Virus record (IMG/VR): IMGVR_UViG_3300037540_000380
Location: 1 to 35,104 of that record
Reading direction: 5' to 3' (one strand)
Length of the DNA stretch: 35,104 nt
DNA from: a virus
Below, in pieces: positions 1-35,104 of the stretch; the first letter of the stretch is position 1; each line of letters starts with the position of its first letter. Made by a program: the position numbers and the translations under genes. The notes below the pieces were generated by a model. It saw nothing but the letters and a program-made list of their open reading frames with translations, was not told where the DNA came from and searched no databases.

Positions 1-1030
1 AAGTACCAGCCTTTTCAATGAGATCTTTGAATCTCGCTCTTTTCTTCGCCCATTCATCTCCAGCGCTCACAAGATCCGCCTGGATATCCTCCAGATCTTC
101 CCTCATTGTTATCAGGTCCAATCTCTTCCTCTGCAGGTCAAGGAGTTTGTTTGCAATACCCCGATACTTCTTTACCTCCTCTGATCTTCCCATTACCCCC
201 TTCAAGACCCCTTTTAGATCTGAAATATCCTTCAATTTCCAGAGAAGACTATCCAGGGCATTCCTCCTGACCCTCAAATCAGCCAGTTTTGCGGCCAAAT
301 TTCGATTGTGAGAGACTTTATCCTTCAGTTTGGCCATTGGGGCCAAGGCACGTAGTCTACGAGCCAGATTGATATATTTTTGCAGGAAATCCTCTAATCT
401 TTCTCTCTGAGTTTCCTTCTGCCTGATTTTCTCCCTCAATTGTTCCAGTTTTGAAACCCTATTATCTAGTTCAGGGACAAATTCAAGAGATGATTTCTGC
501 GCCTCCAGCTCATGCAATTTTTCCTCGGATATCTTCACCCGAACATCATTATCCCTGGCAAGTTTATTTATTCTCTGGGTGACAATATCAATCTCATCCA
601 GATTTACAATCCGATTAAATTCTTTGGCTACATCTCCAGGGCTGGAGAGGATGAGGAAATGCCTATCAAGTTGTTCCTGAATATTATAGTCCCTGATATT
701 CAATGCTTCAGTCACATGGTCAGGAACAGTCGCTCCGTGAGCCTTCAATTCTTCTCCATCGACTATATACTTACTTTTCCCCTTCTCCCTAATATGAGAA
801 ATTCGGTGCTCATCAAACTCGAGGGAGACTTCCACAACATCATCTTTTCCAGAATCCAGATTCTTAAATCCTTCTCCGGTAGGACGATTTCTGGCGAGCC
901 AAATCAATGCCCGAATGAGAGCTGTCTTTCCGTGATCAGAGGTTCCCCTGATAACATTGAGGCCTGGATGAAACTCAATGATGGTATCTTTATGACTTTG
1001 AAAATTCTTGACCTGGAACTTCTTCAGCAT
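1..1030 (-). CDS. SbcC/Rad50-like ATPase (gp46 type), N-terminal part, cut by window edge
   Basis: The frame is open from the ATG at 1030 to base 1, about 343 codons with no stop. The N-terminus reads MLKKFQVKNFQSHKDTIIEF and is followed by a P-loop GTSDHGKTA near residue 30, the arrangement of SMC-type SbcC/Rad50/T4 gp46 ATPases. From about residue 165 the protein is rich in E, K, L and R, as expected for the ascending coiled coil. The C-terminal half with signature motif and Walker B must lie beyond the window. Family members pair with an Mre11/SbcD/gp47 nuclease in DNA end processing for recombination. The start overlaps the stop of the previous gene (TAAATG), with GGAGG 11 nt upstream. 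Neighbours RuvC, RecA and SSB support a recombination role. Confidence 0.85.
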   Translation of the reverse strand, partial: MLKKFQVKNFQSHKDTIIEFHPGLNVIRGTSDHGKTALIRALIWLARNRPTGEGFKNLDSGKDDVVEVSLEFDEHRISHIREKGKSKYIVDGEELKAHGATVPDHVTEALNIRDYNIQEQLDRHFLILSSPGDVAKEFNRIVNLDEIDIVTQRINKLARDNDVRVKISEEKLHELEAQKSSLEFVPELDNRVSKLEQLREKIRQKETQRERLEDFLQKYINLARRLRALAPMAKLKDKVSHNRNLAAKLADLRVRRNALDSLLWKLKDISDLKGVLKGVMGRSEEVKKYRGIANKLLDLQRKRLDLITMREDLEDIQADLVSAGDEWAKKRARFKDLIEKAGT

Positions 1031-1354
1031 TTAGTGCATTTCCTCCTTTGGTGGTGTTTCCTCCTTGCTCGGGCCTTTATGAAGATTCGCAATCAATTGA
1101 TAAATTGTCTCCGCAGCGGTAGCAAAAATCGTCTTTCCGGCTCCCTTAGGAATAGTAAAAAGTCCTTGCATCGCATTCACGGCAACCATCTTTGCGGTCT
1201 TGGCAGACATATCCTGAGCAAATGAAAATCCAGCGAGGAAAGCAGACTCAGCAACCATAGCCGTAGTGACATCCTCCTGCTCTACTGGAAGACGGATTCT
1301 CTTTGGATGATTCCAGTACTTCCTGAAAGCCTCGACAGGAGTCATGAACTTCAC
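1031..1354 (-). CDS. Hypothetical protein, 107 aa
   Basis: I do not recognise this family. The best start is GTG at 1354, because GGAGGT lies 4 nt upstream; an in-frame ATG at 1345 is 13 nt from the SD. The middle (residues 30-60) is Ala/Met-rich and probably helical (MVAESAFLAGFSF). The C-terminus is charged (HKGPSKEETPPKEE). The stretch IPKGAGKT looks like a P-loop but lacks the first glycine, so I do not call an NTPase. It lies between RuvC and the SbcC-like gene, so a recombination accessory role is possible but unproven. Confidence 0.7.
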   Translation of the reverse strand: MKFMTPVEAFRKYWNHPKRIRLPVEQEDVTTAMVAESAFLAGFSFAQDMSAKTAKMVAVNAMQGLFTIPKGAGKTIFATAAETIYQLIANLHKGPSKEETPPKEEMH

Positions 1355-1356
1355 AA

Positions 1357-1869
1357 TTACCTCCTTCTTCTCTTACCTCCTGAAGTCCCTAGTCCAAGAT
1401 GTTCTCTCCTGCCAAACTCTGCTATCAAAAGAGCCTCGGCTCGTCCTTCATGCTTCTTGAGAGTAATAGGAGCATCAGGAAATAACTGTCTTGCTTTATC
1501 TCTGGACTGCTGTTTTCTCTCTTTGGTATCTTTCGGTTTGGGCATGGGAGATTTTATCTTCTGCCATTTGGCTGCGGTGATTTCCTCCCTCGGAATTCTG
1601 AAGCAGGCGAATATCCCTTTCCAGATTCCATATCCCATTCCAAACTTCATCGTCGAGGCGATTCCTTGGCGCTGAGAGACTCCGGCCCATGCAGTCGGCT
1701 TCTCAAATGTAGCCATGATGACTCTATCCCCGTATTCTCGCATCAAATCACTACATCCATCTTCCGTATCTGGGCAATCATGAACAGCCACAAATGCTCC
1801 ATTGACGTCCACAAAGCCTACAGCCCCAGTTTTTCCTGGGTCAACCCCGGCGTACAAATCTCTTTTCAT
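1357..1869 (-). CDS. ruvC: RuvC-like Holliday junction resolvase
   Basis: The 170-aa protein has the RuvC/RNase H fold signatures: AGVDPGKTGAVGF with acidic residue D10 on strand 1, a second acidic residue E56 in FEKP, and the C-terminal catalytic block KKHEGRAEALLIAEFGR near residues 138-153. The length matches RuvC (about 170 aa). Such enzymes cut four-way junctions made by RecA-type strand exchange and in phages also debranch DNA before packaging. The extreme C-terminus is basic (GGKRRRR). The ATG overlaps the stop of the upstream gene by ATGA, and the gene lies in the RecA/SSB/SbcC cluster. Confidence 0.88.
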   Translation of the reverse strand: MKRDLYAGVDPGKTGAVGFVDVNGAFVAVHDCPDTEDGCSDLMREYGDRVIMATFEKPTAWAGVSQRQGIASTMKFGMGYGIWKGIFACFRIPREEITAAKWQKIKSPMPKPKDTKERKQQSRDKARQLFPDAPITLKKHEGRAEALLIAEFGRREHLGLGTSGGKRRRR

Positions 1870-2138
1870 AAAAGAAACCTCTCTCCGTTTTTAATCATCC
1901 CCAGCCAATCACCCTCCCATAACTTGAAAGCAACATCCTCAAACTCGAGAGGAGCACCAAGACACCATCCATCATTCCTAATAAAGATGACATCAGCAGA
2001 TTCAATTCCGTGACGCTCTCTGGCCCTCCTCTGATTTATTGCATGGCCCTCCTCATTGATGACGATTCGGTTCGGGCCCGTTTGCTCAACTACCTCACAA
2101 AACTTCTCAAATCCTGTTTTTTCTTCTGCGGCAGGCAT
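1866..2138 (-). CDS. Hypothetical protein, 90 aa
   Basis: The start is placed at ATG 2138 (MPAAEEKTGFEKF) because GAGGAGG sits 6 nt upstream; a longer reading to 2174 would overlap the upstream gene and has no SD. The sequence is mixed alpha/beta, with a region rich in charged residues (INQRRARERHG) and a C-terminal half with strands and tryptophans. No known motif is visible. It is translationally coupled to ruvC through ATGA. Confidence 0.7.
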   Translation of the reverse strand: MPAAEEKTGFEKFCEVVEQTGPNRIVINEEGHAINQRRARERHGIESADVIFIRNDGWCLGAPLEFEDVAFKLWEGDWLGMIKNGERFLL

Positions 2139-2148
2139 GATTCCCTCC

Positions 2149-2802
2149 TCAATTATCTGCCAAGCTCGGGTCAATCATTTCCATGATCTCGTTAAGGTTC
2201 TTTGCAGATACTTTGACCTTCAATGAATTCGCAAGGTCGGTAATAGATTCATGAGGATTTGTCAAAAATCCTTCATATGTCACTCTGATTGCTCCATATC
2301 TTTCCTCGAGTGCTTTCTGAAGAATCCTTCTGCTCTCAATCCAAGCAAGTCCTTGCTCAATTGAGTGCTTCTTTCCATTATGAGTAACGCTCTTTACATG
2401 AGTTTTGATATCCCGATAAACGGAGACTATTACAGGAGTCCTGCGATATAATCCGAGTGAGGGCATCCAGGCTGGAAGAGTCACGCAAAATCTCGGATCT
2501 TTCAGTCCAATCTTCCATTTCTTTCCATAGGTAGAAGATACAAAATCAGTCAGCTCTGAATGGTCAGAGAAACTCTCGATGAAATCAATAGCATTGCTAT
2601 ACTCTCCAACATTACTCTCGGCCATAATTCTCCTGTTGAATTCAGGAAGAGCCTTGTGCTCCCAGAATCCCAGAGGATTGATTTCATTGGGAGCAATTAA
2701 ATCCTCTTCCTCCCCAAAGAAGAACCCCATCTTTGACAAGATTCCCGCAACCAAAGAGGTTCCGTCCCGACCCACTCCAAGGACAATGACTGCCTTTTTC
2801 AT
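2149..2802 (-). CDS. Sulfotransferase-like P-loop protein
   Basis: The 217-aa protein begins MKKAVIVLGVGRDGTSLVAG, the 5'-phosphosulfate-binding loop pattern of PAPS-dependent sulfotransferases (xxGxxRSGTS type, here GRDGTS). Later GLKDPRFC and VYRDIKTHVKSV resemble the family's internal KDPR element and 3'-phosphate-binding segment. The length fits short Sulfotransfer_3-like proteins. The acceptor is unknown; in phages such genes may modify virion glycans or host molecules. The SD AAGGAGAATAAG precedes the ATG. It is an odd passenger within a recombination cluster. The family is inferred from motifs only. Confidence 0.72.
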   Translation of the reverse strand: MKKAVIVLGVGRDGTSLVAGILSKMGFFFGEEEDLIAPNEINPLGFWEHKALPEFNRRIMAESNVGEYSNAIDFIESFSDHSELTDFVSSTYGKKWKIGLKDPRFCVTLPAWMPSLGLYRRTPVIVSVYRDIKTHVKSVTHNGKKHSIEQGLAWIESRRILQKALEERYGAIRVTYEGFLTNPHESITDLANSLKVKVSAKNLNEIMEMIDPSLADN

Positions 2803-2819
2803 CTTATTCTCCTTTTATT

Positions 2820-3014
2820 TTAGCATGCACATCGAGGAGGAAGGGCCGCAAACCATGCAACCCAGTCATCCTTTTCCGGCTCCTTTTCAAAAGAATGGAC
2901 GAACACGTCGACGCCTCCGTTTTTGTCTCGGAGGGTCACTTTCTTCTTCTTCTCGACAGCTCTCCTGGTTATTACTCTCAAACTGCAATGATTGCATTCT
3001 GTCATGCTGCTCAT
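2820..3014 (-). CDS. Small Cys-containing protein, 64 aa, overlapping the upstream gene
   Basis: The ATG at 3014 has an AAGGAG SD 5 nt upstream, so it is a credible gene even though it overlaps the 2887-3111 gene by 128 bp in another frame. It starts MSSMTECNHCSLRV, with a CNHC pair that could bind zinc, then a lysine block (EKKKKVTLRDKNG) and a C-terminal PPRCAC. No family is recognised. An alternative is that this frame continues the 2887-3111 product after a frameshift, which would join an upstream FCDQH to CNHC as four possible zinc ligands. Confidence 0.6.
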   Translation of the reverse strand: MSSMTECNHCSLRVITRRAVEKKKKVTLRDKNGGVDVFVHSFEKEPEKDDWVAWFAALPPRCAC

Positions 3015-3111
3015 GCACTCTCCTTACTTCCTCCTCATCCCATACTTCAGGGTAAAGAGGTTTCCCATAAATGGAGTTCATTGCTTTCTTATGTTGGTCA
3101 CAGAATTCCAT
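2887..3111 (-). CDS. Small protein, 74 aa, basic tail
   Basis: The start is coupled to the recA stop (TAATG). The N-terminal half (MEFCDQHKKAMNSIYGKP) looks like genuine protein. The C-terminal 40 residues, which overlap the next gene out of frame, are low in complexity and end in a run of arginines (KRRRRRVRPFF). The tail may therefore be constrained mainly by the overlapping gene, or the true product may switch frame. Function unknown. Confidence 0.55.
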   Translation of the reverse strand: MEFCDQHKKAMNSIYGKPLYPEVWDEEEVRRVHEQHDRMQSLQFESNNQESCREEEESDPPRQKRRRRRVRPFF

Positions 3112-4256
3112 TACCTCACCCTTGGTTTTCTGTCAGGAGGCTTTTGTAATTTCTTCCATTCAGTCCTCACATAATTCGCCAATTCATCCTCGAGTCCTTT
3201 GCCCTCAACAAATTTGATAAAATCAGGAAGAGACTGAATCTTCTTTCTTCCAGGCATTGAGTACCATTGACCCTTTGCTCCAAGAATCTCAGAATATTCT
3301 CTCAGCCACTGAACATTGTCCCTGATATCATCAATCCCATAATCCCAGAGAAGAGAAAAAGTGCAGGAGCGATAGGGCTTGTCAACCTTATTCTTGTAAA
3401 TGAAAGCCCAAATTCTCACCCCAAGAATCGGTCCATCCTTTTCATCCTGAATCAATCCCTTTTCCTCCAGATAGACTCTCACTGAGTACCAATGTTTTGT
3501 CGCCTGACCTCCAGAGGATTCATATTTCACAACTCTTTTCAATCCGTACTCAAATACATCACTAGATTTCTGCCTTGCTTGATTGATGAGAACTACACAC
3601 ATTCTCTTTGTCGCAATAGCAGCATGAGCCTGACGGGAAGAAGCAGAAATTGCTGCCGCGCGGGCCTGAGCGGCTCTCTTTCCCTTTCCCTCAGTCTCCA
3701 GAGCACAAGGGAGAACTGTAATTGAGTCAGTTACATCGAGGGCTCTTTCATCTTCTCCCAATTCTCTAGCAGCTTTATTGATTTTGCCATAGACTTTCTT
3801 CCTTGCTCTTCCAGTCCCAGTCGAATGAACTCCCATCAAATCCTCTATACATTTGACATGGCCTGGCCCTCTATAATGAAATCTCTCATCTTCAGGATTA
3901 AGCCCAAAAATTCCAGCCCTGGAAAACTCGAATGCTCCCTCTAAATCTCTCATGCGAATTGCGTCAAATCCTTCTCTTTGTGCTGATCCACAAAGTTCCC
4001 CAGCAAGATAAGTCTTTCCTGAGGACTCAGGTCCGAACAATTCCACGACTCGGCTCTCTGGGATTCCTCCTCTCCCATTGCAATCTGCCATCCCTGAAAT
4101 AGAAAGGTCAAGAGTGGTAGAGCCAGTGGAAAGATATCCCTTGATGTCTGCCTCACTCCGGCATTCAACAATTATCGGCTCATTCATTGCTTCGGAGTCT
4201 TTTATCTCCTCGATAGTATCTTGGACTCCTGGGCGTCGCCTCCTGGGCTTTGTCAT
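3111..4256 (-). CDS. recA: RecA/UvsX-like recombinase
   Basis: The P-loop GPESSGKT lies near residue 75 of the 381-aa product, preceded by LSTGSTTLDLSISG, the typical RecA/UvsX sequence before Walker A. VVLINQARQKSS near residue 220 matches the RecA strand with its conserved glutamine. These proteins form filaments on ssDNA and catalyse strand exchange. The start at 4256 (MTKPRRRRPG) follows AGGTGGG, a common SD of this genome; an ATG at 4286 would add 10 residues but has no good SD. The N-terminus is strongly basic. SSB, RuvC and SbcC-like genes nearby complete a recombination module. Confidence 0.9.
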   Translation of the reverse strand: MTKPRRRRPGVQDTIEEIKDSEAMNEPIIVECRSEADIKGYLSTGSTTLDLSISGMADCNGRGGIPESRVVELFGPESSGKTYLAGELCGSAQREGFDAIRMRDLEGAFEFSRAGIFGLNPEDERFHYRGPGHVKCIEDLMGVHSTGTGRARKKVYGKINKAARELGEDERALDVTDSITVLPCALETEGKGKRAAQARAAAISASSRQAHAAIATKRMCVVLINQARQKSSDVFEYGLKRVVKYESSGGQATKHWYSVRVYLEEKGLIQDEKDGPILGVRIWAFIYKNKVDKPYRSCTFSLLWDYGIDDIRDNVQWLREYSEILGAKGQWYSMPGRKKIQSLPDFIKFVEGKGLEDELANYVRTEWKKLQKPPDRKPRVR

Positions 4257-4512
4257 CTCGTACCCACCTATCCTTTCTCCAGACATAAAGGATTTCTTCT
4301 GACATATTTGGGTTGAATCTGATTATAGCGGCTCTCTCATCCCCTCCAATAGTCTCCAGGGCCATTTTCAGTTCAGGCCAAGGACCATGCAACATTCCAA
4401 ATTCATGCGGGCCATGCTGGATTCCTATTCCATACATCAGTTCTCTTTCCCGATACTGGCGAAGTTCTCCTCTGAGAACCGCAGGGGTATGCTCTTCAGG
4501 AAGATCGTTCAT
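4180..4512 (-). CDS. Hypothetical protein, 110 aa, PRSP-type basic tail
   Basis: No family recognised. The start at 4512 overlaps the preceding stop (ATGA). The protein has a charged helix (LRGELRQYRERELM), then a mixed alpha/beta region, and ends ATPRSPRYYRGDKRLRSNE. The tail shares PRSPR with two other proteins of the window (6098 and 12847 genes). The last 77 bp overlap the recA start region. It lies between the SSB and recA, so an SSB- or recombinase-loading partner is conceivable but not shown. Confidence 0.7.
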   Translation of the reverse strand: MNDLPEEHTPAVLRGELRQYRERELMYGIGIQHGPHEFGMLHGPWPELKMALETIGGDERAAIIRFNPNMSEEILYVWRKDRWVRDDKAQEATPRSPRYYRGDKRLRSNE

Positions 4513-4904
4513 CCTTCACCTATTATAAATTGTGGGAGATTAGCTTTGCTCATATTCTTTATCGTCCGCAAAGTATTCTCGAGCACTTCATTTCTCTCCA
4601 CGACAATTGCAAACTGCTCTTCCAATTCTTTTTCGTGTTCAGACACTTTTTCTTCCTCCTTTTCTGGAAACTTTATTCCTATCAATTCTCCCACTCCTCT
4701 TGCGTCACTAAAAACTAAAGGAGAAGGAGGAGGATACCAGTCACAAGAATGAAACGTCTCCATTCTTCTCTCGTATTCTTTGGCGCAATCATGAAAAGCA
4801 AGAGGAACTCTCGGGTCCTTTAATTTTAGCCAATCACCACTCTTAAAATAAGCGCCACACGTTTTGCATTTGTAACAAAGAGTGCATCCATCATAACTAC
4901 CCAT
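4509..4904 (-). CDS. Cys-rich N-terminus plus coiled-coil protein, 131 aa
   Basis: The start ATG at 4904 has GGAGG 5 nt upstream. The first 25 residues contain CTLCYKCKTC, with later Cys in HDC and HSC, so a zinc-binding knuckle is likely. The C-terminal half is a predicted coiled coil (PEKEEEKVSEHEKELEEQF). Function unknown. The SD lies directly behind a terminator-like hairpin and U tract, so expression may be separated from or attenuated relative to the SSB gene upstream. Confidence 0.7.
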   Translation of the reverse strand: MGSYDGCTLCYKCKTCGAYFKSGDWLKLKDPRVPLAFHDCAKEYERRMETFHSCDWYPPPSPLVFSDARGVGELIGIKFPEKEEEKVSEHEKELEEQFAIVVERNEVLENTLRTIKNMSKANLPQFIIGEG

Positions 4905-4914
4905 GCCATCCTCC

Positions 4915-4980
4915 AAAAAATAGGGATTTCCCCTCACAATGAAGGCGGGGCACCGGTAACCTTATCATGAGGGGAATCCC
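4915..4980 (-). terminator. Intrinsic terminator-like long inverted repeat
   Basis: On the minus strand GGGATTCCCCTCA (4980-4968) pairs with TGAGGGGAAATCCC (4936-4923), 13 bp with one bulge, enclosing about 31 nt. TATTTTTT follows (4922-4915). It begins 8 nt after the SSB stop and ends just before the GGAGG of the next gene. An alternative small hairpin (GGGG/CCCC at 4986-4971) would compete with its 5' arm, so attenuation is possible. Confidence 0.65.
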
Positions 4981-4987
4981 TTCCCCG

Positions 4988-5959
4988 CTAGGCTGTGCGC
5001 CTGCGCGGAGCTCTTGGTTCTTCTTTTTCTTCTTCCTTTGCTGGTCCTTCAAATTTCTCCTTGCATGCATTATATTCAACGCACTCAGCAGGAAGACAAT
5101 CTTTCGGATATTTCCCAAAATCCTTCCCGAAGCAATCGTCATCAGTAGTAGCAGGGGCTTCTGCGGCTGCGGCAGTGGCCTCCTCTGCGGCTGCCTGTTC
5201 TGGAGAAGATGGCTCTTCCTCTGAAGTAGATGGAGGTTCTTCCTCCCTATCAGGCTCTTCATCAGTGGGAAGAGGAGAAGATGGCAATCCACTAAAGTAA
5301 GCCTCCTTTACCTCATCATACTCCGGCCATAGAATCAAATCATTCGGGTCTTTGATTTGGTCATAAAACGAGACATCGAGAGGAGTAGATTGCCGGGACA
5401 ATTTGATATTCTCCGGCATTGAGTACTTCGCCTGAGGATCATAATCCCAGAGCAAATCAAATCCCTCCTCAGGATCAGTCACTGGAAGAACCTCCCCAGA
5501 GATATCATCCTGAACAGCAGAGACGATTGCATCATCACATTTATACTCTGGAATGTCCGCAATCATAACTCCTTTTTCTTCCTCATGCCTATCAACTCCC
5601 TGAATGATGAGACGGCATTTCGGCCAAAGTCCCTGGTCATTGATTTGCTTGGCCGTGACTCCCTGGTTCATTTGCGCTCTAATATCCTCGCAAATCGGGC
5701 AGGGCTTTTTCGATTGCTGGGCCAGGCAAACAAATGAATCCTCATTCGGCCCAATCCCTCGATGAACCATAAGATAGAAAACAAATGAAGCGACATCTGA
5801 GTATGCCATCGCTCTGAATCGATTAGCACCGCTCCCAGATCTGTGCTTATAGGTCTCAACCTCAGGTTTCAGATAATAGGCTCTCCTTGTCTTTGGAGCA
5901 CCTCTCTTCACCGCATTCGGGTCAGGCTTTGGAATTTTTCTTCTCTCTTCCCTTGCCAT
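4988..5959 (-). CDS. gp32-like single-stranded DNA-binding protein
   Basis: The 323-aa protein has the layout of T4 gp32-type SSBs: a basic N-terminus (REERRKIPKPDP), a core with a zinc-type CPICEDI motif near residue 87, and a long acidic low-complexity tail (EEEPPSTSEEEPSSP and an Ala-rich stretch) before a final segment with three Cys. Acidic tails of phage SSBs recruit replication and recombination partners. An unusual basic tip (PRAPRRRTA) follows the acid stretch. The ATG at 5959 has AAGGAGGAG upstream. A RecA-like protein and DNA polymerase nearby fit this role. Confidence 0.75.
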   Translation of the reverse strand: MAREERRKIPKPDPNAVKRGAPKTRRAYYLKPEVETYKHRSGSGANRFRAMAYSDVASFVFYLMVHRGIGPNEDSFVCLAQQSKKPCPICEDIRAQMNQGVTAKQINDQGLWPKCRLIIQGVDRHEEEKGVMIADIPEYKCDDAIVSAVQDDISGEVLPVTDPEEGFDLLWDYDPQAKYSMPENIKLSRQSTPLDVSFYDQIKDPNDLILWPEYDEVKEAYFSGLPSSPLPTDEEPDREEEPPSTSEEEPSSPEQAAAEEATAAAAEAPATTDDDCFGKDFGKYPKDCLPAECVEYNACKEKFEGPAKEEEKEEPRAPRRRTA

Positions 5960-6101
5960 AAAACTCCTCCTTTCTTTGTCCTCGATATCTATCTATTGTG
6001 CTCAAAACTGCCCAAGTAATCACCCTTGTGATGAGGAAAATAATGAAAATTCCTACCACGACAATTGCAAAATATTTCAAAGCTAGCAAAGTATTGGTCA
6101 A
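5922..6101 (-). CDS. Small single-pass membrane protein, TTG start, 59 aa
   Basis: A frame starting at TTG 6101 overlaps the previous stop (TTGA), with GGAGG 8 nt upstream. It encodes MTNTLLALKYFAIVVVGIFI, continuing into one hydrophobic segment at residues 11-33, then a basic cytoplasmic-type tail (DRYRGQRKEE, GKGREKKN). It fills an otherwise empty 138-bp gap and overlaps the SSB start by 38 bp. Good SD placement and a clean transmembrane helix support it. Function unknown. Confidence 0.6.
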   Translation of the reverse strand: MTNTLLALKYFAIVVVGIFIIFLITRVITWAVLSTIDRYRGQRKEEFYGKGREKKNSKA

Positions 6102-6649
6102 CTCTCATCCCTCCGCCGTCTCGGAGACCGAGGGATATTTCCTGGGCTGGAAGCCGTATGGGTTGCTTGCTGCAAAATTCTCCTCTTTCTTGCGTCAGAC
6201 GAATCACCCATATATCCCGCAATCTCCAATTCGATGAGTCCCTTCAGCATGCTGCGCCTTTGCTGGAATGATTCAACTGCCCCTTTAAGTACATTGACAA
6301 GGTATCTCTGCTCGGCAATCTTTTTCACTGACCTCGAAATCTTAGGATTATTATCAATCGCCGCGGTAAGAGCACCCTCTGTTGTTTTGTAGATTTCCAA
6401 TTTTTCCAGTTCTACTGTGTTATTGATTGCAATATGCCTACGAATATGCACATCTAATTTGGCCTTCTCCTCGATAAGTCCCCTCTGGAGAACATCCAAT
6501 TGAGCATTCTCAGATATCCACCTCTGATTCCACTCATCGAAAACAAGAGGTTGACTCTCTGCTGCCTCATCCAAATCAAATTTGGAGAAAGCTAAGTCTT
6601 GTCGAAATTCCTCCCTGATTTTTTGAATTTGTTCATCCATCGTGCTCAT
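6098..6649 (-). CDS. Coiled-coil protein, 183 aa, PRSPRRRR tail
   Basis: The start at 6649 (MSTMDEQIQKIREEF) has GAGGAGGAG upstream. The sequence is almost entirely helical and charged (AQLDVLQRGLIEEKAKLDVH), with heptad-like spacing, and ends GNIPRSPRRRRDES. Its place beside the SSB and near RecA recalls UvsY-type mediators, but I see no diagnostic motif and do not assign that function. A promoter lies directly upstream, so this may begin the recombination transcript. Confidence 0.7.
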   Translation of the reverse strand: MSTMDEQIQKIREEFRQDLAFSKFDLDEAAESQPLVFDEWNQRWISENAQLDVLQRGLIEEKAKLDVHIRRHIAINNTVELEKLEIYKTTEGALTAAIDNNPKISRSVKKIAEQRYLVNVLKGAVESFQQRRSMLKGLIELEIAGYMGDSSDARKRRILQQATHTASSPGNIPRSPRRRRDES

Positions 6650-6667
6650 GGAACTCCTCCTCATTCC

Positions 6668-6681
6668 TATTATAAGAATGT
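6668..6681 (-). promoter_or_regulatory. Putative phage promoter, ACATnnnTATAATA type
   Basis: On the minus strand ACATTCTTATAATA lies 18 nt before the ATG at 6649 in the only gap of this stretch. The -10 is a perfect TATAAT, but no good -35 is at 17 bp. The same ACATnnnTATAATA pattern precedes the genes at 15113 and 17564, so it looks like a phage promoter class. Confidence 0.6.
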
Positions 6682-6691
6682 CCTCTTGTTT

Positions 6692-7651
6692 TTAATCAGT
6701 TACAGCGAGATACAAATCAAGAACCAATTCCGCTTCTCCCACTTCATGATTCACCGGACGAGCAAAGTTCTGAAGAAGACCCGCAAAATTTGCAACAGTC
6801 TCCGGCTTTTTTGCGTTCAATAATCTGCTCTTGAAGTAGTTTGCCAGACCAATGCGAATCTTCATGTAATCCCTATCTGGAAGATTGCGAAAGAGGGCCA
6901 GGATTTCCATCGCATTCCTTCCACCAATCAGGGAGTTTGCGAATTCAATGAATTCAGGCGCCTCCTCCATGACTCCCTCTTGAAGAAGAGCCCGGGCTTC
7001 GTCCAAATCTTTGTCCTTCATCTTCATTACTTTGCTAAATTGGATGAGAGATTTCCGTGGAATCCCGTCAGACCAATTGACAACTTCCTGAATTATTTCC
7101 TTCCTTGGTCTTGTGGATAATTCCTCCTTTTCACAGATGTCATAAAGAAGTTCTTTAATCTCAAAATCAGGCAGACGACTCACTGTAAATTCAACGCATC
7201 TTCCTCCCTTCGATTCCTTCAAGGCAGGAAGCAACTTACCTGGCTCTGATGTGCAGAGAACAAAATATGTCTGAGGAGGTGATTCCTCCAGGGATTTCAA
7301 TAATGCTCTCTGAGAGTGGAGACTCAATCCATGAGCCTCATCAAAGATATACACTTTCGCCGGCCCATACATCGGTCGAAGTGCGGCAGTCGCTAGCAAT
7401 TCCCTCACATTATCAATTCCCGTATCAGCTCCAGCATCAATCTCAGTCAAATCCAACTCATCACATCTCACAGCATTCGCTATAATTCTCCCGAATGTCG
7501 TTTTTCCACATCCGGGCGGGCCGGCGAAAATGTATGCGTGAGGGCGAGATTCGCTTTCCAACATAGATTGCAGAGACCTCTTGATTGGTCCATGCCCTTT
7601 AACATCATCCATGTCTGGAGGACGATATTTAATATGCAATGGCTTACTCAT
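6692..7651 (-). CDS. Sliding-clamp loader, AAA+ ATPase
   Basis: The 319-aa protein starts MSKPLHIKYRPPDMDDVKGH, the classic DnaX/RFC small-subunit opening. Walker A GPPGCGKTTFG is near residue 44, Walker B VYIFDEAHGLS near 102, and sensor 1 LCTSE near 132. After this, where RFC/DnaX usually have an SRC arginine-finger motif, the protein reads ESKGGRC. Clamp loaders open and close the sliding clamp on primed DNA, and the clamp (11293-12327) and polymerase (8767-11283) are in the same gene cluster. SD GAGGTGAGAA precedes the start. Confidence 0.88.
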   Translation of the reverse strand: MSKPLHIKYRPPDMDDVKGHGPIKRSLQSMLESESRPHAYIFAGPPGCGKTTFGRIIANAVRCDELDLTEIDAGADTGIDNVRELLATAALRPMYGPAKVYIFDEAHGLSLHSQRALLKSLEESPPQTYFVLCTSEPGKLLPALKESKGGRCVEFTVSRLPDFEIKELLYDICEKEELSTRPRKEIIQEVVNWSDGIPRKSLIQFSKVMKMKDKDLDEARALLQEGVMEEAPEFIEFANSLIGGRNAMEILALFRNLPDRDYMKIRIGLANYFKSRLLNAKKPETVANFAGLLQNFARPVNHEVGEAELVLDLYLAVTD

Positions 7652-7654
7652 TTC

Positions 7655-8344
7655 TCACCTCATTTCGACAAGTCTATGTAATTGACAATTGATATGAAAA
7701 AAACGGCGCTCGCCAGGAAGAGAATTCTTCGAGGCTTCATGCATCCATTGAACAATTTCCTTTGGATGAACCACCCAATGCTCTCCGTATCTCGCCGGGG
7801 AGAATGCTATTCTAAATTCTGAAATTGGAAATTTGTAGATAATACTCATTGCCTCCACATAATCCTCTTTCGAGGAAATAACAAACTTTATCCAATCATA
7901 CCGAGGGAGCAAATCTCTCAAATTCATCTGCAAGAGTTCTTCATTAAACTCCACCCCAGAGGAGGAAAGTTTGATGTCCATCACGTATCTGATTTTCGGA
8001 GAAAGGGGAAATACCCCCCGTCTCGGCAGGAGGCGATGGAGACCATTGGTCTCAATCGTAGTGTCATAAGGATTCAAAATCAGAAAATCCCTGAGTGCCT
8101 CTCTTTGCTCAAATGGCTCTCCTCCAGTTATGGTAATCTTTCCCACTCCGAGACTCTTCACCCAATCAAAAATCTCACCTGGACTAGACTCTTCTCCCTT
8201 CTCAAAATCTTGGGCGTATTCAGTATCGCAATAGGAGCATCCTGCCGAGCATCCCTGGAATCTGATGAATGCTGAGGGCTGTCCCTGCCCATCAAATCCA
8301 TTTACTTCTCCATCGATAGAAAGAAAGATTTCGTTAACCTTCAT
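7655..8344 (-). CDS. queE: QueE, 7-carboxy-7-deazaguanine synthase (radical SAM)
   Basis: The iron-sulfur motif CSAGCSYC has C32, C36 and C39 in the CxxxCxxC spacing of radical SAM enzymes, preceded by FIRFQGC typical of QueE. TGGEPFEQ follows near residue 74 as the SAM-binding GGE motif. The 229-aa length fits. QueE converts 6-carboxytetrahydropterin to 7-carboxy-7-deazaguanine. The start lies inside the end of queD (11-bp overlap), so the two are translationally coupled. Together with FolE, QueD, QueC and DpdA it forms a complete preQ0 route. Confidence 0.92.
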   Translation of the reverse strand: MKVNEIFLSIDGEVNGFDGQGQPSAFIRFQGCSAGCSYCDTEYAQDFEKGEESSPGEIFDWVKSLGVGKITITGGEPFEQREALRDFLILNPYDTTIETNGLHRLLPRRGVFPLSPKIRYVMDIKLSSSGVEFNEELLQMNLRDLLPRYDWIKFVISSKEDYVEAMSIIYKFPISEFRIAFSPARYGEHWVVHPKEIVQWMHEASKNSLPGERRFFHINCQLHRLVEMR

Positions 8345-8756
8345 AATAAGCCGCCTTTGCTCCAGGGGTCTCCCAGAATTCCACGCGGAAGACTGGAAAA
8401 TTCCGATCCTTCAGAGCACTGAAAATTGTATGGGCCAAAACCTCCGCTGTTGGATTTATTCCTTTTACAGTATGGCTCGTGAAATCAGCAAAGAAAAATA
8501 CCTCATCTCTTGGTAAGAGCTTACGGAGAGGATCATCTTTACTGAGCAAAAGACGATGGTCAAACAACTCAATAGTCTCCATCATTGCTTCCTTGATATC
8601 CCTGAAGTCCACAACCATTGCCTCAGCATTCAGTTCTTCGCTCTTGATGAAGACGACAATCTTTGCTCGATGACCGTGAACCCTCGCGCAGTTCCCATCA
8701 TAATCAAGCAAACGGTGAGCGTAATCGATTTCAAATTCCTTGCTTACCTCATACAT
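8334..8756 (-). CDS. queD: QueD, 6-carboxytetrahydropterin synthase
   Basis: The 140-aa protein has the zinc histidines H14 (DYAHRLL), H27 and H29 (VHGHR), and the catalytic cysteine C23 (GNCARVHGH) of the QueD/PTPS family. MVVDFRDIK and FDHRLLL match family positions. It turns dihydroneopterin triphosphate, the FolE product, into 6-carboxytetrahydropterin. It lies directly upstream of and overlaps queE. Confidence 0.92.
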   Translation of the reverse strand: MYEVSKEFEIDYAHRLLDYDGNCARVHGHRAKIVVFIKSEELNAEAMVVDFRDIKEAMMETIELFDHRLLLSKDDPLRKLLPRDEVFFFADFTSHTVKGINPTAEVLAHTIFSALKDRNFPVFRVEFWETPGAKAAYYEG

Positions 8757-8766
8757 GGCAACCTCC

Positions 8767-11283
8767 CTAATTCAGATTGATTTTTTTCAGATTATACCAG
8801 TCAGGGCCAGTCTTCGCTGTGATTCCGACTGGCGGATTTTTCGTCCATTTCCAAGGAAGATTCCGAAAGGTTTCATGGATGATTTCAAAAACTCTGTCCC
8901 TCTCCTCTTTTGGGTAATGAAATTCCGCCGAGTCATGAACTTGTTTTATTCCCCTCGCCCTGAGACCTTCTTCCCTCATTCTCCAGTCAGCAACAATGAA
9001 TGACCTGAGAAGATAATGAAAGGCAGTGCTCTGGATAGGGAAATTGATAATCTCATTGCTACTGAGCGGAGCCCTCCTCCTGAACCCGAGGAAAGTTTCC
9101 ACAAATCCATTGGTATTATAGGAGGAAAGTTGCCCTTCCTGCCAATCGATTGTTTGCCAGAACTCATCCCGAAATTCACCCCAAATGTTTTCCACATGGT
9201 CAAGAGTCACATTGAATCCATTCTTGATCAATCCCTTCTGAATAGAAAATGGGTATGCACCATAGAAAATAGGGAATACGAAGCCGTTTTTACCTGCCAT
9301 AGACCTTTCGTGCTCCGTAACCCCTTTTGAGGCCTTCTGGAGCAATTTTGCCGCATAATCGATGTGAAAATCATGGCCAGCAAGGATCATATCTATCATG
9401 ACTGAATCCTGGGTATAATGACATTGAGTAACCACCTCATGTTGGTCGTAATCAATCTCAATCATCTCCCAGCCAGGAAACCTCACCACAAATGCTTTCC
9501 TCAGGACTTTCCCTCTCTCATCCCTCTTCACAATATTCTGGAGATTTGGGTCTCGGCACGAACTTCGATAGGTCTCTGTATAATCCAGGCGGTAGGAGCA
9601 ATGAATCAATCCATCGTCCCAGAGATTAGACATGATATGTCCATCAACAAATGTCCCTTTGAATCTGGAATATTTATCTCTGTCCTGCCAATTCCGAATC
9701 CATTCTTCTTCATTTCTATGTTGAGCCAGATTAGCAACCGTAGTGCTCCATTGCTGGCGGGTCCTTACTCCTCCTGATAATCCGATTACTTCAAAGAGTA
9801 ATTCTCCCACTTGTTGGCGGCTGTTGAGATTCAATTCAGCATCTCTCTCCTTTTTCCATTTCTCAGCCCACTCATGTTCGAGTAACCATTCCTCGATTTC
9901 ATCTTTTTTCTTTTCAAATTCGTCCCCTATCTCATTCGCTAAATCCACGTCAACTTTCACTCCTTCTGCCTCCACCATAGCAAGACCGAGCGAACCCTTT
10001 TCCATAATCTCGGAGTAGGCGTAGTCGAAGTTTGGGTATTTCTCCTTCTCCTGCTCTTCATAGAGCATGAGCCCAAATCTGGAGTCATGACAACTATAAG
10101 GAAATAGCATATCATCTGGACATCTTCTCATATCCTTTTTGAAAGGTTTGATGCCTTCGTCATACTTACTTCCCCAGCGAGTGAATACTTGGAAATCCAA
10201 TGCCGTCGTATCTTTCGGTTCTCGCAACATATGTTGCCGAATCTGAGTGCAATCAAGTCGTCCCTGTGGCTCGATTCCCATGAACCATGACCAGTGGAGT
10301 TCATGAGTAATGTTATGGGCCGCCTTCCTGGTATTCGGATTCTCCAGAGCCTTTTTCCAAAGTCCACTAATGATTCTTCTTTGATGTCCATCCCAAAATC
10401 CTTGTTTCCAGGGAATGCAAAAAACTGTAATTCTCTCACCCGGGTCCCGAAAGGCCACGCTCCAGCAAAGAACCTCGCTGTCATTGTTATAAGGTCGGAG
10501 AGGATAATTCTCATAGTCAAAGAAAAAGTCCCTTGTCTGTAGTTTCTTGAGAAGGGACTTTGCTTCTTCAAAATCAATGACGGTATGGACATTCTCCATA
10601 TCCCAAAGATTTATCATCTCCTTTGCTTCTGGAAAATCTCCATCTCTCTTCCTCTCGTAAATCTTCCTGATTTCTTTCCAATCATTGCGGAAAACCCATT
10701 CGTACTTTGATTTCCCTCTTCCTCCATGAAGAATAGCCGCAGGATGATTCGAGCAGTAGACCCACGAGTTTTGATGAACCAACGGAATGAGGAGGCTTTG
10801 ATATTGAGCAACAGCAACCGTCCCAAAATTAGAAAGGGAGGCTTGAATCGCCTCCTTTCCGAGAGCAACAATCAACCAGGGATTCGCTTTCTGGACATCT
10901 TTCTGGAATAAATGATGACAGCATCTAACCTCAGTCGTCCAAGAATCCTTGCTTATTTGTGGCCAACATCTAAAAGCATTCTGAACATGGAAGTCAACAT
11001 CAAACTCAAATCCATTATCCTCCACAACCCCTCGAACTTGATCTCCTGCCATCCCAATAAATTGCCGGCCATCTCTGTCCTCATTCCTCCCTGGACTTTG
11101 GCCGGCAATGAAAATCCCCAATCTCCCCACTCCGCTCATCTTCATTTTTGGAGAGTTGACTTCTCGATATAGTCCGCACTTTTCGCAATCCCAATTAGCA
11201 GACTGATTCTGTTTCCTGGTTGTTTTTCCTTTCTTTTTAGGCCCACCCTCTTTATTCTTCTCTACCGGCCAAAAGAAACCCAT
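8767..11283 (-). CDS. Fusion of Fe-S uracil-DNA glycosylase and family A DNA polymerase
   Basis: Residues 30-200 match family 4/5 uracil-DNA glycosylases: C33/C36 (CEKCGLY), GQSPGRNEDRDGR as the active-site loop, C106 and C121 as further cluster ligands, and the NHPAAIL motif. A 3'-5' exonuclease domain begins with FFFDYEN (DxE). The C-terminal polymerase has motif A EIDYDQHEV, motif B RSMAGKNGFVFPIFYG and motif C KQVHDSAEF. At 838 aa it is the replicative polymerase. The N-terminal module may detect or remove uracil during synthesis. The SD AGGAGCAAAAG precedes the ATG, and clamp and clamp loader are neighbours. Confidence 0.93.
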   Translation of the reverse strand: MGFFWPVEKNKEGGPKKKGKTTRKQNQSANWDCEKCGLYREVNSPKMKMSGVGRLGIFIAGQSPGRNEDRDGRQFIGMAGDQVRGVVEDNGFEFDVDFHVQNAFRCWPQISKDSWTTEVRCCHHLFQKDVQKANPWLIVALGKEAIQASLSNFGTVAVAQYQSLLIPLVHQNSWVYCSNHPAAILHGGRGKSKYEWVFRNDWKEIRKIYERKRDGDFPEAKEMINLWDMENVHTVIDFEEAKSLLKKLQTRDFFFDYENYPLRPYNNDSEVLCWSVAFRDPGERITVFCIPWKQGFWDGHQRRIISGLWKKALENPNTRKAAHNITHELHWSWFMGIEPQGRLDCTQIRQHMLREPKDTTALDFQVFTRWGSKYDEGIKPFKKDMRRCPDDMLFPYSCHDSRFGLMLYEEQEKEKYPNFDYAYSEIMEKGSLGLAMVEAEGVKVDVDLANEIGDEFEKKKDEIEEWLLEHEWAEKWKKERDAELNLNSRQQVGELLFEVIGLSGGVRTRQQWSTTVANLAQHRNEEEWIRNWQDRDKYSRFKGTFVDGHIMSNLWDDGLIHCSYRLDYTETYRSSCRDPNLQNIVKRDERGKVLRKAFVVRFPGWEMIEIDYDQHEVVTQCHYTQDSVMIDMILAGHDFHIDYAAKLLQKASKGVTEHERSMAGKNGFVFPIFYGAYPFSIQKGLIKNGFNVTLDHVENIWGEFRDEFWQTIDWQEGQLSSYNTNGFVETFLGFRRRAPLSSNEIINFPIQSTAFHYLLRSFIVADWRMREEGLRARGIKQVHDSAEFHYPKEERDRVFEIIHETFRNLPWKWTKNPPVGITAKTGPDWYNLKKINLN

Positions 11284-11292
11284 CTTTTGCTC

Positions 11293-12327
11293 CTATCCCT
11301 GGACAACTTGGATTAAATGCTTGCAGCTTCCGCTCTCGAAATAGACTGGGTCAGTATCACCCTTGTATCCTACTCTCGCTGCCCTGGAGCAAACCTCCGA
11401 GAAATACACAGGGTCAACCTTAAATGTCACTGGTTTCAATCTCCTGTGCATTCTGACATCATATCCTTCCTCAATTTCCCATCCCTGAGAAGTAGATTTG
11501 CAGCCAACTCTTCCATCTCCAAGGCTGACAATTACCTCTCGGTCCACTTCTTTCATTAGTACAATCTTCGCCCTTTCCATTGCAATCCCAACTGCTTCAG
11601 GGAGATCAATCATCCCTCGGTAATCATCGAAAAATGGAAGCACTTTTTTCACGATCGGCTCTCCATCAATCAACTGAGAGAAGATTCTGAAATCTCCAAA
11701 ATTGAAAAGCAATCCTGCTCCCTCCTCAGATACTGGACTATGGACGGTGACTCCCTTCAAGGCTCTATCCTTTACCCCAGCCAAAACCTCGGCAGAAATG
11801 CGAGGAAGGACAGCTGTGAATGGAATCTCTTCCTCCAATTCATAAAGACTAATCCTGAAGTTATCTGCTCCGACAACATACTTTCCATCCACCTGAACCC
11901 CTCTCAAAATAGGATTCGCTTCTCTCTGAGCTGCGGCGAATTTGACTTCATGAATAGCCTGGAGAAAATCCTTTGGTAATTCCTTGAATTTTGGCCTTCC
12001 CCACATTTTCAAATCAGGGAAATCAGCAAGGTCTTTGTATGCGGCCCTTCCTTTGATTGCGTCACCACTCTTGAAGGTCAATGCTTCGTCCACTACTTTG
12101 AATTCCACATCCTGTCCCTTGAAACTATTGAGTAGCGTCTGAAATTGTCTAGCAGATATCAATCCATCAAATCCTGAATCCAGCTTGGTAGAGACAGCAA
12201 CAAATCCATCAAATCCAGTCATGGTATCATTTCTGAAGCAGAGGAAGGTAAACGACTGAACAATATCCCGAGTCGCTACTGCTGGAGTTACCAATTTTAG
12301 TGCTGAGATAATATCTTTCTTTTTCAT
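11293..12327 (-). CDS. dnaN: DNA polymerase sliding clamp (DnaN-like)
   Basis: The 344-aa protein shows the repeated beta-rich pattern of three-domain DnaN clamps: MKKKDIISALKLVTPAV at the start, then GFDGFVAVSTKLD and ISARQFQTLLNS, and a second domain with VDGKYVVGADNFRISLYEL. The length is slightly below bacterial DnaN (366 aa). It encircles DNA and tethers the polymerase encoded just downstream, loaded by the AAA+ protein at 6692-7651. The ATG overlaps the preceding stop, with AAAGGAGGAATC upstream. A DnaN-type clamp, rather than a gp45/PCNA type, is notable for a phage. Confidence 0.82.
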   Translation of the reverse strand: MKKKDIISALKLVTPAVATRDIVQSFTFLCFRNDTMTGFDGFVAVSTKLDSGFDGLISARQFQTLLNSFKGQDVEFKVVDEALTFKSGDAIKGRAAYKDLADFPDLKMWGRPKFKELPKDFLQAIHEVKFAAAQREANPILRGVQVDGKYVVGADNFRISLYELEEEIPFTAVLPRISAEVLAGVKDRALKGVTVHSPVSEEGAGLLFNFGDFRIFSQLIDGEPIVKKVLPFFDDYRGMIDLPEAVGIAMERAKIVLMKEVDREVIVSLGDGRVGCKSTSQGWEIEEGYDVRMHRRLKPVTFKVDPVYFSEVCSRAARVGYKGDTDPVYFESGSCKHLIQVVQG

Positions 12328-12947
12328 GATTCCTCCTTTCTTGCATGTCTTATAAATAAGAAGTTCTCGATATCTTCAAGAATGCTCCGGCTTCCAAAAA
12401 ATCCCTCTACCTTCTCCTCTTTTCCAAATTTTCTAAAAGTCCCAAGTATCCTTTTTGTATCTCCAGTACCACGACTTTCTCCCTGATAAAAGACAATTTT
12501 TCCAAGGTTGCTCTCATCAGTTTGGATATGAAGAGATAAATCAGGAATAGTCTCAGGAGGAATGACTGCCATATCAACAGGCTCTCCTTCCTGACTCAAA
12601 TTCACAAAAGCAAATATCTTATCTTTTGTATGTTCCCTGAATCGAGAAATTGATGCTGGAAAGTCTTTAATTTTCGGGTCCCACCAAACCCATGAACCAT
12701 CAAATCTGAAAAGGATTTCCACTTGCCCAAGAGCGTGAGCAAGAAAAGTCCTGACTTCACCTTTCATTCCTGACTTTATGTCAAAGATTTCTGATTTCGG
12801 AGAGAGGTGATAAGTTGTTTCTCCCACTTTCAAAATAAATTCAAGTTTACCTTCTCCTTCGGCGAGGAGAGCGCGGGACACTATTAGAATTTTCCTCAGA
12901 AACGTCTCCCTGTCCTTTTCCCACTTTGTCCGGCTTTTCCGTGTCAT
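12324..12947 (-). CDS. Hypothetical protein, 207 aa
   Basis: The start is ATG 12947 (MTRKSRTKWEKDRETF), with GAGGAG 7 nt upstream; a TTG 15 nt earlier would overlap this SD. The N-terminus is basic. The rest is beta-rich with aromatic residues (FDGSWVWWDPKIKDF). No family recognised. It is coupled to the sliding-clamp gene (ATGA-type overlap) and overlaps the 12847 gene by 101 bp. A role near the clamp is only positional inference. Confidence 0.7.
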   Translation of the reverse strand: MTRKSRTKWEKDRETFLRKILIVSRALLAEGEGKLEFILKVGETTYHLSPKSEIFDIKSGMKGEVRTFLAHALGQVEILFRFDGSWVWWDPKIKDFPASISRFREHTKDKIFAFVNLSQEGEPVDMAVIPPETIPDLSLHIQTDESNLGKIVFYQGESRGTGDTKRILGTFRKFGKEEKVEGFFGSRSILEDIENFLFIRHARKEES

Positions 12948-13086
12948 AAATATACTCCTCAAAAGTCAATTTTGCTGGGGTAGCAGTGATATGATAATAC
13001 GAAAGCAATCTCTCTGCCTTTCCAACTTTATCCAGAGACTCCTTCTGAGAGATTTCCGCAAGCCAGGTAGCAATGTAGATTTTCAT
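12847..13086 (-). CDS. Small phage protein, 79 aa, next to DpdA, basic tail
   Basis: The protein starts MKIYIATWLAEISQKESLDK and contains AERLLSYYHI. From memory, short proteins beginning MKIY(L/I)A with an RLLSY segment are common beside phage deazaguanine genes, but I cannot verify this. The ATG overlaps the dpdA stop (ATGA). The C-terminus is Ser/Arg-rich (NSVPRSPRRRRR) and is encoded where it overlaps the next gene out of frame. Confidence 0.65.
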   Translation of the reverse strand: MKIYIATWLAEISQKESLDKVGKAERLLSYYHITATPAKLTFEEYIYDTEKPDKVGKGQGDVSEENSNSVPRSPRRRRR

Positions 13087-14006
13087 AAGTCAAAAAATCT
13101 CCCTTTCTGCTTAATCTTCGCCTTGAAAGGTTCATCAACATGATTCTTCTCGAAATCTGAGAAGAAGGTGATGTTCAGAATATCTCTCTTTTTGTACTCC
13201 TCAGACAGTTCTTCGTAGGTCACACCCTTCTGCTCAAAATATTCAAGAATCTGTCTTTGGGCGTGTTTGGGAAAGGAGGTGAAGTGCTGATAATCTGCGT
13301 CAATCTTCCTACTCTGACTTGACACTTCAACTTTGAGAGGAGGGTGATTGTAGGAGCGCTCACCATCAATAATATTCGGAACAAGGACGGAGCCGAATCT
13401 GCTGGTGAGCACCCAGGAAGTAGAATCCACACTATACCAGGGATATCTCAAAATCAGTTTGATGGATGTCATCCCGAATCCATGAATTGCAACAAGAGGC
13501 CATCCCTCCTCATCAGTGAGATAATCCGTGAAGAGATAATCCAACCAGCGAATTAAGTCAGCACTGGAGACTGGAACCATCCCTCCAAGAGCAATGAATT
13601 CGTATCCATCTTGCAGATACCTAAGAAGGTATTTGATGTCCGAGCCATAATGAAATGTCGGCAAAGGCTTCAATCCCTTCTCCTCCATATATTTCTGATT
13701 TCTGAAAGTCTCCTCTGGATTCCCAATTACATCAAGAGAAGCGTATATCTCCAGCTCATCCATCCATTCATAAATGAACGCGATGTATTCATCTATGTTG
13801 ATTGTGACTCCTTTGGTGAAGGCGCTGAAGGCTCCCGAGTCAAGAAAAATCTTCTTCTTCCTTCTTTCGTCAGTCATAAATCCCCTCACATCTGATTTGT
13901 TTATAAGTATCCGATAATAGGACTCGAGAGGATTCACCCCTCGCTCCTCAGTCAATTCTGAATGGAGGTAAAGTAGCTGAATCAAATCAGCCATGAAGAC
14001 TCTCAT
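13083..14006 (-). CDS. dpdA: DpdA-like deazaguanine DNA transglycosylase
   Basis: The 307-aa protein has a TGT-type (beta/alpha)8 pattern: KKIFLDSGAFSAFTKG with D56 as the likely base-binding aspartate, EIYASLDVIGNPEET, and EFIALGGMVPVS. This is the layout of phage DpdA proteins, which exchange guanine in DNA for a 7-deazaguanine. It lacks the zinc site and full length of tRNA-acting TGT. FolE immediately upstream and QueC, QueD and QueE in the same region supply the substrate. The ATG follows the folE stop directly; a second ATG at 13991 is possible. DpdA specificity is inferred from context and motifs. Confidence 0.85.
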   Translation of the reverse strand: MRVFMADLIQLLYLHSELTEERGVNPLESYYRILINKSDVRGFMTDERRKKKIFLDSGAFSAFTKGVTINIDEYIAFIYEWMDELEIYASLDVIGNPEETFRNQKYMEEKGLKPLPTFHYGSDIKYLLRYLQDGYEFIALGGMVPVSSADLIRWLDYLFTDYLTDEEGWPLVAIHGFGMTSIKLILRYPWYSVDSTSWVLTSRFGSVLVPNIIDGERSYNHPPLKVEVSSQSRKIDADYQHFTSFPKHAQRQILEYFEQKGVTYEELSEEYKKRDILNITFFSDFEKNHVDEPFKAKIKQKGRFFDL

Positions 14007-14591
14007 TCATATATCCGATCTCATGTTGATAATGGAGAGAAACTCATTCCTCACTTCTGGCTTTTCCCGCATCACCCCAAGCATGCAACTTGTGACAGTA
14101 ATCGAGCCTGGCTTTTGAATCCCTCTCGCCACCATACAAAAATGCTCTGCCTCGATGACTACCCCGACTCCGAGGGCTTCAAGAGTTGTTTCAATCTGTT
14201 TGGCAATCTCTCGAGTCAATTTCTCCTGAATCTGGAGTCTCCGAGCAAATGCTTCTACTACCCGGGCCAATTTGGAGAGTCCCGTGATTCTTCCCTTGTC
14301 AGGTATGTAACCAACATGGGCTTTCCCGTAAAATGGCACCAAATGATGAGCGCAAGTGCTGTAAAGAGGGATATCCTTTACGATAATCATCTCATCACAT
14401 TCGTCATCGAAAGTAGTGTTGAGAATTTCGGCAGGGTCCTCTTGATATCCGGCGCAAAAGAATTCCGCCCATGCTCGGGCGAATCTCTGAGGAGTATCCT
14501 TCAAATGTTGGTCGGTCAAATCTATTCCCAACCCCTCCAGAAATAAAGTCCCAGCAGTGGTCAATTTTTCGATATCACATTCACATTTCAT
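14007..14591 (-). CDS. folE: GTP cyclohydrolase I (FolE)
   Basis: The 194-aa protein carries the FolE zinc ligands C80 and H83 ([10 protein letters not shown]) and C152 (EHFCMVARG), plus [19 protein letters not shown], a hallmark of the enzyme. It opens GTP to dihydroneopterin triphosphate, the first step toward preQ0. Length and motifs match bacterial FolE. The SD AGGAGAAGAA precedes the ATG. It sits between the 14601 gene and dpdA in the deazaguanine cluster. Confidence 0.95.
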
Positions 14592-14600
14592 TTCTTCTCC

Positions 14601-15113
14601 TCACAGATCAAATGAATACATCTTCAGACTTGGCAATTTGGTAATGTAATAGACTTGGATTCCAGCCATCTTGAACATATAGAAATACGGAACAGACATG
14701 ACAGGAGAAGAATTCCAATAGAGAGCCGCTCGGTATCCCCTGGAATCCATCTCCTCTTTGATGAGCCGACCGAGTTCTTGAAATTGCTCCTCGGTCAGAG
14801 ATGAAGGGTGGATATCGTAGAAGGGTTTCTTCACGTCCCAAAAATGCATGCCATAGAGATCAGAGAGAATCCCATACTCAAGATTGTATGCTTCGGCCCA
14901 TTCGTAGAATCGAATATTCTGCCGGCTCAAATAGAAATTCCGAGGGACTGCTTCATCCCCTTCTGATCCTTTGGTCTTGGAACATCTTGTGCAAGGAAGC
15001 ACAATCTTCTCAGCAAGGAGTCTCCTCACCTCCTCAGGGTCGGAAACATAGATTATTCCCTCCCTCTGGAGATCTTCTCTCCAGGTTTCTCCTCTCACTC
15101 TTGGTTTTTCCAT
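14601..15113 (-). CDS. DUF6884-like protein in the deazaguanine cluster
   Basis: The 170-aa protein has LPCTRCSKTKG near residue 40, then SRQNIRFYEWAEAYNLEYGI, LSDLYGMHF, and a YDIHPSSL segment. The order 'Cys-rich loop, helix, ILS..YG, YD' resembles DUF6884 and more distantly the domain found in archaeosine synthase-type proteins. A link to base modification is therefore plausible: the window has QueC without a visible amidotransferase partner. The start is ATG 15113 with GGAGGG upstream. An ACATnnnTATAATA promoter lies just before it. Function not established. Confidence 0.65.
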   Translation of the reverse strand: MEKPRVRGETWREDLQREGIIYVSDPEEVRRLLAEKIVLPCTRCSKTKGSEGDEAVPRNFYLSRQNIRFYEWAEAYNLEYGILSDLYGMHFWDVKKPFYDIHPSSLTEEQFQELGRLIKEEMDSRGYRAALYWNSSPVMSVPYFYMFKMAGIQVYYITKLPSLKMYSFDL

Positions 15114-15129
15114 CAAATCCCTCCATCCC

Positions 15130-15143
15130 TATTATAAGGATGT
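15130..15143 (-). promoter_or_regulatory. Putative phage promoter, ACATnnnTATAATA type
   Basis: ACATCCTTATAATA on the minus strand, in the 40-bp gap between queC and the 14601 gene. The predicted leader is only about 10 nt. A TTGAAA lies 20 bp upstream of the -10, longer than usual. Confidence 0.6.
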
Positions 15144-15153
15144 GGAGGAAATT

Positions 15154-15822
15154 CTATTTCAACAGGGGATCAGAAATCCCCGCCTCATCAAATCCCTTTG
15201 CTCTCAGGTCGCATGCTGGGCAGTTTCTACAAGGAGGTCTCATCCCTTCGTAACAAGTCTGAGTATGCTCATACCAATCCAACTTCCCCAATTGGCCCAT
15301 CATTTTCACAGTCAGTGCTTTCGAGAGATGCATGAGAGGAGTATGGATATCAATCCGATAATCCAAACATCTGAAGAGAGCCAATTCAACAGCATCAAGC
15401 GATTCCCTTCTGCAATCTGGATATCCAGAGTAATCAGTCTCACACATTCCTCCCACAAGATCGTTGATTCTCATATTGAAAGCATAAGCAGCGGCAAGCC
15501 CGAGAAGAATGTAATTCCTCCCTGGAACAAAAGAAGCAGGAAGGTCCTTGTTCCCTCTATGGCGGATGGAGATATTCTCATGTTTTGTAAGAAGAGCACT
15601 ATCTCCTATCTGAGAGAATGCTTGAATGTCGAGAGTTTCGTGATCCCTCGCTCCTGCTAGACGGGAAAGTTTCTTCGCAAAAACCAGCTCATCCAGATGT
15701 CGCTGACCATAATTGAAAGAAAGAGTGAAGACCCCTCCGAATCTATTTGCAGCCCAAGCAAGACAAGTAGCGGAATCCTGGCCTCCACTCAAAAGAACCA
15801 AGCAATTTTTATCTTTGCTCAT
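15154..15822 (-). CDS. queC: QueC, 7-cyano-7-deazaguanine (preQ0) synthase
   Basis: The 222-aa protein has the PP-loop LLSGGQDSATC at residues 10-20, FNYGQRH, the GGMCETDYSGYPDCR segment and the zinc cluster CRNCPACDLRAKGF near residues 195-208. QueC converts 7-carboxy-7-deazaguanine to preQ0 with ATP and ammonia. The start is ATG 15822 with AAGGAGG upstream; a longer reading to 15933 would run through the previous gene. There is no fused glutamine amidotransferase (Gat) domain, unlike Gat-QueC of phages that make deoxyarchaeosine, which favours preQ0 or a derivative as the inserted base. Confidence 0.95.
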   Translation of the reverse strand: MSKDKNCLVLLSGGQDSATCLAWAANRFGGVFTLSFNYGQRHLDELVFAKKLSRLAGARDHETLDIQAFSQIGDSALLTKHENISIRHRGNKDLPASFVPGRNYILLGLAAAYAFNMRINDLVGGMCETDYSGYPDCRRESLDAVELALFRCLDYRIDIHTPLMHLSKALTVKMMGQLGKLDWYEHTQTCYEGMRPPCRNCPACDLRAKGFDEAGISDPLLK

Positions 15823-16045
15823 AGCATTCCTCCTTCGCCAAATGTAGATAAAATAGAAAATCCGCCAAGACTGCTCGGTATTGCTCCAGGGAAACTCCCT
15901 CGCAATCTTCGACCTCGGCAACCCCATGCTCATACTCTTGGACTACCTCTACTGCTATTTCGCAGACTGACTTAAAATAAGGCGAGCAATCATCTGGGAA
16001 ATCATTCGCTATTTCCTCCCTCATCTTTGTCGCCACTGGATACAT
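15809..16045 (-). CDS. Hypothetical acidic protein, 78 aa
   Basis: The start is ATG 16045 (MYPVATKMREEIANDF) with GGGAGG upstream. The protein is acidic and helical (EIAVEVVQEYEHGVAEVEDC) and carries four cysteines. It overlaps the methyltransferase by 37 bp and queC by 14 bp, so all three are one translationally coupled unit. No family recognised. Confidence 0.65.
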   Translation of the reverse strand: MYPVATKMREEIANDFPDDCSPYFKSVCEIAVEVVQEYEHGVAEVEDCEGVSLEQYRAVLADFLFYLHLAKEECYEQR

Positions 16046-17000
16046 CAAAGAACCCTCCCTTTCTTGGGTCTCGTCTCCTCTTCCCCTTACCTGGAAAAGG
16101 CAAAGGACTTTTTTTCTCCGGCCGGCTCCGATATGTGGTAGCCCCTCTCGATGTAGACGGAGGGTCCCCTTTCTGGACAATCAAAAGAACCTCGGCGGCG
16201 GCCTCTGGATAGAGAATTGGAAAGAAGGACATCAGCCAGGCTGACGGAAGATATTCCTTCAGTCGCTGATATCTGATTATTTCCTCATCAGAACGACTTT
16301 TCATGAACTCCTCAAAATCCCTGACTTTGGCGACCAATCCAAAGGTATCCACTATAGAAAATCCCATCTTCTCTACCTCAGTCGATAATTCCTCCAAATC
16401 CCATTCATAGAGATGGGCAGCATACTGAGTGTCATAGGGGTCTTTTTTCTCCGCCGTATTCGGACAAGAGAGAAACATCCTCCCTCCATCCTTCAGGAGA
16501 TTCCAGCAGTTCTGGAGGCTATGTATCCCAGTCTCTTTTTGCATATGCTCTATGGATGAAGTGTAAACGATAAAATCAAAGGAATTATGCTCCAGGTGGG
16601 AGTCCATATCTTCACAGGAGCTGATTAGATGGGTGACTTGGAAAGGATAATACGAGGACATATCTTCGATGGTTCGGATTCCTGACCTTCTCTTCTGCTC
16701 ATTGATGTTCTTTTTCTCGATATCCACCCCAACATACTCCTTGATATTCTTCCGGTGATATCGAATGAGAGGGAGTAGGAGTCCTCTCCCACAGCAGACA
16801 TCAAGAACTCGCCATCCCTTCTTCATCATCATGACTGCCTTGTGATGTTGGATATAATTCATCACATCGAGAGATGAGAAGAATCCATCGGCGAATTGTT
16901 TATAAAAGTTTCTCATCTGATAAGTAGTACAATAGACTTCAGAAGGGTCAATCCCCTCCTCAATCTTGTAGACTATTTTTCTGGAATTTTTTTCAGGCAT
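16002..17000 (-). CDS. Class I SAM-dependent methyltransferase
   Basis: Motif I VLDVCCGRGLLLPLI lies near residue 65, motif II EYVGVDIEKKNI near 88, and FDFIVYTSSIEHM near 144 serves as motif IV, followed by LKDGGRMFLSCPN. This is the Methyltransf_11/25 pattern for small-molecule, lipid or protein substrates; there is no DPPY or PCQ motif, so a base methylase is unlikely. The last 65 residues are a basic low-complexity tail (PGKGKRRRDPRKGGFF). The gene follows a terminator and has SD GGAGGTGGG. Confidence 0.82.
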   Translation of the reverse strand: MPEKNSRKIVYKIEEGIDPSEVYCTTYQMRNFYKQFADGFFSSLDVMNYIQHHKAVMMMKKGWRVLDVCCGRGLLLPLIRYHRKNIKEYVGVDIEKKNINEQKRRSGIRTIEDMSSYYPFQVTHLISSCEDMDSHLEHNSFDFIVYTSSIEHMQKETGIHSLQNCWNLLKDGGRMFLSCPNTAEKKDPYDTQYAAHLYEWDLEELSTEVEKMGFSIVDTFGLVAKVRDFEEFMKSRSDEEIIRYQRLKEYLPSAWLMSFFPILYPEAAAEVLLIVQKGDPPSTSRGATTYRSRPEKKSPLPFPGKGKRRRDPRKGGFFDVSSGDKDEGGNSE

Positions 17001-17019
17001 AACCCACCTCCGAGGAAGG

Positions 17020-17062
17020 AAATAAAATGCTCCTGGTCAGGAGGGCAATCCCAACCAGGAGC
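17020..17062 (-). terminator. Intrinsic terminator
   Basis: Minus strand: GCTCCTGGT (17062-17054) pairs with ACCAGGAGC (17037-17029), 9 bp, with a second GGG/CCC pairing in the loop. ATTTTATTT follows. It lies about 28 nt after the stop of the 17091 gene, separating it from the methyltransferase. Confidence 0.7.
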
Positions 17063-17090
17063 GGCCGCTGAGCAAGGAGGGTGGGCTTTG

Positions 17091-17564
17091 CTACGCGGCG
17101 GACCAACGATTTTCTTCATCTTTCTTGACTTCAAATCCGATTTTGCGGAGCCAGAGGGAGGCGGTCTTTTTATTCGTTTCCAATTCGCCCAATCCCGCAG
17201 CGGTGATTTTCTCGGCGAATTCTTGGATGGTATATCCTTTGGAACCATCCTTCAGCATCTCGACCATGACGGACTTTTTGGTGACTTTCGGGGTCTTCTC
17301 CGTCGGCTTCTCAACCTTTTTCCCCTTCTCCTCTTTCTTCGCGTCCTGAGGGTCTTTTCCCTCCCATAGGTCAAGGCATTTCTGATAGACCGTCTCTACC
17401 TCTTTCGGAACCTTCTTCTCATCGAGTTTCTCCACATGCTTCATGAAAGCATCTGCGGCATCCTTCTTTTTCGTCCCTGGACGAATGGTGAAGTCAACCA
17501 GTTTGCCGGCCTCTTTGATCTCATTCATGTTAATCTCATCAATCCGATTCTTCGGTTTCGCCAT
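17091..17564 (-). CDS. Lysine-rich protein with C-terminal winged-helix-like domain, 157 aa
   Basis: The start is ATG 17564 (MAKPKNRIDEINMNEI) with AAGGAG upstream. The middle is a Lys/Glu-rich linker (DAKKEEKGKKVEKPTEKTPK). The last 55 residues (SVMVEMLKDGSKGYTIQEFA, ending in a Trp-rich strand) look like a small helical DNA-binding domain. Function unknown; a transcription or nucleoid protein is possible. It has its own ACATnnnTATAATA promoter and its own terminator, so it is probably a monocistronic, well-expressed gene. Confidence 0.7.
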   Translation of the reverse strand: MAKPKNRIDEINMNEIKEAGKLVDFTIRPGTKKKDAADAFMKHVEKLDEKKVPKEVETVYQKCLDLWEGKDPQDAKKEEKGKKVEKPTEKTPKVTKKSVMVEMLKDGSKGYTIQEFAEKITAAGLGELETNKKTASLWLRKIGFEVKKDEENRWSAA

Positions 17565-17612
17565 GACACTTCTCCTTTCCTTCATTATTGCCTAGTACAT
17601 CCCTTTTGTCCT

Positions 17613-17626
17613 TATTATAGCGATGT
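17613..17626 (-). promoter_or_regulatory. Putative phage promoter, ACATnnnTATAATA type
   Basis: ACATCGCTATAATA on the minus strand, 49 nt before the ATG at 17564 in an 81-bp gap. A TTGGTC lies 19 bp upstream of the -10. Third member of the shared pattern. Confidence 0.6.
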
Positions 17627-17645
17627 ACCCAAATTTTTGACCAAA

Positions 17646-18203
17646 TTATTTCACAATTACTTCTTCCCGAATCCAATCAATTGCTCCGAGGAGTCTTTTC
17701 TTCGGCATCTTGAGATATTTGCCCAATAATCTGATTGTGGGCTTGATATGTCCAAGACTCGAGATGAAATCAAAGAAATCTCCTGGTGATTCAAAAATGA
17801 CTTCCATTACCGCTTTGATATCCTCTTTTTGTTCCTTTTCTTTCACCAGGGAAAGTGCGGCAAAAAAGCCCTTATAATCGATTGAGAACCTAGTTTGAGG
17901 TATTTGGGCCTGGTCCTCCTCTCCAAGCCCAGACAAATCAAAATCGGCCCGTCTGAGGGCGGATTTCCCGTAAGGGTTATTCAGTCTCCTCCATCTAGCG
18001 GTATTGAAGAAATGCGTGAGAAATTTACTCTTGGCGGGGTTCCATGATTCCCTTGCTTCCACAAAAGCGAGAGCTGCTTCCTGATATGAATCCTTGTGAT
18101 CCCAACCTAGAACATACCCGAGAACCCTGTGAGTTTTTCCAGCCTGAACCTCAATCTCCCTCAAATAATCAGAAATCCGGTAACGTTTCCTTCGCCCTTT
18201 CAT
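17646..18203 (-). CDS. Possible sigma-like transcription factor, 185 aa
   Basis: Residues 38-75 read SYQEAALAFVEARESWNPAK followed by SKFLTHFFNTARWRRLNN. This resembles sigma-70 region 2 (helix with AL.AF.., NP..gkF.Tyf...arwri), where DNA melting and -10 recognition occur. The C-terminus (HIKPTIRLLGKYLKMPKKRL) could be a helix-turn-helix. The window contains a recurrent TATAAT-type promoter that such a protein could read. The resemblance is by eye only. A TTGAGA-17-TATATT promoter lies directly upstream. Confidence 0.55.
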   Translation of the reverse strand: MKGRRKRYRISDYLREIEVQAGKTHRVLGYVLGWDHKDSYQEAALAFVEARESWNPAKSKFLTHFFNTARWRRLNNPYGKSALRRADFDLSGLGEEDQAQIPQTRFSIDYKGFFAALSLVKEKEQKEDIKAVMEVIFESPGDFFDFISSLGHIKPTIRLLGKYLKMPKKRLLGAIDWIREEVIVK

Positions 18204-18232
18204 CCCATCCCTCCTAGTTTTGGTCCGCCCAT

Positions 18233-18261
18233 AATATAGAGAAATCCAGAGGAAATCTCAA
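18233..18261 (-). promoter_or_regulatory. Sigma70-like promoter
   Basis: Minus strand TTGAGA (18261-18256), spacer of exactly 17 bp, then TATATT (18238-18233). It starts at the stop codon of the 18258 gene and leads into the sigma-like gene at 18203. Confidence 0.6.
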
Positions 18262-18878
18262 CTCCTATTTGGAGGAATTGATGTCCTGAAATCATCCAGA
18301 GTTTGAAGGGAAAAAGTCTTTTCTCCTTTTGCGAGTTTATTACTCAACTCATTGATTTTGAGAGCCTGGTCTTTGACCTGTTTATTGAGAGCCTTTTCCT
18401 TCTCAGTGCTCTCATTAAAATCTCTAGTCAAAGCAAGAATTTTATCATCCTTTCTGACGACCAAATCATGGAGACTTTCAATGTAGGACAAAACTGCAAT
18501 CCCCAATTGATATGGAGTGAATTCCACATCTTTAATCGACGCAGGGATTTCAGTCTTGGGCATGCTCGTCTTCTCCTTCTTCTTTTTCCCTGGACGATGA
18601 GAGAGTTTCCGATAAACGGCAACTTTCTTGTCAATTTGGGCAAGGGCCAGGGACTCATCCGTTATCTCCGCAGGCTTTAATCTGACAGCCCTCCCATACT
18701 TTACCTCCAGGCAAACAAAAGAACTGAATTGCCTTTTATCAGACGCAGTCACTTCGACCTTGGACGGGACTAAATCAACAATGTCATTGATGCAAACCTC
18801 ATCCCCTATCTTGAGGGAATCCCATACCTCTGTTGCATGACTCCTGGCGGTGATAATCCGCGATTTTTTCTTACTCAT
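18258..18878 (-). CDS. Hypothetical protein with coiled-coil C-terminus, 206 aa
   Basis: The N-terminal 80 residues (MSKKKSRIITARSHATEVWD, then KIGDEVCINDIVDLVPSKV) look like a compact DNA-binding or winged-helix domain. A Lys-rich linker (RPGKKKKEKTSMPKTE) leads to a helix and a coiled coil from about residue 145 (FNESTEKEKALNKQVKDQAL). No family recognised. The ATG overlaps the preceding stop (ATGA). A DNA-binding dimer is a reasonable guess only. Confidence 0.7.
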   Translation of the reverse strand: MSKKKSRIITARSHATEVWDSLKIGDEVCINDIVDLVPSKVEVTASDKRQFSSFVCLEVKYGRAVRLKPAEITDESLALAQIDKKVAVYRKLSHRPGKKKKEKTSMPKTEIPASIKDVEFTPYQLGIAVLSYIESLHDLVVRKDDKILALTRDFNESTEKEKALNKQVKDQALKINELSNKLAKGEKTFSLQTLDDFRTSIPPNRS

Positions 18879-19150
18879 GACCTCCTCCTCCTTTTTACTT
18901 CACTCGGTTTTCTCCTACGTTTTTTAGAGCCACCTCTGGCGGGAAATCTCCCGATTCCATCCTTCGCAACCAATCTCGCCGCCCTGACTATTGCAGACGG
19001 AAATCCTGATCGGTCGAGAATCGATGGAGCCATGTCTGGCAGTAGGGGTGTCCATTCCTCACCATCCCAGCGAGAAATAGTCACCGCGCCAGAGAAAAGA
19101 GAGGATATGTCGATTCTCAGGGAGTCAAGTTCTTCCTCCCAATCAAACAT
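18875..19150 (-). CDS. Hypothetical protein, 91 aa, basic tail
   Basis: The start at 19150 has GGGAGG upstream and overlaps the previous gene (ATGTTTGA). The N-terminal half is acidic (MFDWEEELDSLRIDISSLF). The C-terminus is strongly basic (GGSKKRRRKPSEVKRRRRS). This polarity suggests binding to nucleic acid or to an acidic partner. No family recognised. Confidence 0.65.
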   Translation of the reverse strand: MFDWEEELDSLRIDISSLFSGAVTISRWDGEEWTPLLPDMAPSILDRSGFPSAIVRAARLVAKDGIGRFPARGGSKKRRRKPSEVKRRRRS

Positions 19151-19313
19151 AAATCCTCCCTACTTTGTCGAGAGATTTCTTTACGGACAGCTTAGAACCC
19201 GCAAGGATAAGAACAGCTTCCCTACATTCCTCACAGAGCCCATCATAATGAAATCCAAACTCATCAATTGCCTCCACAATATCTTGGCAGAGGGCACAAA
19301 TTCTGACTCCCAT
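19143..19313 (-). CDS. Small zinc-ribbon-like protein, 56 aa
   Basis: ATG 19313 is preceded by GAGGAGGAAATC. The protein begins MGVRICALCQDIVEAIDEFG and has a second pair CEEC at residues 27-30, so CALC plus CEEC can form a four-Cys zinc site. The C-terminal half is a basic helix. It lies between a small membrane protein and the 18875 gene. Function unknown. Confidence 0.65.
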   Translation of the reverse strand: MGVRICALCQDIVEAIDEFGFHYDGLCEECREAVLILAGSKLSVKKSLDKVGRIYV

Positions 19314-19327
19314 GATTTCCTCCTCGC

Positions 19328-19474
19328 CTAACGAATCTGAGTCAGGCCGATTTCCATTTCCTGATGCAATCTTGTCTGCTCCTCTGCAGCCGGCAGAGTC
19401 CCGAACAAGAAAATCAGGGAGAACATCGCAGCGATTATGGCAAGGGCCAAAGCACTCCTCATTTCCCTAGTCAT
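19328..19474 (-). CDS. Small membrane protein, 48 aa
   Basis: The start is ATG 19474 with AAGGAGGTGG upstream. Residues 7-27 (SALALAIIAAMFSLIFLFG) form one hydrophobic segment after a charged MTREMR, so it is a signal-anchor or small inner-membrane protein. A charged helical tail follows (EEQTRLHQEMEIG). An i-spanin-like role cannot be claimed at this length. It comes directly after a double-hairpin element. Confidence 0.6.
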   Translation of the reverse strand: MTREMRSALALAIIAAMFSLIFLFGTLPAAEEQTRLHQEMEIGLTQIR

Positions 19475-19498
19475 TTTATCCACCTCCTTTTGAAAGAC

Positions 19499-19558
19499 GG
19501 GAGGGGCGGGGTGCCCCTCCCTGGCTGGGTTGGGGCGGCGCACATATCCCCTTCCCAG
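19499..19558 (-). other. Tandem GC-rich hairpins between helicase stop and next SD
   Basis: Hairpin 1 (19558-19525) has CTGGG/CCCAG, an AA/AA internal loop and GGGG/CCCC. Hairpin 2 (19521-19499) has a 9-bp GGGAGGGGC/GCCCCTCCC stem with a 5-nt loop. No U tract follows, so it is a poor terminator. It occupies the same 'stop, hairpin, hairpin, SD, start' position as the hammerheads, and ACGAAAC precedes hairpin 1, but there is no CUGAUGA. It might be a decayed ribozyme site or a stability element. Confidence 0.5.
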
Positions 19559-19567
19559 TTTCGTTAA

Positions 19568-22231
19568 TTACTCTTTTTCCTTCAATTCCTGCGCGGAATC
19601 CCAAGCCGACTCGAAAACCTTGCCAAGAATATTCCTGGCAACCTTGGGTTTCTGCAGGAAATCATCCAGAGACTTGATGCCCGAGTCAGCCAATTTCTTC
19701 GCCCGGACGCCTCCGATTCCCTTGATTTTGCAGAGGCCAACTAATTCCTCTGGCACTCCATATTGGACTCTCAATCTGAGGACTTCAAACCATTCCTGGC
19801 GTCCCCAAAGCCCATGTTGAGAATCGATGAGTTTCAGTGCCTGGACAATCCTTGACATATCCCATGAAATCTGACGATAAAAAGTATTCAGATCTTTCGG
19901 GACCTCTCCATCTGAGAGCATGGCATCCAGGGCCAACATCATCACTCCGCATCCTGCTCTGAATTTGGGGAAAACTCTGCAAGCCTTATTCGCCAATCTG
20001 GAGATATCAGACTCCCAATCCCTCAGGACATAGCCCATATCATAAGAAGGAACATTAGCGAGACATATTGCCATCCCCTCTTCCTTGGTCAATGTTCCAA
20101 GTTCATTTTCCCTCTCAAAATAGACACGGAAATTCACATACCAATCAGCGACTGTCCAGGGGTCATAATAGAGCCATGCTGAGACTCTTCCCAATCCAGT
20201 CAATTTGTAATTGTTCCATGCAGGGTCGAATTCGATGGCTCCGATTCTCGTTAATTCCGTAAGAATCTGTTCCACGAAATCATCCTCTAAATCCATCCCC
20301 TGATACTTCGCAAGGGAGCGCTGATACCAATCTTTTATCTGATTGGTAGTCATGGGTCGGGTTCCTAATTCAGCGCATATATGGAAGCCAAGGACGTCTT
20401 CATGGAGCATTTGAGAGCGGATAGGAGGGCAATTGTTGACAATATCGCCCCAATAATCCATCTCATCAGGAGGACAAAGAATGTAGGCGTCTCCCTCAGG
20501 GTCGAGGCCAGGGCGCCCGCTCCTGCCGATTTCTTGGATGATATCCATTGGGTCTACAGGACTTAATCCCCTGGTGACTCCAAAGATAATGCATCGCCGA
20601 GCGGGGAGATTCACCCCCCACGCAGTAGTTGATGTCGAGACGAGAATTCTGATTCCATTACCTCTATCCTTGAAGGATTTCTCAATCTCGAGTCTTTTCT
20701 TCAATTCCAAATCGGCGGAATGGAAGTCAGCCGTAATCCCTCGGTCCCTCAACTCTCTGAGGAGGGCGTATCCGCTCTTTTTGGAATGGACAAATACCAA
20801 GAATTTATCCTCAGGGTACTCATCAATTGTCCTGAGGGTCAAATCCATCTTGCTTGCTTCCTGGTCCCAGTATCTCCGGCCGGCATAGGGAATTGCATGG
20901 ATATTCAGGTTGACCGGTCTCCAATTTGACTTCAAAACAAGAGTTTTCCGATTCGTCAGGACAGAAGCCCAGTCGCCCAATTCATCCACATTAGGCATCG
21001 TGGCTGAGATTCCCACAAGAATTGCCTCATGATTGATACCAAAGAATCTCATCAATCCTGCCTCGGTTTTATCTCCTCTTTGCTCCATGGTAATGATATG
21101 CATCTCATCTACAACCACCACAGCAACATCATAGAGCCATGTGTTCTTTTCCGCCTTCATTCGACGAGTTCTGGAATCCAACATCTCAGTGGTCAGAAGA
21201 ATGATATCCGCCTTCCTCAATTCCTCGATGCGAGATTCAGTCAAGGTATAATCTCCGGTCACGATGGAAATTTTCTTGTCCTTGAAAACCCCTTCCCTCC
21301 ATTCATCATACTTTTCCTGGGTCAGAGCCTTAAAAGGAGAAAGATAAATCGCTTTCCCACCCATCTCGTGGGCCTTTGCAATTCCCATTTCCGCCAGAAC
21401 CGTCTTTCCTGCGCCTGTAGGAGCCGCGCAAATGATGTTTTTGTTGAAGTCCCTCTCCTCAATTACTTGGGCGAGAGCGCCCTGAATGGGCTGAAATTTC
21501 TCAAATGGATAATCAATCAGAGAGAAGTTATTTGTTGGTGCAAATTCGACCGCAACGTCTCCATCACTTTCTTGAATATCCAGGTCGCTATCTTCGAGAA
21601 TTGACTCTGTTGAAACTTGAATTCCTTCTCCACTTCGTCCATTGCTCTCAGGGAGTACTCCAGCCTGATTTTCCTCACTTCTTTCATCGTCATTTGATGC
21701 CTCCTCGAATTCCTTTGCTCTTGCTATCAATTCCAGACGTTCGGCAATTCCTTCTCCTCTTTTGCTCTCCGGCCTGGAGCCTTTGCAATCAGGAAAACTA
21801 GAACAACCAAAGAAAGGTTTCCAAGTCTGGCCTTGCTTGGGAGCCCTCAGAATCATGGCACTCCCGCATTTGGGACAGAAAGTCAGCTCAGAAATCTTCT
21901 CCCTTAAATCGGTGAATCTTTCGTCCAGGCGCTCCCAAACTGTCGTCCTTCCCTCAGTACGATGAATCCGCTTGGTTTTGCCAAGAGGTCTTTCACTTAT
22001 CATATCGAAAAGAACGCAGCGGATTGCGTCTTCTCCGAGACCTCGAGTGGACTCCCCTACCAAAGAGGTATACACCCTCACCGAGAGACATAGGTCATTT
22101 TCCTGAGCATCCTTTATAGGAAAATCGACCATCATTTCCTGATTCGGTCTCTCGATGATTGAGTGGTCAGGAACCCTCTCAATCCATGCCATCCAATCCT
22201 CTCTTGAAATCTTCACAAATTCACTACTCAT
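19568..22231 (-). CDS. Ski2/Hel308-like SF2 helicase with topoisomerase-type zinc finger
   Basis: The 887-aa protein has an N-terminal domain of unknown type, then a four-Cys topoisomerase-type zinc finger near residue 117 (FCPKCGSAMILR with GCSSFPDCKG). Helicase motifs follow: CAAPTGAGKTVLAEMG (Walker A, about 260), VDEMH (motif II), GISATMPN (III), QEIGRSGRPG (VI). The C-terminus has winged-helix and helix-hairpin-helix features (CKIKGIGGVRAKKLADSG), as in Hel308. Hel308 helicases are 3'-5' enzymes acting on stalled forks and are archaeal or eukaryotic; a phage homologue with a zinc finger is unusual. It is coupled by ATGA to the small gene upstream. Confidence 0.88.
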   Translation of the reverse strand: MSSEFVKISREDWMAWIERVPDHSIIERPNQEMMVDFPIKDAQENDLCLSVRVYTSLVGESTRGLGEDAIRCVLFDMISERPLGKTKRIHRTEGRTTVWERLDERFTDLREKISELTFCPKCGSAMILRAPKQGQTWKPFFGCSSFPDCKGSRPESKRGEGIAERLELIARAKEFEEASNDDERSEENQAGVLPESNGRSGEGIQVSTESILEDSDLDIQESDGDVAVEFAPTNNFSLIDYPFEKFQPIQGALAQVIEERDFNKNIICAAPTGAGKTVLAEMGIAKAHEMGGKAIYLSPFKALTQEKYDEWREGVFKDKKISIVTGDYTLTESRIEELRKADIILLTTEMLDSRTRRMKAEKNTWLYDVAVVVVDEMHIITMEQRGDKTEAGLMRFFGINHEAILVGISATMPNVDELGDWASVLTNRKTLVLKSNWRPVNLNIHAIPYAGRRYWDQEASKMDLTLRTIDEYPEDKFLVFVHSKKSGYALLRELRDRGITADFHSADLELKKRLEIEKSFKDRGNGIRILVSTSTTAWGVNLPARRCIIFGVTRGLSPVDPMDIIQEIGRSGRPGLDPEGDAYILCPPDEMDYWGDIVNNCPPIRSQMLHEDVLGFHICAELGTRPMTTNQIKDWYQRSLAKYQGMDLEDDFVEQILTELTRIGAIEFDPAWNNYKLTGLGRVSAWLYYDPWTVADWYVNFRVYFERENELGTLTKEEGMAICLANVPSYDMGYVLRDWESDISRLANKACRVFPKFRAGCGVMMLALDAMLSDGEVPKDLNTFYRQISWDMSRIVQALKLIDSQHGLWGRQEWFEVLRLRVQYGVPEELVGLCKIKGIGGVRAKKLADSGIKSLDDFLQKPKVARNILGKVFESAWDSAQELKEKE

Positions 22232-22341
22232 TGCCCACCTCCTTGCTTTTCTTTCTCAGCGTCTTTCATCCTTTTGTAAATAATTCTCATCAGACAAAAC
22301 GCCAATGCAACAGCCAAAAACTTTCCAATAATTTCCCACAT
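22228..22341 (-). CDS. Tiny membrane protein, 37 aa
   Basis: ATG 22341 follows GGAGGTGGGAA. The product starts MWEIIGKFLAVALAFCLMRI with one hydrophobic segment at residues 3-22 and a Lys/Glu tail (KRMKDAEKEKQGGGQ). The final codons GGGQ contain the SD of the helicase gene, whose ATG overlaps this stop by ATGA. It may serve mainly as a leader that couples translation of the helicase. Confidence 0.55.
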   Translation of the reverse strand: MWEIIGKFLAVALAFCLMRIIYKRMKDAEKEKQGGGQ

Positions 22342-22370
22342 TTCCCACCTCCTAAATCAGAGTAAAAGAG

Positions 22371-22435
22371 CGGGGAGCCTTAGGGAAGAAGCCAGGCACG
22401 GAGGTGGGCCGTGTACCCAGCCTCCAGGCTCCCCG
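22371..22435 (-). other. Structured intergenic RNA element, not a hammerhead
   Basis: Minus strand: CGGGGAGCC (22435-22427) pairs with GGCTCCCCG (22379-22371), 9 bp. It encloses a second hairpin GGAGG-C-TGGG / CCCA-CCTCC (22425-22400) and about 20 nt unpaired. An alternative pairing CACGG/CCGTG competes with the inner hairpin. It starts 9 nt after a stop codon and precedes an SD, like the hammerheads, but lacks GAAA and CUGAUGA. Only CTCTTTTA follows, so it is at best a weak terminator. Confidence 0.5.
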
Positions 22436-22444
22436 CCCCATCGA

Positions 22445-22690
22445 TTAACTAATTCTCCATACTCTGACTCCGCCTTCCGCGTCCCGAACCCGAGTGATGA
22501 ATTTCCTTCCAGTCTGCGTCTCAACTGTCCGCTTCGGAGACTGTAATTTCTTCTGAATTTCGATAAGATTTTCTCCATTTTCAGAAGGTTCCACAAGGAA
22601 GGATTCACCAATCTCCAGGTTCAGGAAGGGCAATCCCTGCTTCCCATGAATAGGAGCAGGAATATCTCTCTCGATTTTTCCCACTTTCAT
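22445..22690 (-). CDS. Small phage protein ending RVWR, 81 aa
   Basis: The sequence MKVGKIERDIPAPIHGKQGL, PFLNLEIGESFLVEP and the end TGRKFITRV...VRVWRI match a pattern I know from many small phage proteins (DUF7303-like: IP.P..., GdSF.V..., kF.tR..., vRVWRv). The function of that family is not known to me. SD AAGGAGG precedes the ATG. It lies directly downstream of hammerhead 9 and is its only clear cargo before the structured element at 22371. Confidence 0.65.
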   Translation of the reverse strand: MKVGKIERDIPAPIHGKQGLPFLNLEIGESFLVEPSENGENLIEIQKKLQSPKRTVETQTGRKFITRVRDAEGGVRVWRIS

Positions 22691-22705
22691 AATTCCCTCC
22701 TTTCA

Positions 22706-22776
22706 ATAGTCTCCCTCATCAGTGGCGGTAGACTATCTCCGCCAGACAGGGGCAAAATAGCCCCTGTTTCGGGTTA
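22706..22776 (-). ncRNA. Type II hammerhead ribozyme 9
   Basis: Core read 5'-3' on the minus strand: UAACCC, GAAA, stem III CAGGGGC/GCCCCUG, triplet GUC with predicted cleavage between 22745 and 22744, stem I UGGCGG/CCGCCA with loop AGAUAGUCUA, CUGAUGA, GGG. Stem II is CCC/GGG, a compensated change from GCC/GGC elsewhere. Loop AUAGUCU pairs with 3' flank AGACUAU (7 bp). UAA is the stop of the 22774 gene. Confidence 0.9.
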
Positions 22777-23061
22777 TCGATATCTCTTGAGCGTCTCCTC
22801 AAATTCAAGGATTGCCTTCCTCAATCCCTCCGCAGTTCCTTCATAATAGTGACCCCAATGGGCACTATTATCCTCAGGATTCACATGCCAGACAACAAAT
22901 TCTGCCATCTCATTCATTCCCCACTTCGCAAGAACTATTTCAAATCTGACATCATCCTTGGCGGCAGGAATTTGCTCATGAAGAATGACATCCGCTCCAT
23001 TGGCCAATTTCCAACCATCAATCGTCATTCCAAAAGGTCTTGCCAAAGTTTCTTCAGCCAT
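22774..23061 (-). CDS. Hypothetical protein, 95 aa
   Basis: MAEETLARPFGMTIDGWKLA, then two beta-rich stretches (VRFEIVLAKWGMNEMAEFVV) and WHVNPEDNSAHWGHYYEGT and a C-terminal helix. No family recognised; it looks like a small single-domain phage protein. The stop UAA is the first part of hammerhead 9. It follows the 23025 gene with a 37-bp overlap and SD GAGGTGGGCT. Confidence 0.7.
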   Translation of the reverse strand: MAEETLARPFGMTIDGWKLANGADVILHEQIPAAKDDVRFEIVLAKWGMNEMAEFVVWHVNPEDNSAHWGHYYEGTAEGLRKAILEFEETLKRYR

Positions 23062-23201
23062 AGCCCACCTCTCTTTTTCTTTTTTGGGTAAGGAAACTCC
23101 ATCCAGACAACATCATGGACAATGAGAAAAATCCTCTTGTCAATGTCATCCAATAGGAGGGTCCCTCCGAGACATTCTGCGATATTAAACAGACTCCTCA
23201 T
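23025..23201 (-). CDS. Small protein, 58 aa
   Basis: ATG 23201 has GGGAGGTGG upstream. The sequence (MRSLFNIAECLGGTLLLDDI, then IFLIVHDVVWMEFPYPKKKK) is hydrophobic in the middle with a basic C-terminus. It overlaps both the 23185 gene and the 22774 gene. It is weakly similar in style to a small membrane-associated protein, but no clear transmembrane helix is seen. Confidence 0.55.
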   Translation of the reverse strand: MRSLFNIAECLGGTLLLDDIDKRIFLIVHDVVWMEFPYPKKKKRGGLWLKKLWQDLLE

Positions 23202-24123
23202 CGTCCACCTCCCTTTCAAGAAAATCCTCTACCTCAGTCCAATTGTCAGATGCCTTGGTCAGATTCACCTTCCCCAAATCCTCCCTCAATTTATCCTGTG
23301 CATAAATTTTGGGGTCGACCAAATCACCCACTGCATCCTGAATCAATTCCTCGATTACTTTGGGTTCCAGGGCGTCCAATTCCCAACTATCGTACCCATA
23401 CTCGCTCACATACTCGCCTGCCCTTGAATCAGATAACTTGGCCGGATTCGGAGGAGGATTGTACTGAGAAATCTGGTCCATGTTCAGAGCAATCCTCTTG
23501 ACAATAACTGGCTGGACTCCCTCATACCGCATGAATAGACGGAGCCGCTCCTGAATATCCCGAGTCATATCAAGCCCACTGGGGTCATGATCGCCGAGAT
23601 GGAGAATCATGGTCTCCTGGCCATTTCCACTACATCTGATTAGGCGCTGAGCGGCCCCCCACATTTCCGATTGACTGGTATATCCTCGACAAGAGAAATA
23701 AGGAACATCCCAGCCATTGCAAACCCTCTCCAGAACCCCCACAAGAGCATCCTTCTCAATCCAAACCTCCACCTTCCAGGGCTGATTTTCCCATTTATCG
23801 ACCCGATAGGAAGAAGCCGCAGAGCGAATGATTGAAGAAGGAGATGTCCAATGTGGAAGAGCCTGGAGATTCCTTGTCCTGTCCTCGATAGAATTCCAAT
23901 CAATCAGACCCGCTAATCTCGCATCATTCATAACAGACCCAAGTTTATTGTACTCCCTCTGGAGATTAGGAATCAGGTCTCGGGCAACAAACTGATAATA
24001 AAGTTGCCTCAGGGTGAGAACAAATCCCTGAACCCGATACTCCTCAATAATGACTTGGGCGGTAGCGATGGTGTAGAGAGTCTTGTCTTGGAAATCCTTC
24101 GGCACATAACAAATCTTTGGCAT
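23185..24123 (-). CDS. Toprim protein related to topoisomerase VI subunit A / Spo11
   Basis: The 312-aa protein has TLRQLYYQFVARDLIPN near residue 37, a winged-helix segment with the paired tyrosines typical of Topo VI-A/Spo11 relatives. VEVWIEKDALVGVL near residue 118 gives the Toprim glutamate, and HLGDHDPSGLDM near residue 175 gives the DxD motif. Phage and plasmid proteins of this pattern are known but their reactions are not well established; cleavage or metal-dependent nuclease activity is possible. SD GGAGGTGGG precedes the ATG, directly after hammerhead 8. Confidence 0.75.
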   Translation of the reverse strand: MPKICYVPKDFQDKTLYTIATAQVIIEEYRVQGFVLTLRQLYYQFVARDLIPNLQREYNKLGSVMNDARLAGLIDWNSIEDRTRNLQALPHWTSPSSIIRSAASSYRVDKWENQPWKVEVWIEKDALVGVLERVCNGWDVPYFSCRGYTSQSEMWGAAQRLIRCSGNGQETMILHLGDHDPSGLDMTRDIQERLRLFMRYEGVQPVIVKRIALNMDQISQYNPPPNPAKLSDSRAGEYVSEYGYDSWELDALEPKVIEELIQDAVGDLVDPKIYAQDKLREDLGKVNLTKASDNWTEVEDFLEREVDDEESV

Positions 24124-24140
24124 AAGCCCACCTCCTTTTT

Positions 24141-24212
24141 TGACCTATCTCATCAGGCTGGGTAGGTCATTTCCCAGCGATGGAGAGGGGTTCCCTCTCC
24201 ATTTCGATTCTA
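24141..24212 (-). ncRNA. Type II hammerhead ribozyme 8
   Basis: UAGA, AUC, GAAA, stem III UGGAGAGGG/CCCUCUCCA (9 bp, 3-nt loop), triplet AUC with predicted cleavage between 24179 and 24178, stem I GCUGGG/CCCAGC with loop AAAUGACCUA, CUGAUGA, GAU. Stem II is AUC/GAU, changed on both sides relative to GCC/GGC. Loop UGACCU pairs with flank AGGUCA (6 bp). UAG is the stop of the 24210 gene. Confidence 0.92.
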
Positions 24213-24359
24213 ATTACATTCAAAGCAAACCCTCGCGGGTCCGTCCACTGCAGGATGGAAGTCAACTTGGCCCAAATTTTCGGGGTCCATGACTATTCCA
24301 CATATCTCGCAGAAGTCCTCTTCTTCCTCTATTATAGAGGTGTGCATCGAAATCTTCAC
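24210..24359 (-). CDS. Small zinc-ribbon protein, 45-49 aa
   Basis: The protein has CEICGIVMDPENLGQVDFHP followed by AVDGPARVCFECN at its end: two CxxC pairs about 25 residues apart, a likely zinc ribbon or treble clef. Either GTG 24359, which overlaps the preceding stop as GTGA, or the in-frame ATG 24347 could be the start; I give the GTG. It ends in the UAG of hammerhead 8. Function unknown. Confidence 0.65.
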   Translation of the reverse strand: MKISMHTSIIEEEEDFCEICGIVMDPENLGQVDFHPAVDGPARVCFECN

Positions 24360-24487
24360 TTTTCATCCTCACTTTCTTCAATGGAGTCCCAGGCAAGGCC
24401 ATAGATTAAATGGCTCACAATATTCGCCATCTCACTACTCTCTTTCGATATGTGACAAACCATATCGAACTCTTCTGTCGGCGTCAT
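24356..24487 (-). CDS. Tiny acidic protein, 43 aa
   Basis: ATG 24487 has GAGGAGG upstream. The product MTPTEEFDMVCHISKESSEM ends in an acidic stretch EESEDEK. It is helical and has no recognised motif. It sits within a five-gene unit between hammerheads 7 and 8 and is coupled to its neighbour by GTGA. Confidence 0.6.
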   Translation of the reverse strand: MTPTEEFDMVCHISKESSEMANIVSHLIYGLAWDSIEESEDEK

Positions 24488-24497
24488 TGATTCCTCC

Positions 24498-24776
24498 TCA
24501 CCCACGAAAATCCTGGGCTAGTTTATGAGCGATGTCCCTGATTTCTTCCTTCCAGCGCTCCTGATACCCGCTAGAATAAAAGACATCACTCAATCTGTCC
24601 ATCACCAAATCCTTGAATCCATCGACAGCATCGTCGTAATTCCCTTCCCCTCCAGCCTGAAGTAAATCCGCTCCCACTTGCTGCCAATACATACCCATCT
24701 GCTCAGTGATTTCGTCAATCAGGACTTCTGTCCTGGCCTTAAAACTGAACTCCATTCCATCAACTAATCCTTGCAT
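24498..24776 (-). CDS. Hypothetical helical protein, 92 aa
   Basis: MQGLVDGMEFSFKARTEVLI, then mostly helical acidic sequence (YDDAVDGFKDLVMDRLSDVF, ERWKEEIRDIAHKLAQDF). No family recognised. The ATG has AAGGAGG upstream and lies within the end of the 24764 gene (13-bp overlap). Confidence 0.7.
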   Translation of the reverse strand: MQGLVDGMEFSFKARTEVLIDEITEQMGMYWQQVGADLLQAGGEGNYDDAVDGFKDLVMDRLSDVFYSSGYQERWKEEIRDIAHKLAQDFRG

Positions 24777-24985
24777 GATTTCCTCCTTTTCGGAGATTTC
24801 GTCCTTTTCAGATACTCCTCAAAAGAAAGGAGAAATCCTATCCAGGTGAATTGAATGCAATCGCATCCAGGGGTTTTACAGCGACCATGACCAAATTGAA
24901 GATTGTCCTCATGAGCGCTGTTCGGGCCATCACCAAGACAGCCACACTCACACATCGATTTCGGTTTCTGATAATTTTCCGGCAT
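24764..24985 (-). CDS. Small Cys-rich protein, 73 aa
   Basis: CECGCLGDGPNSAHEDN and CKTPGCDC give seven Cys/His that could form one or two zinc sites. The C-terminus is a basic helix (EEYLKRTKSPKRRKSC). SD GGAGGTGGG precedes ATG 24985. It is one of several small zinc-type proteins in this operon. Function unknown. Confidence 0.68.
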   Translation of the reverse strand: MPENYQKPKSMCECGCLGDGPNSAHEDNLQFGHGRCKTPGCDCIQFTWIGFLLSFEEYLKRTKSPKRRKSCKD

Positions 24986-24996
24986 ATCCCACCTCC

Positions 24997-25218
24997 TTAC
25001 TGGACTCTTCTGGCCCAGTATTCATTTACCTGCAACCAACCTTTTTCGCCCTGAACATGAGCCACAGGCCCATCATATCGAGCGTGATAAAATTCTTCAT
25101 TTATTAGGTCAGCCGCTCTTGCTGCGCTCTCCAGGGAATCAAATTTGACATTTGCATTCTTCACCAATGGAAGGCGCTTCTCAAAACCCTCGTACTTTTC
25201 ATAATAAATTGTCGCCAT
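24997..25218 (-). CDS. Hypothetical protein, 73 aa
   Basis: MATIYYEKYEGFEKRLPLVK, then an alpha/beta stretch (FDSLESAARAADLINEEFYH) with a final aromatic strand. The pattern (beta, loop, helix, beta) recalls small RNA- or ligand-binding folds but no motif is diagnostic. It begins the five-gene unit released by hammerhead 7. Confidence 0.68.
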   Translation of the reverse strand: MATIYYEKYEGFEKRLPLVKNANVKFDSLESAARAADLINEEFYHARYDGPVAHVQGEKGWLQVNEYWARRVQ

Positions 25219-25234
25219 TTAACCCACCTCCTTT

Positions 25235-25309
25235 GTTAGGTTGCCTCATCAGACCCTCGGAACCAACCCGAGGGTGATGGAAGGGATTTCTCCCCTCCAT
25301 TTCGGCTCA
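25235..25309 (-). ncRNA. Type II hammerhead ribozyme 7
   Basis: UGA, GCC, GAAA, stem III UGGAGGGG/CCCUUCCA (8 bp, one G-U), triplet AUC with predicted cleavage between 25276 and 25275, stem I ACCCUCGG/CCGAGGGU with loop GUUGGUU, CUGAUGA, GGC. Loop and flank can pair as GGUU/AACC or GUUGG/CUAAC, the least clear pseudoknot of the set. UGA is the stop of the 25307 gene. Confidence 0.9.
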
Positions 25310-25582
25310 TTCGGTCAAATCCCGCATCAACTTGCAATAGCGAGTGAAAGAATTTGGCCATCGACAAGCGACCAATTCCACATTGTTGAATGACCAATGG
25401 CACATCAGGACTCCCTTCACATCTTTATCAATGATGATTTTGTGAAGTTTATCAGCATGCCATTGATTAAAAACCCAGCCAACTTCGCCAGTCTCGACAT
25501 TCCTCACATAATCCCCTGGAATGATTCCATCTGGCTCCACTTTCCTTCCAAAAATTACATCTTTGGTAATTTCGTACGGCAT
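25307..25582 (-). CDS. Hypothetical protein, 91 aa
   Basis: The start is ATG 25582 (MPYEITKDVIFGRKVEPDGI) after GGAGGTGGGC. The N-terminal half (PGDYVRNVETGEVGWVF) looks like a small SH3-like or KOW-like beta barrel, followed by a mixed alpha/beta half. No firm family. A longer reading to 25672 runs through the previous gene and is rejected. The stop UGA lies in hammerhead 7. Confidence 0.68.
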   Translation of the reverse strand: MPYEITKDVIFGRKVEPDGIIPGDYVRNVETGEVGWVFNQWHADKLHKIIIDKDVKGVLMCHWSFNNVELVACRWPNSFTRYCKLMRDLTE

Positions 25583-25593
25583 TGCCCACCTCC

Positions 25594-25758
25594 TTACTTG
25601 ATTTTCTTTGCCCACCGCGCCAAGACGGCTAGGCAGTGTTTGCATGTGACTTTGGTTTTGTCTTCTGTCCAATCCCTGTACGCTGGATATCGCCTGCCAT
25701 GATTATGGCAAGCCATTTTCTTCGTGATAGGATTGAAATAATGTTTGGCGTAACTCAT
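25594..25758 (-). CDS. Small zinc-knuckle-like protein, 54 aa
   Basis: ATG 25758 follows GGAGGTGG. MSYAKHYFNPITKKMACHNH has a C..H pair, and TCKHCLAVLARW has CxxC, so one zinc could be bound by C17, H20 and two Cys. The protein is basic (16 K/R). Such small C-H/C-C proteins are common in phage accessory regions. Function unknown. Confidence 0.65.
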   Translation of the reverse strand: MSYAKHYFNPITKKMACHNHGRRYPAYRDWTEDKTKVTCKHCLAVLARWAKKIK

Positions 25759-25770
25759 GATATCCACCTC

Positions 25771-25941
25771 CTACCATTCTACAGACTTTGAGAAATAAAA
25801 ATGATGGATGAAATATGAATAAGTCGTATCATCCATCTCCACTGTGGGGCTGGACATCACTAAATCAGGACTTACCCAGCATCCTCCCTCATAAATATGC
25901 GCTACATAAGACGCAAGAATCTCCTCCACTAATGGATACAT
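25771..25941 (-). CDS. Hypothetical protein, 56 aa
   Basis: ATG 25941 follows GGAGGTGGGT. The product begins MYPLVEEILASYVAHIYEGG and ends with aromatic residues (YSYFIHHFYFSKSVEW). It is acidic in the middle and rich in Tyr/Phe. No family recognised. It is the first gene after hammerhead 6, followed 12 nt later by the 25594 gene. Confidence 0.62.
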   Translation of the reverse strand: MYPLVEEILASYVAHIYEGGCWVSPDLVMSSPTVEMDDTTYSYFIHHFYFSKSVEW

Positions 25942-25956
25942 AACCCACCTCCTTTA

Positions 25957-26028
25957 ATAGGTTGCCTCATCAGTAGACGGGTCCCTAGCCCATCCAGACA
26001 GGGAGGAAATTCCTCCCTGTTTCGGCTA
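25957..26028 (-). ncRNA. Type II hammerhead ribozyme 6
   Basis: UAGCC, GAAA, stem III CAGGGAGGA/UCCUCCCUG (9 bp, 3-nt loop), triplet GUC with predicted cleavage between 25997 and 25996, stem I UGGAUGGG/CCCGUCUA (8 bp with G-U pairs) with loop CUAGGGA, CUGAUGA, GGC. Loop UAGG pairs with flank CCUA. The stop UAG of the 26026 gene supplies the first G of stem II. Confidence 0.9.
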
Positions 26029-26640
26029 AACAAGGTCAATCTCAACTGACCCACATCGAGGACAAGTATTCCGGTCCGCAGTAGCCCAAAAGGCTTTGTC
26101 ACAATCATTGCAGATATACCCGTACTCAATAGGAATATCAGGATGCCTCTCAGCATCGGTTTCCCTCGGGTCTTTTTCCCTGCGGACAGCACAATGATTC
26201 TGGCTATCCAACTTCTCAAATTGCTTCGGATAGACTCTCTTGAAAAGATTCAGGGAGAAAACGCAAGCGCCTCTTTCGCCTTTCCCTCTCGCATGAGCAA
26301 ACTCATGGAGAAGGGTAATGATGGAGAGTTTCCCCTGCATCACTATTTTATGTTGAAGTCGATGATAATAAGAATCACCGGAATGACCTCCATTGATATT
26401 CATCGCTTCAAAGCCAGGACATTCAATGTCATAGACTTTGGAAAGGTCCTCCAGTAATTCTCCCATTGCCTCCAGACGACCAGGGACATCCATTTTGAAG
26501 GTCTTTTTGGCCTTGAATTTCCTCAGGGCCGCAATAGCACCTTTCTTAAATTTGACATCCTTGATGTTCTCAGCCATTGTCGCAGGGTATTCCCGCATGG
26601 CCTCCAAATCGCCTAACATTGCTCTCATTCCTAATCTCAT
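26026..26640 (-). CDS. Putative zinc metallopeptidase-like protein with zinc ribbon, 204 aa
   Basis: A helix LSIITLLHEFAHARGKG near residue 110 has the HExxH zincin motif (HEFAH), and a C-terminal four-Cys ribbon reads YICNDCDKAF with CPRCGS. This order (HExxH then zinc ribbon) resembles SprT-like proteins. The N-terminal 70 residues are helical and basic. The third metal ligand cannot be fixed from sequence. Possible roles include cleaving host or DNA-crosslinked proteins. SD GGAGGTGGG and hammerhead 5 lie upstream. Confidence 0.72.
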   Translation of the reverse strand: MRLGMRAMLGDLEAMREYPATMAENIKDVKFKKGAIAALRKFKAKKTFKMDVPGRLEAMGELLEDLSKVYDIECPGFEAMNINGGHSGDSYYHRLQHKIVMQGKLSIITLLHEFAHARGKGERGACVFSLNLFKRVYPKQFEKLDSQNHCAVRREKDPRETDAERHPDIPIEYGYICNDCDKAFWATADRNTCPRCGSVEIDLV

Positions 26641-26664
26641 GACCCACCTCCTATAATAATTGAT

Positions 26665-26736
26665 TTGTCTGCCTCATCAGGCTGGGTAGACAATTTCCCA
26701 GCGATGGAGAGGGAATCCCTCTCCATTTCGGCGTTA
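26665..26736 (-). ncRNA. Type II hammerhead ribozyme 5
   Basis: UAAC, GCC, GAAA, stem III UGGAGAGGG/CCCUCUCCA, triplet AUC with predicted cleavage between 26703 and 26702, stem I GCUGGG/CCCAGC with loop AAAUUGUCUA, CUGAUGA, GGC. Loop UUGUCU pairs with flank AGACAA. Stems I and III equal those of ribozyme 8, yet the pseudoknot differs on both sides. UAA is the stop of the 26734 gene. Confidence 0.92.
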
Positions 26737-27003
26737 GAAGTTTCTGATAATGTGGTGAATCAGAGTGGCTTCTCTCAGAGCATGAATGAATTGCTTCGTC
26801 CCTCTGAATACTAGGTCGATTCCCTTCTGCTCCTTGACCCGCTCTTTGACCTTCTTCATATATTTCCAGACATCAGCCGTGGTATGGTCGACCATGGCCA
26901 TTTGCTGAACAATAGAAGTGAAGGTCGAGCCCTCGAATTTCGTACCATCTTCCATAATCACCACATACATTCCTCGAGCATTTTCATCCTTTTTCTTTTT
27001 CAT
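26734..27003 (-). CDS. Hypothetical protein, 89 aa
   Basis: MKKKKDENARGMYVVIMEDG, then TKFEGSTFTSIVQQM and a helical basic half (WKYMKKVKERVKEQKGIDLV) ending in IHHIIRNF. No family recognised. It lies 6 nt after the amidotransferase gene without a ribozyme between, so both share one processed RNA between hammerheads 4 and 5; a shared function is possible. Confidence 0.68.
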   Translation of the reverse strand: MKKKKDENARGMYVVIMEDGTKFEGSTFTSIVQQMAMVDHTTADVWKYMKKVKERVKEQKGIDLVFRGTKQFIHALREATLIHHIIRNF

Positions 27004-27009
27004 GATTCC

Positions 27010-27654
27010 TTACCTCCCATTATAAACAAAATGTTGGTATCCAGGTCGATTATCAACAACTTGGACCTTCCTTCTCCTCTGAGGCTCAACTTTGTATCTA
27101 TCATTGGAGTAGATAAGGCCATGGTCTTTAATCCAACCCTCACCGAGAAGAATTATCTTCTCTGCTACATCAAGAAAAATCATCCTACTGGCACCAATGG
27201 AGCGGGTAATCAGAGAAAGAACTGCCTCTGAATCAAGATTGCTCTGGACAGCAGGGTCAGAAAGAACGTCCCTCACAAATACCATAGTATCTGAAAGGTC
27301 ATTCTCACCATCACCAATCATCCCATTATGAGCGACGGCGACTGGACAAAGAACATCAAGAGCCTTCAAATCAGAAACCTTGTCACTCAGAGGAAATGGA
27401 TGACAATTTCCTGGCTCGATTGTCCCAGCAGTGGCCCATCTGAAATGGAAAACGATGATATCATTCTTGGTTAACTTCAATGCACGGAAGGCTTTCCAGA
27501 AATCGGAAAATTCCATGTAGCCTTTATCGATGACCACATGTCCATCCTTCACATACATCATCCCAGCGCCATCAGGATTATTCTCCCAGCAATTGCGGAG
27601 AATCTTCTTTGATGGCATCTCCTTACCTTTCGGTTTAATCACTAAAATACACAT
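27010..27654 (-). CDS. Class II glutamine amidotransferase-like Ntn hydrolase
   Basis: The protein begins MCILVIKPKGKEMPSKKIL, so after Met removal Cys2 becomes the N-terminal nucleophile, as in class II GATases. NNPDGAGMMYVKDG, VFHFRWATAGTIEPGNCHPF and AHNGMIG match the family's substrate-binding and oxyanion regions. The 214-aa length is that of a stand-alone GATase domain. With the amidoligase at 28274-29335 it forms a pair: glutamine supplies ammonia or the enzyme handles gamma-glutamyl amide bonds. SD GGAGGTGGG follows hammerhead 4. Confidence 0.82.
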   Translation of the reverse strand: MCILVIKPKGKEMPSKKILRNCWENNPDGAGMMYVKDGHVVIDKGYMEFSDFWKAFRALKLTKNDIIVFHFRWATAGTIEPGNCHPFPLSDKVSDLKALDVLCPVAVAHNGMIGDGENDLSDTMVFVRDVLSDPAVQSNLDSEAVLSLITRSIGASRMIFLDVAEKIILLGEGWIKDHGLIYSNDRYKVEPQRRRKVQVVDNRPGYQHFVYNGR

Positions 27655-27683
27655 TTGCCCACCTCCTTATTAAATTGAAAATC

Positions 27684-27750
27684 TTAGGTTGCCTCATCAG
27701 TGGATGGATTCCCATTCCATCCAGACGGGAGCGGACTCCCGTTTCGGCTA
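27684..27750 (-). ncRNA. Type II hammerhead ribozyme 4
   Basis: UAGCC, GAAA, stem III CGGGAG/CUCCCG with UCCG tetraloop, triplet GUC with predicted cleavage between 27724 and 27723, stem I UGGAUGGA/UCCAUCCA with loop AUGGGAA, CUGAUGA, GGC. Loop UGGG can pair with flank CCUA with one G-U. The stop UAG of the 27748 gene forms the 5' edge of stem II. Confidence 0.9.
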
Positions 27751-27942
27751 GAGATAAATTTTGAGGACACCAAAAATTTCATCCATCCTCACCTCAGGAC
27801 AATTTTCCCGAATGACTCTGGCACAAAGGTTGGCGTTCCTCTCGCGAGGGAAATCAGCATGAATCCATCCTTCTCCCTCAGTCACCTTGGCTCCTCTCTG
27901 CTCGAGAAAGGAAATGATATCTTCTCTTGTATTGCCTTTCAT
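27748..27942 (-). CDS. Hypothetical protein, 64 aa
   Basis: MKGNTREDIISFLEQRGAKV, TEGEGWIHADFPRERNANLC, then a helix and a C-terminal strand IFGVLKIYL. A small alpha/beta protein with no known motif. SD GGAGGTGGG precedes the ATG. It is alone between hammerheads 3 and 4, so it would be released as a monocistronic RNA of about 270 nt. Confidence 0.66.
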   Translation of the reverse strand: MKGNTREDIISFLEQRGAKVTEGEGWIHADFPRERNANLCARVIRENCPEVRMDEIFGVLKIYL

Positions 27943-27956
27943 GACCCACCTCCTTA

Positions 27957-28037
27957 TTAGGTTGCCTCATCAGTGAATGAGTCCCTAACTCATTCAGACC
28001 TGACCCCTGGTATTTCCAGAGGCGAGGTTTCGGCTTA
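27957..28037 (-). ncRNA. Type II hammerhead ribozyme 3
   Basis: UAAGCC, GAAA, long stem III (CCU/AGG, CG/UC internal loop, CCUCUGG/CCAGGGG), triplet GUC with predicted cleavage between 27997 and 27996, stem I UGAAUGAG/CUCAUUCA with loop UUAGGGA, CUGAUGA, GGC. Loop UUAGG pairs with flank CCUAA (5 bp). Stem I and 3' core match ribozyme 1 over about 42 nt. UAA is the stop of the 28035 gene. Confidence 0.9.
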
Positions 28038-28166
28038 CTGTTCGATGACCACTTCAAATTCGGGTCGATTCAATCCAAGGACTTCATCCCTGCAATCTGT
28101 CCAAGCAATCCATCCCAATCCAAAAACAGGAGTCATAAAAATCAAAAATCCTATAAATGTCAACAT
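28035..28166 (-). CDS. Tiny membrane protein, 43 aa
   Basis: ATG 28166 follows GGGGGGTAGGGCC. The product MLTFIGFLIFMTPVFGLGWI contains one hydrophobic segment (residues 2-22) and then an acidic soluble tail (TDCRDEVLGLNRPEFEV). No family recognised. It lies alone between hammerheads 2 and 3, giving a predicted monocistronic RNA of about 240 nt. Its stop UAA lies in hammerhead 3. Confidence 0.62.
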   Translation of the reverse strand: MLTFIGFLIFMTPVFGLGWIAWTDCRDEVLGLNRPEFEVVIEQ

Positions 28167-28200
28167 GGCCCTACCCCCCAATATTTGAATGTTGATTTTC

Positions 28201-28276
28201 AGTCTGCCTCATCAGGCCAGGGAGACTATTCCCTGACGACCCAGGCAAGAGCTTCGGTAGCCTGGGTTTCGGCTTA
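28201..28276 (-). ncRNA. Type II hammerhead ribozyme 2
   Basis: UAAGCC, GAAA, stem III CCCAGGC/GCCUGGG with a 13-nt loop, triplet GUC with predicted cleavage between 28238 and 28237, stem I GUCAGGG/CCCUGGC with loop AAUAGUCU, CUGAUGA, GGC. Loop AGUCU pairs with flank AGACU (5 bp). UAA is the stop of the amidoligase gene. Confidence 0.92.
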
Positions 28277-29335
28277 GGCGGCATTCCGCAGAGCCTCAAA
28301 ATGATTCACTCGGTTGAGGTACCAATCACAAGCGATGGTCACCAGCGAATTATCATTCTGAGGAGTCACATTGGAACCCATCTCGATAACGGCTGCGTCT
28401 GTGGGAAAATCCTTCCCATTCCGCCAGCGGGAAAACCAAGTCTTGGCGGAGACGACGGCAACTTCATACCGAGCAGCGATATCATCAGCATCAAGACTCT
28501 GACCTGATTCAACCCACTCAGCATAAACTCGAGACTTAATGGTATTGCGCCTGGCCCTCGGACGACGACGAGGAGCCGGAGAAGATTCTTGCTCAGCTCT
28601 CAGGATTTCAATCATCTGGAATTGATTCACTGGAGCATCAAAGTAACAGGCAAGAGCCTTATCCACAATAACCTGAGTGAAGATTGTCCAATTCGCAATC
28701 TTCTCATACTCAGTTGTCCCTGAATGGGCACGAAACTCAACTGTATTCCTCAACCAGTAAGATTCCAGGTTCAAGGAAACATATCGAGAATCATAATCAC
28801 ACCCACCACCAAGACAATTTCTTGAGAATGATCTTAGGCTACTTCGGCTGGCTCGACGAGCACCCTGTCTCTTCCAGGTCTTGCAGTAGTAATTATCCTG
28901 CCGAGACTTGGGAAGAGCCTTCATCACATGCCCTTCGATATTAATCCAGGCTTCAACCATGTTCCTCAGTTCCATCTCACTAGAAACAAAATGATGAACA
29001 TGAAGTCCACATTTCCTTGAGATTTTTGTATGAGGTTCAATGGCTTCACAAACCGCCATCAGCACTCTGAGACCGTCCCGACCCTTGAGCACCGGAGAAA
29101 CAACTTCGGCGTCCGTAGAGTGAGTATCCCTGAAAGGATTCCCACTGGTCAGGGAACTATCAGGCTTCACCATCCAGACTGTGGTGTTCAGAGAATCAGT
29201 ACTATGCTGATAACTTCCAGACACACAGGTGTGTCCAAACTGGCTGATGGCATCTTTAATCTTCCGAGCCAAAGCAGCCCTTGAGATTGAGGAATGAGTC
29301 TCGATCTCGATTCCATATGTTCTTTGCGTATTCAT
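28274..29335 (-). CDS. Amidoligase family protein (glutamine synthetase-like fold)
   Basis: The 353-aa protein starts MNTQRTYGIEIETHSSISRA; YGIEIE is the first metal-binding strand of the GCS/amidoligase superfamily. AEVVSPVL, CGLHVHHFV and NTVEFRAHSGT give the remaining conserved acidic and His residues. Family members join an amine to a carboxylate with ATP. Residues 265-285 are a basic linker (APRRRPRARRN), followed by a possible helix-turn-helix. The start is ATG 29335 after GGAGGTGGGC; the reading to 29449 crosses hammerhead 1 and is rejected. The GATase at 27010 is its likely partner. Confidence 0.82.
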   Translation of the reverse strand: MNTQRTYGIEIETHSSISRAALARKIKDAISQFGHTCVSGSYQHSTDSLNTTVWMVKPDSSLTSGNPFRDTHSTDAEVVSPVLKGRDGLRVLMAVCEAIEPHTKISRKCGLHVHHFVSSEMELRNMVEAWINIEGHVMKALPKSRQDNYYCKTWKRQGARRASRSSLRSFSRNCLGGGCDYDSRYVSLNLESYWLRNTVEFRAHSGTTEYEKIANWTIFTQVIVDKALACYFDAPVNQFQMIEILRAEQESSPAPRRRPRARRNTIKSRVYAEWVESGQSLDADDIAARYEVAVVSAKTWFSRWRNGKDFPTDAAVIEMGSNVTPQNDNSLVTIACDWYLNRVNHFEALRNAA

Positions 29336-29370
29336 TGCCCACCTCCTATTGAATAAAGAATCAAAAATTC

Positions 29371-29439
29371 TAGGTTGCCTCATCAGTGAATGAGTCCCTA
29401 ACTCATTCAGACGGGGAATTGCTTCCCCGTTTCGGCTTA
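29371..29439 (-). ncRNA. Type II hammerhead ribozyme 1
   Basis: UAAGCC, GAAA, stem III CGGGG/CCCCG with an 8-nt loop, triplet GUC with predicted cleavage between 29410 and 29409, stem I UGAAUGAG/CUCAUUCA with loop UUAGGGA, CUGAUGA, GGC. Loop UAGG pairs with flank CCUA. UAA is the stop of the 29437 gene. First of nine in transcription order. Confidence 0.92.
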
Positions 29440-29628
29440 TCTGAACCACATCTCTGTAATCTTGGCCTCATCTTCCAGCCTCAGATTCTTCATTGCTCTC
29501 TCGGCACCCTGTCGGGTTTTCCAAGATTTGATTGCGGCTGGCCTCTGACCTGTTACAAAGCAATGTCCCTTCCCAACAAACCAAATGGCATCGCCCATCT
29601 TCTTTTCTAATTGAATGACGAATTTCAT
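29437..29628 (-). CDS. Hypothetical protein, 63 aa, first gene of the ribozyme operon
   Basis: The start is ATG 29628 (MKFVIQLEKKMGDAIWFVGK) with AAGGAG 6 nt upstream; a longer reading to 29667 has no SD and begins in the U-rich tract. The protein is basic (RQGAERAMKNLR) with beta-alpha-beta character. No family recognised. It ends within hammerhead 1. Confidence 0.65.
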   Translation of the reverse strand: MKFVIQLEKKMGDAIWFVGKGHCFVTGQRPAAIKSWKTRQGAERAMKNLRLEDEAKITEMWFR

Positions 29629-29674
29629 GATGTGCTCCTTCTGACCAGCGCTTGGCTGGACACTCATTTAATGG

Positions 29675-29753
29675 AAAAAAAGAAAAAAAAATTTTGAACC
29701 ATCATCTCAGCCTGCCGAATCCGAATGATGTTGACCTTCAGATTCGGAGGCTG
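29675..29753 (-). other. Leader stem-loop with possible pseudoknot followed by U tract
   Basis: CAGCCT-CCGAATC (29753-29741) pairs with GATTCGG-C-AGGCTG (29721-29708), 13 bp with one bulge. The loop contains CATCAT (29730-29725), which can pair with ATGATG (29705-29700) just after the stem, giving an H-type pseudoknot or an alternative hairpin. A U-rich run follows at 29691-29675, then the first gene of the ribozyme operon. It may be a terminator or attenuator. Confidence 0.55.
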
Positions 29754-30052
29754 CCCATAAATGATTCAATCTCTCATTTGATTTTGGATTCCATGATACG
29801 GTGGCCGCTCATCCATGGTTTCAAGGTACGAAAAAAATCTTCGTCCAAATTACCTGGGGTCTTTTCGGAATTCCCAATCCTCGAAGTTTGATTCTCAGAT
29901 TCCCTTGATTGAATTTGAAGGGGGTCTCTCTTTCCTCGGGTTCTCCTCTCGCCTTTGGCTAGGATGACTTATCGGAAAGGACCTTCTGACCATCGTGATT
30001 CCCGTCAGGTTCTTCCTAACTCTATGCATCCCTGGAAAAAGATTTTAAGAGT

Positions 30053-30070
30053 CCGAATTTTAGGATTCGG
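30053..30070. repeat. Inverted repeat CCGAAT-6-ATTCGG
   Basis: CCGAAT TTTAGG ATTCGG, a perfect 6-bp inverted repeat. The same half-sites occur in the leader stem at 29715-29747. A possible protein-binding site or RNA hairpin. Confidence 0.45.
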
Positions 30071-30246
30071 AATCTGAGTTTCTCTCTTCTATTTCTTCAG
30101 GGGCTCCGCTGACCGGCTCGTGATGGCTAAGGCTCCCATCCTGCCCCCTGCTTTGATTTTTGCGATGACTGCGGTATCGATGCTGCCCCGTATGTCCTCG
30201 CGATTTTTCTATGTTCCCTCCTTGGTTCGTGTTCGAATCTTGTTCT

Positions 30247-30276
30247 ATTATATATGCAATAATCATTCCAAATCAA
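30247..30276 (-). promoter_or_regulatory. Strong sigma70-like promoter for the ribozyme operon
   Basis: Minus strand TTGATT (30276-30271), 18-bp spacer, perfect TATAAT (30252-30247). The surroundings are AT-rich, with A/T tracts upstream (30290-30320) that could act as an UP element. Predicted start near 30240, giving a leader of about 600 nt before the first gene at 29628. Confidence 0.7.
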
Positions 30277-30326
30277 GGATTTTTTCAAGTTTTTTTCATT
30301 TTTTTCTAATTTTTTTTCATCCAGTC

Positions 30327-30346
30327 TAAATCCACTATTCATGCGG
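30327..30346. repeat. Direct repeat, copy 1 (CCACTATTCATGCGG core)
   Basis: The 15-bp core CCACTATTCATGCGG is identical to the copy at 30488-30507; with the TAAA before it, 19 of 20 bases match. The copies are 161 bp apart and in the same orientation, flanking the palindrome region. Confidence 0.6.
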
Positions 30347-30461
30347 CTCTTCAAGGGTAGTAGATATTTCAAGTGCAGCTGAGAGAGAATATTCAGGAAA
30401 AAACAAGGATGAGAAGGGAGAAGAAAGGAAAAACATATACTTTTAGATAGTTTCTGGGAAT

Positions 30462-30477
30462 AAAAAGATATCTTTTT
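30462..30477. repeat. 16-bp perfect palindrome AAAAAGATATCTTTTT
   Basis: The palindrome lies between the two direct repeats. A partial copy (GATATCTTTTTT) occurs at about 30531. It may be a binding site for a dimeric protein or a DNA-unwinding element. Confidence 0.5.
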
Positions 30478-30487
30478 GTATACAGCT

Positions 30488-30507
30488 TAAAGCCACTATT
30501 CATGCGG
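30488..30507. repeat. Direct repeat, copy 2 (CCACTATTCATGCGG core)
   Basis: Second copy of the repeat described at 30327-30346, with one base difference in the extended 20-bp version (TAAAG against TAAAT). Confidence 0.6.
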
Positions 30508-30776
30508 GTTTAGCAGGATTTATCCTTTTTGATATCTTTTTTGTTTACTATCGATTCCAGGCTCAAAACCCTAGGTATCACAAAATGGAACCTGCCTTGC
30601 CCAGGTATCTCTAAGTGCCCATAAACAGTAGACTTATTTCCTTATGATTAAGTGATGAAAATTGGAACAAAAGTGGCAGGAATTGATACTTTTTGGAGGG
30701 TTTCTGGAGGCCAAAAATGAAAAAATGACGCGAAATTGGCCGTTAGATTTTTTCAAAAAGTGAAGTTTCCAAGAAT

Positions 30777-31736
30777 TTACAGCTGAGAATTGAAGATTTC
30801 CCAGAATTTCGCATATCCAAGGGAGGCGGGATCTTCTCCCTCAGGGAGGTCGAGAATCATTAGTCGAGGTGCAAGGCCCATCAAATTCATCACTATCTGC
30901 TCCTTCTCAATCACATCCGCATCAAAGGCTGCAACAAGAATCTCCGGCTGGACCACTTCTGCTATCATCCTGGCCTGAGATGGATAGATAGTTTTGCCGA
31001 ACAAAGATGACCCGCAATCATCTCCCACCGCCATTGCATCAAAATATCCCTCAGTGAGAATCAAGATTCCTCTTCTCTTTACCCTGTCCACATTAAGAAG
31101 GAATCGATTCACAGGCATGGAACCATTATCAGCTGCTGATGAAATGTAAGGATTGAAAGCCTGGCCCGTGATGTCTCTTCCCTGGAAAGCAACAAGTTGA
31201 GCCTGGAAAAAAACTGGAAGAATGATGCGATATCTGAACTTCTGCTCCCTCCACACCCCAGCGCTGCAATATCTCAATCCCCAGCGAACTGATTTCTCCC
31301 TGGAGATTCCCCTTTGAAGAAGATAATTCATTGCCGAGCGGCTTCTGATAACAGGAATGCAATTGGTGGGGTACTCAATCTCAACAGGAGTGAAATCATC
31401 TTCCTCTTCCTCTGGCTCCTTTTCAAGTTCCTCCATTATCCTTACCTCATCCATGATGAAGCGGGTGGAAAACTCTTTTATTCTCTCCTGCGCGGCTCTC
31501 CAGCTCACCCCTTCCAGATGTTGAATCAATTGAACTGGTCCTCCCCTGTGGGTAGGATTCCTCCAACATCTCCAGGCGCCGAGTCTCTTCCCACTATCAG
31601 AAACATTTATCCATAACTTAGGACTGTCAGAATCACACTCTGGACAAAAGATATAAGCAAAATTGCCCTTTGATCTCATATCTGGCTCGATGTCCAGGGA
31701 CTCGAGATACCTTAGGACATCAAAATTCTCTACCAT
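30777..31736 (-). CDS. DnaG-like DNA primase
   Basis: The start is ATG 31736 (MVENFDVLRYLESLDIEPDM) because GGAGGA lies 5 nt upstream; the ATG at 31760 has its SD too close. Zinc-binding domain: FCPECDSDSP, then WRCWRNPTHRGG (C-C-C-H), with LIQHLEGVSWRAAQERI after it. A Toprim domain has ILTEGYFDAMAVG (Glu) and AAFDADV (DxD). At 319 aa it is a compact primase with zinc finger and RNA polymerase core but without the DnaB-binding C-terminus of DnaG. It is coupled to the preceding gene (ATGGTAG). The DnaB-like helicase is three genes upstream. Confidence 0.9.
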   Translation of the reverse strand: MVENFDVLRYLESLDIEPDMRSKGNFAYIFCPECDSDSPKLWINVSDSGKRLGAWRCWRNPTHRGGPVQLIQHLEGVSWRAAQERIKEFSTRFIMDEVRIMEELEKEPEEEEDDFTPVEIEYPTNCIPVIRSRSAMNYLLQRGISREKSVRWGLRYCSAGVWREQKFRYRIILPVFFQAQLVAFQGRDITGQAFNPYISSAADNGSMPVNRFLLNVDRVKRRGILILTEGYFDAMAVGDDCGSSLFGKTIYPSQARMIAEVVQPEILVAAFDADVIEKEQIVMNLMGLAPRLMILDLPEGEDPASLGYAKFWEIFNSQL

Positions 31737-31963
31737 CGCTCTCCTCCATCCTCCGTCCACTTTAGAAACGGAGCAAGAGGAGTGGGAGAATAGATAACTC
31801 CTCCTCCCATTTCATTTGCCATTGTGATTCCTTCCAAAACATCCTCAGCAATTCTCTTGGAGGTCAGCCATAAACCCGGGTCGAGGGCTGTGATTCTTTT
31901 CAGGGCTTGCTCCATTACCTCATAATGCTTTAATTGAATGTAAACTCTCTCTTTACTATCCAT
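31730..31963 (-). CDS. Hypothetical protein, 77 aa
   Basis: MDSKERVYIQLKHYEVMEQA, LKRITALDPGLWLTSKRIAE, then a Gly/Pro-rich end. The first 55 residues are helical. No family recognised. It overlaps the helicase upstream by 34 bp and the primase downstream by 7 bp, so it is tied into the replication operon. SD GAGGAGAAGG precedes the ATG. Confidence 0.7.
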   Translation of the reverse strand: MDSKERVYIQLKHYEVMEQALKRITALDPGLWLTSKRIAEDVLEGITMANEMGGGVIYSPTPLAPFLKWTEDGGERW

Positions 31964-33294
31964 CCCTTCTCCTCGTACACTTTCATTCTTTCCTTTGAAT
32001 GCCTCTTCAGATAGGTATGGCTCATATCCCAGAAATCAATTATGTGGACAGATTCTTTTTCATCGGTTTTTCTCAGTCCCCGCCCTACCTTCTGAACTGC
32101 CTTTATTTCTGATCTCCCTCCACTTGCAATAATTATTGCGTCCAGGGTAGGAATGTTCACTCCCTCATCCCAGATGGGCGAAGATATCACAATCAATTTT
32201 CCCATTTTAGAATTGAGGAGGGTCTTAACCTTATTTCTCTGCTCACTCGATGTTCCTCCATGAACATAATCCGCTCTTCCCTCGAACAAATCTTCCAGAA
32301 TTTCGCCATGAGCCAAGGCTTTGACCTGAATCAACACAGATTTTCCTTGGTCAGCGAGGAATCCTGCCTCTCTGACGATGAGATGATTTCTATCCTCGTG
32401 CTCTACAATCCCCTTCTGATAGACTTTCCTGAAATGATTCTCCTGAGCAGCGGCAAAATCTATCTCGGGCCGTAAAAAGCGGACAAAGGCCTGAGACAAA
32501 TATCCCTCTTCCACCCCTCTCTGATATGAATAGTCATAAATTGTTGGGCCAAGGAGTCCAGTGCTCAGATAAAATCCCTCCTCATCAGGGCGGGTGGTTC
32601 CAGTCAGGCCAATTCTCACAGAACAGCCCACCTTCTTCAGCAAATCCCGGTAAGTATCAGCAGGCGCATGGTGGGCTTCATCAATGATGACGATATCAAG
32701 AGGGTTCTTTGCGGCAATATAAGAGCGAAGAGATTGAATCATCCCCACTGTTCTTTTTGTCCACATCTTATTTCCATCACCCACCCTACCAATTGGCCGG
32801 CCAATGAGGGTTTCAAATTCATCATGGGCCTGAGTGAAAATGTCCTTTGTATGGCAAATGAAAAGACCTCTTGCGTGGGGGGCAGATGCAAATATCATTG
32901 CCGCAAGAGTCGTCTTCCCGAGTCCTGTGGGCATGCTGATAATCCCTCTTTTCTTTGTGATAATCTCAGCAAGTGCCTCATTCTGATATGGACGAGAGTC
33001 GATGACCTGATTCGACCATCTCTCTTCCATCTTGATGTTCTTTTCCTCGAAAGATTTCCTCAAATCGAGGACGAACTTTCCCTGGAGGTAAGGAATGAAT
33101 CCGGCGAACATCCATCCCTTCTTTGAAACCATCTGAACTAATCTTGCTTTCCGCTCCTCCTTCTCATACCACTCCTTCCAGAATGAGAGATATTTTCCAA
33201 TCCTTTTTCTGTCACTCTCCTCAGGAAGGTAGGCCCAAATGTGACTCCTTTGGACAATCTTAACTGGAGTTTTTCGAGGACTTCTCAGAACCAC
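31930..33294 (-). CDS. SF2 DEAH-type helicase (UvsW/RadD-like)
   Basis: Motifs: Walker A SMPTGLGKTTLAAM, motif II IIDEAHHAP, motif III GLTGTTRPDE and motif VI VQKVGRGLRK, with QNEALAEI as Q-type element before Walker A. The arrangement is that of UvsW/RadD/XPB-like helicases, which remodel forks and recombination intermediates. The start is given as GTG 33294, because GGAGG lies 10 nt upstream; the ATG at 33339 lacks an SD and would overlap the DnaB gene by 80 bp. The product is 454 aa. Confidence 0.85.
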   Translation of the reverse strand: MVLRSPRKTPVKIVQRSHIWAYLPEESDRKRIGKYLSFWKEWYEKEERKARLVQMVSKKGWMFAGFIPYLQGKFVLDLRKSFEEKNIKMEERWSNQVIDSRPYQNEALAEIITKKRGIISMPTGLGKTTLAAMIFASAPHARGLFICHTKDIFTQAHDEFETLIGRPIGRVGDGNKMWTKRTVGMIQSLRSYIAAKNPLDIVIIDEAHHAPADTYRDLLKKVGCSVRIGLTGTTRPDEEGFYLSTGLLGPTIYDYSYQRGVEEGYLSQAFVRFLRPEIDFAAAQENHFRKVYQKGIVEHEDRNHLIVREAGFLADQGKSVLIQVKALAHGEILEDLFEGRADYVHGGTSSEQRNKVKTLLNSKMGKLIVISSPIWDEGVNIPTLDAIIIASGGRSEIKAVQKVGRGLRKTDEKESVHIIDFWDMSHTYLKRHSKERMKVYEEKGWIVKREFTFN

Positions 33295-34723
33295 TCTCTT
33301 CTTCTTCCTCCATTCCTTCTGCCAATCTCCCGAAATCATAGGACTGCTTGCAAAATTGCCCTATCCTATAATCTTGCACTATCCCGGCAACATATCCCTC
33401 CATCCCAAAGTGCCTGTCAACCACCCAAACAAATCTCACCTTTCCCTGCTTCTCCTCATCTGGACTCTGGCATATAGCAAAAGCCTCATCACAATGGGCC
33501 GCTTTTCTCTTGTCCTCGGCGAAATGAGCCATGGTGATATACTTCTTCCCATAAGCCTTAGCCGTCACTTGTGAGAAGCCAATCATGAGTAAATTTCGCT
33601 CATCGGCAATCCGAGCATGAGCCTCGTAGACATAATTTATTCCATGTCGATATTCTCCAGACGGCAATTTCATGATATCAGGGTAGTCATTGATAATCAC
33701 ATCAGGCACAAATCCCTCATTTATTTCCAGGCTGTCCAGATATGACTCAAATTGAGGAACAGAACAGCTCCCTCTAGGAAAGTCTTTGATTATCAGACGG
33801 CCTCCAAATTGCTTTGCTGCCTTGACTCCCCTTCTCACTTTCTCGTAGTCCTTAATTGTTCCAGGGCGAATCATCTTTTGCTGGAGGGAATATCCACCTT
33901 CACCATCAGAAACAAGGACCCGGGTTCTAAATTTCAATGGAGACTCAGGGCTGTCGGTCAGATGAGTGCCGGCGGCTCCTGAGAGATTCATATCATACCT
34001 GTCCTCCAGGGCATCTCTTGTCAAATCTCCATGAGTCACATGAAGGGTATTCAAGCCCTTGAGAATAGCACCCCGACCGAAATGGACCCCTCCCCACGAT
34101 TTTCCCTTCTTCTCCTGGCCCATAATCAGGATGAAAAATTTCCTCTGGAGATGCGCCCCTCTCCTGTCAAATGGCTCAATCCCAAACGGCATCAATCTAG
34201 TCCTGGCGGTATTCCTTCTCCACATCCTCCTCTCAATCGCCTCGGACGAAAAGAAATCAGTACCAAGGTTTAATTCAACAGCCCCAACCTTCAGGACATC
34301 AATGAGGGCCGCCTTTGCTCCTTCCAAATCCCATCGTCTTGCAAGATTGGCAACCCGGGTTGCGGTTTCCAAATAGCCTTGCTTCCTGGCAAACTCATCT
34401 ACCCTCTTGACGACATACTCCCGATTGACTCCATTACTCGAAGCCAATTTGTTGATGAGAGCCCGCAATTGGGTCTCGCTCCCCTTTGCTATAAATCCCT
34501 GCTCGAGAGCGTACTCAAACTCATCAGCGAAATGATCCTTTGGTGCTTCCCTGGTGAGCGACTCATCATAAAAGCGATAAATCACTCTCAGGATTCCACC
34601 AGGAATCTCTCCAAGCATTTCAGGGGTGATGATACCTCGGGCAAATCTGAGGAAAGGGTCATCGGTGATTGAGAGGTATAAAATCCCCTCAACCATATAC
34701 TCGGTAAGCTCCCATCCCTTCAT
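33260..34723 (-). CDS. dnaB: DnaB-like replicative helicase
   Basis: The 487-aa protein has an N-terminal helical domain and a RecA-type core with Walker A MGQEKKGKSWGGVH near residue 201 (GxxxxGKS), Walker B PDVIINDYPDIMK near 340, and LLMIGFSQVTAKAYG near 381 as the strand with a conserved Gln. This is the pattern of SF4/DnaB/gp41 helicases. The C-terminus is acidic (EEEEESGSEKSS). The ATG follows the preceding stop (TAGATG) with CGGAG upstream. The primase and SF2 helicase follow in the same operon. Confidence 0.83.
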   Translation of the reverse strand: MKGWELTEYMVEGILYLSITDDPFLRFARGIITPEMLGEIPGGILRVIYRFYDESLTREAPKDHFADEFEYALEQGFIAKGSETQLRALINKLASSNGVNREYVVKRVDEFARKQGYLETATRVANLARRWDLEGAKAALIDVLKVGAVELNLGTDFFSSEAIERRMWRRNTARTRLMPFGIEPFDRRGAHLQRKFFILIMGQEKKGKSWGGVHFGRGAILKGLNTLHVTHGDLTRDALEDRYDMNLSGAAGTHLTDSPESPLKFRTRVLVSDGEGGYSLQQKMIRPGTIKDYEKVRRGVKAAKQFGGRLIIKDFPRGSCSVPQFESYLDSLEINEGFVPDVIINDYPDIMKLPSGEYRHGINYVYEAHARIADERNLLMIGFSQVTAKAYGKKYITMAHFAEDKRKAAHCDEAFAICQSPDEEKQGKVRFVWVVDRHFGMEGYVAGIVQDYRIGQFCKQSYDFGRLAEGMEEEEESGSEKSSKNSS

Positions 34724-35104
34724 CTAAAACTCCGCGCCAACCTTTATCCAATCCATGATTGCGTTCTTATCCAGATACGATGGTAAAATCTGCTCATAAG
34801 TGTAATTTGAAATGAGATTTCCGAGATGGATGGGTCTTTCCTCGAAGAACCATTTCAGCGAGGAAAAGAGATAATCCACAAGATCAGATATTTTTGGCGC
34901 GGTTCCATACTCCTTCTTCAGCTTCTCCCTGTACTTAACCAACTTGTTTGCAGAGAGAAGAAATCCATTTTTCTCCTTCTGAGTATATCGTGGGTACTCA
35001 GTGTGACGAATCTTCTTCCCAAACTCTGCCATCAGCTCCTCGGCAATATCCTGGTACTCTCCTTTCTCAGGTTGAATCCAACCAACTCCAGAAAAGGAAT
35101 ATTT
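34724..35104 (-). CDS. Hypothetical protein, C-terminal 126 aa, cut by window edge
   Basis: The frame is open from 35104, with 24 codons before the first ATG at 35032, and no SD is seen near that ATG (GCCGAGGAGCTG is adjacent, with GAGGAG too close). The gene therefore probably starts outside the window. The visible part includes EELMAEFGKKIRHTEYPRYT and a helical region (KISDLVDYLFSSLKWFFEER). No family recognised. It directly precedes the DnaB-like gene, so a helicase loader or regulator is conceivable but not shown. Confidence 0.65.
   Translation of the reverse strand, partial: KYSFSGVGWIQPEKGEYQDIAEELMAEFGKKIRHTEYPRYTQKEKNGFLLSANKLVKYREKLKKEYGTAPKISDLVDYLFSSLKWFFEERPIHLGNLISNYTYEQILPSYLDKNAIMDWIKVGAEF

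Follow-up and report, generated by a model that had tools for sequence, protein, structure and literature searches.

Nine type II hammerhead ribozymes that probably punctuate the transcript of a phage operon

What is the function of nine self-cleaving RNA motifs placed between the genes of a single phage operon? The question is raised by a stretch of 35,104 nucleotides (positions 1 to 35,104 of IMG/VR record IMGVR_UViG_3300037540_000380), which was analysed as a whole and is called the window below.

Identity and structure of the nine elements

Each of the nine elements is a type II hammerhead ribozyme (HHR) and, as originally predicted, lies on the coding strand of the operon, which is the minus strand. 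Their coordinates agree within 1 to 4 nt with those first proposed. Scores are given for our covariance model R1 and for the Rfam model RF02276 (gathering cut-off 37 bits):

HHR no. 1: 29368..29436, minus strand; GUC site, cut expected at 29410/29409; 5' of the amidoligase gene; R1 71 bits (E 4.5e-17), Rfam 40.7 bits
HHR no. 2: 28197..28274, minus strand; predicted cut 28238/28237; R1 43.9 bits (E 7.7e-10), Rfam 50.9 bits
HHR no. 3: 27955..28035, minus strand; predicted cut 27997/27996; long stem III arm; R1 59.3 bits (E 6e-14), Rfam 33.3 bits (under cut-off)
HHR no. 4: 27682..27749, minus strand; predicted cut 27724/27723; R1 73.9 bits (E 7.4e-18), Rfam 43.6 bits
HHR no. 5: 26662..26733, minus strand; AUC site, predicted cut 26703/26702; R1 42.9 bits (E 1.4e-9), Rfam 35.5 bits (under cut-off)
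HHR no. 6: 25955..26027, minus strand; predicted cut 25997/25996; R1 68.7 bits (E 1.8e-16), Rfam 34 bits (under cut-off)
HHR no. 7: 25234..25307, minus strand; AUC site, predicted cut 25276/25275; R1 57.7 bits (E 1.6e-13), Rfam 41.2 bits
HHR no. 8: 24138..24212, minus strand; AUC site, predicted cut 24179/24178; 5' of the topoisomerase gene; R1 34.7 bits (E 2.2e-7), no Rfam match
HHR no. 9: 22704..22774, minus strand; predicted cut 22745/22744; R1 44.8 bits (E 4.5e-10), Rfam 45.4 bits

R1 was trained on 12 HHRs of equal stem I length, all from other phages and none from the window. This set was used because a MAFFT alignment of 41 HHRs of mixed length misplaced the cleavage triplet. With both strands searched and filters switched off, R1 matches exactly these nine HHRs (E 7.4e-18 to 2.2e-7) and gives no further match better than E 0.52. 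The Rfam search proposed with the original prediction bears it out in part: eight HHRs are matched, five above the gathering score and three below it, while no. 8 is without a match even in a scan of short stretches.

The predicted core is present in every element and consists of CGAAA, stem III, a GUC or AUC triplet, stem I, CUGAUGA and stem II. Stem II is open and 3 bp long; loops close the other two stems. The elements are like RF02276 in fold, in core (CUGAUGA ... CGAAA with an NUH cleavage triplet), in their short open stem II and in the pseudoknot between loop I and the 3' tail; they differ from it only by ordinary variation (the AUC sites and the A-U-rich stem II of no. 8). The pseudoknot, which is needed for fast cleavage according to PMC3088659, is possible in all nine HHRs with 4 to 8 bp, some including G-U pairs. 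For example, it is UGGG:CCUA in no. 4, 7-bp and covarying in no. 8, and 8-bp in no. 9. In an independent set of HHRs from other phages, in whose choice it played no part, the pseudoknot pairs in 92% of cells and shows compensatory changes.

The view that these are chance or decayed hammerhead-like sequences has next to nothing to recommend it. Although no. 8 falls below Rfam detection, all nine cores are intact and the independent model gives E 2e-7 or better. The sequence of helices I to III varies while pairing is kept, with compensatory changes. A structural descriptor run on both strands of 200 shuffled windows found one chance match.

Placement between the genes

The 5' end of every HHR in the window falls within 1 nt (-1 to +1) of the preceding gene's stop codon, and its 3' end just precedes the ribosome-binding site (RBS) of the next gene, followed by the start codon. 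The nine lie close together on one strand within 6.7 kb, flanking genes or short gene blocks of one transcript, and occupy about 640 of the 1063 intergenic nt of the region. The units between them contain one to five genes:

28274..29335, minus strand: Amidoligase_2 family gene, HHRs 1-2 (Pfam PF12224, E 9.6e-29)
28035..28181, minus strand: 48-aa ORF, HHRs 2-3 (gene map)
27748..27942, minus strand: 64-aa ORF, HHRs 3-4 (gene map)
26734..27654, minus strand: two genes, HHRs 4-5, one with a weak glutamine-amidotransferase match (27010-27654) and one an 89-aa ORF (gene map)
26026..26640, minus strand: zinc-ribbon protein gene, HHRs 5-6 (HEFAH visible in the sequence, an HExxH motif)
25307..25941, minus strand: three small ORFs, HHRs 6-7 (gene map)
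24210..25218, minus strand: five small ORFs, HHRs 7-8 (gene map)
22774..24123, minus strand: two genes, HHRs 8-9, a DNA topoisomerase gene (minus strand; phrog_6247, E 2e-110) and a 95-aa ORF

HHRs are present at only some gene junctions. Scanning the region for promoters and terminators yielded no more matches than shuffled sequence did, and the terminator scan provided no evidence for internal terminators at the HHRs.

The amidoligase gene has no relatives in IMG/VR. The topoisomerase gene has relatives on 37 contigs, only one of which has an HHR. The gap 5' of the gene in these relatives is short (median 14 nt), and the HHRs therefore did not arrive with the topoisomerase gene. Punctuation must also be dispensable in general, since phages with a homologous topoisomerase have no HHR at that gene.

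Arrays and tRNA-like elements in other phages

Several unrelated phages have one-strand arrays of 7 to 12 HHRs, among them cultured Streptomyces phages such as Alvy (11 HHRs) and Salutena (12 HHRs). Within the Arquatrovirinae, Alvy, Salutena, Urza, Andris, Spernnie and Amethyst each carry 8 to 12 intergenic type II HHRs on one strand. These arrays are like that of the window in having many same-strand HHRs at gene junctions, but they belong to a different phage group with which no shared protein was detected. They carry no annotation in their records and none was found in the literature searched; large arrays confined to one strand are more common than published accounts indicate. A BLASTN search with one HHR gave no match in the phage collection.

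In a wider survey (191 HHRs at 107 loci), the HHR lies no more than 5 nt from the upstream stop codon in 115 of the 180 cases with a same-strand upstream ORF, and the median distance from HHR to Shine-Dalgarno (SD) sequence is 14 nt. All loci with at least three HHRs (21 of 21) carry them on a single strand. HHRs also lie 5' of homologous genes in L148, L153 and L159, phages between which protein identity has fallen to about 50%.

In sister Streptomyces phages that lack HHRs, several orthologous gene junctions are occupied by a covarying tRNA-like element, which is a probable RNase P substrate. Such elements are present in Endor1 and in South40, which shares with Alvy the host Streptomyces lividans. 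Rfam gave only sub-threshold matches on three of the sister phages (L219, L220 and L222), and when viral contigs were scanned for the tRNA-like pattern, scattered single candidate matches were returned. The agreement between HHR and tRNA-like junctions is significant in only one phage pair (Fisher p 0.02, against 0.28 in the other). This constitutes a natural comparison: because the tRNA-like elements occupy several of the same junctions, it supports transcript punctuation as the function and suggests that selection acts on cleavage as such.

Segmentation of the transcript and alternative functions

We consider it likely that all nine type II HHRs are active and punctuate a polycistronic phage transcript: lying between genes, they probably divide one long message into several shorter mRNAs. 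This reading draws on what was directly observed, namely what the elements are and how they are built, their covariation, their strand and placement, and their recurrence in other phages. Once transcribed, each HHR would fold with an open 3-bp stem II, hairpins III and I and the loop I-tail pseudoknot, the tail sitting just 5' of the SD, and would then cut itself 3' of GUC or AUC. The 5' fragment would end a few dozen nt past the stop codon with the stem III hairpin and a 2',3'-cyclic phosphate; the 3' fragment would begin with a 5'-OH at the stem I hairpin, 54-74 nt 5' of the next start codon. The product would be a set of one- to five-gene mRNAs with a hairpin on both ends and a uniform 5' leader, and decay and translation of each unit would be separated from those of its neighbours. 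Cleavage in the window phage is predicted from sequence and may be partial, because ribosomes finishing the upstream gene could hinder HHR folding. It would be expected to stabilise or insulate the mRNA units, and the array presumably benefits the phage.

An unlikely alternative is that the HHRs are conditional 5' leader switches, each tuning its downstream gene instead of merely segmenting the transcript, with cleavage in competition with upstream translation or with tail-RBS pairing. Each HHR does start at the upstream stop codon, so that stem II would be covered by a ribosome terminating there, and predicted folds of the cleaved leader allow AGGAGGUGGGUU to pair with the tail, which is AACCUA in most HHRs. 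Against this, the HHRs of all phages surveyed are compact and have no conserved additional ligand-binding domain; tails vary together with their loop I partner, so that the ACCU tail is accounted for by the pseudoknot; and a tail of this kind is missing from the tRNA-like elements that sister phages have at the same junctions. We have dropped a general anti-SD function of the tail because the tail follows its pseudoknot partner.

Less probable still is that the HHRs are recombination cassettes, repeated joints for swapping or inserting genes with little effect on expression. HHRs within one array are similar to one another (in the window, nos. 1 and 3 have an identical 3' half and unrelated stems III; nos. 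5 and 8 have both hairpins in common), and in a Streptomyces phage relative, L122, a segment of about 550 bp between two HHRs has its breakpoint inside the ribozyme. Most indel breakpoints in that phage family are nevertheless elsewhere, and selfish spread leaves unexplained the stop-codon and RBS placement, the one-strandedness, the conserved core and the fact that an unrelated RNA element takes their place at the same junctions. A segment freed by two consecutive HHRs has a 5'-OH and a 2',3'-cyclic phosphate, ends that RtcB-type ligases accept as substrates. Excision and ligation of the inter-HHR segments into circular RNAs, as in retrozymes, would suit these ends and yet is very improbable here: retrozymes have an HHR pair around a repeated non-coding retroelement unit, whereas the units of the window are different, ordinary protein-coding genes, and RBS placement indicates mRNA. 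Moreover, Perreault et al. checked tandem HHRs and saw no spliced or circular products (PMC3088659).

Segmentation of a phage transcript by HHRs has a precedent. According to that 2011 paper, small HHR clusters flank prophage genes (in Clostridium scindens, Azorhizobium caulinodans and Agrobacterium tumefaciens) and mRNA processing was proposed; cleavage was seen for tandem sets in vitro and, in E. coli, for a triple set, while 4 of 18 consensus HHRs had no activity (PMC3088659). Given these published clusters and their activity, this kind of cluster was already known, and the statement in the original prediction that type II HHRs are mostly single in phages and metagenomes was overstated. The same prediction held that an array cutting one operon into units would be a new gene-expression system; the cutting is supported by placement and by the tRNA-like elements, and the claim of novelty goes too far. 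Both the window and the prophages have several HHRs between genes of one transcript, nine in 6.7 kb in the one and tandem and triple sets in the other. The stop/RBS placement rule and the recurrence of large arrays in unrelated phages are absent from the text seen of PMC3088659. What is new is the size of the arrays (7 to 12) and their recurrence in unrelated phages, cultured ones included, the strict placement between stop codon and RBS, and the replacement of HHRs by tRNA-like elements in sister phages.

Two other systems are comparable. RiboJ-type insulators (PMC7536230) also place a hammerhead between upstream RNA and RBS and give a uniform 5' leader; unlike the window HHRs, they are engineered, single, located behind a promoter and consist of a hammerhead with an added hairpin. 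In Clostridium operons subject to selective RNA processing and stabilisation (SRPS; PMC8219983, PMC4423207), intergenic processing and end hairpins likewise set mRNA stability, but without self-cleaving RNA.

We propose tentatively, at a little short of an even chance, that operon-wide punctuation of transcripts has arisen in phages again and again, each time independently, through interchangeable RNA modules placed at gene junctions: HHRs in some lineages and, in sister Streptomyces phages, tRNA-like minihelices that the RNase P of the host would cut. If so, hairpin-ended segmentation of long phage transcripts would be a selected and general gene-expression strategy, analogous to mitochondrial tRNA punctuation. 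The role of HHRs in prokaryotes and phages is an open question (reviewed in PMC6155905), which the strictly placed large arrays of cultured phages able to grow on laboratory strains of Streptomyces make directly testable. For the splitting of synthetic operons, natural arrays also offer compact parts.

Nine hammerheads on the operon strand

The original prediction placed nine type II hammerhead ribozymes (HHRs) on one strand, that encoding the operon, and this was borne out; we number them 1 to 9 along the minus strand, from 29436 down to 22704. In every element CGAAA precedes the stem III hairpin; GUC or AUC comes next, and the stem I hairpin, CUGAUGA and a stem II of 3 bp follow. The Rfam type II hammerhead model (RF02276), the check proposed with the prediction, recovered most of the set: a search of the whole record matches eight of the nine elements, five above the cut-off (a first cmscan returned five only), but no. 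8 (24138-24212) has no Rfam match, even when 351 bases are scanned alone.

To avoid circularity, a further covariance model (R1) was trained on 12 HHRs, all from other phages, and used on both strands with filters off. In the window it returns exactly the nine predicted elements, all on the minus strand (E 7.4e-18 to 2.2e-7). The tenth match has E 0.52, and R1 finds no HHR in the rest of the 35-kb record, where genes are also mostly on the minus strand. A structural descriptor gives 1 match per 200 shuffled windows.

The first six positions of stem I are paired in all nine elements, with two to four pair types per position. In stem III three positions are paired in all nine with similar variety and seven in eight of the nine; stem II shows one to three pair types. 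Pairing between loop I and the tail 3' of stem II is possible in 9/9, as in these examples.

Loop I:tail pairing in individual HHRs (minus strand)
No. 9 (22704-22774): GAUAGUCU:AGACUAUU
No. 5 (26662-26733): UUGUCU:AGACAA
No. 8 (24138-24212): UGACCUA:UAGGUCA
No. 4 (27682-27749): expected pairing limited to UGGG:CCUA, including one G-U pair

In an independent set of HHRs, 91.7% of cells in the pseudoknot columns pair and both sides have changed in three of four pairs; sliding the whole structure to other registers leaves 34-41% paired. The stem percentages of this set are inflated because its rows were picked by a stem descriptor. The pseudoknot figure is unaffected, those columns having played no part in selection. 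Perreault et al. (PMC3088659) showed the pseudoknot to be critical to rapid cleavage at 0.5 mM Mg2+. The tail AACCUA can also pair with AGGAGGUGGGUU just after it (for example, window 25252-25218 and 27973-27942), and in several elements ribozyme folding may compete with masking of the ribosome-binding site (RBS).

Placement between genes, in the window and elsewhere

Every HHR in the window starts -1 to +1 nt from the preceding stop codon (9/9) and is followed by the RBS and start of the next gene, with a leader of 54-74 nt from the predicted cleavage site. Ribozymes account for about 60% of intergenic sequence in the array region.

Units between successive HHRs, in order (minus strand)
Amidoligase
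48-aa ORF
64-aa ORF
Glutamine-amidotransferase (weak match) and 89-aa ORF
Zinc-ribbon/HExxH protein
Three small ORFs
Five small ORFs
Topoisomerase and 95-aa ORF

Among 37 contigs with relatives of the topoisomerase, just one carries an HHR, and 5' of the gene there is typically a small gap (median 14 nt).

An exact pattern, scanned once against IMG/VR, matched 102 stretches. RF02276 finds at least three HHRs in 14 of 79 whole records and at least seven in six, three of which form one family (L150-L152) matching Streptomyces phages of Arquatrovirinae. Placement was surveyed for 191 elements at 107 loci on viral and prokaryotic contigs. An upstream same-strand ORF is present for 180, and 115 of these start at most 5 nt from its stop; an RBS and start lie downstream of 152. 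All 21 loci with at least three elements are one-stranded. Among the loci compared, no window protein matches an array phage; the sole match is to L162, a contig carrying one HHR, at the topoisomerase. Several unrelated lineages have therefore evolved or acquired arrays.

A tRNA-like counterpart in sister Streptomyces phages

Whole-record searches of cultured Streptomyces phages found HHRs, on one strand in each, in Salutena (12), Alvy (11), Urza (10), Andris (9), Spernnie (9) and Amethyst (8), and none in Endor1, Endor2 or South40; R1 counts agree for Alvy, Endor1, Endor2 and South40. The ribozymes are absent from the public annotation shown for the array regions, and we found no report of HHR arrays in cultured Streptomyces phages in the open-licence literature.

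At many junctions Endor1, Endor2 and South40 carry instead an element of about 40 nt, in which an 11-nt linker with GGCA joins a 5-bp stem resembling an acceptor stem to a 6-bp stem bearing the T-loop TTCGAGT. There are seven to nine copies per phage, between genes on the operon strand (for example, South40, 3280-3319, and Endor1, 2535-2574); neither the HHR phages nor the window has any. No sequence lacks any of the 12 pairs tested, and in eight of these pairs both sides have changed. No Rfam family scores above threshold; the tRNA-like fold makes RNase P cleavage probable. In Endor2 an annotated 'tRNA-Arg' (3767-3849), also called by ARAGORN, overlaps the element at 3808-3847; it is unlikely to be a genuine tRNA.

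Using reciprocal-best-hit genes, we compared junctions of Alvy, Andris, Amethyst and Spernnie with those of South40 and Endor1. Several have an HHR in one of the former and a tRNA-like element in one of the latter.

Junctions with an HHR or a tRNA-like element
Before the OCR-like antirestriction gene: orthologous neighbours on both sides
Before the acetyltransferase gene: Endor1
After South40 gene 70
Before South40 gene 56: variant loop, recognised by eye

Neither element occurs at the junctions flanking the dNMP kinase. Agreement gave Fisher p 0.02 for South40 versus Andris and 0.28 for Endor1 versus Andris, on gene sides counted by hand and not fully independent. Our main argument is that an unrelated element replaces the HHR at some shared junctions, so that the cut itself would be what is selected.

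Hammerhead cleavage leaves two products: the upstream RNA, whose 3' end is the stem III hairpin with a 2',3'-cyclic phosphate, and the downstream RNA, which opens with a 5'-OH at the stem I hairpin. Exonucleases and the 5'-end-dependent RNase E are expected to act more slowly on RNA with such end hairpins and a 5'-OH; for this reason we favour a reading in which HHRs would punctuate the operon transcript, giving mRNAs that are short, stable and uniform in their leaders. This would resemble the engineered RiboJ insulators (PMC7536230) and SRPS operons (PMC8219983, PMC4423207). PMC3088659 already describes type II HHRs, the pseudoknot, clusters around prophage genes, a proposal of mRNA processing, and tandem sets that cleave in vitro and in E. 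coli; a 2017 review (PMC6155905) treats the prokaryotic role as an open question and notes that HHRs close together flank small ORFs. As far as the open-licence literature shows, three things are new: arrays that span an operon in several lineages, cultured phages among them (the 2011 figures or supplement may list larger clusters), the rule that places HHRs between stop codon and RBS, and the counterpart resembling a tRNA.

Possible exchange among elements, and other genes of the window

Nos. 1 (29436-29368) and 3 (28035-27955) have an identical 3' half and unrelated stem III; nos. 5 (26733-26662) and 8 (24212-24138) have both hairpins in common and different covarying pseudoknots. This suggests that half-elements were copied or recombined. 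At L148, L153 and L159 an HHR is retained 5' of homologous genes of about 46-66% identity. Locus L122, with two HHRs where L080 has one, contains an extra segment of about 550 bp between them, with the alignment break within the ribozyme; as read from the alignment, it is a gene gained at an HHR.

The Amidoligase_2 gene lies near the weakly matching glutamine-amidotransferase-like gene in the same array (27010-29335), a pair that would suggest peptide or cell-wall amide modification. At 8767-11283 a family A DNA polymerase carries an N-terminal uracil-DNA-glycosylase-superfamily domain, an unusual fusion (PF03167, E 9.7e-15; PF00476, E 3e-52). At 15154-17000 a QueC-like 7-deazaguanine gene (PF06508, E 7e-64) adjoins a methyltransferase gene, which suggests that the phage DNA is modified.
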